Assembly (NCBI GenBank): GCA_028291345.1
Contig: JAQGIF010000106.1
Location: 1 to 41,433 of the forward strand
From: Rhodospirillales bacterium
Lineage (GTDB): Bacteria; Pseudomonadota; Alphaproteobacteria; BOG-932; Roseiterribacteraceae
Length of the DNA: 41,433 nt
Direction of reading: 5' to 3'
A program made the translations under genes and the position numbers. Of this stretch, positions 1 to 41,433 are shown piece by piece. The notes under the pieces are model-generated. The model was not told where the DNA came from. It was given only the letters and a program-made list of their open reading frames with translations, and did no database searches. Every line of letters starts with the position of its first letter. Position 1 is the stretch's first letter.

Positions 1-555
1 GCGGGGGAGCGCACGTCTAGCACCCAAATTTGAATCGGGCGCAGACCCTGCTCGCGCGGACGCTCGCGATGTTTCCGCACCTTGATGCGAGGGCTTGGCG
101 CTTGATGCCGAGGCCATGACAAATCTCCGAATGAGTTACATGTGACCTATCATCGACCGCGGCTTCGCCAGTGCTTTCGCCGCCCCCTTTCACCGCGCTT
201 TCGCTCCCGGAGACCAATTCGCCCCCCTTCGCCCGGCCCTTGCCGGCCCCAGTGAGGCGCGTATGGCGCTTGCTCCCTTGATATCATTGACGTTGTGACA
301 AAGAGAGCTGGCGGGGGTATTCGTGGCTGCGGTAAAAACCTCAATTAGCCCAGCGACATACGCGACGCTGCAAGCCAAGCTTTTCCCCTGCCGTCCGATT
401 TCCGAGCAAACAGCTCCAACACACCAATGGATGGCGCAAAGCGCGGTGATATGGCTGCCTTTTTTGGAAAGGCGATGGCATATTCTTTCGAATGGCTCGA
501 GCTAACTCACTGACCAACCGTGCCAAAACGACGGACGAAGTCGTCGCTTTTGTCT
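1..555. other. Stretch without a convincing gene
   Basis: Short open frames exist on both strands, but none has a believable ribosome binding site, a recognisable domain or sphingomonad-like codon use. No insertion-sequence ends, tRNA or strong hairpin were seen. With the pseudogene that follows, this looks like decayed accessory DNA at the edge of the catabolic island. Confidence 0.5.
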
Positions 556-559
556 TACC

Positions 560-998
560 GGCCCAAGAATCAATCGGGTTCCGCCCATAGCTGCGTGCCA
601 GTGACGCTCGACAGCGGCTTGGTCCTCTGCGCCGAGGTGCTGCCAAGTCGCTTTGATATACGCCTCGGCCCATTCTATCATTGCGGGGCCATCGTTCCTG
701 ATCGGCGAGCGTCGACCAGTTAGCTTCAGCGTCATCCCAGGGGACGTGAAAGCTGAACGAGGCATACAGTTCGTACGGAACTCCCACAGAGTTGGCCGCA
801 CGCCGCACACTCAGAAAGCGTGATCCAGTTCTGTGTCGCCCGATTCTCGAACGGCGGTTGATCTCCAGAAGGAGGCCAAAAGGGCCGTGCGGCTGCGCCG
901 CAGCTCGCGCAGACGGTCACTGCCCCCCTTCCAATCCCACTTTCCTTGAGTAGCTGCGATCTTGACGATGTCGTCTTTGGCGAAGGGGTGTCCGGCAA
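560..998 (-). pseudogene. Frameshifted zinc-ribbon-like gene remnant
   Basis: One minus-strand frame from about 998 carries two CxxC pairs (CASCG and CAACG, about 35 residues apart), like a zinc ribbon, and ends early at 732. Protein-like sequence then continues in the other two frames: PYELYASFSFHVPWDDAEANW in one, and AMIEWAEAYIKATWQHLG followed by EDQAAVERHW in another. Joining them needs at least three frame changes between about 790 and 580. The composite reads like one soluble protein of roughly 130 residues. I do not recognise the family. Inference: a dead gene, or several sequencing errors in a row. Confidence 0.45.
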
Positions 999-1208
999 TA
1001 CCCGCTACCTGTCGACGTAATGAGGTCGGACGACATTACTCGCAGTTGCTCCGCACGCCCCATGGCATTCCATCTCGATCAATTTCGGAGTGCTTATCGT
1101 TGCCGATCTCCATACGCCCCACAATAAGCTGCGCGCCTAGCGCCGCGCCATCAGAGGCCTATGGCCTAGACATAATGCTCATCTTCGTCGGCCGTGCCCC
1201 GCCAATGG

Positions 1209-1586
1209 CTAACGGCGCCAAGGCAGGCTGCGAAGGCGGGGACTGGGTTCGATGAGAGCGACCCATCGGCGCTGGCGTTTCAATTCACGCTGAAAACGCT
1301 TCTTGCTCGGGTTCGCCCCGCGAAGAGCCGCCAATACCGTCTGCAGGCCGTATCTTTCCACAAAGCGGGCGATCTCCGAATGCCAGATTTCCCCCTTGGA
1401 CAAGCGTAGCACCGCCTCTTCCCAGCTTTCGGGATAGAGATCCCCGCAGAGAATCTCATGAAACCGCGCCGGATTTGCCTCGAATACACATGTTAGCTTA
1501 GTAAAAATGACGCCTTGTGCCCGAAGTACATGTACTGACATGGCGTCTTCAAAGCTTAGCTTAACTACTTCGGGAGATCGCGGCAT
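1209..1586 (-). CDS. Small helix-turn-helix-like protein of unknown function
   Basis: 125 residues. I prefer the ATG at 1586 because GGAG lies about 8 bases upstream; a GTG at 1607 would add seven residues. The N-terminal half (VHVLRAQGVIFTKL, then NPARFHEILCG and YPESWEEAV) resembles the short helix-turn-helix of resolvase-like or plasmid-type regulators, in which a residue run like VNxGRxxEIL forms the second helix. The C-terminus is very basic (KKRFQRELKRQRRW). It stands alone, 120 bases past the stop of the receptor gene. Function is unknown; DNA binding is an inference from weak similarity. Confidence 0.5.
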   Translation of the reverse strand: MPRSPEVVKLSFEDAMSVHVLRAQGVIFTKLTCVFEANPARFHEILCGDLYPESWEEAVLRLSKGEIWHSEIARFVERYGLQTVLAALRGANPSKKRFQRELKRQRRWVALIEPSPRLRSLPWRR

Positions 1587-1641
1587 AGAAGTCGCTCCAC
1601 TTTCCACTCACAATTCTGTCAGCGTATTGAAGTACGCAATC

Positions 1642-1667
1642 CTGGCGGATGATCTCTCATCCGCCAG
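1642..1667. terminator. Perfect 11-bp hairpin after the receptor gene
   Basis: CTGGCGGATGA is followed by the loop TCTC and the exact reverse complement. It lies about 60 bases past the stop codon of the TonB receptor-OmpA gene, so it probably ends that transcript. No long T run follows on either strand, so it may be an RNA-stabilising hairpin rather than a classical intrinsic terminator. A smaller repeat (ATTG...CAAT, 1627-1640) abuts it. Confidence 0.6.
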
Positions 1668-1728
1668 ACCTTTGACTTCATCGCTGGATGCAGGAGCCGG
1701 AAATCCGGCCCATGCCCCAAGAACGATG

Positions 1729-4700
1729 TTACGATGTCGTGCCCTCTTCATAGACGATCTGAACCCGCCGATTCTGGGGCTCCCTCACGCCGTCGGCTGT
1801 CGGCACCAGAAGGTCACGCTTGCCCTTCGCGATGATCTCGATCTCGGATGACGGAATTCCGTCCTTCTCCAGCTGAGCTGCGACCGATTCCGCACGGCGG
1901 CGGCTGAGACGCATGTTATAGGCGTCCGAACCCACCGTGTCGGTGTGGCCGGTGACTTCCAACTTGGTTACCTTGGCCGGACCGGCGTTATGCGCCGCCT
2001 GGTCGACGATGGCGACGGCCTGAGGCGTCAGGTCGGACTTGTTGAAGTCGAAGAACACCAGATAGCTCTTCGGCGCGGTGGCCGGGGCCGGCGCAACCGG
2101 CGGCGGCGGCGTGTAGGCCGTCGTCTCTTCCGGTGCCGATTCCCAGGGCATCTGAAACTTCACACCGAAATAGATGAAGCGGCCGATGACGTCATAGACG
2201 CCCGGAACGGTGTTGGTTCCGGTCACGCCCGAGGCCAGACCCGCGCCCGTCTGCTGGAACTCCTGTGTCACAAGCGGCGGGTGCTGATCGAACACATTGT
2301 TCACGCCGATATAGGGCGTGATCGAATCCGTCAGATGGTAGTGGACGCTGAAGTCGTTATAGACGAACGGCTGGAATGTCGGACCGCCCGCGCCGCCGTC
2401 ATAGCTCTGCGAGCCTTCGTAACGCAGTTGCCAGGTCACATCGAAGTCGTCGTTGCTGTAGCCGAGATTAAGGTTCCACTTGTGCTTCGGCGCGCCGAAC
2501 AATCCACGCAGGTTGGTGGTCGCACCGTTAATGGCCGTGATCTCGATCTGCTGCAGATAGGTGTAGTTCCAGCCGATCGTGATGCGGCCGTCGCCCCACG
2601 AACTGCCGGTCAGCGCCGCAGCGGCGTCTTCGACGGAGAAGCCATAATTCAGGGCCACGTCGATGCCGCGCTCGTCGAACGAACCGACATTGATCGGTTC
2701 TTGATCGACACCGATAATCAGGCCCGCGTTCGGTCCAGTGGTGTTGCGGCGAACAGCATTACAGAAATTCGGTGCGAGCGTGTCGGCGCATTGATTCGCC
2801 ACTGTCTGGATATCGAGCTTCTGGACGGCGTTGGCGATCTTGTATCGGAAGGCGTCGATGGAGGCCGTAAAGCCCGAAATCCAGCGCGGCTGGAAGGTCA
2901 CGCCGTAGGTCAAGACCTCGGCACGCTCGTTCGTCAAGTTCGGATTGCCTTGGATGTAGCTGAGTTCGGACTGCTGGTTATTGATGCTTTCAACGAATCC
3001 ACCCGGTGCGTTGATCCGGGCGGCCAGACCGGGGATGGCAAGGCAGTGCTGCAGGCGAAGCGAGGGATTTAGAGCACCGGCAATGCCCAGGTTGGCGCAG
3101 GGATCGTTGACCGAAACTGCCGAGTTGCCACGGCCCTGAAAGAGATCGGTCAGGTCGGGAGCCCGGATGGCGACGGAATTTACTGCACGGAACTGAACGT
3201 CCTCCACCGGCGCATAGGTGAAACCGTAGGCGTAGGACTGCTTGCCGCCGACACTTTGGATCGAATAGTCGCTGTAACGGAAGGATCCCGTGAGAGTGAG
3301 GCTCTTCGCACCGGGCAGGTCCTTCAGAACCGGAACTTTCGTTTCGATCCAGTAATCATAGACATTATAGCCGCCGCCCGACGGGGGCTGGGACGTGTCG
3401 AGAGCGAAGCCGGCGCCGCTCAGCGGGTCGCCGCGGTTATAGCCGTCTTCCGTACGGTATTCGAAACCGACCGCTAAGCTGACGTCGCCATAGGGGAGCG
3501 AGAAGACCGGTCCAGTGATATCGAGGTTGAGGTCGTTCTCCTTGTTCTGGTCGGTATAAGACCGCAATATCTTGATATAGTTGATCGCCTGAGCCGACGC
3601 CTGACCGGCGCCGAACAGGTTGATAGGCACGCAACCCGCCGCCAGCGCCGCGGGATCGGCGCAAACGACCGTGCCATTGGGCAGCCTAACCGCGTTCAGT
3701 TCCTGCTGCAGCTTGACGACATTGCCGCTTAATCCGGACTGGAAGTTGTCCATCTCACTGTAGCTATAGGCCGCGTTCCACTTAAAGCTGTCGAACAGCG
3801 TGCCTTTGAAGCCGGTAACGATCGCGAAATTCGTCCGGGTGTCGTCCACGCCACGATTGCCGAGTTCTGCGAGCCGGCGACGCCAATCATTGAAACCGCC
3901 ATTGCCATCACCCTGGTCGGCGATACCCTGCGCGGCAAGCGAGGCAGGAATGAACGGATTGGTGAGTGGCAGTTCGAGGAATTGTCCCGCAAATCCGATC
4001 GGAGTCGACCCGGCGCCGATCGCGATCGGCTCCAGATGGGTGGTGGCCGTCTGCCGCGCGAACCGACCATCGAGGAAGAAGGTGACGTTATCGGTGATGT
4101 CGTAGCTGGTCTTGCCATAGAGCGAGATCAGCTGGGTCGGGATCTGGATCGTCCGTTCCTGCTCGCGATTGAAGCCGAATTGGGTAGCATTGTAAGGGAC
4201 CGACTGACCATTGGGCAGCGTGGTAAAGAGCCCGTTGTCGGTGCCGAAACCGCCATTCAACGTAAAGGAGCTCGGCCCATAGACCGGACCGTTTGGGCCC
4301 ATGCTGGTGTCATTGGCTGCGAAGCCACGGTCTTTGGACAGGACCGCGCTTTGATCCCTGAACTCCAGGCCGAAGACGACATGACCACGATCGTCGGCGA
4401 AGGAGGTACCGGTCAACAGGTCGAACGTTTCGGTCCGGCTGTCGCCATGCTCAGTGGTCAGGCCGAACTGCTCGTTCGCCATGAGCCCTTCATAATGATC
4501 GCGCAGGACGATATTGACCACGCCGGCGACCGCTTCCGAGCCGTAGGTGGCACTGCCGCCGCCCGTCACGATATCGACATGGTCGATCAGATAGGTCGGG
4601 ATCGTGCTGAGATCGACCGCGGCGGGGCCTTGGCCGACGGGAACGCCGCTCACCGTGCGGCGGCCGTCGATCAGCACCAGCGTCCGTTCCTCACCCAGAT

Positions 4701-5055
4701 TGCGCAGATTGATCGTGCTGATGCCCGCGCCGTCATCCGAGAAGTTCGAGGTGGTGTTCGAAAAACCCGTGTTACCGGTGACGCCAACTTGCGGCAGCCT
4801 GGCCAGCGAGTCCGCCAAGTTGGTGATGCCGGTCGCCTGCAGCTGCGCCGTCGACAGCGTCACCACGGGAACAGTGCTTTCCAGGTTGGTGCGGGCGATA
4901 TGGCTGCCCGTAACTACGATTTCTTCCATCACCGGGGCCGCGGGCGTGGCGGCGGGTTGGTCCTGCGCGATCGCCGGAACGCTTAAAAGCGTCAATGTAC
5001 CGATGAGGCCAACGATCGAAGTTTCGCGCCGCAAGCGCGCTGAGTAAGCCGACAT
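1729..5055 (-). CDS. TonB-dependent outer-membrane receptor fused to a C-terminal OmpA peptidoglycan-binding domain
   Basis: 1108 residues. A signal peptide is followed by cleavage near AIA/QD (about residue 30) and a TonB-box-like EEIVVTGSHI. A plug domain of about 150 residues follows, with LVLIDGRRT and GSEAVAGVVNIVL, then a long 22-strand-type barrel. The usual last strand ends at RFIYFGVKFQMPW (about residue 970), where normal receptors stop. Here a proline-rich linker (TPPPPVAPAPATAP, from 982) leads into a complete OmpA-like domain (about 998-1103): YLVFFDFNKSDLT, VTGHTDTVGSD, MRLSRRRAESV and PQNRRVQIVY. The Asp of TDxxG and the Arg of SxRRAxxV, which bind diaminopimelate in OmpA, are both kept. 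Role: TonB/ExbBD-driven uptake of a bulky substrate, with the extra domain tethering the receptor to peptidoglycan. It lies last in the catabolic cluster after a 354-base gap with its own leader, so it may import the cluster's substrate. Receptor call certain; substrate unknown. Confidence 0.93.
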   Translation of the reverse strand: MSAYSARLRRETSIVGLIGTLTLLSVPAIAQDQPAATPAAPVMEEIVVTGSHIARTNLESTVPVVTLSTAQLQATGITNLADSLARLPQVGVTGNTGFSNTTSNFSDDGAGISTINLRNLGEERTLVLIDGRRTVSGVPVGQGPAAVDLSTIPTYLIDHVDIVTGGGSATYGSEAVAGVVNIVLRDHYEGLMANEQFGLTTEHGDSRTETFDLLTGTSFADDRGHVVFGLEFRDQSAVLSKDRGFAANDTSMGPNGPVYGPSSFTLNGGFGTDNGLFTTLPNGQSVPYNATQFGFNREQERTIQIPTQLISLYGKTSYDITDNVTFFLDGRFARQTATTHLEPIAIGAGSTPIGFAGQFLELPLTNPFIPASLAAQGIADQGDGNGGFNDWRRRLAELGNRGVDDTRTNFAIVTGFKGTLFDSFKWNAAYSYSEMDNFQSGLSGNVVKLQQELNAVRLPNGTVVCADPAALAAGCVPINLFGAGQASAQAINYIKILRSYTDQNKENDLNLDITGPVFSLPYGDVSLAVGFEYRTEDGYNRGDPLSGAGFALDTSQPPSGGGYNVYDYWIETKVPVLKDLPGAKSLTLTGSFRYSDYSIQSVGGKQSYAYGFTYAPVEDVQFRAVNSVAIRAPDLTDLFQGRGNSAVSVNDPCANLGIAGALNPSLRLQHCLAIPGLAARINAPGGFVESINNQQSELSYIQGNPNLTNERAEVLTYGVTFQPRWISGFTASIDAFRYKIANAVQKLDIQTVANQCADTLAPNFCNAVRRNTTGPNAGLIIGVDQEPINVGSFDERGIDVALNYGFSVEDAAAALTGSSWGDGRITIGWNYTYLQQIEITAINGATTNLRGLFGAPKHKWNLNLGYSNDDFDVTWQLRYEGSQSYDGGAGGPTFQPFVYNDFSVHYHLTDSITPYIGVNNVFDQHPPLVTQEFQQTGAGLASGVTGTNTVPGVYDVIGRFIYFGVKFQMPWESAPEETTAYTPPPPVAPAPATAPKSYLVFFDFNKSDLTPQAVAIVDQAAHNAGPAKVTKLEVTGHTDTVGSDAYNMRLSRRRAESVAAQLEKDGIPSSEIEIIAKGKRDLLVPTADGVREPQNRRVQIVYEEGTTS

Positions 5056-5094
5056 GTTGATTTTCCCCAGTCATGCGAAATTTGCATAGCGTCC

Positions 5095-5265
5095 CTTCCT
5101 AGTCCGAATAGTCCTAATCGGAATGGCGCTTTCATGACTAGAGCTTTATCTGAATGTATAAAAAAAAGTTGCGTACTGTATCTGTTTTGCAATAGCCCCT
5201 AAGAATTAATACTAATGTGTAGTATTCATCGAATTTACCTCTGATTTTATCGTGCACTTTTGTAG
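5095..5265 (-). promoter_or_regulatory. AT-rich leader and likely promoter of the TonB receptor
   Basis: This is the most AT-rich segment of the first half of the window. It sits between the ligase-gene hairpin and the receptor start. On the minus strand it has a run of Ts followed by TATACAT (a -10-like element), but no well-spaced -35 can be named. It suggests the receptor is transcribed at least partly apart from the upstream operon. No KstR2-type CAAGnnCTTG box was found here. Confidence 0.4.
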
Positions 5266-5376
5266 TCGAGGTGACCTATGTAATAAGCGGGGTGGCTATG
5301 CGGCTTTGCCGCCCCCCGACGATTACATGGTCGGGGTAGACTCCCTACGGGAAAAGGTTGAGATCGGTTAAGGAGA

Positions 5377-5399
5377 GTGGCCGCTTACGGAGCGGCCAC
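5377..5399 (-). terminator. Hairpin after the last acyl-CoA ligase gene
   Basis: GTGGCCGC and GCGGCCAC form a perfect 8-bp stem with a 7-base loop, 10 bases beyond the stop of the ligase gene. On the minus strand it is followed by the pyrimidine-rich TCTCCTTAACC. It probably marks the end of the catabolic operon before the separately initiated receptor gene. Confidence 0.6.
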
Positions 5400-5409
5400 G
5401 AACCGGCTC

Positions 5410-6939
5410 TCAGGATCCGGGATAGCCGCCGCCGCCATGGTTGGCATTGAGCTTCGCGTAATCGATGGCAAACCCCACCCGGGGAAGCTCCGCCACGAAC
5501 GTGACGATGCGCGGTTTCTTGTACGACGCGATCAGTGCACGGCAATGCTCGATGATGTCGGCCTCGGTCGCGCTCCGGTCCGGCTTCAAAACCACGATCG
5601 CCTTCACATGCTGGACCCAGGTCGGATCGGGGACCCCGATGACGCCGACATCCTTGACCGCGGGGTGGCGGCGTATGCAGGCCTCGACCTCGGCGGGGTA
5701 GATATTCTCGGCGGCCGATTTGATGAGCTGGCCCTTGGGCCCGACGAAGCTGATCGAGCCGTCGGTTTCGCGCCGGCCGAGATCGGTGGTGCGGTGCCAG
5801 CCCTGACCCTGCCGCTGAACGTTGAGTTCGGGGCGGTTCCAATAGCCTGGCGATACGGTCGGGCCACGCACCGCGATCTCACCGACATCGCCATCGGGCA
5901 CCTCGTTGCCGGCCTCATCGACGATCCGCGCCAGAACGACGGGCGAGGAGCGCCCCATCGGGCCGCTGCCCTGGAGCAGCGAATAGGTGGCATAGCCGAG
6001 CGTCTCGGTTTGGCCATAGCCGAAGGGCTTCAGGCCCCAGGGCGAATCGTCAACCGTTACCATGTCGTTCCAGGCATCCGATCCGCGCATCGCCCTGAGC
6101 GATTTGAGGTTATAGCGGCGATCCGCGTTAGCCTGGGCCAACTGCTCCATCGCCGGTCCGATGACGAAGGCGCCGGTGATGCCCTCGCGGTCGACGATCC
6201 TGCAGATTTCCTCAGGCTCGTTGCGCGGGACGAATACATTGGTCCCGCCCATCACGAAGGTCGCCAAAGTTTCCATCAGAGTGGCGACATGGAACATTGG
6301 GCCGACATTGAGATAGCGGTAATCCGCCGTGATCCCCCGCACCGGGGCATAGACCAGGCTTTGGCCGATGATCGCGTTGTGGCTGATCAGTGCGCCGTTG
6401 GGCGTGCCGGCGAACGCGGCGGTGTAGAGCATCACCAGCGGCAAGGCGGGATCGACAAAATCGAGCGCGCCGACAGGTTCGGCGGCGGTGAGGAAGGCTT
6501 CGTATTTGCTGACGCCCGAGGCGTCGGGGTCGTGCCGCAGCCAGAGGCCCGATGTCTCGAAGGCGCGCGTCGCCCTCACCCGTTCCCCGATCTCGCTATC
6601 CTGCCAGACCACCAGTTTCGGGTCGGCATCGGCGATGATGAAATCCAGCTCGTCGGGCGATTGCCGCCAGTTGGCCGGGCAGACGATCGCGCCGAGCTTC
6701 GCGGCCGCGACGATCAGTTCCAGGATGTGAAAGGAATTCTGGCCGAGCCAGAGAATGCGGTCCCCTGCCCCAAGCCCCGCCCCGATCAACGCGCCGGCCA
6801 GCCGATCGACGCGCGCGTCGAGTTCCGGATAGGTCAGGCGGATCCGACCATCCTCATCGACGACTGCGAGATTGTTCGGCCAGCGCCGGCGATGTTCCTG
6901 GAGGATATCGGCCAGATTGATCGCGGTGGCGGGGTTCAC
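5410..6939 (-). CDS. Acyl-CoA synthetase-like AMP-binding protein with degenerate motifs
   Basis: 509 residues, GTG start at 6939 three bases after the previous stop. The fold is that of the ANL superfamily (acyl-AMP then acyl-CoA formation): a large N-terminal domain, FGYGQTE near 320, a HRTTDLG segment, and the NIYPAEVE hinge. Two signatures depart from the norm. The phosphate loop reads YTAAFAGTPNG (about 172-182) instead of TSGTTGxPKG, losing the Lys. The C-terminal catalytic Lys region reads PRVGFAIDYAKLN where NGKxxK is usual. I recall this TAAFxGxPNG variant from other proteobacterial and actinobacterial members, so it may be a real subfamily rather than a dead copy. Last gene of the operon, probably activating or sensing a pathway acid. 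Confidence 0.85.
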   Translation of the reverse strand: MNPATAINLADILQEHRRRWPNNLAVVDEDGRIRLTYPELDARVDRLAGALIGAGLGAGDRILWLGQNSFHILELIVAAAKLGAIVCPANWRQSPDELDFIIADADPKLVVWQDSEIGERVRATRAFETSGLWLRHDPDASGVSKYEAFLTAAEPVGALDFVDPALPLVMLYTAAFAGTPNGALISHNAIIGQSLVYAPVRGITADYRYLNVGPMFHVATLMETLATFVMGGTNVFVPRNEPEEICRIVDREGITGAFVIGPAMEQLAQANADRRYNLKSLRAMRGSDAWNDMVTVDDSPWGLKPFGYGQTETLGYATYSLLQGSGPMGRSSPVVLARIVDEAGNEVPDGDVGEIAVRGPTVSPGYWNRPELNVQRQGQGWHRTTDLGRRETDGSISFVGPKGQLIKSAAENIYPAEVEACIRRHPAVKDVGVIGVPDPTWVQHVKAIVVLKPDRSATEADIIEHCRALIASYKKPRIVTFVAELPRVGFAIDYAKLNANHGGGGYPGS

Positions 6940-6942
6940 GCC

Positions 6943-8496
6943 TCAGGCTCCCAACAGATGCTGATATTGGTCGCGGATCACGCGCCGCAGCAGCTTTCCC
7001 CGTGCGCCCGATGCGTCTTGTGTATGCGGCAGGGCTTCTGACAGGACGATCAGGTCGGGCTGGTGACTAGCCGGCAGACGTTCCGCCAGAATCGAGCGCA
7101 GGGATTCCTCTGAAATGGCGGCGCCACCCTCAGCGGAGACTGCGAGGATGATCTTTTGCTCGACCGCGCCATCGGGCGCACCGACCACGCCGGCTTCGCC
7201 AACGCCCGGGATCGTCATCACGACATCCTCGATTTCCAATGGCCTTATATAGCGCCCGGCCTTGGCGATGGCGTCTTCCTTGCGTCCCAGCACATGGACC
7301 CGTCCGCTGGCGTCGAGGATCGCGAGATCGCCGCTGAAGAACCAGCCGTCCTTTAGCACCTCGGCATTCTTTTCGGGCAGGCCCAGATATTCGACCATCC
7401 GATGCGGCCCAGCGATGGCGAGGTCGCCGACCGCACCGACGACGCAATTGCCAAGCGGATCCAGTATCTTGACCGCCGCCCCGGCGCGCGGGCGTCCGAC
7501 TCCTTCGGGCTTTTCCGGAGTGTCGCTCAGTCGGGTGATGCAGGTGTAGGGCGATTCGGTCTGGCCATAGAATGCATAGAGGCCGACTTGCGGCAGCCGC
7601 TTGCGGATCTTTGCCCGCAGCGCCGAGCCGATCGGTTCGGCGCCCAGCAGGATCACTTTGAGCGAGCTCAAGTCGAAATCTTCGTGCGGATGGTTGGCGA
7701 GCAGGTCCGCCCATTGGCTGGGCAGCATCGTGACGTGGCTGATCTTTTCGCGCTGGACGGCGGCCAGGAATGGGCGCGGACCGAAATCATCCTGCAGCGC
7801 GACCGTCATGCCGACATAGAGCGCCGCCCCCATGGTGCAGGGATAGCCGACGCCCCAGATGATCGGCCCGGTCCCCCAGACATGGCTTTCATCGTGCGGC
7901 AGTTCCAACAGAAAGTCGCTGATCGCCTTCGTACTGGCATGGCTGTGCACCACCGCCTTGGAAACGCCTGTCGTGCCGGATGTATAGAAAAAGGCCAGCG
8001 GGTCGTCGTTGAAGCCGGCCAGGATCGGCTCGGCATCCGACGCCTCGGCGACGAACGGATCGAGCGCCATGACCCCGTTGTCCTCCCTGCTGCCGATGGA
8101 GAACCAATGCTTGATCCGGGGCAGTTGCGGACGGATCTTGGCAGCCATCGCCGCGTTGGCCTCGTCGAATACGAAGGCGTCGAGGCCGGACAGCTTGCAG
8201 GTCGCGACGATCTGCTCCTGCGGCCAGAACGGGTTGAAGGCGGCAATCACCGCCCCGATCTTGGCCTCCGCCGGATAAAGCCTGGCGATGGTCAGCGAGT
8301 CGCTGAGCAGCGAACCGATGCGCTGTCCCGGTGCGATTCCCGCGGCCACCAGGCCATTGGCGAGCCGGTTCACTTCGCGGTTCAATTCGTCGAATGTGTG
8401 ACTGCGCCCGCGACAGACCAGCGCCACCTTGTCGGGCGTACGCAGCGCGTTGGCGGTCAGCATCGCATAGGCGTAATTGCCGTAGGGCGAGTTCAT
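6943..8496 (-). CDS. Acyl/aryl-CoA ligase (benzoate-CoA-ligase-like AMP-forming synthetase)
   Basis: 517 residues from the ATG at 8496, chosen because GGGAGG lies just upstream and 16 bases separate it from the preceding stop; an in-frame start at 8559 would overlap the DUF35 gene. All ANL motifs are canonical: YTSGTTGVSK (about 171-180), FYGQTES, FFSGDLA, and GRKEDAIAKAG before RPLEIEDV. A Lys is present in the C-terminal GARGKLLRR. The Trp/Gly-rich segment WGTGPIIWGVGYP resembles aryl-CoA ligases such as benzoate-CoA ligase. Predicted reaction: acid + ATP + CoA to acyl-CoA + AMP + PPi, in the cytoplasm. Middle of the minus-strand operon; the acid is unknown. Confidence 0.9.
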   Translation of the reverse strand: MNSPYGNYAYAMLTANALRTPDKVALVCRGRSHTFDELNREVNRLANGLVAAGIAPGQRIGSLLSDSLTIARLYPAEAKIGAVIAAFNPFWPQEQIVATCKLSGLDAFVFDEANAAMAAKIRPQLPRIKHWFSIGSREDNGVMALDPFVAEASDAEPILAGFNDDPLAFFYTSGTTGVSKAVVHSHASTKAISDFLLELPHDESHVWGTGPIIWGVGYPCTMGAALYVGMTVALQDDFGPRPFLAAVQREKISHVTMLPSQWADLLANHPHEDFDLSSLKVILLGAEPIGSALRAKIRKRLPQVGLYAFYGQTESPYTCITRLSDTPEKPEGVGRPRAGAAVKILDPLGNCVVGAVGDLAIAGPHRMVEYLGLPEKNAEVLKDGWFFSGDLAILDASGRVHVLGRKEDAIAKAGRYIRPLEIEDVVMTIPGVGEAGVVGAPDGAVEQKIILAVSAEGGAAISEESLRSILAERLPASHQPDLIVLSEALPHTQDASGARGKLLRRVIRDQYQHLLGA

Positions 8497-8512
8497 CGAT
8501 CCTCCCGAAACT

Positions 8513-8893
8513 TTATTTCTTCCTGAAATTGGGCGTTGGCCGCCCATCCTGTTCTTCAAAGAATACCTCGACCGCCATGCCTATCGCGACCGCGTCCGGC
8601 GGGCATCCGGTTACGTTACCGAAGGCGCGCAGTCCTTCCTGCTCCGGCAGCGCGATCCAGGCCATGACATAGGGGGCGCGGTCGGCGAAGGTTGCTACGA
8701 AACTGCGATGGATGACCGTGAATGTCTCGACCCAGCCCTGACCGGAGACCGGCTCGAAGGCGAAATCGGTGGCGCCGCAAGCAGGGCAAATCGGCTCGGG
8801 GAAGTGAATCCAATGAGCGCAGGCGCGGCAGCGCTGGATCGTCAGCTCGCCGCGCGCCGCGCCGTCCCAGTAAGGTTTAGTGAGGTCATTCAT
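8513..8893 (-). CDS. DUF35-type zinc-ribbon/OB-fold protein, partner of the thiolase-like enzyme
   Basis: 126 residues from ATG 8893 (a GTG directly before it is the alternative). Domains: a rubredoxin-like zinc ribbon with CRAC and CPAC (Cys 22, 25, 36, 39), then an OB-fold rich in beta strands (WVETFTVIHR, PYVMAWIAL). DUF35 proteins of this size form complexes with SCP-x/Ltp-type thiolases; ChsH2 with Ltp2 is the best known, making a retro-aldolase for the steroid side chain. The expected partner is encoded at 9951-11129, two genes upstream, with the cyclase gene and a palindromic repeat in between. No strong ribosome binding site precedes the start, so translation may be coupled or weak. 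Confidence 0.88.
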   Translation of the reverse strand: MNDLTKPYWDGAARGELTIQRCRACAHWIHFPEPICPACGATDFAFEPVSGQGWVETFTVIHRSFVATFADRAPYVMAWIALPEQEGLRAFGNVTGCPPDAVAIGMAVEVFFEEQDGRPTPNFRKK

Positions 8894-8903
8894 CACGCGT
8901 CAT

Positions 8904-9001
8904 CAACGCGGATTTGTCCGGTTGAAAAGCGGAGCGCATTCCACCAAGCCGGCTGTCCACGAAGCGGTGGACTAAGCTTCGCTTATCCGCCCTACGGTTT
9001 T
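8904..9001. repeat. REP-like palindromic element inside the operon
   Basis: About 100 bases starting right after the cyclase stop codon. It contains two neighbouring hairpins: GTCCAC/GTGGAC around a 6-base loop (8955-8972), and TAAGC/GCTTA (8973-8985). On the minus strand it begins CGTAGGGCGGATAAGCGAAG, a sequence I recognise as common in dispersed intergenic repeats of many proteobacteria. It interrupts an otherwise tightly packed operon and splits the thiolase/cyclase genes from the DUF35 gene. It could attenuate transcription or stabilise the upstream mRNA. Confidence 0.6.
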
Positions 9002-9940
9002 TCACAGCACCGCCAGCGGATTGACCGGGCTGCCGGTGCCGCCGACGATCTTCAGCGGGGCGACGACGAACAGGAAAGTCGCCTGCCCTGCCGCTGCCAG
9101 CTCCTCGAGCCACAGCATCTCGATCAGATAAATGCCGTGCCGCCACAGGAAGATCATATGGATGTCGTCTTCCAGCGTCTCGTCCGCACCGCCTTGGACA
9201 TTCAGGCCCGAGATCGCCGAATTGTCGCTGGCGACCAGCGCGATGTCGCGCGCCGCCAGCCATTGCGCTGCTTCCGACGACAGGCCGGGCTCGCCGGCCC
9301 AGTAACGCTCCGGACTTTGGGCAAAGACGGTCGGCCAGCCGGTGCGGATGACGATCGCGTCGCCCTGCCCGACCGTGATGCCATGGCGCTCGGAGATTGC
9401 TTCCAGATCGGTGACGGTGATGCGGTCGGCCGGATCGAGCACATCGACGCCGCGAAAGGCCGGCATATCGAAGAATACGCCGCGCGTCACCACACCTTCG
9501 ATATTCTCCATTCCGCAGCGGGTGGCACCGTATGAGCGGATGCGTGAGGACGGGTGGCCGTTATAGATCTGCTTGCCGGTCCACATGTGGCACAGCGCAT
9601 CCATATGGGTGGTGGTGCCGTGCGGCGAGACGATCAGCGCGTCGTCGGCAATGCCGCGCCCACCGGCCGGCAGCTTCACCCCCGCCTCATAATCCGCACC
9701 GTCCACCGACATAAAATGTTGCGGCAACGGCCGGCCCTTCAAATGCGGCACGGTGCAGGCGACGGTGCTGGAGGTTGAGCCCTTGATCGGCAGGGAGAGG
9801 CTAAGGACGCTGCCCTGGCGGACCGAACCCATTGCCGAGCGTACCACATCACCGGTTAGCAGATTGAGTGCGCCGCGCTGGTCGTCGTCGCCCCAGCGGC
9901 CCCAATTACTGGGCTTCGGTACAATGTCGGACCCGCTCAT
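9002..9940 (-). CDS. Cyclase-family metal-dependent hydrolase (kynurenine-formamidase-like)
   Basis: 312 residues, ATG at 9940, 10 bases after the thiolase stop. The family signature HGTTTHMDALCH is complete (His107, His112, Asp114, His118) and binds the divalent metals in this fold (PF04199, putative cyclase). Members hydrolyse formyl-kynurenine, isatin and other cyclic amides or lactones. Within a catabolic operon with flavin monooxygenases, hydrolytic opening of a lactone or ring product is a reasonable role. Length is typical for the longer bacterial subgroup that begins with a WGxxDxxGALN motif (here WGDDDQRGALN). No signal peptide, so cytoplasmic. Confidence 0.88.
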   Translation of the reverse strand: MSGSDIVPKPSNWGRWGDDDQRGALNLLTGDVVRSAMGSVRQGSVLSLSLPIKGSTSSTVACTVPHLKGRPLPQHFMSVDGADYEAGVKLPAGGRGIADDALIVSPHGTTTHMDALCHMWTGKQIYNGHPSSRIRSYGATRCGMENIEGVVTRGVFFDMPAFRGVDVLDPADRITVTDLEAISERHGITVGQGDAIVIRTGWPTVFAQSPERYWAGEPGLSSEAAQWLAARDIALVASDNSAISGLNVQGGADETLEDDIHMIFLWRHGIYLIEMLWLEELAAAGQATFLFVVAPLKIVGGTGSPVNPLAVL

Positions 9941-9950
9941 CGGATATTCC

Positions 9951-11129
9951 CTATTCCAAGGTCAGAATGGCGGCGGAGCCGAAGCTGCCGCCGAAGCCGG
10001 TGCAAAGCGCCGTAGTGACGTTCGGCGCCTGCCGATCGCCCGCCTTGCCCTGAAGCTGCTCCACCGCCTCGACCACATTGTTCAGTCCGTGAACATAGCC
10101 TTCGGAGAGCAGTCCGCCATTCAGATTCGTCGGCAGATCGCCGAGCCGATCCATTCGCGCGCTGTGAATCAGATCGCGAACCCCGCCGGGTTCGCAAAAG
10201 CCGAAATCCTCAAGCTGGTTCAGCAGCAGATAGGAATAGCCATCATAGAGCTGGAGCAGATCGATATCGGCCGCAATCATGCCGGCGGCATCGAAGATCA
10301 TCGGCGCGACATCGTGCGAGAAGATGCGAGTGGGGTGCGCCCCCGCCTTATCCATCGCCGTGCAGCCGGGGCCGCCGCCGCGAACCGCCGCATGGATCAG
10401 TACCGGCCGTTCGACTAGGCTGCGCGCACGTTCCGCCGAGGTCACCACCAGCGCGCAGGCGCCATCGGTTTCCAGGCAGCAATCGAGCCGGCGCAGCGGG
10501 CTCGCGATCATCGGGGTGTCGAAATAGTCCTGCTTGGTTAGCGGTGTCCGCAGCAGAGCCTTCGAATTGACGACCGCTTTACCGCGCTGCTGAACCACCA
10601 GGGCGGCCATATCGTCGGCGCTCAGATTGCGCTCGGCGCCATAGACCTGCGCAACCAGCGCCATCAGGTTGACCGGGCCGCGAAAGCCGTAGGGCGTTAG
10701 GAACTGCGCCTCATGATCGTCGCCAGTGCCGAGCGCGATCTGCCCCATGCGCTTGCCGGTCCGACCGTTGAGGGCGCGATAGATGACGATAGTTTCTGCC
10801 AATCCGGCCGATATCGCCATCGCCGCATCGCCGAGGATCGAGGCGCATTGGCTGCCGCCGCCGGCGACGTCGTTGTGCCAGCGCAGCCGTTGCAGCCCGA
10901 GAGTGCGAGCGACGGCGCTGACCGGCACGGAATCGCCCATGTGATAGGATAGCAGCCCGTCCACCGCATCGCGCGCACACCCCGCATCCTTCAATGCATT
11001 CGACGCAGCGGTTAACGCCAATTCGAGTACCGTTCGCCCGGAATCACGGCTGAAATCGGTATAGCCGACGCCGACTATCGCGGCTTGGCGGGAGAAATTT
11101 TGGCGCCGGTTTGGTTGTTGAATAGGCAT
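9951..11129 (-). CDS. Thiolase-superfamily lipid-transfer-type enzyme (Ltp2-like aldolase or thiolase)
   Basis: 392 residues. ATG at 11129 overlaps the previous stop in TGATG, deciding the start. The fold is that of SCP-x thiolases: AAIVGVGYTDFS at the N-terminus, GGGSQCASI (Cys95 near the usual nucleophile), and a C-terminal CTGFGG. The normal thiolase motif NxxGGxxxxGHPxG is replaced by NLNGGLLSEGYVHG (Tyr345, His347). This SE(G/A)YxHG form is typical of Ltp2-like proteins, where a Tyr takes part in retro-aldol cleavage of a steroid side-chain CoA ester with the DUF35 partner ChsH2. The DUF35 gene at 8513-8893 supports that pairing. Inference: removes a two- or three-carbon unit from a branched or tertiary-hydroxy acyl-CoA. 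A classical thiolase role cannot be excluded. Confidence 0.88.
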   Translation of the reverse strand: MPIQQPNRRQNFSRQAAIVGVGYTDFSRDSGRTVLELALTAASNALKDAGCARDAVDGLLSYHMGDSVPVSAVARTLGLQRLRWHNDVAGGGSQCASILGDAAMAISAGLAETIVIYRALNGRTGKRMGQIALGTGDDHEAQFLTPYGFRGPVNLMALVAQVYGAERNLSADDMAALVVQQRGKAVVNSKALLRTPLTKQDYFDTPMIASPLRRLDCCLETDGACALVVTSAERARSLVERPVLIHAAVRGGGPGCTAMDKAGAHPTRIFSHDVAPMIFDAAGMIAADIDLLQLYDGYSYLLLNQLEDFGFCEPGGVRDLIHSARMDRLGDLPTNLNGGLLSEGYVHGLNNVVEAVEQLQGKAGDRQAPNVTTALCTGFGGSFGSAAILTLE

Positions 11130-12184
11130 CACCGAAATTCCGGCATAACCTCTTCGGCGAACAATTTGATGATCTTCTTCATATCCTCGATCGGCATCGG
11201 CCGGGTGCTGCCGAAATCGCACATAATATTGCCGTAGCCCAGCGCCTGGAGCATCTTGATCTGGCCGGTCACCCGCTCGGGGTCGCCGATGACCTCAAGC
11301 TGGTCCCAACGAAAATCATCGCTCAAGGTGCCACCTTTCAGATAGCGATCCTGCCAGAATTCATAGCCCTTGGCGATTTCGCCGGTCTTGGCGTCGATCG
11401 GCGCGCTTTGGACGTTGACGATGGCGCTGCGGTCGAAGCCGGATTCGAATTTGGCCAGGTCGGCGCGGGCCTTCTCGTTGGTCTGCGCGACATAGACGGT
11501 GCGCATGCAGCAGAGCTCGACGCCTTCGGTCGAGAAGTCATTGGTCGCCATCTCGCTGCGCCACACATCGGCGGCGCGGCCGAGATTACGGAAAGTCGCC
11601 ACCGGATCGCCCAGAATCGGCAGGCCGCGCTGGGCGCAACGCTTGACCGTGTCGGGGCTGATCGAGGCTACATAGGTCGGCGGACCGCCCTGCTGGATGG
11701 GCTTCGGCTTCAGGCTTGCATCGGCGCAACGATAATAGTGACCTTGATGGGATACCGAATCCTCGCGCCACAGCTTGAGGATCAGGTCGAGCGCCTCGTC
11801 GAAGCGGTCTCGCGCCTCGGCAATATCGATGCCGAAGCGGTTGAATTCGCCCGACTGATAGCCGCGCCCGACGCCGAAATCGACCCGCCCGTTCGACAGC
11901 ATGTCAAGCTGGGCGATCTCCTCCGCCACCAGGACCGGGTTGTGCAGCGGCAGTACGACGATTCCGGTGCCGAGCCGAAGCTTCGATGTGCGGGCGGCCA
12001 TAAAGGAGAGGATGCCGGGAATATTGTTGCACAAGCCGTAATCGCGGAAGTGATGCTCGGCCGCCCACACGCCGTCGAAGCCCATTTCCTCCAGATATTC
12101 GATCAGCTGAATATTGTAGGTGAAGACGTCGCGCTCGCTCCAGCCGTCATGCTGGTGGAACAGATGGAAGGATGAGAATTTCAT
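11129..12184 (-). CDS. LLM-class flavin-dependent oxidoreductase (luciferase-like monooxygenase)
   Basis: 351 residues from ATG 12184 (MKFSSFHLFHQHDG), where the family alignment begins; an upstream ATG at 12208 would overlap the ligase gene by a few bases and is possible. Shows the bacterial-luciferase TIM barrel: VWAAEHHF, RLGTGIVVLPLHNPVLVAEEIAQLDMLS, then GRVDFGVGRGYQSGEF, the usual flavin-site segments. Such enzymes use reduced FMN supplied by a reductase to insert one oxygen atom, or act as F420/FMN dehydrogenases. No flavin reductase is encoded nearby. Second of two LLM genes in the operon; they are paralogous but clearly different proteins. Confidence 0.92.
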   Translation of the reverse strand: MKFSSFHLFHQHDGWSERDVFTYNIQLIEYLEEMGFDGVWAAEHHFRDYGLCNNIPGILSFMAARTSKLRLGTGIVVLPLHNPVLVAEEIAQLDMLSNGRVDFGVGRGYQSGEFNRFGIDIAEARDRFDEALDLILKLWREDSVSHQGHYYRCADASLKPKPIQQGGPPTYVASISPDTVKRCAQRGLPILGDPVATFRNLGRAADVWRSEMATNDFSTEGVELCCMRTVYVAQTNEKARADLAKFESGFDRSAIVNVQSAPIDAKTGEIAKGYEFWQDRYLKGGTLSDDFRWDQLEVIGDPERVTGQIKMLQALGYGNIMCDFGSTRPMPIEDMKKIIKLFAEEVMPEFR

Positions 12185-12200
12185 GCGAGCGCTGCTCTTT

Positions 12201-13847
12201 TCAACCATTGGCGCTAGTAGCGTTTGAGATTGGGGCGGCGATGAGAGTGTCGGCTGCTTCTCGCCGTAGGACATCCTTCATCACCTTTCCATTTCCATTG
12301 AGCGGCAGGGATTCGCGAACGAAGACGCGGCGCGGCACCTTGTATCCGGCAAGGTTCTCCTTGGCCCAGGACACGACGGAGCTTTCATCCACATGCTGTC
12401 CGCTCGAAGGCACTACGAACGCCACCGCGACCTCGCCGCGGGCGGGATCCGGCATCCCGACGACCGAGACGGCCGAAAGCGGCCCCATTCTCAGCAGCAG
12501 ATTCTCGATCTCAGCCGGATAGGCATTGAAGCCGCCGCATATGAACATGTCCTTCTTGCGATCGACGATGCTGATATTGCCGGCCGCATCGCAGGTGCCG
12601 ATATCTCCGGTATGGAACCAGCCGTCGGTGAAGGCGTCGCGGGTCTGATCCGGATCATGCCAATAGCCGCGCATGATGCCGTAGCCGCGCACGAGGATTT
12701 CGCCCGCTTCGCCGGCTGCGACAGGGCGATTGGCATCATCGACGATTTTGACATCGACATCCGGGAGTACGCGCCCCGTTGTCGTCGAGATGACAGAACG
12801 GTCGTCGTCCGCCCGCGTCATCGATACGACGCAGGCCTCCATCAGCCCATAGGCGTTGATGACACGCTCGATGCCCAGCACCGATCCGACCCGCAGAAGG
12901 ATTTCCTCCGGGACGCTGGCGGCGCCCAGGAAGGCGACGCGCAGCGATATCGGCGGATTCTCGGCAACCCCGGGCTGGTCCATAAGCCTGGTGAACAGAT
13001 TCGGCGGCCCGCCAACCACGCTGATCCGATGCCGCCGGATGAGATCGAGGGCGGTTGCGGGTTCGAAAATATCGAGCAGCACCATGCATATGCCGCGCAA
13101 GGCGCTGGCGATGATGCCGGCATTGAGGCCGAAGCCGTGCGAGAACGGCGTGATGACGAGGTAATTGTCGTCTTTGCTTAAGCCGCCGATGCCGCTCCAA
13201 CCCCAATAGCTGCGCATCAGCTGCGAATGGGTCAGCTGCACGCCCTTCGGCGTACCTGTCGTACCGGAGGTGAAGATGATCTCGCAAATGTCGTCCGGCG
13301 CGACCGCATCGATGGCGCGGTCCAAAACGCTGTCATCGACGGCGCGTCCGGTTTCGATGAAATCGCCGAAACCGATCCCGTCGGCTCCCGAGGCGTGATC
13401 GAGATCGAGGCGAACCAGATGCCGAAGCGCCGGCAGTTTTTCCAGCGCGGCGTCATAGGCTGAATGCAGCCCGTCGATAAAGTGTGTTCCCGCGCATTCG
13501 GCGACGGTGAACAGGATCGCGGCGCCGGTCCGCTCCAGGATCGGGCCGGCTTCGAGCGTCTTCAGCCGGCTGGAAATCGGCACGATAATTCCGCCGATCA
13601 GCCAGACGGCGTGGACCATCACCGCCCAGCGCCAGCCGTTGGGCGCCCAGCAGGCTACGAGATCGCCGCGTTTTACGTCTCCCGCGATCAGGGCCTTGGC
13701 GACCGACCGAGCCTCGATACTCAGTTCGCTATAGGTCAGTTGCCGGTCGCCATCGACGATCGCCGTCCGGCCGGCATAGAGGGCGGCGTTTTCGGACAGC
13801 ATGCGTCCGATATTGCTCCAGCTAGGCATGGCGGTGATTTCGGACAT
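12201..13847 (-). CDS. AMP-forming acyl-CoA synthetase (FadD-like)
   Basis: 548 residues from ATG 13847, five bases after the SDR stop. All ANL motifs are standard: IFTSGTTGTPKG (about 191-202), NAYGLMEA, DGWFHTGDIG, and DRKKDMFICGGFNAYPAEIE hinge/core-8. The catalytic Lys is in LPLNGNGKVMK near the C-terminus. This is the most canonical of the three ligases and resembles FadD3/FadD17-type enzymes that activate steroid or other polycyclic acids, as well as medium/long-chain synthetases; sequence alone does not choose. It lies in the first half of the operon, so it may catalyse the entry activation. Confidence 0.92.
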   Translation of the reverse strand: MSEITAMPSWSNIGRMLSENAALYAGRTAIVDGDRQLTYSELSIEARSVAKALIAGDVKRGDLVACWAPNGWRWAVMVHAVWLIGGIIVPISSRLKTLEAGPILERTGAAILFTVAECAGTHFIDGLHSAYDAALEKLPALRHLVRLDLDHASGADGIGFGDFIETGRAVDDSVLDRAIDAVAPDDICEIIFTSGTTGTPKGVQLTHSQLMRSYWGWSGIGGLSKDDNYLVITPFSHGFGLNAGIIASALRGICMVLLDIFEPATALDLIRRHRISVVGGPPNLFTRLMDQPGVAENPPISLRVAFLGAASVPEEILLRVGSVLGIERVINAYGLMEACVVSMTRADDDRSVISTTTGRVLPDVDVKIVDDANRPVAAGEAGEILVRGYGIMRGYWHDPDQTRDAFTDGWFHTGDIGTCDAAGNISIVDRKKDMFICGGFNAYPAEIENLLLRMGPLSAVSVVGMPDPARGEVAVAFVVPSSGQHVDESSVVSWAKENLAGYKVPRRVFVRESLPLNGNGKVMKDVLRREAADTLIAAPISNATSANG

Positions 13848-13852
13848 GTCCG

Positions 13853-14560
13853 TCAGCCGGCCATCGTCAGGCCGCCGCCGACGCTGAGTATCTGACCGGT
13901 GATGTAGTTGGCCTGAGGGTTGAGCAGGAAGGCGACCGCCCCCGCAATGTCGGTCGGCAGCCCGACCCGTTTCATCGGCACCTTCCTGACCAGCTTGGCG
14001 ATGACATCGGCGTTCGAGGCCGACATCGGAGTCGCGACGATCCCCGGCGACACGCAATTGACGGTAATGCCGAACCGACCGATTTCCTGTGCCAAGCTCT
14101 TGCTGAAGGCGGCGAGCCCCCCTTTGGTGCCGGAATAGACCGCCTCGCCCGCCGCGCCGATACGCGCGGAGTCCGAGGTGATATTGACGATCGCCCCGCC
14201 CTCGCCATTCTCGATCATATGCGGCAATACCGCTTGGCAGGCGGTCAGCGGGGCGATGAAGTTGATGTCGACAAGCTTGCGCCAGCCGTCTTCCGAACTG
14301 TCCACGAACCGTCCGACCATCGAAATGCCGGCGCAATTGACCAAGCCGGTGATCGCGACTTTGTCCACGATTCCGAGCAGCGTCGTGCGAAAGCTTACAC
14401 TGTCGGCGATATCCTGTTCGACCATCCGGTTCAGATGCGGATGCTCCCCAGAAAACCAGCGGTCGAAGCCGATTACCGCCCACTCGTCGGCGGCAAGCGC
14501 CTCGGCGATGGCGCGGCCGATGCCGCCGCCGGCTCCGGTAACGATTGCGGTGCGGCTCAT
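13853..14560 (-). CDS. Short-chain dehydrogenase/reductase
   Basis: 235 residues. ATG at 14560 overlaps the stop of the PaaK-like gene in ATGA, fixing the start and implying translational coupling. Classical SDR: TGAGGGIG (8-15) for the dinucleotide, NCAG (75-78), and catalytic Ser129, Tyr142 and Lys146 (YSGTK). The Asp in FDRWF after strand two suggests NAD rather than NADP preference. C-terminal YITGQILSVGGGLTM is typical. Role by context: oxidation of a hydroxyl to a ketone in the CoA-ester pathway. Confidence 0.93.
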   Translation of the reverse strand: MSRTAIVTGAGGGIGRAIAEALAADEWAVIGFDRWFSGEHPHLNRMVEQDIADSVSFRTTLLGIVDKVAITGLVNCAGISMVGRFVDSSEDGWRKLVDINFIAPLTACQAVLPHMIENGEGGAIVNITSDSARIGAAGEAVYSGTKGGLAAFSKSLAQEIGRFGITVNCVSPGIVATPMSASNADVIAKLVRKVPMKRVGLPTDIAGAVAFLLNPQANYITGQILSVGGGLTMAG

Positions 14561-15624
14561 GCCCGAACCATGCCCAGATGATGGCCGCGCCGATCGACCA
14601 CCGACTCTTTCGTTCGGGGCGTGTCCGGCGACAGCAATTCGGTTTTGATCTCGATCTGGATCGGCGTCGCGGCGTTGAGCGCCTGCTGGATGCGGCCCTT
14701 CCACATCGGGTTCGACACCAGCGTTTCGCGCTCGAACGCGATCGTCAGCACCAGATTGTCGAGCGTCCGGTCGCCGCGATCGACTGTCAGCGTCCAGCGG
14801 GAGATTCCATCGATCAGAGCCAACTGCCGTCGCAACAGCGGCAGCGACACGAACTGCCCGCGCGCGAGCACATGATCGCCGACGGTGTGGTTGAACAGGC
14901 CGGCATCCCCGGCATCGCCCTGGATGACCTGGCCGGTTCGGATTACCATGTCGGCGATCGCCGCCGACCAGGTCGGGCGCAACAGCAATTCGCCGTCGCC
15001 AGATATGTCCTGACCGGTGATTTCGTCAGCCGCGATGGAACCGCGCGCGAGGACGCGCTCGTCGGCAAGCTCCCAGGCACCGCCCTTGCGGGCCGCCAGA
15101 GCCGCCCCAAAGACCGGATCGCAATAAAGCTCGGACAGGTCGGCCTCAAACTCCTTGGCGACGCGGTCCTTGACGCCGGGCGAGGCGATTTCGCCGACCA
15201 GTATGATCTTGGTCAGGTCGAGTTCGACCGGATCGACATTGAACTCCATATAGAGCCGCGCCAGGAAATCCGCCGCGCCGCAGGGTGTCGTCACCAGCAC
15301 GTTGGGCTTCAGCGTGCGGATGGTCGATAGCAGCCGCAGCCGACCCTTCGGCGACGTCATGGCTACGCTCGAAACCAGCGGGGCCGCCGCCTGCGCCAGG
15401 AGTCCGACTGCCGGCGAGCCGGCGTGGGCCACCGCAAACAGCACGCGGTCGTTCTTCGCCAAGCCGGCTTTCTCAAACGAACGGCGCGACAGAGTCTGCA
15501 TCGCCTCGACTTCGGCGACGGCCAGCGGCACGCCATATTCGGCCGGCGATGATCCGAACAGCAACGCGCCCGGCACCGGCGAAGTGACGGCTTTCGTCAG
15601 CCCGGTGCGGGTCACGAACTTCAT
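14557..15624 (-). CDS. Phenylacetate-CoA-ligase-like protein lacking a clear ATP loop
   Basis: 355 residues, ATG at 15624 overlapping the upstream stop (ATGA). The middle resembles PaaK-type ligases: LRLLSTIRTLKPNVLVTTPCGAADFLARL, then IILVGEIASPGVKDRV and the C-terminal ACP-like part with LTVDRGDRTLDNL. PaaK enzymes are about 430 residues and carry a serine/threonine-rich SSGTTGxPT phosphate loop. Here the protein is shorter and the corresponding part reads AVAHAGSPAVGLLAQ, with no loop visible. Either it has become a non-ATP-using acyl-CoA binding or transfer protein, or it is a divergent enzyme. It lies second in the operon between an LLM enzyme and an SDR. Confidence 0.72.
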   Translation of the reverse strand: MKFVTRTGLTKAVTSPVPGALLFGSSPAEYGVPLAVAEVEAMQTLSRRSFEKAGLAKNDRVLFAVAHAGSPAVGLLAQAAAPLVSSVAMTSPKGRLRLLSTIRTLKPNVLVTTPCGAADFLARLYMEFNVDPVELDLTKIILVGEIASPGVKDRVAKEFEADLSELYCDPVFGAALAARKGGAWELADERVLARGSIAADEITGQDISGDGELLLRPTWSAAIADMVIRTGQVIQGDAGDAGLFNHTVGDHVLARGQFVSLPLLRRQLALIDGISRWTLTVDRGDRTLDNLVLTIAFERETLVSNPMWKGRIQQALNAATPIQIEIKTELLSPDTPRTKESVVDRRGHHLGMVRA

Positions 15625-16694
15625 TTGGCAAATCCTGCGACGTCGCGGGCGAAGGACTGCATCGCCGAGACGGTCCGGTCATGCGGCAAGCCGCCGACTT
15701 CGAACTGGCCGATCAGATCGGTCGCGCCGGCCTCGAAGAATTCTTCCAGCGCCTTTCGCGATTCGGCGACATTGGCCATGACAATCATGCGATGGCGGGT
15801 CAGTTCTTCCAGCGCCTTGTCTTCCGACATGCCGGCCGCGAGTTGGCCGAACACGCGATAGGTCGCATGCTGCGCATCCCGGTAATCGGGCGGCGCAACC
15901 AGATTCACCTGACGGCGGATGTACCACATGAAGGCGCTGACCACGTCTTCGATATCCTCGCCGTCCTGCGTGATGAACCAGGGTACCATCATCGCGACCC
16001 GTCGCGTCGCGGGGTCGAAACCGCGTTCGGCGAGGCGCCTCTTATATTGGGTGACGTCCTCGCCGAGCCCCTGGATGCCTTTCAGAATCGGCATGCAGAG
16101 CAGGTGGTAGCCGCGGTCCGCCGCCGCGAGGAAACCGTCGAGGCTGGTCGAGGCGACCCAGACCTCCGGATGGGGCTTCTGCACCGTGCGAGGAAGCACC
16201 GAGACGCCGGGAATATTGTAGAATTGCCCTTCCCGGGTTACTTCCGCGCCATCTGCATTGAACACCTCCAGCACCGCCTCGAGGTGATCTTCCCAAATCT
16301 GGCGGCTCTGCTCGAACGGGCGCTGAAAAGCCTGGTATTCCAGCGGCGAAGCGCCCCGGCCGGTGCCGAACAGGACGCGGCCGTTGCTGATGATGTCCAA
16401 GGTCGCGACCCGCTCCGCCACCCGGATGGGACTCAGGAACGGGAGCAGCACGACGCCCAGGCCAAGCTTGATATTCTTTGTAGTGCGGGCCGCCGCCGCC
16501 AGCATCAGGTCGGGCGCGGAGGAATGGGAAAAGCCGCGGGTGAAGTGATGCTCGACAAACCAGGCGGCGTCATAGCCCAGAGCATCGGCGATATCGATCT
16601 GCTTGAGGACATTGTGGAACATCTCCTGTTCCACGCTGGACGTCCGCCCGCGTACCGCAACCTCGAAGAAAATCCCGAAATTCCGCTTCGGCAT
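15621..16694 (-). CDS. LLM-class flavin-dependent oxidoreductase, first gene of the enzyme operon
   Basis: 357 residues, ATG at 16694 with GGCGGGCGG just upstream. Luciferase-like signatures: AAWFVEHHFTRGFSHSSAPD, KLGLGVVLLPFLSPIRVAERVATLD, and GRVLFGTGRGASPLEYQAF. The C-terminal domain is typical for FMN-dependent monooxygenases of this class. It is the first gene behind the KstR2-type operator at 16794-16809, with a 99-base leader. Nearly every following junction to 5410 is an overlap or a gap under 20 bases, the exception being the repeat at 8.9-9.0 kb. Confidence 0.92.
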   Translation of the reverse strand: MPKRNFGIFFEVAVRGRTSSVEQEMFHNVLKQIDIADALGYDAAWFVEHHFTRGFSHSSAPDLMLAAAARTTKNIKLGLGVVLLPFLSPIRVAERVATLDIISNGRVLFGTGRGASPLEYQAFQRPFEQSRQIWEDHLEAVLEVFNADGAEVTREGQFYNIPGVSVLPRTVQKPHPEVWVASTSLDGFLAAADRGYHLLCMPILKGIQGLGEDVTQYKRRLAERGFDPATRRVAMMVPWFITQDGEDIEDVVSAFMWYIRRQVNLVAPPDYRDAQHATYRVFGQLAAGMSEDKALEELTRHRMIVMANVAESRKALEEFFEAGATDLIGQFEVGGLPHDRTVSAMQSFARDVAGFAK

Positions 16695-16787
16695 TACCGC
16701 CCGCCTTCGCTGCGCACTTGATATTTATGGCCGGAAATAATCCGCATCCTCCGATGAGCGGCGCCCCAAGGCTTGATCGCCGGAGGC

Positions 16788-16841
16788 AATTTACCAAGCA
16801 AGCGCTTGGGTACAAACTAGCTTGCCGGGTGGCCCTGTCAA
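16788..16841 (-). promoter_or_regulatory. Promoter(s) of the catabolic operon
   Basis: Two overlapping minus-strand promoter candidates. One has TTGACA (16836-16841), a 16-base spacer and TAGTTT (16814-16819). The other has TTGTAC (16810-16815), a 16-base spacer and TAAATT (16788-16793). In the second, the spacer is exactly the 16-base operator palindrome. In the first, the palindrome would lie at the transcription start. Either geometry fits repression by a TetR-family protein. Confidence 0.6.
16794..16809 (-). promoter_or_regulatory. KstR2-type operator, site 1
   Basis: Minus-strand CCAAGCGCTTGCTTGG. It is a 6-4-6 inverted repeat (CCAAGC/GCTTGG) and also contains the exact 10-base palindrome CAAGCGCTTG. 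That matches the core CAAGnnCTTG of the published mycobacterial KstR2 motif AnCAAGnnCTTGnT; only the outermost A differs. It differs by one base from site 2 (18450-18465). The linked regulator gene at 16877 has a KstR2-like recognition helix. Confidence 0.8.
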
Positions 16842-16876
16842 GAGCCGGCATCCGGTCTCGGCAGGCCATCCGGAAT

Positions 16877-17536
16877 TTAGGGGGTGTTGCTGCCCGGCGA
16901 GCGGGAGATGCCGCCGAAGATCAGCGCGATCTGGGTGTCGATGATCTGATCGATCGAATAGCGCCCGCCGGGCCGGTACCAGTCGACGGCGGCGGCAATC
17001 AGGTCGTTGACCATGCGCAGCACCAGATGCAGGTCGAGGTCGTCGCGCACGACGCCCTCCTCGACGCCCTTCTGGAGCACGCCCGACCAGATCTTGGCCA
17101 TTTCCTTCCAGGCGGTTTCGACATAGGCAAAGGTCGGGTGACGCGCCAGGAACTTGCGCTCGTGGACGGTGATCGTGACGGTGTGGGGGTTGCTGACGAC
17201 GGTGCGCAGAGCGAGATCGATCATCGCGCAGATCGTCTCGCGCGATTTCCAGCCCCGGTCGACGATCGCCTGATATTCCGGAATCATCAGAATGAAACCG
17301 CGCAGCAGATCGTGGAGCATCTCCTCCTTGGTTTGGAAATGGTGGTACAGACTACCCGAAAGGATGCCCGCCGCGTCTCCGATTTCCCGGATTGTGGTTT
17401 CTTCGTAGCCCTTGGCGGCGAACAGCTCTGCCGCGACCTGCAATATCTCATCTCGCCGCTTGCTGATCTTGCCAACCGGGGGGCTTTTCGCCCGGGGCTG
17501 CGGCGTGGCGATGTTGGTTTTTCGTTTGGCTTCCAC
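16877..17536 (-). CDS. KstR2-like TetR-family transcriptional repressor
   Basis: 219 residues, GTG start at 17536 (weak ribosome binding site). TetR-type DNA-binding domain: RRDEILQVAAELFAAKGYE, then the helix-turn-helix TTIREIGDAAGILSGSLYHHF (48-67). The GILSGSLYHHF-x-(T/S)KE string is characteristic of the KstR2 group, which in actinobacteria represses genes for steroid C/D ring degradation and releases DNA on binding a ring-D acyl-CoA. The rest is the all-helical ligand domain. It lies 71 bases downstream of the EthD-like gene and 182 bases before the enzyme operon. Palindromes with the KstR2 core occur in front of both units, so autoregulation and control of the operon are likely. The inducer, probably a CoA thioester, is unknown. 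Confidence 0.88.
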   Translation of the reverse strand: MEAKRKTNIATPQPRAKSPPVGKISKRRDEILQVAAELFAAKGYEETTIREIGDAAGILSGSLYHHFQTKEEMLHDLLRGFILMIPEYQAIVDRGWKSRETICAMIDLALRTVVSNPHTVTITVHERKFLARHPTFAYVETAWKEMAKIWSGVLQKGVEEGVVRDDLDLHLVLRMVNDLIAAAVDWYRPGGRYSIDQIIDTQIALIFGGISRSPGSNTP

Positions 17537-17607
17537 GTCCGGCTTTCAGCTGTATCGATGGTCGAATGTTTGGGGATGGCACGTGGCACTGTCAACGCGG
17601 GATACGG

Positions 17608-18405
17608 TCAAAGCTCATCGACATATTTATCGGTGCCCGGAATGGTCGGGATGAACGGGGCGGCATAGATGATTTTCCCAAGTCCGGCCTCGGTCAAATC
17701 GCGGTCTAAACCGCTGAACATCGTGCTCCAGCCCTCATGCGGTTCCGCCTCGAGAAACGAAAGCAGTAGATACCGTCGGTCATGCTCCTCCGCGCTCGGG
17801 CGCGGCACATAGGCGGGGGCGTCGGCGGGCAGAGCCTGAGGCCGCAGGCACAGCGTCATGGCCACCGACGATCCGGCCATGAAGCGCGGCAGGTAGTCGT
17901 TTTTCAACCAACCGGACAGGTTCGCATCGGCGATCCCCGCCGGTCGGTCGATCATAGTGACGGCGATGCCCTTGTAAGGATGTTCGAGCGCTAGTTCCGG
18001 CGGGACACCGTCACCGTCGCGAAAGGCGCCCCAATCATAGCGATAAAAGGCGGTGGAGATATTGTCGCGCGCGGGTTGCATCCGGTTCTGCTTGTGCAAT
18101 TGCAGAACCTGATCGACCGACCACCGCAGTGTTTCGGCATAGGTTCCCGCCAATATCCAGTAGGTGACGAGATAGGAGCCCCTGGAAATGTCCGGCGTGA
18201 TTGGTGTGTCGGTCGGAAAGCGCAGCGCCTTCAGCGGCTTTGTCGCCACCCAGCGCCGGCCGGAGAAATAATTCCGGCCGATCATGCAGCCGGCGTAGAA
18301 ATGGTCCCGCTCATACCAACGGTGAAATTCGCGCTCATGACCGGGCTTCGGTTCGACGATCGAAAACAGAACCGTGCCTAATTCGATTTCGGGAATCTGA
18401 TCCAT
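17608..18405 (-). CDS. Conserved protein with an EthD-like (dimeric alpha/beta barrel) N-terminus, function unknown
   Basis: 265 residues from ATG 18405, chosen because GGGAAGAGGG lies upstream; an in-frame start at 18468 would run through the promoter. The N-terminal segment FSIVEPKPGHEREFHRWYERDH matches the pattern of ferredoxin-like EthD/stress-barrel proteins (GxExEFxxWYxxxH). A second related half may begin near GIAVTMIDRP, giving a duplicated barrel. No signal peptide. First gene of the regulator unit, under operator site 2. EthD-type proteins are accessory to monooxygenases or act as small isomerases/cyclases, so a role in the same pathway is likely but not proven. Confidence 0.7.
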   Translation of the reverse strand: MDQIPEIELGTVLFSIVEPKPGHEREFHRWYERDHFYAGCMIGRNYFSGRRWVATKPLKALRFPTDTPITPDISRGSYLVTYWILAGTYAETLRWSVDQVLQLHKQNRMQPARDNISTAFYRYDWGAFRDGDGVPPELALEHPYKGIAVTMIDRPAGIADANLSGWLKNDYLPRFMAGSSVAMTLCLRPQALPADAPAYVPRPSAEEHDRRYLLLSFLEAEPHEGWSTMFSGLDRDLTEAGLGKIIYAAPFIPTIPGTDKYVDEL

Positions 18406-18440
18406 ACTTAACCCTCTTCCCTCTATCGTATGTCGCCATG

Positions 18441-18468
18441 ACCTTACAGCCAAGCGCTTGTTTGGCAA
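18441..18468 (-). promoter_or_regulatory. Promoter of the EthD-like/TetR unit
   Basis: Minus-strand TTGCCA (18463-18468), 16-base spacer and TAAGGT (18441-18446), 36 bases before the start codon. The spacer contains most of operator site 2. The arrangement mirrors the promoter of the enzyme operon, with the palindrome between the two hexamers. Confidence 0.5.
18450..18465 (+). promoter_or_regulatory. KstR2-type operator, site 2
   Basis: Plus-strand CCAAGCGCTTGTTTGG, flanked by G and C so that GCCAAGC/GTTTGGC form an inverted repeat with one mismatch. It holds the same CAAGCGCTTG core as site 1 and differs from it at one of 16 positions. It sits 45 bases upstream of the EthD-like gene, which precedes the TetR gene. 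Confidence 0.8.
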
Positions 18469-18469
18469 G

Positions 18470-18780
18470 GGCGGGACACGGGTCTGGAATAGAGCTTTGG
18501 ATCAGGGCTCTATCGCATTAAGCTCAGAATCCGGTATCACCGTGCCTGCAGGTCTCCGACTTAATTATGGATGGCGTCCTGATTTGCCCTCGCGCACGAC
18601 AGGTCCACCGAGTGGCCCGCATGGGCGAGTTCGCGTAGCTAACTCAGGAGTGCGCCGAACGGCGCGCGGACGCCCGGCTAAAATGCGGCTCTGATTGGAA
18701 GCCATGGGCATAGGCGATTTTGCGGATGCAACTCCCGCCTGGCAAGCGCCGGCTGTCGGGCGAATTGCAGCAGACACGCC
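18470..18780. other. Intergenic stretch without a convincing gene
   Basis: Between operator site 2 and the broken membrane-protein gene. Only short open frames, no recognisable domain, no notable repeat. Probably decayed DNA marking the edge of the catabolic island. Confidence 0.4.
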
Positions 18781-19013
18781 TATTGATGTTCTCCTTCTTC
18801 AGACTTGGGTTGCCCCGTGTCTTTACATCGACGGCGGCGCATACGCTGTTCATCAAGGTCTATGGCCCGAAGCTGATCCCCTATGCCTTTCTGGCCGAGG
18901 TGCTTTTGGTGCAGCTATTTCGGGCATCTCTACATCAAAGCCGACGAAAAATTTAGCCTGCGTACCCAGATCGCGGCAGCACGGCCACATCTTTCGGCTG
19001 CGGGACTATACTG
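18781..19013 (+). pseudogene. N-terminal fragment of a multi-pass membrane protein, frameshifted
   Basis: A plus-strand frame encodes MFSFFRLGLPRVFTSTAAHT, then LFIKVYGPKLIPYAFLAEVL and LVQLF: two hydrophobic segments typical of the start of an ADP/ATP-carrier-like or MFS-like transporter. At about 18918 the frame breaks. The natural continuation GHLYIKADEKFSLRTQIAA lies in another frame and stops near 19013. No further membrane segments follow. So this is a truncated, frameshifted remnant of a transporter gene of perhaps 400 residues. The family is inferred from hydrophobic pattern and memory of similar sequences, and is not certain. Confidence 0.55.
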
Positions 19014-19237
19014 ATCCCGATCTGACGCGACACGGCTTCGACAGCCGCCGACGGAAATCGCGGGCTTAGACGTCAACTGGTTCGAAAAATTTCGGATCTT
19101 ATTATTACGACGAGATATTGAGCGAACGTTTCATCGCCATTTCAAACACTAATACCGGATCTATTCCCGGCATCTCATGACCAGACCAGCGGCGTCGCCG
19201 AAATCTCCGCGAATTTTTGTTTTAATCGCCCACCCGG

Positions 19238-19564
19238 TTAGTCGCCGAGTCTCGTCAGCGAGGCTTTGAAAGGGATGTCCGGCACTTCCCTGGCGACACC
19301 CGTTACCTGCACGTAATCGTGAAGATAGGTGCCGGTCAGGGTGATATGGACGATATCACGGCCGAAGATGGGGGGCTTGTGCGGCGCGATCGTATGAACG
19401 TTGGTGACGATCTTGGCGTGAAACGATTCGGCCCCCACCTCATAGGAGCCGTTATAGAACATGCTGGAGTCGCCGCCCCAAATATGACCGTCATGCAGGA
19501 CGACCACTCCAGTGCCGGCGCCGCGCGGCGTCTCAAAACGGACTTTGTATAATCCGTTATCCAT
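19238..19564 (-). CDS. GrlR-family small protein
   Basis: 108 residues, ATG at 19564 with GAGGG upstream. Matches the GrlR family pattern: NGLYKVRFETPRGAGTGVVVL, GGDSSMFYNGSYE, and VHITLTGTY with a C-terminal SLTRLGD. GrlR is a lipocalin-like beta barrel first described as a negative regulator of type III secretion in enteric pathogens; in alphaproteobacteria homologues occur without such systems and their role is unknown. It diverges from the OYE gene across a 104-base gap. Confidence 0.8.
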   Translation of the reverse strand: MDNGLYKVRFETPRGAGTGVVVLHDGHIWGGDSSMFYNGSYEVGAESFHAKIVTNVHTIAPHKPPIFGRDIVHITLTGTYLHDYVQVTGVAREVPDIPFKASLTRLGD

Positions 19565-19644
19565 TTTTCATCCCTCAGGGGTATTCACTTGACGGCGGGA
19601 AGGTAGAACTGCCCGCGCGGTAATTCTAGAAAAAACTTTCGCGA

Positions 19645-19654
19645 CAAGGGCTTC
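19645..19654. promoter_or_regulatory. Weak KstR2-box-like sequence
   Basis: CAAGGGCTTC in the gap between the divergent GrlR-like and OYE genes matches the CAAGnnCTTG core at seven of eight fixed positions. It is less symmetric than sites 1 and 2 and has no flanking CC/GG arms, so it may be chance. Confidence 0.2.
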
Positions 19655-19668
19655 CAGAAAGTATCACA

Positions 19669-20763
19669 ATGCCGCATTTATTCAGTGAACTGAAGCTACG
19701 CGACGTAACCTTGCCTAACCGGGTAGGCATATCGCCGATGTGCCAATATTCCTGCTCCGACGGCTTCGCGACGGACTGGCATCTCGTCCATCTCGGCAGC
19801 CGCGCCATCGGCGGGGCGGGCCTGGTCTTCACCGAAGCCGCCGCAGTCACACCGGAGGGCCGTATCTCCCCCCATGACCTGGGCAGCTGGAGTGAGGCGC
19901 ATTTCGAGCCGCTCGAACGCATCGCCCGCTTCATCGGCGATCAGGGCGCTGTTGCCGGCATCCAGCTTGCCCATGCCGGTCGTAAGGCCAGCACCCATCG
20001 CCCCTGGTCTGGCACGGGCAAGATCGACGAGGCCGATGGCGGATGGACTCCCCTCGCCCCGAGTGCGTTGCCGTTCAGCGCCACTTACCCGGTGCCGCGT
20101 GAGATGACCACCGCGGATATTCAGGCGACCCAAACGGCATTTGCCGTTGCAGCGGAGCGCGCTGTCCGTGCGGGCTTCCAGATCATCGAGATTCATGCGG
20201 CACACGGCTATCTGTTCCACGAATTCCTGTCCCCGCTCAGTAACAAACGCACCGATCTGTATGGCGGCTCGTTCGCGAACCGGACGCGCTTCCTGCGCGA
20301 TACGGTATCGGCGGTGCGCAAGGTGTTGCCGGACGGCCGCCCCTTGTTCGTGCGGATATCCGCGGTGGACTGGGTGCCTGGCGGATGGGATATCGAACAG
20401 TCGGTCGAACTCGCGCGCCTGTTGAAGCAGCTGGGCGTCGATCTGTTCGACTGTTCGTCGGGCGGCAATGTGGAGCACGCGGAAATTCCGGTCGGCGCGG
20501 GGTATCAATTGCCGTTCGCGGACCGCATCCGCCGCCAAGCCGAAATAGCGACCGCCGCGGTCGGCATGATCACCGGCGCGGCGCAGGCGGACCAGATAAT
20601 CCGGAACAGTCAGGCCGACCTGGCTCTGCTGGCGCGCGAATCGCTGCGCGCCCCCTATTGGCCGCTCCAAGCCGCCCAGAAGTTGGGCTATGTGTCGCCA
20701 TGGCCAGTGCAGTATCTGCGGGCCGCGCCCAAGGGGAGCCCGGCGCGCGGCGAGGTGGAATAG
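19669..20763 (+). CDS. NADH:flavin oxidoreductase, Old Yellow Enzyme family (YqjM-like)
   Basis: 364 residues, ATG at 19669. FMN-dependent TIM barrel of the thermophilic-like (YqjM) class: SPMCQYS (Cys25, Tyr27) tunes the flavin, HAAHGYL (His176, His179, Tyr181) binds the substrate carbonyl and donates the proton, and LAHAGRKAS and NRTRFLRD are conserved. Reduces C=C bonds next to carbonyl or nitro groups with NAD(P)H. Three bases separate it from the DUF938 gene, so they form one unit. It may serve the neighbouring catabolic cluster as an enone reductase, though it is divergently transcribed and has only a weak operator-like box upstream. Confidence 0.95.
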   Translation: MPHLFSELKLRDVTLPNRVGISPMCQYSCSDGFATDWHLVHLGSRAIGGAGLVFTEAAAVTPEGRISPHDLGSWSEAHFEPLERIARFIGDQGAVAGIQLAHAGRKASTHRPWSGTGKIDEADGGWTPLAPSALPFSATYPVPREMTTADIQATQTAFAVAAERAVRAGFQIIEIHAAHGYLFHEFLSPLSNKRTDLYGGSFANRTRFLRDTVSAVRKVLPDGRPLFVRISAVDWVPGGWDIEQSVELARLLKQLGVDLFDCSSGGNVEHAEIPVGAGYQLPFADRIRRQAEIATAAVGMITGAAQADQIIRNSQADLALLARESLRAPYWPLQAAQKLGYVSPWPVQYLRAAPKGSPARGEVE

Positions 20764-20766
20764 CCG

Positions 20767-21378
20767 ATGCCCGATGCCGACCTGAAGCTGCATGCGCCCG
20801 CCACCGACCGCAATCGCGAGCCGATACTCGCGGTCCTGTCGCGCATTCTTCCCGCAACCGGCCTTGTCCTGGAAATATCGAGCGGCACCGGCGAGCACGC
20901 CGCGTTCTTCGCCCAGGCTTTGCCTCATCTGGAATGGCAGCCGACCGACCTCGATTCGTGCTCGCTTGCCAGTATCACGGCCTATCGCAATGAGAGGGGA
21001 TTGCCGAATCTTCGCGCCCCTTTGCCGCTCGACGCGACATCGGCCGACTGGCCAGTGGCGCGCGCGGATGCGATCGTCTGCATCAATATGATCCATATCG
21101 CGCCCTGGGCGGCATGCGTCGGGCTGATGGCCGGCGCTGCCCGCACCTTGCAGGCAGGAGGCATGCTCTACCTCTATGGTCCGTTTAAGGAAAAGGGCGT
21201 ACACACCGCTGATAGCAATCACCGCTTCGATCTGGATTTGCGGATGCGCGATCCAGATTGGGGCGTTCGAAATCTCGACGATGTCATCTCGCTTGCCGCC
21301 GATCACGGTCTTCGGCATGCCGAAATCGCTGTGATGCCAGCGAATAATCGCAGTGTCGTCTTCAGCAAAGACGGTTGA
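20767..21378 (+). CDS. DUF938 family SAM-dependent methyltransferase-like protein
   Basis: 203 residues. Begins with the DUF938 hallmark APATDRNREPILAVL, then the SAM-binding loop VLEISSGTGEHAAFFA, WQPTDLD after strand two, and INMIHIAPW. Predicted cytoplasmic class I methyltransferase fold; substrate unknown. Three bases downstream of the OYE gene, hence co-transcribed. Confidence 0.88.
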   Translation: MPDADLKLHAPATDRNREPILAVLSRILPATGLVLEISSGTGEHAAFFAQALPHLEWQPTDLDSCSLASITAYRNERGLPNLRAPLPLDATSADWPVARADAIVCINMIHIAPWAACVGLMAGAARTLQAGGMLYLYGPFKEKGVHTADSNHRFDLDLRMRDPDWGVRNLDDVISLAADHGLRHAEIAVMPANNRSVVFSKDG

Positions 21379-21512
21379 GCGATGCATGACTGCCACAGCC
21401 AGCATTTATTACCGGCGGTTCCTTGCATGTTCGCAAGTTCACCGTTATCCGTCCGGTCGGAATCACCACGTCGCGCCCCATGGTGCGATGACTTCACCAA
21501 AAGCGAAATGAG

Positions 21513-21908
21513 ATGAGTGGCTACAAGACGACATTCGACGACCGGGCCAAAAACTCCGCGGAAGCCAAGAAACAGCAGCTCGAAAGACTTCGTGAAAAGC
21601 TGAACAAGGTCGACCCTGAAAAGGTCGCGGCCCGATTGGCGATCCAGGCAGCGCGCGACGAGCGGGAGGCCAAGCGCCGGGCGGAAAAGGAAGCCCAACT
21701 GGCGATCGAACGCGCGGCGCAGGCGGCGCGCGAGGCGGAGGAAGCAGCCAAGCGTGAGGCCGAACGTCTCGCGCTGGAAGCCGAGCGGGCCGCGCGTGAC
21801 GCGGAAGCGCAAGCCGCCACCGAGGCAACCGAGGCCTTGAAGGCCGAACAGAAGGCCGCCCGCGACGCCCGCTACGCGGCACGCAAGAACAAGAAACGCC
21901 GCGGCTAA
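21513..21908 (+). CDS. DUF6481 family coiled-coil protein
   Basis: 131 residues. Nearly the whole protein (about 15-130) is a charged Ala/Glu/Arg/Lys helix with heptad-like spacing, predicted as a long single coiled coil. The N-terminus SGYKTTFDDRAKNSAEAK fits DUF6481, a small family of alphaproteobacteria without known function. The C-terminus is strongly basic (AARKNKKRRG). No signal peptide or membrane segment. Confidence 0.75.
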   Translation: MSGYKTTFDDRAKNSAEAKKQQLERLREKLNKVDPEKVAARLAIQAARDEREAKRRAEKEAQLAIERAAQAAREAEEAAKREAERLALEAERAARDAEAQAATEATEALKAEQKAARDARYAARKNKKRRG

Positions 21909-21920
21909 CACCTGCTGATT

Positions 21921-21940
21921 CCCCGCCAAAGCCTGCGGGG
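21921..21940. terminator. Hairpin between convergent genes
   Basis: CCCCGC and GCGGGG with an 8-base loop, 12 bases past the DUF6481 stop. A second stem (AAAGCC/GGCTTT) overlaps it and ends in CTTT. Likely ends transcription of the plus-strand gene and possibly of the convergent minus-strand gene. Confidence 0.55.
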
Positions 21941-21948
21941 CTCGGGCT

Positions 21949-22116
21949 TTACTGCAATACTGGCGGATCCTCGATAGGCGTCGGTCGATCTGGCTTGGGC
22001 ACGGGGACTGGCGCGGGCGGCTCTCGAATCGGCAAAGGCTGGTCGGGATCGGGCGGCACGGGCGGATTACCAGGCGGTGGCGTCGGTCCCGGATTTTGCA
22101 GGTCTGTCTGTTCCAT
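21949..22116 (-). CDS. Short proline-rich protein of unknown function
   Basis: 55 residues from ATG 22116, preceded by AGG at a suitable distance; an in-frame start at 22173 would add a less likely basic N-terminus. Over one third of residues are proline, with a repeating P-x-P-P/D pattern (PPVPPDPDQPLPI, PPAPVPVPKPD). Likely unstructured, no signal peptide. It could be a chance frame, since the opposite strand is Gly-rich, but codon use and the hairpin behind it favour a gene. Confidence 0.45.
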   Translation of the reverse strand: MEQTDLQNPGPTPPPGNPPVPPDPDQPLPIREPPAPVPVPKPDRPTPIEDPPVLQ

Positions 22117-22301
22117 CACACCTGAACGCATGACGGCGCAGATTGATCCGGGTGGCACCCATCGCTTGATCAATGACTGCGCTACGAGGATTGCAATACG
22201 GACTCCTACCGGAACGACCCGAACGTCCCAGGGTTATTCCTGCAATCGCGGTTGCCGTGGCAGCCGAACCGATTTCCCGATCATCGGCAGGAGTTATTTT
22301 C

Positions 22302-22835
22302 ATGAGCGAATTCATTTCGGACCTCGCGGCGATCCGCGAGCGGGCACGGCAGAGTATCGAAACCGGTGCGGTCACCAGCGCTTATAAGGGTGACCGCGAG
22401 CAGGTCGTCAAAGTGCTGAACGAGGCGCTCGCAACCGAGCTGGTCTGCATATTGCGCTATAAGCGCCATCACTACATGGCCAGGGGTATCCATTCGGAGT
22501 CGGTCAAGGCCGAATTCCTCGTCCATGCGCAGGAGGAGGAGCAACACGCCGACTGGATCGCCGAGCGGATCACGCAGCTGGGCGGTGAGCCGAACTTCAA
22601 TCCCCAAGGCCTCGCCGACCGCAGCCATTCCGAATATGCGCCTGGCACCGACCTGCAATCCATGATCAAGGAAGATCTGATCGCCGAGCGGATCGCGATC
22701 GACACCTATGCCGAGATTATTCGTTGGATCGGGGACGACGACCCGACCACCCGCAAGCTGATGGTCGATATCTTGAAGGTCGAGGAAGAACACGCTGACG
22801 ACATGGCTAATTTGCTGGCCCAGCACGCTGGCTAA
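22302..22835 (+). CDS. Ferritin-like/bacterioferritin family protein
   Basis: 177 residues from ATG 22302, with AGGAG 9 bases upstream; the frame is open back to 22173 but lacks a site there. Four-helix bundle with two sets of di-iron ligands: ALATELVC (Glu), EEEQH (Glu and His), EDLIAERIAI (Glu) and EEEH. Fits the Bfr/Dps-like group of ferritin-like proteins that store iron or detoxify peroxide in the cytoplasm. Stands alone, convergent with the CorC-like gene. Confidence 0.88.
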   Translation: MSEFISDLAAIRERARQSIETGAVTSAYKGDREQVVKVLNEALATELVCILRYKRHHYMARGIHSESVKAEFLVHAQEEEQHADWIAERITQLGGEPNFNPQGLADRSHSEYAPGTDLQSMIKEDLIAERIAIDTYAEIIRWIGDDDPTTRKLMVDILKVEEEHADDMANLLAQHAG

Positions 22836-22847
22836 CCCGCGTAGGCT

Positions 22848-23753
22848 TTAAGCGTTGCCGGCGCCGGCGCCCGTGCCCGGCGGCGTCACGCGCAGCGTCT
22901 GGATCTGATTGCGCAGGCGTTTCAGTATCTCGAATCGAAACCCGAAGAAGGTGAAGGTCTGGCCGACTTCGGGAATGTGGCGCGACTCATAGATCACGAG
23001 CCCGGCGATAGTCGCATAGTCGGTCTCGTCGGGCAGTTCCCAGTCGAATTCGCGATTGAGGTCGCGGACCGTCACCGTGCCATCGACGATATAGCTGCCG
23101 TCCGGCTGCGGGTAGACGCCGGCGACATGGGTATCGAGCTCGTCGGTGATGTCGCCGACGATCTCTTCGAGAATATCCTCGAGCGTCACCAGCCCCAGCA
23201 GCGAGCCATATTCATCGACCACGAGGGCGAAATGCTCACGCCGCGTGCGGAAAGCCTGCAACTGGTCAAGCAGGCTGGTCGCGTCAGGCACGAACCAGGG
23301 CTGAGACGCCACACCTTCAATATTCAGAGTCTCCATCTTGCCGCGCGCCGCGCGCACCTCGCGCAGCAGCGATTTGGCATGGACGACGCCAATGATGTTG
23401 TCCGGCTCGTCGCGCCAGAGCGGCAGTCTGGTAAATGGGCTGGCCAGGGCGGAATCGACGATTTCGGCGGCCGGCAGGTCGGCGTCGATCGTCACCATAT
23501 GACGCCGGTGGGTCATTACCTCGCCGACGGTGACCTCGGCGAGGTCGAGGATCGAGCGCAGCATCTTGCGCTCCTGCCGGATGTCGGCCGCCTCGCCCGC
23601 ATCGGCGCTCGTATGCTCCTCGATCGCGCTGCGCAGCGCCTCCTCGGTATCGTCAGGCACGATCCTGCGGTGGAGCCACATTGCACCCGGATAAAGGAAA
23701 AACCCCGCCAATATGCCGGCAGCGAGAACGATGAGCGTTTCGACGAGTGTCAC
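22848..23753 (-). CDS. CorC/HlyC-like CBS-domain protein with a single membrane anchor
   Basis: 301 residues, GTG start at 23753, nine bases after the aroB stop. One transmembrane helix (about 5-25), then two CBS repeats (VGEVMTHRRHMVTID; FALVVDEYGSLLGLVTLEDILEEIVGDI), then the CorC_HlyC C-terminal domain (DGTVTVRDLNREFDWELP; TFTFFGFRFEIL). Relatives in this neighbourhood normally carry a DUF21/CNNM domain with three or four membrane helices; here it is absent and only one helix remains. There is no room for the missing part before aroB, so the shortening is real rather than a start-site error. Role in Mg/Co efflux is by family; a regulatory rather than transport role is possible. Confidence 0.85.
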   Translation of the reverse strand: MTLVETLIVLAAGILAGFFLYPGAMWLHRRIVPDDTEEALRSAIEEHTSADAGEAADIRQERKMLRSILDLAEVTVGEVMTHRRHMVTIDADLPAAEIVDSALASPFTRLPLWRDEPDNIIGVVHAKSLLREVRAARGKMETLNIEGVASQPWFVPDATSLLDQLQAFRTRREHFALVVDEYGSLLGLVTLEDILEEIVGDITDELDTHVAGVYPQPDGSYIVDGTVTVRDLNREFDWELPDETDYATIAGLVIYESRHIPEVGQTFTFFGFRFEILKRLRNQIQTLRVTPPGTGAGAGNA

Positions 23754-23762
23754 TCGGCCCCG

Positions 23763-24899
23763 TCAGGCGGCGAGCGCATGCGTCAACGCGATCTCGACCA
23801 CGCTGGAGGCGACGTCGCGTGCGACGAAGGCTTGGCCGATGCCGTTGACCAGCACGAAGGTGAGCCGACCGCCCTCCGCCTTCTTGTCGCCCTGCATCCG
23901 GCGGATCAGGGCGTGAGCTTCGAGCGGGACATCGCGTGGCGGGGACACCGGAAGGCCGTGCGCCCGCAGATGGGCGCGCATGCGCATCAGGTCGTTCGCC
24001 GGACAAAAGCCGAGCCGCACGGAAAGATCGAAAGCCATCGCCATGCCGATCGACACTGCCTCGCCATGGTTCAAGATGACCTGGCCGTTACTCAGGGCGC
24101 CGAAGCCGCTTTCGACTTCCAGCGCGTGGCCGAACGTATGGCCGAGATTGAGCAAAGCGCGCGGGCCTCCTTCCCGCTCGTCCGCCGCGACGATTTCCGC
24201 TTTCGCCTTGCAGCAGGCAGCGATGGCGTGAACCTGGGCGACAGGGTCTCCATCCAGGACGGATGCGCCGTTCTCGTCCAACCATTCGAAAAACGCGGCG
24301 TCGCCGAGCAGACCGTATTTCACCACCTCGGCATAGCCGGCCTTGAGCTCGCGCGACGGCAGGGTGATCAATGTGTCCGTGTCGGCGACCACGAGCAGCG
24401 GCTGGTGGAACGCACCGATCAAATTCTTGCCGTGGGCGCTGTCGATGCCGGTCTTGCCGCCCACTGAGCTGTCGACCTGGGCCAGCAAGCTCGTGGGTAT
24501 CTGGATGAAGTCGATGCCGCGCAGCAAGGTGGCGGCCAGGAAGCCCGCCAGATCGCCGACCACGCCGCCGCCCAGCGCCAGGATCACGGTCTTGCGGTCT
24601 ACGCCGAGCGCCAGAATGCTTTCGGCCGCGCGGACATAGCTTTCGAGGCTTTTGCTTTCTTCGCCGGCTGGAACCAGCACGGCGGGCGGCGCTGCGATTC
24701 CGGCTGCGGCCAGGGCCGCCTCCAGTTTGGGGCGGTAGATTGGGGCGACGGTTTCGTCGCTGACCAGGATCAGCGGCCGGGTGCCGATAATTTCCTTGAT
24801 CAAGGCGCCGGCCTGCGCCAGCACGCCGGAACCGATGACGATGTCGTAGCTGCGGTCATCAAGGCTGACATGGACACGCTGGGACAATGAGGCCGTCAT
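23763..24899 (-). CDS. aroB: 3-dehydroquinate synthase
   Basis: 378 residues. Converts DAHP to 3-dehydroquinate, second step of the shikimate pathway, using NAD and a divalent metal. Diagnostic segments: ALGGGVVGDLAGFLAAT, PTSLLAQVDSSVGGKTGID, and metal ligands in LNLGHTFGHALE and NHGEAVSIGM. ATG at 24899 overlaps the aroK stop in ATGA, so both are co-translated. Confidence 0.97.
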   Translation of the reverse strand: MTASLSQRVHVSLDDRSYDIVIGSGVLAQAGALIKEIIGTRPLILVSDETVAPIYRPKLEAALAAAGIAAPPAVLVPAGEESKSLESYVRAAESILALGVDRKTVILALGGGVVGDLAGFLAATLLRGIDFIQIPTSLLAQVDSSVGGKTGIDSAHGKNLIGAFHQPLLVVADTDTLITLPSRELKAGYAEVVKYGLLGDAAFFEWLDENGASVLDGDPVAQVHAIAACCKAKAEIVAADEREGGPRALLNLGHTFGHALEVESGFGALSNGQVILNHGEAVSIGMAMAFDLSVRLGFCPANDLMRMRAHLRAHGLPVSPPRDVPLEAHALIRRMQGDKKAEGGRLTFVLVNGIGQAFVARDVASSVVEIALTHALAA

Positions 24900-25495
24900 T
24901 CCTTGATCCCGCAGTGAAGTCTGAGCGCGGCCAGGACCGCATCGACGGTCTGTTCAACTGGCCCCGGAAAGCTGTCCACCGTCAAATGTGCCTCCGCATA
25001 GATCGGATAGCGCAGCGTCATAAGTTCGCTGAGCTTCGCGGCCCGATCGAGGCCTTGCAGCAGAGGCCGCCTCTGGCTTCGCGCGGTGCGGGCAACCAGC
25101 GTGTCCAGGTCGGCGCGGAGCCAGACCGAGAGGGCATGGTCGCGGATATTTGCGCGGGTCTGCGGATCCATGAAGGCGCCGCCGCCAGTGGCGATGACCG
25201 AAATGCCGTTGTGCATCAGCCGCGCGATCATCCGCCGTTCGCCCTCGCGGAAGGCCGGTTCGCCGATTTGCGAGAAGAGTTCCGTGATTGTCTTGCCGGT
25301 CTCGGTCTCGATTTCGATATCAATGTCGAGGAACGGAAGACCCAGCCTTTCCGCCAGCCGGCGGCCGACACGCGTCTTCCCCGCCCCCATCAATCCGACC
25401 AGAATGACCGGGCGATCGAGATTCAGGTGCTCCGCTGGAACCGACTCGGGGCGGGGCTGTATTGTTTGACTGAGCGACACGGGGCTGTTTATCAC
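24896..25495 (-). CDS. aroK: Shikimate kinase
   Basis: About 199 residues if read from GTG 25495 (GGACGG upstream); the GTG at 25480 is an alternative giving 194. No ATG is available at the proper place, and the frame upstream to 25948 is antisense to other genes. Walker A GLMGAGKT, substrate segments DIDIEIE and GGGAF, and the LID-region RRPLL are all present. Phosphorylates shikimate with ATP. Overlaps aroB by four bases; divergent from the small membrane-protein gene at 25532 with only about 36 bases between starts. Confidence 0.93.
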   Translation of the reverse strand: MINSPVSLSQTIQPRPESVPAEHLNLDRPVILVGLMGAGKTRVGRRLAERLGLPFLDIDIEIETETGKTITELFSQIGEPAFREGERRMIARLMHNGISVIATGGGAFMDPQTRANIRDHALSVWLRADLDTLVARTARSQRRPLLQGLDRAAKLSELMTLRYPIYAEAHLTVDSFPGPVEQTVDAVLAALRLHCGIKE

Positions 25496-25531
25496 AAAGC
25501 CGTCCGCGATTGGCAATTGGCCGGGTATCCT

Positions 25532-25669
25532 ATGAAGATCGTCCTCATCGTCGTTGCCGCCATCGTGGCGCTTCTCGCCGTCGCCCTCGTGGTGCTGGGG
25601 AGCGTCGATATTCCAGCGCCATCCGGCGAGGTCGAGAAAACGATCCCGGCCGACCGCCTGCCGCATTAG
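25532..25669 (+). CDS. Small single-pass membrane protein
   Basis: 45 residues: MKIVLIVVAAIVALLAVAL is one hydrophobic helix, then VDIPAPSGEVEKTIPADRLPH faces the periplasm. The same kind of short gene recurs at this place in sphingomonads as far as I recall. It could also be an uncleaved signal sequence. Followed 13 bases later by the secreted protein gene, so likely co-transcribed. Confidence 0.65.
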   Translation: MKIVLIVVAAIVALLAVALVVLGSVDIPAPSGEVEKTIPADRLPH

Positions 25670-25682
25670 CAGGCCCTTACCC

Positions 25683-27383
25683 ATGCGTTTCATAGCAATG
25701 CTCGCGGTCCTGCTCGCCGCGCCAATAACCTCCCCATCGGCGCAAATATGGGAGAAGCATCGCGATGCGCCACAGGCGGCATCGCCTGGCACTCCCACCG
25801 CCGCCCAGGATGTGCCGGATACCGAACCGCAGGGGGAACCTTCTGCGAGTACGGCAACCGATGCCGAAATGCCCCGAACCGCCCCCCCACCCGGGCCGGG
25901 AAGCTCGCTTGGCGGATCGGGCGATACCGGGACCGATTCGATCGGCATCCTGCCGGCGCGCGATACCGATTTTGGTCGGGCGACGTGGCGCTATACGCCG
26001 TTCGCGACGGTCGTGGGCCTGATGGAAAGATTGCCCGAGCGGATCGATTCAGCGGCGCAGCACGAGCTGGGGAAGAATCTGCTCGTCAGCATCGCCGACG
26101 CACCGGTCGGCGATGATGGTGGCAGCCGGTTGCTGCAGCTGCGGGTGCGCAAGCTGCTGGCCATGGGCAACGTCGTGGATGCGGCGGCGTTGGCGCGCGC
26201 CGCGCCGGGGCTGCCCGACGATCCCGATCTTGCGCATGCCGAGATCGAGGCCGAGCTGCTGGCTGGTCAGATCGAGAGCGCCTGCATCGATCTGCGCGCC
26301 TTCACCGCGGTTCTGACCGACGCCGTCAGCCGGAGCGCCCTGGCGCTATGCCGGCAGCATGCCGGGGAGACGATCGAAGGCGATCTGCCATCGATGGATA
26401 TCCAGGCGCTGGGGGCGGCGGCGCGGATCAGCGGTACGCCTTTGGCGGCCGACCCTCAAACCTCGCCACCACCGCGCCTCGTCGCGGCGGCGCTAGATAC
26501 GCGGAACGATCCGGCCCTGCGATTGGAGGCCGCGTTCGCGGCCGGCAGGGCGAGCGCGCTCTATGGCGAATTCCTGTCCAAGCTGTTCGCCGCCTCGCCC
26601 GCCGCTGGCCTTTCGGCCGAAGGTGGCGCGCCGGCCGACGGCGCGAGCGCCGCGGCGCTGTATCATGCGATCGCACAGGAAGGCGCGATCGATCGGAAAC
26701 TGGCCCTGGCAGAGCGCGGCTTGCTGTCGCCGTTTGGCGTATCCGATAAGATCGGCGTGGCGATGGTGTCGCCTCTGCGCGCTTTTCAGCCCGTACCAGA
26801 GTTGGGGCCGATGGCTCAGCGCTTTGCGATACTGTTCTACACCATTGGCGATACCGAGGCGGCGGCGCCCTGGGCCGAACTGGCCGATGCCAACGGCAAC
26901 GCGGCCTTGCTGTGGCCCTACCGCGTGCTGATCAAGCAGGCAGACGTGACCGGCATCGGCGACTGGGAGCAGGCTTCTGGGCTGGACGCCCCGCATCTTG
27001 CGCGTGTTCTCATGATCCTTTCGGCTTTCGACGTGACCAAACCGCCGAGCGGGTCGGCCCAGGTCGCGGGAGACAACCGGCCGGAAGCGGCGTTCACCGA
27101 TCTGCTGGGCATGGATCAATCAGCGCGCGATCTGCATGTGGGCGAGACCGTCCTGCGCGCGCTTGCCGTGCTGGGCCGCGAGGGGCCGGCGCAGGCGCAT
27201 CCATTGACCCTGCGCCGCGTGCTGGCGGATTTGAAGCAGGTGAGCCTACATAACGAAGCGCACGCTCTGGCCTTCGAGGCGATTACAGCCACCTTGCTCG
27301 ATGGAAAGCAGAATGGGTTGGATGGAAGCCAAGTCGGCGGCGGGCAAAATGGGGGCTTGATAAGATATGGCGCGGGGCCGTAA
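25683..27383 (+). CDS. Exported alpha-helical protein of unknown function
   Basis: 566 residues from ATG 25683. Signal peptide MRFIAMLAVLLAAPITSPSAQ, then a Pro/Ser/Thr-rich linker (to about residue 85), then a long Ala/Leu-rich helical region resembling a repeat solenoid (for example VRKLLAMGNVVDAAALARAAP). No enzyme motif seen. Its last 17 bases overlap the xerD start, suggesting coupling. Likely a periplasmic helical-repeat protein; the family is not recognised. Confidence 0.8.
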   Translation: MRFIAMLAVLLAAPITSPSAQIWEKHRDAPQAASPGTPTAAQDVPDTEPQGEPSASTATDAEMPRTAPPPGPGSSLGGSGDTGTDSIGILPARDTDFGRATWRYTPFATVVGLMERLPERIDSAAQHELGKNLLVSIADAPVGDDGGSRLLQLRVRKLLAMGNVVDAAALARAAPGLPDDPDLAHAEIEAELLAGQIESACIDLRAFTAVLTDAVSRSALALCRQHAGETIEGDLPSMDIQALGAAARISGTPLAADPQTSPPPRLVAAALDTRNDPALRLEAAFAAGRASALYGEFLSKLFAASPAAGLSAEGGAPADGASAAALYHAIAQEGAIDRKLALAERGLLSPFGVSDKIGVAMVSPLRAFQPVPELGPMAQRFAILFYTIGDTEAAAPWAELADANGNAALLWPYRVLIKQADVTGIGDWEQASGLDAPHLARVLMILSAFDVTKPPSGSAQVAGDNRPEAAFTDLLGMDQSARDLHVGETVLRALAVLGREGPAQAHPLTLRRVLADLKQVSLHNEAHALAFEAITATLLDGKQNGLDGSQVGGGQNGGLIRYGAGP

Positions 27384-28335
27384 ACCGAAACCGCGCGCCC
27401 CGCTTTCCCCCGGCGTCGATGCCTTTCTCGACATGCTGGTGGGCGAGCGCGGCGTCGCCGCCAATACCAGCGCCGCCTACGCTGCCGATCTCGCCGACCT
27501 TTCCGCCAATCTTCATCCGGCCGGCCTAGCACCGGAAGACGCCACCACCGATCAATTGCGCGCCTATTTCGCCAAGCTGCACGATCGCGACACTGCGCCT
27601 CGCACCGTCGGGCGCCGGCTGTCGGCCTTTCGGCAATTCTACCGGTTCCTGCTTTCCGAAGGACGGCGGCAGGACGATCCCTCCTCCGCTCTCGACGCGC
27701 CCAAGCTTGGCCGGCCGCTGCCCAAGCTGCTGTCCGAGACCGAGGTCGGAGAGTTGATCGCGCCGATCGCCGACGGTATCACCGGCGAAATTCCGATCGA
27801 CCCGCAAGCGCTGCGGTTCGCGCTGCTGATCGAACTCCTCTATGGCAGCGGCTTGCGGGTGTCCGAACTGGTCGGCCTGCCGGTGAGTGCTCTGGGCCGC
27901 GACGGGCGCATCCTGGCGGTGCGCGGCAAGGGCGGAAAGGACAGGCTGGTGCCGGTCTCCGAACCGGCGCGGACGGCGCTCGCGGCCTATCTCCCCGTCC
28001 GCCGCATCTTTGTCGCCGACGGCGGCCCATCGCCCTGGCTGTTTCCGTCCCGCAGCTCGCGGCTGGGCTACCTGACGCGGCAACGTTTCGCCCAACTGCT
28101 TAAGGAGCGCGCGGCGGCGGCCGGTTTAGACAGCACAAAGGTCAGCCCGCACGTGCTGCGCCATGCCTTCGCCACGCATCTTCTGGATCATGGCGCCGAC
28201 CTGCGCGCCGTGCAGAAAATGCTTGGTCACGCTGATATCGCCACCACCGAGATCTACACGCATGTCGCGGGTGAGCGGTTGCAGAAGGTGGTGCGCAGCC
28301 ACCATCCGCTGTCGCGCCGGAAGGGCGAAGCATAG
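27367..28335 (+). CDS. xerD: Tyrosine recombinase XerD-like
   Basis: 322 residues. SAM-like N-terminal domain, then the catalytic domain with the full set: Arg164 in GSGLRVSEL, Lys188 in RGKGGKDR, His262 and Arg265 in [10 protein letters not shown], His288 in LGHADI, and Tyr297 in TEIYTHV. Size and motifs fit the chromosome-dimer resolution recombinase acting at dif with XerC and FtsK, rather than a phage integrase. No mobile-element context around it. Confidence 0.9.
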
Positions 28336-28420
28336 ATCCGCGGTTCATCGATTTCTTGGGGTCCCTCCATCCCAATCCGTTAAAATGCACAAACTCGCCG
28401 TCCGGTTAGAAGGGGAAGTC

Positions 28421-28621
28421 ATGAAAACCGCCGTATCGGTGATCGGAATTCTCGCGACTCTCACCGGTCTTGTCTGGATCGGACAAGGCACCGGCTACTT
28501 CCCCTATCCGCGCAGCAGCTTCATGATCTCGCAAACGCCCTGGGCCTATCGTGGGATCGCGCTTGCCCTCGTCGGACTGGTGGCTATCGTCATTGCGCGT
28601 CGGATGCCTCCCCGGCGCTGA
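28421..28621 (+). CDS. Small two-helix membrane protein
   Basis: 66 residues, ATG at 28421 behind AAGGGGAAG; an upstream ATG at 28385 is less good. Two hydrophobic helices (about 4-20 and 43-60) with a conserved-looking connector GQGTGYFPYPRSSFMI that I recall from small alphaproteobacterial membrane proteins. Its 3' end overlaps the end of the convergent aminotransferase gene by 32 bases. Confidence 0.75.
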   Translation: MKTAVSVIGILATLTGLVWIGQGTGYFPYPRSSFMISQTPWAYRGIALALVGLVAIVIARRMPPRR

Positions 28622-29879
28622 GCTTTTCGATCGCCGCCAGCAGGATGCAGAGCGCGATGCCTTCCGACGCGGTGCGAACTTCCTCCAGCGAAGGGTATGA
28701 CGGGGCGAGCCGCAGCGTGCGGTCATGGGGATCCCGGCCATGGGGCCAGGTTGCGCCCGCAGGCGTCAAGGCCAGGCCCGCCGCCTTGGCCAAGGCCACG
28801 ACGCGCTCGGCGGTTCCGTCGAGCGCGTCGACGCTGACGAAATAACCGCCTTTCGGCTGGGTCCAGCGCGCGACACCGGTGCCGGCCAGGCGATCTTCCA
28901 GCGCCCGCAGCACCGCGTCGAATTTCGGCGCCAGCAGGGTGCGATGTCTGTCCATATGGGCGGTCAGTCCCGAATCGTCCTTCAGAAAGCGGACATGGCG
29001 AATCTGGTTCAGCTTATCCGGTCCAATCGTGCGTTTACCTGCGCGGGCCAGATACCAGGCGACATTGGCCGCAGACGAGGCGAAGAACGCCAGCCCCGCT
29101 CCGGCGAACGTGATCTTCGAGGTCGATGCGAATACCAGGGCGCGATCCGCGTGACCCGCCGCCTCGCAGGCTTCCAGAATATTCGCGATTTCATGCCGCT
29201 CGCCCGTCAGGTGGTGGACGGCATAGGCATTATCCCAGAACAACCGGAAATCGGGCGCGCCGGTCTTCATCGCCGCCAGTCGCCGAGTAGTCTCGTCGGA
29301 ATAAATCTCGCCCGTCGGGTTGGCATATTTAGGCACGCACCACATGCCTTTGACGGCGGGGTCGGCCGCCAGTTTTTCGACCAGGTCCATGTCGGGGCCT
29401 TGGCCGGTCAGCGGCACCGGGATCATGCGGATGCCGAAATCCGCGCAAATCGCGAAATGACGATCGTAGCCGGGAACCGGGCACAGGAAGGCGACATCCG
29501 ATTCCCTGGCCCAAGGCTGAACCGAGCCCGGGAGGCCTTTCAGCAAGGCCCAGACGATCGAATCATGCATCATCGCCAGGCTGGCATTGTCGCCCACGAC
29601 GATACGGTCGGCGGGCGCACCCATCATGCGCGAGAACAGCGCCCGCGCCTCGGCAAGCCCCTGGACATTGCCATAGTTGCGCGAGTCCTCGCGCGCGTCG
29701 CTGTAGTAATCGCCATTGCCGGGCAGCGCGAGCAGGCCGTTGGCGAGATCGAGCTGTTCCGGAGCGGGCTTGCCGCGCGTCATATCGAGTTTGAGGCCGC
29801 GCGTCTTAAAGGCATCATAGGCCTCCTGCAACTCGTTGCGCAGCTTTTGAAGGTCGTCTCTCGAAAGGTCGGCAATCAC
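28590..29879 (-). CDS. PLP-dependent class I aminotransferase (aspartate aminotransferase subgroup Ic)
   Basis: 429 residues, GTG start at 29879 behind GAGGAG. N-terminus LDMTRGKPAPEQLDLANGLL and SRNYGNVQGLAEAR are typical of the MocR-like/Ic aminotransferase group. PLP lysine in FASTSKITFAGAG, preceding LFWDNAYAVHHL (Asp/Tyr contacts) and YANPTGE. Transfers amino groups, probably aspartate or a related donor. Stand-alone gene. Confidence 0.92.
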   Translation of the reverse strand: MIADLSRDDLQKLRNELQEAYDAFKTRGLKLDMTRGKPAPEQLDLANGLLALPGNGDYYSDAREDSRNYGNVQGLAEARALFSRMMGAPADRIVVGDNASLAMMHDSIVWALLKGLPGSVQPWARESDVAFLCPVPGYDRHFAICADFGIRMIPVPLTGQGPDMDLVEKLAADPAVKGMWCVPKYANPTGEIYSDETTRRLAAMKTGAPDFRLFWDNAYAVHHLTGERHEIANILEACEAAGHADRALVFASTSKITFAGAGLAFFASSAANVAWYLARAGKRTIGPDKLNQIRHVRFLKDDSGLTAHMDRHRTLLAPKFDAVLRALEDRLAGTGVARWTQPKGGYFVSVDALDGTAERVVALAKAAGLALTPAGATWPHGRDPHDRTLRLAPSYPSLEEVRTASEGIALCILLAAIEKLSAGEASDAQ

Positions 29880-30171
29880 GCTTAAAGCTCCTCGAATCCG
29901 GACCGGTTGTCGGTAAGGGTGAGCTTCTTACAGCCTGGCTCGAATTTTTTGTAGACCGTGGCCACGGCGATTGGTGTGGAGCTGGCCTCAATGGCCCAGA
30001 TTGCTCGAAATAGCGCGACGAAGAGACCGGAAAACTATCGTCGCGGTTCGCTATGGCGTTAGAATTAGCAAAATTGTTCTGTTTGTTGCCGCGTGCCTTC
30101 AACCATGCTTTGTACGGGTGCGGCGCGATGAATGATGCCACTATCGGCGCGTAATTTGGTAGGAGGTCAGT

Positions 30172-30411
30172 ATGTCAGAGTTCGCGTCGCCCCGCCCGAG
30201 CAGCCAGACCGCCAAGATCAGAGAACAAGCCTATTGCCTGGCCTGCGGATGGCCGGTCATTTTTACGTTCTGCAATGACGGAATGGCACACACCGCGCCT
30301 TATTCCGGTTGGGACAGCTGGATTTATTGCGCGAACAAGACCTGCAAGCATCACGGTGGCGAAGGCATCTTCCACAATATGCCCGACTGGATAAAAACAA
30401 CCGGCCACTGA
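30172..30411 (+). CDS. Small cysteine-containing hypothetical protein
   Basis: 79 residues, ATG at 30172 behind a strong AGGAGG. Contains YCLACGWPVIFTFCNDG and YCANKTCKHHGGEG: five or six Cys and two His arranged like a small zinc-binding fold. No signal peptide. Function not recognised. Preceded by a 290-base non-coding stretch in which I see no RNA gene. Confidence 0.75.
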   Translation: MSEFASPRPSSQTAKIREQAYCLACGWPVIFTFCNDGMAHTAPYSGWDSWIYCANKTCKHHGGEGIFHNMPDWIKTTGH

Positions 30412-30442
30412 GCAGGTCGAGCCGGAACGACGACATCGCACG

Positions 30443-30478
30443 GGCAAAACAGGGCGTACGAGCAAAACAGGACGTCCG
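30443..30478. repeat. 18-base imperfect tandem duplication
   Basis: GGCAAAACAGGGCGTACG is followed directly by AGCAAAACAGGACGTCCG (15 of 18 identical). It lies just upstream of the accA promoter. It may be chance duplication or a pair of regulator sites. Confidence 0.5.
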
Positions 30479-30494
30479 CGTCAGAAGCCGTTTT

Positions 30495-30523
30495 TTGGCG
30501 CTGCAACCCGTCTATGATATAGA
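30495..30523 (+). promoter_or_regulatory. Likely promoter of accA
   Basis: TTGGCG (30495-30500), 17-base spacer and TATAGA (30518-30523), placing the transcript start about 37 bases before the accA ATG. Spacing and sequence fit the housekeeping sigma factor. Confidence 0.5.
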
Positions 30524-30566
30524 CCTTGCCTCCCGATCAATTCCTGACCGTCAAGGTGTTTGAGCC

Positions 30567-31523
30567 ATGTTGCCCGCGTTGGATTTTGAAAAGCCGATCG
30601 TCGAACTGGAGGGCAAGCTCAACGAGCTTCGCGGCATTTCCGGCAACGACATCAATTTGTCGGACGAGGTTCAGAAGCTCGAGAACCGCCTCGACAAGCT
30701 GATCAAGCTGACCTATTCCAAGCTGACCGGCGCGCAGAAGGTCCAGGTCGCCCGCCACCCGCTGCGGCCGCGCACCAGCGACTATGTGGCCGGGCTGTTC
30801 ACGGAGTTCACGCCGCTCGCAGGCGACCGGCGTTTTTCCGAAGATCTGGCGATCATCAGCGGGATCGCGCGCTTCCGCGGCCGCTCGTGCATCGTGCTGG
30901 GTCATGAGCGCGGTCACGATACCGAGACTCGCATCAAGCATAATTTTGGCATGGCGCGCCCCGAAGGCTATCGCAAGGCCGACCGGCTGATGAATCTTGC
31001 GGATCGGTTCAAACTGCCGATTATTAGCTTTGTGGATACTATGGGCGCCTTCGCCGGCAAGGAAAGCGAAGAGCATGGCATTTCCGAAGCCATCGCCCAT
31101 TGCCTAGAAACCTGTTTCAAAGTCGAGGTGCCGTTGATCGCGCTGGTCATCGGCGAAGGCGGATCGGGCGGCGCAGTTGCGCTTGCGGGCGCGGATCGCG
31201 TGCTGATGATGGAGCATTCCTATTATTCGGTGATCACCCCCGAAGGCTGCGCGGCGATCCTGTGGCGCAGCGGGGCGAATGCTCCGGAGGCGGCGAATGC
31301 GCTGAAGCTGACGGCGCAGGACCTGAAGGAAATGGGCATCATCGACGAGATCGTGCCCGAGCCGATGGGCGGCGCGCATCGCCGCAGGGCCGAGGCGATC
31401 AATTCCGCCGGTGACGCGCTGGAGCGCGCGCTCGAGACTCTGCGCGGGATGGACGGCCATCAGCTGAAGATGATGCGCCGGGAAAAGTTCCTGGCCATGG
31501 GCCGCGAAGCCGGTATCCACTGA
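30567..31523 (+). CDS. accA: Acetyl-CoA carboxylase carboxyltransferase subunit alpha
   Basis: 318 residues, full length for the family. Coiled N-terminus FEKPIVELEGKLNEL, ARHPLRPRTSDYV, the crotonase-like core LVIGEGGSGGAVALAGADRVLMMEHSYYSVITPEGCAAILW, and LKEMGIIDEI. With AccD it transfers the carboxyl group from biotin to acetyl-CoA for fatty-acid synthesis. Followed 13 bases later by the DUF2889 gene. Confidence 0.97.
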   Translation: MLPALDFEKPIVELEGKLNELRGISGNDINLSDEVQKLENRLDKLIKLTYSKLTGAQKVQVARHPLRPRTSDYVAGLFTEFTPLAGDRRFSEDLAIISGIARFRGRSCIVLGHERGHDTETRIKHNFGMARPEGYRKADRLMNLADRFKLPIISFVDTMGAFAGKESEEHGISEAIAHCLETCFKVEVPLIALVIGEGGSGGAVALAGADRVLMMEHSYYSVITPEGCAAILWRSGANAPEAANALKLTAQDLKEMGIIDEIVPEPMGGAHRRRAEAINSAGDALERALETLRGMDGHQLKMMRREKFLAMGREAGIH

Positions 31524-31536
31524 TCTAAGAGCGATA

Positions 31537-32133
31537 ATGCCACTGTCCCCGCCGGCGCCACGCGCGCCGATTCACAAGCGCGCCATCACATGCGAAGGTT
31601 TCCGTCGCGAGGACGGGCTGTGGGATATCGAGGCGCGGCTGGTCGACACCAAGAGTTATGCCTTCGCCAATACTTGGCGCACGCAGGTGCTGCCGGGCGA
31701 ACCGCTGCATGAGATGCTGGTGCGGCTGACCGTCGACGAAAGCTATACTGTGGTCGCGGTCGAATGCGCGACTGAGCATGCGCCGCATGGAACCTGCGCC
31801 GCGATCCTGCCAAATTTTCAGCGGATTGTCGGTCAGAGAGTCGGTGCGGGCTGGAGCAAACGAGTGAAAGCCCTGGTCGGTGGTGCGGAAGGCTGCGCCC
31901 ACCATGTCGAGCTGTTTGGATTGATGGGGACCGTCGCCTTTCAGACGATGGGCCCCCTTCTGGCGCAGGAAAAAAGTAAATCCGACAACGGCAAAATTCC
32001 GGCCGATGTCAGCAAGTTCCTGATCAATAGCTGCCATATCTGGCGCGAAGACGGCGAATGGGCCCGCCAGTTCAATGAGGATCCCCACGGCACGCTGGGC
32101 AACCGGCAAGTGCCGATCGAGAACGCCGAATAG
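31537..32133 (+). CDS. DUF2889 family protein
   Basis: 198 residues. Matches DUF2889: N-terminal HKRAITCEGFRREDGLWDIEARL, the HEMLVRLTVDES segment, and GCAHHVELFG in the middle. Cys/His-rich spots (GTCAAILP, GCAHH) suggest metal binding. Function unknown. Short gap to accA suggests co-transcription; a hairpin follows. Confidence 0.85.
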   Translation: MPLSPPAPRAPIHKRAITCEGFRREDGLWDIEARLVDTKSYAFANTWRTQVLPGEPLHEMLVRLTVDESYTVVAVECATEHAPHGTCAAILPNFQRIVGQRVGAGWSKRVKALVGGAEGCAHHVELFGLMGTVAFQTMGPLLAQEKSKSDNGKIPADVSKFLINSCHIWREDGEWARQFNEDPHGTLGNRQVPIENAE

Positions 32134-32142
32134 CGGCACCGA

Positions 32143-32167
32143 AAGCGCAGCATTAAGCGCTGCGCTT
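32143..32167 (+). terminator. Hairpin after the accA/DUF2889 unit
   Basis: AAGCGCAGC, 7-base loop, GCTGCGCTT: a perfect 9-bp stem 10 bases past the DUF2889 stop. It has no T tract behind it. Confidence 0.55.
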
Positions 32168-32186
32168 CGCAAACATCATTGCGTCC

Positions 32187-32767
32187 TTACGGCAACACTC
32201 GTCGAGCCCCGAACACGACCGCCGGATCCTGGAACTGTACAAAGATGCGGTCTACCGCCGGCTGAAACGATACGGTGCCGTCGCCTTTCACGAAAATCGA
32301 GAAGGTCGGTGTGGCGTTGGCGTTAATCGTAACCGGGACGCTTGCTGCGGGAGATGCGAGGCATTGACCCGAAAGCGGATTTGTCTGGCACATCGTGATG
32401 GTGAGCGGAAAGTTTGCGATCCCGTCATTGGCCGAAGCGTTGATTGCCGCCGACGCACCGACATCGGCCGTCGCCACCGCGAACGCCCCGGTTCCGCTGA
32501 GGCCGGGAATATCGACAATGCCGTCGTTTGTGGCAGTCGCGGCCAAAGCGATGATGTCAGGCGTGGGCAGTTCATCCACTAATGCCCTATAGACCATGCG
32601 CTGACGCTTGACGCGGGATTTGCCAGCGAGGCGGCCGCCCTCATCGCGGCGGCGAAATTGGTTTCGTCTCGGCCAGTACGGCCGTGATGCTCGGCATGAA
32701 GATGGCTTTCGTCCAGGATGACGAGTTCGGCCGGCGTGAATCCTGACTCAAGCTTGCTTCTGATCGA
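32187..32767 (-). pseudogene. Decayed bolA copy fused to a beta-sandwich protein fragment
   Basis: Minus strand. From about 32767 a BolA-like sequence runs: IRSKLESGFTPAELVILDES, HLHAEHHGRTGRDETNFAAAM. At about 32632 the frame shifts. The rest of the BolA sequence (AGKSRVKRQRMVYRALVDEL) continues in the next frame, and then, without a stop, into a foreign sequence from 32567 (PTPDIIALAATATNDGIVDI) that ends at 32187. The foreign part resembles a domain of secreted, Ala/Thr/Val-rich beta-sandwich proteins (TGAFAVATADVG, CQTNPLSGQCLA), as I recall from repeat proteins of alphaproteobacteria. The BolA start is also missing. An intact bolA lies 3.7 kb away at 36513-36779, same orientation. Confidence 0.7.
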
Positions 32768-33289
32768 TGCCTGACAACCCCAAGATGCCACAGGCCCATC
32801 CGAGATCACCGCCACACTGCGGCAGCGACTCATCGATCAATTCCCCTGATAAACAAGCCGGACTGTAGGTCGGCCGCTGCCCGAAGACGAGGCCAATCAT
32901 GGACCCGCAGCGGTGTACGCAACTGTTTATGCACGCATTACCAGGGCCTTGCGGCGCAACGCCCTGCCTGTAGGTGGTTCGCATCCATCGTCCTTCTGAC
33001 AGCGGCGAGATGCGCGGCCAGTCGCCCTTCGCACGCGCAAAAAAAGCCTTGATCTCCCCGGTTTAAACCATTAGACAACCGGCAAATCAGCGCGGTGGTT
33101 CTGCTTATCTTTATTGTCATGATGATATAACGATAAAGTAACACCATACAAATAATTATATAATATTTTAGTAATAAAACGACAAAATCTGCTGGATTTA
33201 ACCAGCGGCTGCAATGCCCGCCGACCAAGACTCTCGTACGACACGATTTCCGTTTCGACGAACAAACTCGAAGACCGAGGAGATGTTAG
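32768..33289 (+). promoter_or_regulatory. Non-coding stretch with the AT-rich promoter region of the second receptor
   Basis: No gene seen in 32768-33100. From about 33105 to 33185 the DNA turns very AT-rich, in contrast with its surroundings, and contains a perfect TATAAT at 33159-33164, but no well-spaced -35 is clear. No cobalamin or other known riboswitch core was found. The region leads to the TTG start of the receptor gene at 33290. Confidence 0.45.
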
Positions 33290-35536
33290 TTGCGATCTTC
33301 AAACAATGTGACGCCCATTGTCGCCGCCTTGCTGGCTATTGGCAGCGCACCCGTCGCCTATGCCCAGCAGCCAAGCGATCAGACGATTTCGTCCGACGAA
33401 ACGATCGTCGTTTTCGGCCACGCCCAGACCCGCGATTCGCAGACGTTGAAGCATCTTGACCTTGTCGAGGCGGCGCCGGGCACCAGCCCGCTGCAAGTAC
33501 TGAACAAGCTTCCCGGGGTGAATTTCCAGTCTGCCGATACGTTTGGGTCCTATGAATGGTCAACCCGCATCACGCTGCGGGGTTTTAATCAAAACCAACT
33601 TGGCTTCACGCTGGACGACATCCCGCTCGGCGATATGAGCTATGCGAACTATAACGGCCTGCATATCAGCCGCGCGATCATTTCGGAGAATATCGCCAGA
33701 ACGGTGCTCTCCGAGGGCACGGGCGCCCTTGAAACCGCCTCATCGAGCAATTTGGGCGGCACCATCCAATTCTATTCCGCCGATCCCAGCGAGGAGTTCG
33801 GCGGCACGCTGGGCCAGGGCTTCGGCTCCGAGTCAGCAGTCCGCACGTATGTGAAACTCGATTCCGGCCGCCTTTCGACCGGCACCAAATTCGATGTCAG
33901 CTATGCCTATCAAAACAGCGATAAGTGGAAGGGCGTCGGCGAGCAGCGCCAGCAGCAGGTCAATGGCAAGCTCGTCCAGGCGCTGGGCGACAATGCGCAG
34001 TTCAGCGTGTTCGTTAATTATTCCGACCGGCAGGAGATCGACTATCAGGATCTCTCAAAGGAATACATCACCAAGCTCGGTTACAACTGGGACAATTACC
34101 TGCCGAATTGGCAGTATGCCCTCGACGCGGCGCGGGGCATTTACCATCTCGGCGAGGACAAGACGTCGGATCCGCTGGATGCGGCCTATTATGCCGGTTC
34201 AGGTCTGAGAACCGATGTCCTGACCGGGGGTACACTGGATGCTTCGCTCAACGACGATATCTCGATCAAACTGACCCCCTACCATCATTCGAACGATGGC
34301 CGGGGTCTATGGTACACGCCCTATACGCCCGGTCCGACCGGCTCGCCGGTTTCCACGCGCACAACCGAATATGAAATCGACCGGACCGGCGTGATTGCCG
34401 GCGTAACCGCGACATATGGGATCAACAAGATCAATGCCGGGGTCTGGTACGAATTCAACAGCTTCAACAATGCGCGCCGTTTCTTCGCGGACAGCCTGTC
34501 CGCCCCGATCTCGCCCTACGAGTTTCCGACCAATCCGTTCTTCACGCAGTGGCAATATCAGTTCGACACCGATACGCTGCAATTCCACCTGCAGGATACG
34601 GTGTCGGTCACTGACGAACTGACCGTCAATCTCGGCTTCAAATCGCTCTCCGTCACAACCACCTCGACGACGCAGGTGGGCCCGGCGATCAACGGTACGA
34701 TCGACGCCACCAACAACTTCCTGCCGCAGTTTGGCGCCACCTATGCGATCAGCAACGATCAGGAGGTTTTCTTCAATTTCGCTCAGAATATGCGCGCCTA
34801 TCAGGGCTCCGCGACGGGAATATCGCCCTTTGCCACCACTCAGGCCGGGTTCAACGCCGCGGTGAAGACGATCAAGCCGGAAACCTCGGACAGTTATGAA
34901 GCCGGCTGGCGTTACCGCAACGACATATTGGAAGCCCAGGCGACCGTCTACCACATCGACTTCTATAACCGGCTGCTGGCCGTCCAGCCCTGCCCCGCCA
35001 TCGTCGGCTGTCCGGTCACGCTGGGCAATGTCGGCGGCGTGGAGACCAACGGCGCGGAGTTCGGCGTGTCGCTCCACCCCATCCAGAACTGGAACCTGCT
35101 GAGTTCGGTGAGCTTCAACGACTCGACCTACAACGACAATTATTCATCGGGCGGCGTGCCGGTTGCGACAAAGGGCAAGGAGGTCGTCGACTCGCCCAAA
35201 TGGATGCTGAAGACCGAACTGTCCTATGACGACGGCAACCTCTACGGCCATATCGGGGTCAATTATTTCGCGCGGCGTTATTACACCTATACGAACGACA
35301 ATTATGCCGGCGCCTATGCCGTGGCGAATTTGGGGATCGGCTATCGCATCGAGCAGCCGTTCGACTATATCCGCGAGTTGGATATCCAGGTGAATGTCAA
35401 CAACCTGTTCGACCGGAAATATATCTCCACGATCGGCTCGAACGGGTTCGTCAACAGCGATCCCAACGGGACCGCGCAGACGCTGCTGACCGCCGCGCCG
35501 CGCGAGGCCTTCGCCAACGTCACCGTGAAGTTCTGA
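33290..35536 (+). CDS. TonB-dependent outer-membrane receptor
   Basis: 748 residues. Starts with TTG at 33290, seven bases after AGGAG; no ATG or GTG gives a full signal peptide. Signal peptide to AYA/QQ (residue 25), then a TonB-box-like ETIVVFG, a plug domain with LDDIPLGDMSYANYNG and SSSNLGGTIQFYS, and a barrel ending in the classical final strand EAFANVTVKF. Length and motifs fit a complete functional receptor. The AT-rich promoter upstream and the broken phosphodiesterase gene downstream suggest an acquired uptake module for a phosphoester. The substrate is an inference. Confidence 0.93.
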   Translation: MRSSNNVTPIVAALLAIGSAPVAYAQQPSDQTISSDETIVVFGHAQTRDSQTLKHLDLVEAAPGTSPLQVLNKLPGVNFQSADTFGSYEWSTRITLRGFNQNQLGFTLDDIPLGDMSYANYNGLHISRAIISENIARTVLSEGTGALETASSSNLGGTIQFYSADPSEEFGGTLGQGFGSESAVRTYVKLDSGRLSTGTKFDVSYAYQNSDKWKGVGEQRQQQVNGKLVQALGDNAQFSVFVNYSDRQEIDYQDLSKEYITKLGYNWDNYLPNWQYALDAARGIYHLGEDKTSDPLDAAYYAGSGLRTDVLTGGTLDASLNDDISIKLTPYHHSNDGRGLWYTPYTPGPTGSPVSTRTTEYEIDRTGVIAGVTATYGINKINAGVWYEFNSFNNARRFFADSLSAPISPYEFPTNPFFTQWQYQFDTDTLQFHLQDTVSVTDELTVNLGFKSLSVTTTSTTQVGPAINGTIDATNNFLPQFGATYAISNDQEVFFNFAQNMRAYQGSATGISPFATTQAGFNAAVKTIKPETSDSYEAGWRYRNDILEAQATVYHIDFYNRLLAVQPCPAIVGCPVTLGNVGGVETNGAEFGVSLHPIQNWNLLSSVSFNDSTYNDNYSSGGVPVATKGKEVVDSPKWMLKTELSYDDGNLYGHIGVNYFARRYYTYTNDNYAGAYAVANLGIGYRIEQPFDYIRELDIQVNVNNLFDRKYISTIGSNGFVNSDPNGTAQTLLTAAPREAFANVTVKF

Positions 35537-35541
35537 TCCGC

Positions 35542-35573
35542 GCGACGGCCCCGATGCCCATCGGGGCCGTCGC
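35542..35573 (+). terminator. Perfect 15-bp hairpin after the second receptor
   Basis: GCGACGGCCCCGATG, two bases, and the exact reverse complement, starting five bases past the receptor stop. It has no T tract. It separates the receptor from the phosphodiesterase remnant. Confidence 0.75.
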
Positions 35574-35601
35574 CGCTTCGAACAAACGCCGGGAGAATTC
35601 G

Positions 35602-36486
35602 ATGCTGCCCGACTTATTCTCCGTCCCGCCGCGCTGCTCGTCTGCTTACTGGCCGCCCCGGTTTCGGCCCACGCGGCAAACGGACCGGCCGTCGTACTGA
35701 TTTCGATCGACGGATTGCGGCCAGGGGATGTGCTGGAGGCCGAAGCGCGAGGGCTGAAGATCCCTAATTTACGCCTGATGAGCGCCCAGGGCAGTTTTTC
35801 GACCGGGGTCCGCGGCGTGTTGCCGACCCTCACCTATCCCAGCCACACCACGCTGATGACTGGCATGTCGCCAGCACGTCACGGCATCGTCAACAATCTG
35901 ACATTCGATCCGTTGGCCATGAATCAACAGGGCTGGTTCTGGTACGCTTCGGACATCAAGGCCGAAACTCTGTGGGATGGCGCGCGGGCCGCTCATCTGA
36001 ACACAGCCAATATTCATTGGCCGGTCAGCATCGATGCCCCGATCGATCTCAACCTGCCGCAAATCTGGCGCACCGGCACGGCTGACGACCGCAAGCTGCT
36101 GCGGGCGCTGTCGACCCGGGGGCTTTATGATCGGCTGGAGAGGGAGCTCGGTCCCTATGCCGACGGAATCGACGAAAGCATCGAGGCGGACGAGAACCGC
36201 GCGCGTTTCGGCATCAGGCTGATCGAGGGCGAGCATCCGCGCTTCACGACATTATATTACACCGCCCTGGACCATACCCAGCATCTGTTCGGCCCCGAGC
36301 ACGCTAAAAGGCATGCACGGCTATTTCCCGGAGATGCCCGCGATGCGGTCGACCTTTATCATCGCTGGGCCCGGCATCCAGGCCAGACATGCGCTGGGCG
36401 AAATCGACATGCCGGATATCGCCCCGAGCTTGGCGAAGCTGCTGGGCTTCACCCTGCCCCAAGCCGAGGGCAAGCCGCTCTTCTGA
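35602..36486 (+). pseudogene. Broken alkaline-phosphatase-family phosphodiesterase gene
   Basis: Related to exported type I phosphodiesterase/nucleotide pyrophosphatases (about 400 residues). Three lesions are visible. (1) The ATG at 35602 with GGGAG upstream is in a different frame from the signal peptide RPAALLVCLLAAPVSAHA, so a base was lost or gained near 35605-35620. (2) After LDHTQHLFGPEHA (36303) the sequence jumps straight to LKGMHGYFPEMP, omitting about 130 residues of the family, including the DHG metal ligands. (3) That jump also changes frame. The end (GEIDMPDIAPSLAKLLGF to GKPLF) is otherwise normal. Asp in SIDGLRP, the nucleophile Thr in YPSHTTLMTG and DHTQH remain. It is non-functional unless read in frame by chance. 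Confidence 0.85.
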
Positions 36487-36512
36487 CGGAACCGCGTTGT
36501 CGGCGGATCGCG

Positions 36513-36779
36513 CTACTCCGGAGCGTTCAAAGACAGGCGCAGCGCATGGACCTGCCCAGCCAATTCGTCCGCTAATACCTCATAGACCATGCGCTGCCGT
36601 TCGACGCGTGATTTACCGGCGAACGAGGTCGCTTTCATCGCAACGGCGAAATGGGTTTCGTCGCGGCCGGTATGGCCGTGGTGACCGGCATGCAGATGGC
36701 TTTCATCGAGGATGACGAGTTCGTCCGGCGCAAACGTCGTTTCCAGCTTGCTCCTGATGGTTTCTGCTACAATGCCCAT
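36513..36779 (-). CDS. bolA: BolA family protein
   Basis: 88 residues, ATG at 36779 behind AGGAGA. Full BolA fold: IRSKLETTFAPDELVILDES, HAGHHGHTGRDETHF, and RVERQRMVYEVLADEL. BolA proteins pair with monothiol glutaredoxins and handle Fe-S clusters. The gene is divergent from dnaJ-like/cobS/cobT, an arrangement common in alphaproteobacteria. A decayed paralogue is at 32567-32767. Confidence 0.93.
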   Translation of the reverse strand: MGIVAETIRSKLETTFAPDELVILDESHLHAGHHGHTGRDETHFAVAMKATSFAGKSRVERQRMVYEVLADELAGQVHALRLSLNAPE

Positions 36780-36886
36780 GAAAATCTCCTATGCCTTCAA
36801 ATAATCTCAGCTGAAAGGCGACATAATGCGCTGAGGGACGCAAGTGGCGGCTTGCTTGCCAACCCGCCCAACCCCATAATTTCCCG

Positions 36887-37453
36887 ATGGAACGCGCCTC
36901 TCACCGCTTCGATTTCGTCCGGGCCGAGCCCCAAGTCCGTACCTGCGATAAAACAGGGTGCGCGGGCGAAGGGTTGTATCGTGCGCCTAAATCCGCGCGC
37001 CAGCTACGCGAATATCATTGGTTCTGCCTGGAGCATGTCCGAGAATATAACAAGGCGTGGAATTTCTGCTCTGGTATGTCCGAGGCCGAGATCGAGGCGA
37101 TGGTTCGCCGCGATACGACCTGGGAGCGCGATACGAGGCCACTCAGCCATTGGGTCGCGCATGAGGAACGGCTGAAGGCCGCCGCTGCGGCCTTTGCGAC
37201 CGGTGAGGCGCGGAAGGCCAGCGCCGACTGGAAGACGCGACAGAAAGCCCGCGAACCGGAAACGCCCGAGGCGGCGGCGCTGCACCTGCTCGGTTTAACC
37301 CCGCCGGTGGACTATGCCGCGATCCGCGCCCGCTATATAGAATTGGTAAAAATGAACCATCCCGATACAAACGGCGGGGACAAGGTGTCGGAAGAACGGC
37401 TGAAAATCATCAACCAAGCCCTGCAAGTCCTCAAGGCAGCGTATCTGGCCTAA
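36887..37453 (+). CDS. J-domain (DnaJ-like) co-chaperone
   Basis: 188 residues. A conserved N-terminal part with Cys pairs (RTCDKTGCAGEG, HWFCLEHV), a helical linker, and a C-terminal J domain with the required HPD (KMNHPDTNGG). J domain at the C-terminus is typical for this alphaproteobacterial group next to cobS. It probably recruits DnaK to the CobST chelatase-like complex or to BolA-linked Fe-S work. Confidence 0.88.
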   Translation: MERASHRFDFVRAEPQVRTCDKTGCAGEGLYRAPKSARQLREYHWFCLEHVREYNKAWNFCSGMSEAEIEAMVRRDTTWERDTRPLSHWVAHEERLKAAAAAFATGEARKASADWKTRQKAREPETPEAAALHLLGLTPPVDYAAIRARYIELVKMNHPDTNGGDKVSEERLKIINQALQVLKAAYLA

Positions 37454-37483
37454 CGACCGAGCAAGCAATTTCGGAGTTTTCTC

Positions 37484-38473
37484 ATGAATCCCTCGACCGA
37501 AACGGTCGGCCTGACAGCGACGCCCGACATCACACTGTCAGTACGGCAGACCTTCGGCATCGACAGCGACATGCAAGTCCCGGCCTATAGCGCGTCGAAC
37601 GCCCATGTGCCCGATGTCGACGAGACTTATCGCTTCGACCGCGACACCACTCTGGCCATTCTGGCGGGCTTCGCCTTCAACCGGCGGGTCATGATCCAGG
37701 GCTATCACGGCACCGGCAAATCGACCCATATCGAACAGGTCGCGGCGCGGCTGAACTGGCCCTGCATCCGCATCAATCTGGACAGCCATATCAGTCGGAT
37801 CGATCTCATCGGTAAGGACGCGATCGTGCTGCGCGACGGCCTGCAGGTCACCGAGTATCGCGAGGGGCTGCTGCCCTGGGCCCTGCAGCATGCCTGCGCC
37901 GTCGTGTTCGACGAATATGACGCCGGCCGCCCCGACGTTATGTTCGTGATCCAACGTGTGCTCGAGGTCGAGGGCAAGCTGACCCTGCTGGACCAGAACC
38001 GGGTCATCCACCCTCACCCGGCCTTTCGGTTGTTCTCGACCGCGAACACTGTGGGCTTGGGCGATACGACCGGCCTCTATCACGGCACGCAGCAGATCAA
38101 CCAGGGCCAGATGGACCGCTGGAACATCGTGGCGACCTTGAATTATCTCCCGCATGCGGCCGAAGTCGAGATCGTCACGGCCAAGCTGCGCTTGACCACG
38201 CCGCAGGACCGCGAATTGGTCAGCGCCATGGTGCGGCTGGCCGACCTGACGCGGCAGGGTTTCATGGCGGGCGACATTTCGACGGTGATGTCGCCGCGGA
38301 CCGTGATCACCTGGGCCGAGAACCGCGCGATCTTCAACGATATCGCGTTCGCTTTCCGCGTCACCTTCCTGAACAAGTGTGACGAGCTGGAGCGCCCGAT
38401 TATCGCGGAATATTATCAACGCTGCTTCGGCACTGAACTGGCCGAGACCGGCGTCCGTTCGATCTCGGCCTGA
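37484..38473 (+). CDS. cobS: CobS-like AAA+ ATPase (cobaltochelatase subunit)
   Basis: 329 residues. Walker [10 protein letters not shown] (73-81), Walker [11 protein letters not shown] near 140, sensor region [19 protein letters not shown], and the hexameric AAA+ fold. CobS with CobT and CobN inserts cobalt into the corrin ring in aerobic B12 synthesis. CobN is not in this window, and no other B12 gene is nearby. Gap to the J-protein gene 30 bases, to cobT 11 bases. Confidence 0.95.
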
Positions 38474-38484
38474 CGCGCTCAATC

Positions 38485-40329
38485 GTGTCCGACGCCGATA
38501 CGCCGATCGAGATCTTCAAGCGCGCCACCGTTGCGACGGTCCGCGCCATGTCCGGGCAGGACGAAGTCGAGGTCACGTTCTCGAACGATGCACCGTCAGT
38601 GTCGGGCAAGCGCGTGCGAATTCCCAATCCGGCTCGCGATCTGAATCCCCTAGACGCGGCAGTCGCGCGGGGCGCAGCGGATGCTATGGCGCTGAAGCTG
38701 AGGCATCACGATGTCGGGATTCATGCCTATCGCATGCCGAGCTCCCCGCCCGCTGTCGCGGCATTCGACGCGCTGGAGCAGGCGCGTGTCGAGGCGATCG
38801 GCGCGCGCGAAATGGCGGGTGTCTCCGCCAATCTGGGAGCGGCGATCGACGATCGTTCGCGCCGCCAGGGCTTCGACAGGGTCACCACGCGCGACGATGC
38901 GATGTTGCCCGAGGCCTTGAAGCTGCTTGCCCGCGAGGCGCTGACCGGCCAGGCGCCGCCGCCTTCGGCGCGCGCGATGGTCGATGCATGGCGGCCCTAC
39001 ATAGCCGAACATATGCCCTCGCGCTTCGACAGTTTGCAGAAGCTGCTGCTCAACCAGGACGATTATGCCCGGGAGTCACGCCGCCTTCTGACCCAGCTTT
39101 CGCTCGATGTCGGGGCGGAGATCGAGGACCAGCAGGCCGGCGACAACAAATTCACCGAGGATGAAAGCGGGGACGACCAGCAATCGGAATCAGACGATCA
39201 GGGTGGCCAGACCGAGCAAGAGAGCGGCGAAATGCGCCCGACCATGGGCGACGGCGAAAGCGACGAAGCGGCGCAGATCGAAGTTTCGATGAGCGAATCG
39301 GCCGAAGGCGGCGACGGCACCGAGGATGAGGATTCTGATGCGACACCCCGCGCCGGGCCGGCCTCCGACTCCACCGAGCGCAGCGCCTATAGGGTTTTCA
39401 GTCCGCAATTCGACGAAGTCATCGGCGCTGAAGAGCTGGCCGACCCGGAAGAGCTGACCCGCCTTCGCCGGCTGCTGGACCAACAATTGCAGCATCTGCA
39501 CGGCGTGGTGGCGCGGCTGGCCAACCGGCTGCAGCGGCGATTGCTGGCCAAGCAGACGCGCGCCTGGCAGTTCGACCTCGAGGAGGGCATGCTCGACACA
39601 GCACGGCTGGCGCGGGTGATCATCAATCCGGTTCTGCCGCTGTCGTTCAAGCAGGAGAAGCAGACCGAGTTCCGCGACACCATCGTGACCTTGCTGATCG
39701 ACAATTCCGGCTCGATGCGCGGACGGCCGATCACCATCGCCGCCTTGAGCGCCGACGTGCTGGCCCACACGCTCGAGCGCTGCGGCGTGAAGGTCGAGAT
39801 ACTAGGATTCACTACCCGCGCCTGGAAAGGCGGGCAATCGCGCGAGCGCTGGATCGCCGCGGGCAAGCCGGTCAATCCGGGACGCCTCAACGATCTGCGC
39901 CATATCATTTATAAATCCGCCGACGCGCCGTGGCGGCGGGCTCGCAAGAATCTCGGGCTGATGCTGCGCGAGGGTCTCCTGAAGGAAAATATCGATGGCG
40001 AGGCCCTGCAATGGGCCTATTCGCGACTGATGGGCCGGCCCGAGCAGCGGCGCATCCTGATGGTGATTTCGGACGGCGCACCGGTCGACGATTCGACCCT
40101 GTCGATCAATAGCGGGAACTATCTCGAGCAGCATCTGCGCGAAGTGATCAAATCGATCGAGAATAGTGGCACGGTAGAGCTGGTCGCGATCGGCATCGGC
40201 CATGACGTGACGCGCTATTACCGCCGCGCCGTTACCCTGGTGGACGCCGAGCAACTGGGCGGCACGATGCTGGGCAAGCTGTCGGAACTGTTCGAGGCGG
40301 AAACTGGGGGCCGCCGCCGCGCGGCGTGA
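38485..40329 (+). CDS. cobT: CobT-like protein with VWA domain (cobaltochelatase subunit)
   Basis: 614 residues, GTG start at 38485. Three parts: an N-terminal helical region to about 210, a very acidic linker (about 212-310, rich in Glu/Asp/Ser), and a C-terminal von Willebrand A domain with the MIDAS motif DNSGSMRG near 410. VWA and CobS AAA+ rings form the ATP-driven part of cobalt/magnesium chelatases. Coupled with cobS. As in many sphingomonads the pair may have a job other than B12 synthesis. Confidence 0.94.
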
Positions 40330-40406
40330 CAGATTTGGGGCTCAAGCGTAGGATAGGGTCTCGATATCGCGTATCAATCTGGCAACCCGTCGCTCAGGAC
40401 TCCGCT

Positions 40407-40751
40407 ATGTTGAGATACAAGTCCGCTGCCTGCGCCATCGCGGCCGTCGCTTTGACCGTTACTCCGCTGACATCCGCGTCCGCGCATTATTACCGGTATG
40501 GCTATGACCCACTCTTCGGCATTGGCGCGCTCGGCGCGGCGATCGTCGGGACGGCCGCCGCGATCGCCGCTGCGCCTTTCGTTGCGTTGGCGCCCCGCGG
40601 ACCGGTCTATTACGGCGCGCCCCCGGCCTATTACGCGCCACCTCCGGTCTATTATGGGCGTCCGCCCGGCTATTACGCGCGGCCGCCGGCGTATTATGCA
40701 CCGCCGGCATACTATTCTCCCCCGGGCTATTATGGCCGTCCGGGATACTGA
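40407..40751 (+). CDS. Exported Tyr/Pro-rich repeat protein
   Basis: 114 residues from ATG 40407 (AGGA upstream); an earlier in-frame start at 40326 is unlikely. Signal peptide to SAHA or so, a hydrophobic Ala/Gly/Ile-rich segment (about 40-65), then seven or so short repeats of the type PPxYYxP. Low-complexity tail likely exposed on the outside or in the periplasm. Function unknown. A weak hairpin (TCGCC/GGCGA, 40794-40807) follows. Confidence 0.7.
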   Translation: MLRYKSAACAIAAVALTVTPLTSASAHYYRYGYDPLFGIGALGAAIVGTAAAIAAAPFVALAPRGPVYYGAPPAYYAPPPVYYGRPPGYYARPPAYYAPPAYYSPPGYYGRPGY

Positions 40752-40939
40752 ATCCGGGAAAAGCTAACTGGCGCGGGCATCCTTACGGCGGACTCGCCTA
40801 AAGGCGACCAGGACTGCTGAGCTCCTACTTCAAAATGATCGACGACGACTCCGACAGATGCCCGCTGCCGGTCGAGGGTGTATAGCTCGCCGGTCGGCGG
40901 GCCGTTGCCGGGCTCGTTCGAATTTTGACGAAAGCGCCC

Positions 40940-41227
40940 TCAAACTCCTTCGACAATCACCACGCGATATTCCGCGCCCTTCAAGCGGTGCTGGCGCACT
41001 GCGGTATAGTCGGGGCTGTCGTACCAGGCTTTGGCGGCCTCGAAGGTCGGGAAGGAGAGAATAACCACGCCCTCGACCTCCGGTCCCTCCAGCACTTCAT
41101 GGTGGCCGTAGAAGGCGTGGGCGGTGAAGGGATGACCGGCCAGCGCCGGGCCGACATTGTTCGAATAGGTGTCGAGCTCAGCTTTATCGAGGGTCTTTTC
41201 GCGGGTGAAAACGATATAGGCGGTCAT
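40940..41227 (-). CDS. DUF1330 family protein
   Basis: 95 residues. Ferredoxin-like dimeric fold typical of DUF1330: AYIVFTREKTLDKAELDTY, VVILSFPTFEAAKAWYDSPDY. Small cytoplasmic protein of unknown function. It follows tag by 29 bases on the same strand and may be co-transcribed with it. Confidence 0.9.
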   Translation of the reverse strand: MTAYIVFTREKTLDKAELDTYSNNVGPALAGHPFTAHAFYGHHEVLEGPEVEGVVILSFPTFEAAKAWYDSPDYTAVRQHRLKGAEYRVVIVEGV

Positions 41228-41256
41228 GTCACTCTCCTCATTGGATAGGTGCAGAT

Positions 41257-41433
41257 TTACGTGGCATCCCGCCGGAAGCAGTCCGGCGCGTGATCGTTGA
41301 CGATACCGACTGCCTGCATCCAGGCATAGACGATGACCGGGCCGACGAACTTATAGCCGCGCTTTTTCAGTGCCGCCGACAACTCGTCCGACAAGGCGGT
41401 CTTGGTCGGCACCGCGCCTGTATTCCGAATCGG
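41257..41433 (-). CDS. tag: DNA-3-methyladenine glycosylase I, C-terminal part (cut by window edge)
   Basis: The last 58 residues of a minus-strand gene that continues beyond the window. RGYKFVGPVIVYAWMQAVGI followed by VNDHAPDCFRR matches the C-terminus of Tag, the base-excision enzyme for 3-methyladenine; His and Cys in NDHAPDC are zinc ligands. Partial only because of the window boundary. Confidence 0.9.
   Translation of the reverse strand, partial: PIRNTGAVPTKTALSDELSAALKKRGYKFVGPVIVYAWMQAVGIVNDHAPDCFRRDAT

Follow-up and report, generated by a model that had tools for sequence, protein, structure and literature searches.

In the Proteobacteria, TonB-dependent uptake and the tethering of the outer membrane to the cell wall are treated as separate jobs. 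TonB-dependent receptors such as FepA, PfeA, Cir, and BtuB have a signal peptide, a TonB-box-like motif, a plug, and a barrel, and they stop at the last barrel strand. The OmpA porin, as in E. coli, joins an 8-strand barrel through a Pro-rich linker to an OmpA domain that is C-terminal and bears the D and R ligands, and its barrel end is internal. In the Negativicutes/diderm Firmicutes and other Terrabacteria, OmpM combines uptake and wall tethering in one protein, and it is reported to be absent from the Gracilicutes (PMC10628300). In OmpM, of which there are several paralogues, an SLH domain at the N-terminus is combined with a porin barrel. In Brucella and Agrobacterium, β-barrels are covalently linked to peptidoglycan by way of an N-terminal Ala-Asp motif and transpeptidases (reviewed in PMC10787603).

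The window analyzed here is a contig of 41,433 nucleotides from the draft genome, G000, of an uncultured, soil-type member of the Roseiterribacteraceae. G000 represents another genus of this family than Roseiterribacter, the genus of R. gracilis, which is placed in the GTDB order BOG-932 (PMC11164329). One protein encoded in the window, P0001, has all the parts of a receptor like FepA, but it continues through a linker of 27 residues into an OmpA domain, the tail. P0001 shares with the OmpA porin (that of E. coli and L026 of G000) the order of barrel, Pro-rich linker, and C-terminal OmpA domain, the D and R ligands, and the internal barrel end, whereas the 8-strand barrel is absent and a TonB-receptor plug and barrel are found instead. 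As with OmpM, uptake and a putative tether are joined in several paralogues, here by other domains: the OmpA domain is C-terminal, the barrels are alphaproteobacterial TonB receptors, and no SLH domain of P0001 is matched in Pfam. The tailed receptors would also resemble the Brucella and Agrobacterium proteins in being alphaproteobacterial barrels fixed to the wall, though by a folded, non-covalent domain.

Judged by sequence, the tail most likely ties nutrient receptors to peptidoglycan, making these receptors a proteobacterial counterpart of OmpM. The findings suggest that this lineage has merged nutrient uptake with outer-membrane fastening, in dozens of proteins. No description of the architecture, i.e., a TonB receptor with an OmpA tail, was found in the open-access literature.

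Architecture of the Tailed Receptor

The open reading frame extends from 1729 to 5055, stop codon counted in, and encodes 1108 aa from an ATG start. These are the coordinates given by the earlier note; the strand, which it did not give, is minus, and all features of the gene described here lie on that strand. A signal peptide was assigned by eye to residues 1–30 (4966–5055), as a hydrophobic stretch followed by AIAQ. The TonB-box-like sequence EEIVVTGS, residues 44–51 (4903–4926), is kept in orthologues. The plug domain includes residues 58–179 (4519–4884; Pfam PF07715, 2.1e-18). The β-barrel extends from about residue 190 to 970 (2146–4488), as placed by Pfam, AlphaFold2, and Foldseek; the PF00593 match itself covers residues 390–921 (9.4e-27), and the best fold matches of the barrel are PfeA, Cir, FepA, and BtuB. 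P0001 thus has the plug and barrel of a TonB-dependent receptor. It departs from the usual, though not strictly defining, trait that a receptor's C-terminus is the last strand of the barrel. That strand, FIYFGVKFQMP, is at residues 960–970 (2146–2178). The barrel itself is complete, and the OmpA domain is an addition.

The barrel is followed by a Pro/Ala/Glu linker, residues 971–997 (2065–2145), and by the OmpA-like peptidoglycan-binding domain, residues 998–1102 (1750–2064), found by Pfam, phmmer, and AlphaFold2. The PF00691 match covers residues 1001–1096 and the whole model, positions 1–98 of 98 (4e-19), and the tail is nearest by sequence to the structures of E. coli-type OmpA and Pal. The tail therefore has the full-length match, the fold, and the two diaminopimelate ligands of an OmpA-like domain. 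These are D1039 (1939–1941) and R1054 (1894–1896), the equivalents of D271 and R286 of E. coli OmpA. In the AlphaFold2 model (mean pLDDT 78.4, pTM 0.75), the final barrel strand at 960–970 is followed by disordered residues 973–994 (pLDDT < 50) and an OmpA-type fold at 999–1102. Pfam and the structure prediction thus bear out what the earlier note had read from the letters: a receptor with an OmpA domain, a Pro-rich linker, both diaminopimelate-binding residues, and a barrel end internal to the protein. Tailed receptors offer a way to test barrel-assembly signals that are internal to a TonB receptor.

The same in-frame junction is found in the P0001 orthologue (L044, G001:C161; 78% identity) and in a paralogue on another contig (L015, G000:C97; 67% identity), and more than 20 additional fusions have no stop codon across the barrel–tail junction. 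A sequencing error that hides a stop codon or frameshift between residues 970 and 998, an explanation that had been kept in view, is hereby excluded. G001, G002, and G004, all of them drafts, contain fusions as well, and one (L065) is in the genome of an isolate, R. gracilis TMPK1 (G003; BOPV01000001.1; 3 contigs).

Number and Distribution of Tailed Proteins

P0001 is one of many proteins that have a tail in common, a tail that evolves in concert, which is a bigger point than a single fusion. G000 has 64 plug matches. Its OmpA matches number 39, and most of these lie in frames of 900–1100 aa. About 30 of the 64 plug-bearing receptors, about half, are receptor–OmpA fusions, and about half are without the tail. 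In 25 receptors, a single complete or nearly complete frame holds the plug, barrel, and tail; another three fusions are cut by contig ends inside the tail, and several fragments add to these. The congeners G001 and G002 have many tailed receptors each, and R. gracilis, of the sister genus, has 1 tailed receptor among 47 plugs.

The tail of G000 is not confined to receptors. It is also found on the ordinary OmpA porin L026, at the C-terminus of an autotransporter β-domain protein (L037:1735–4449, plus strand, G000:C327; homologue L181 in G001), and on a PagL-like barrel of the lipid A deacylase family (L036:2904–3785, minus strand, G000:C54). In a BBP2-type porin (L031:1–1338, minus strand, G000:C220; homologue L071 in G001), the same OmpA domain is N-terminal, a mirror order in which the anchor comes first, as in OmpM. 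A decayed tailed-receptor end, with barrel end, linker, and OmpA domain interrupted by stops and a frameshift, lies in a tandem array of tailed receptors in G001, directly behind an intact one (L167:3700–4204, plus strand, G001:C234).

The earlier note had called the architecture unusual. Outside the family, a search of about 1,000 other Pseudomonadota genomes yielded no fusion that spans barrel and tail. Among the matches listed, there were none in 380 other alphaproteobacterial genomes, in a mixed Pseudomonadota sample, or in the class of G516, from which 369 genomes were searched; these searches, whose scope was the Pseudomonadota and whose E-values are those of single genomes, scored the best six candidates per genome at most, and rare or very divergent fusions could escape them. 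The tail was on none of 80 P0001-like receptor loci in other taxa. Autotransporter- or adhesin-like proteins of G246, G326, and G516 likewise carry an OmpA domain on an outer-membrane protein other than OmpA, but these are single long proteins, whereas here the tail is common to a receptor family. Two of them, from another alphaproteobacterial family, are a 2066 aa frame in which the OmpA domain follows an autotransporter-like barrel (L217, G246:C2) and a 1510 aa frame with an OmpA domain (G326:C1:390226).

Evolution of the Tail

Barrels and tails have different histories. Between G000 and G001, barrels match up as orthologues: on the barrel tree, 16 changes of genome label are needed, no better than shuffled labels. 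The tails cluster by genome: a tree built from nucleotides needs 6 label changes and one built from amino acids 5, against a shuffled mean of 14.3, and none of 500 shuffles was as low (the trees were computed with a short search). Six barrel segments with an equal number of columns need 16–17 changes, so the shortness of the tail is not the cause of its clustering. Paralogous tails within one genome are thus more alike than orthologous tails, which is the mark of concerted evolution, and the family offers a clear case of it at the level of a domain among bacterial surface proteins.

P0001 exemplifies this. Its barrel is 76% and its tail 86% identical to those of the orthologue, but a paralogue in the same genome has a tail that matches the P0001 tail at 98% identity, the barrels of the two having no significant match. 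The tract in common with a paralogue tail (L018, G000:C160), confined to linker and tail, lies at 1729–2133 (minus strand; 410 bp, 88.5% DNA identity). L025 and L027 share a 379 bp tract of linker and tail (93.7% DNA identity) on barrels that are 32% identical, and L011 and L019 share one of 378 bp (95.2%), again of linker and tail only. On average, DNA similarity is at chance level from the stop codon and fades within the linker. A transfer cassette reaching past the stop codon was considered and rejected, since average similarity there is at chance.

The presence of the tail is scattered across the receptor tree: on a barrel tree of 82 receptors, 16 changes are needed, 14 of them forced by well-supported branches. 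The near-absence of the tail in R. gracilis favors gains on deep branches. Some tailless members within the tailed clade may be losses. No tail remnants, a sign of loss, were found behind tailless receptors. Three tailless receptors inside the tailed clade (L235, L227, and L079) end in short GP.. extensions, which may mark losses. All 59 of 59 tails have the D and R ligands and the sequence PQNRRV. Orthologous tails have a dN of about 0.04–0.12 and a dS of 0.43–1.9 (dN/dS about 0.05–0.17), and the low dN relative to dS indicates purifying selection on the tail. Taken together, clustering by genome, tail-only tracts, and scattered presence argue that the tail is a module homogenized by gene conversion.

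Two other accounts of these patterns need to be weighed. G000 is a draft of 401 contigs, several of which (C37, C65, C86, C298, and C317) stop within a tail, and it is a short-read MAG in which near-identical tails might give some false joins of barrel to tail; the related drafts are MAGs as well. That the fusions as such are artefacts, two genes misjoined or repeat tails swapped among contigs, is nonetheless very improbable, given the fusions in the other drafts and in the isolate and the junction common to P0001 and its orthologue. Misjoins could scramble the pairing of tails and barrels, but swaps within a genome are unable to produce tail clusters specific to genomes, so the clustering is not made by assembly. 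A single old fusion followed by gene duplication, with selection on the OmpA domain alone keeping the tails alike, would agree with the general conservation of that domain and with the strong divergence of synonymous sites among many tails (dS 0.4–1.9). We regard it as unlikely, because tails group by genome and barrels by orthology, because tail presence requires at least 14 forced changes over the receptor tree, and because recent tail-only tracts, 88–96% identical in DNA, sit on barrels that are 32–44% identical or unalignable. We read the tail instead as a module that barrels gained or lost many times, its copies in any one genome then being kept alike by gene conversion that is limited to the linker and the tail.

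Proposed Role

The C-terminus of a TonB receptor is in the periplasm, and the tail can therefore reach the wall through the linker. We propose that P0001 serves as an outer-membrane importer dependent on TonB and that, on the periplasmic side, its flexible linker of about 27 residues leads to an OmpA-type domain that would grip peptidoglycan non-covalently through D1039 and R1054. The tail is common to a set that spans the genus, namely about 30 receptors together with the OmpA porin, a BBP2 porin, an autotransporter, and a PagL-like barrel, and it would tether the outer membrane and keep importers at the wall near TonB. As a whole, an importer with a modular, gene-converted tail that holds peptidoglycan is probably the right explanation. 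We also lean, somewhat less firmly, towards the broader view that this genus has made much of its import machinery into wall tethers with one interchangeable tail, in convergence with OmpM.

Other roles of the tail were weighed as well. The genome also encodes a Pal-like lipoprotein besides its ordinary OmpA porin, so receptor tethers are not obviously needed, and about half of the receptors do without a tail. The tail may thus serve retention, or positioning near TonB, instead of bulk tethering. OmpA-type domains are able to bind proteins, as Pal binds TolB, and a tail that makes some other periplasmic contact, or that guards against vesicle loss or lateral drift and is not a mechanical tether, is a less likely but serious alternative, as tethering could be left to the lipoprotein and the porin. 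The invariance of both diaminopimelate-binding residues speaks against it, and the presence of the tail on unrelated barrels argues for a general contact with the wall. Cleavage of the tail after assembly, which would release a free periplasmic OmpA domain, is invited by a linker that is Pro/Ala-rich and disordered in the model. OmpA keeps a comparable linker uncut, however, and no conserved cleavage motif was noticed by eye in the linkers, so that we give cleavage very little credence. Under the preferred reading, in which the tail holds peptidoglycan, importers fixed to the wall would provide a natural experiment on TonB coupling, receptor turnover, and loss to vesicles.

Neighborhood of the Receptor Gene

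No conserved gene neighborhood that might hint at the substrate lies beside the P0001 orthologue in G001. In the window, the segment 5410–16694 beside the receptor gene encodes three acyl-CoA ligases, a thiolase-like protein, a putative cyclase, and two luciferase-like monooxygenases, a cluster that looks catabolic. Farther along, at 33290–35536 (plus strand), the window encodes a tailless TonB receptor whose closest relative in the tree, L040, is tailed.
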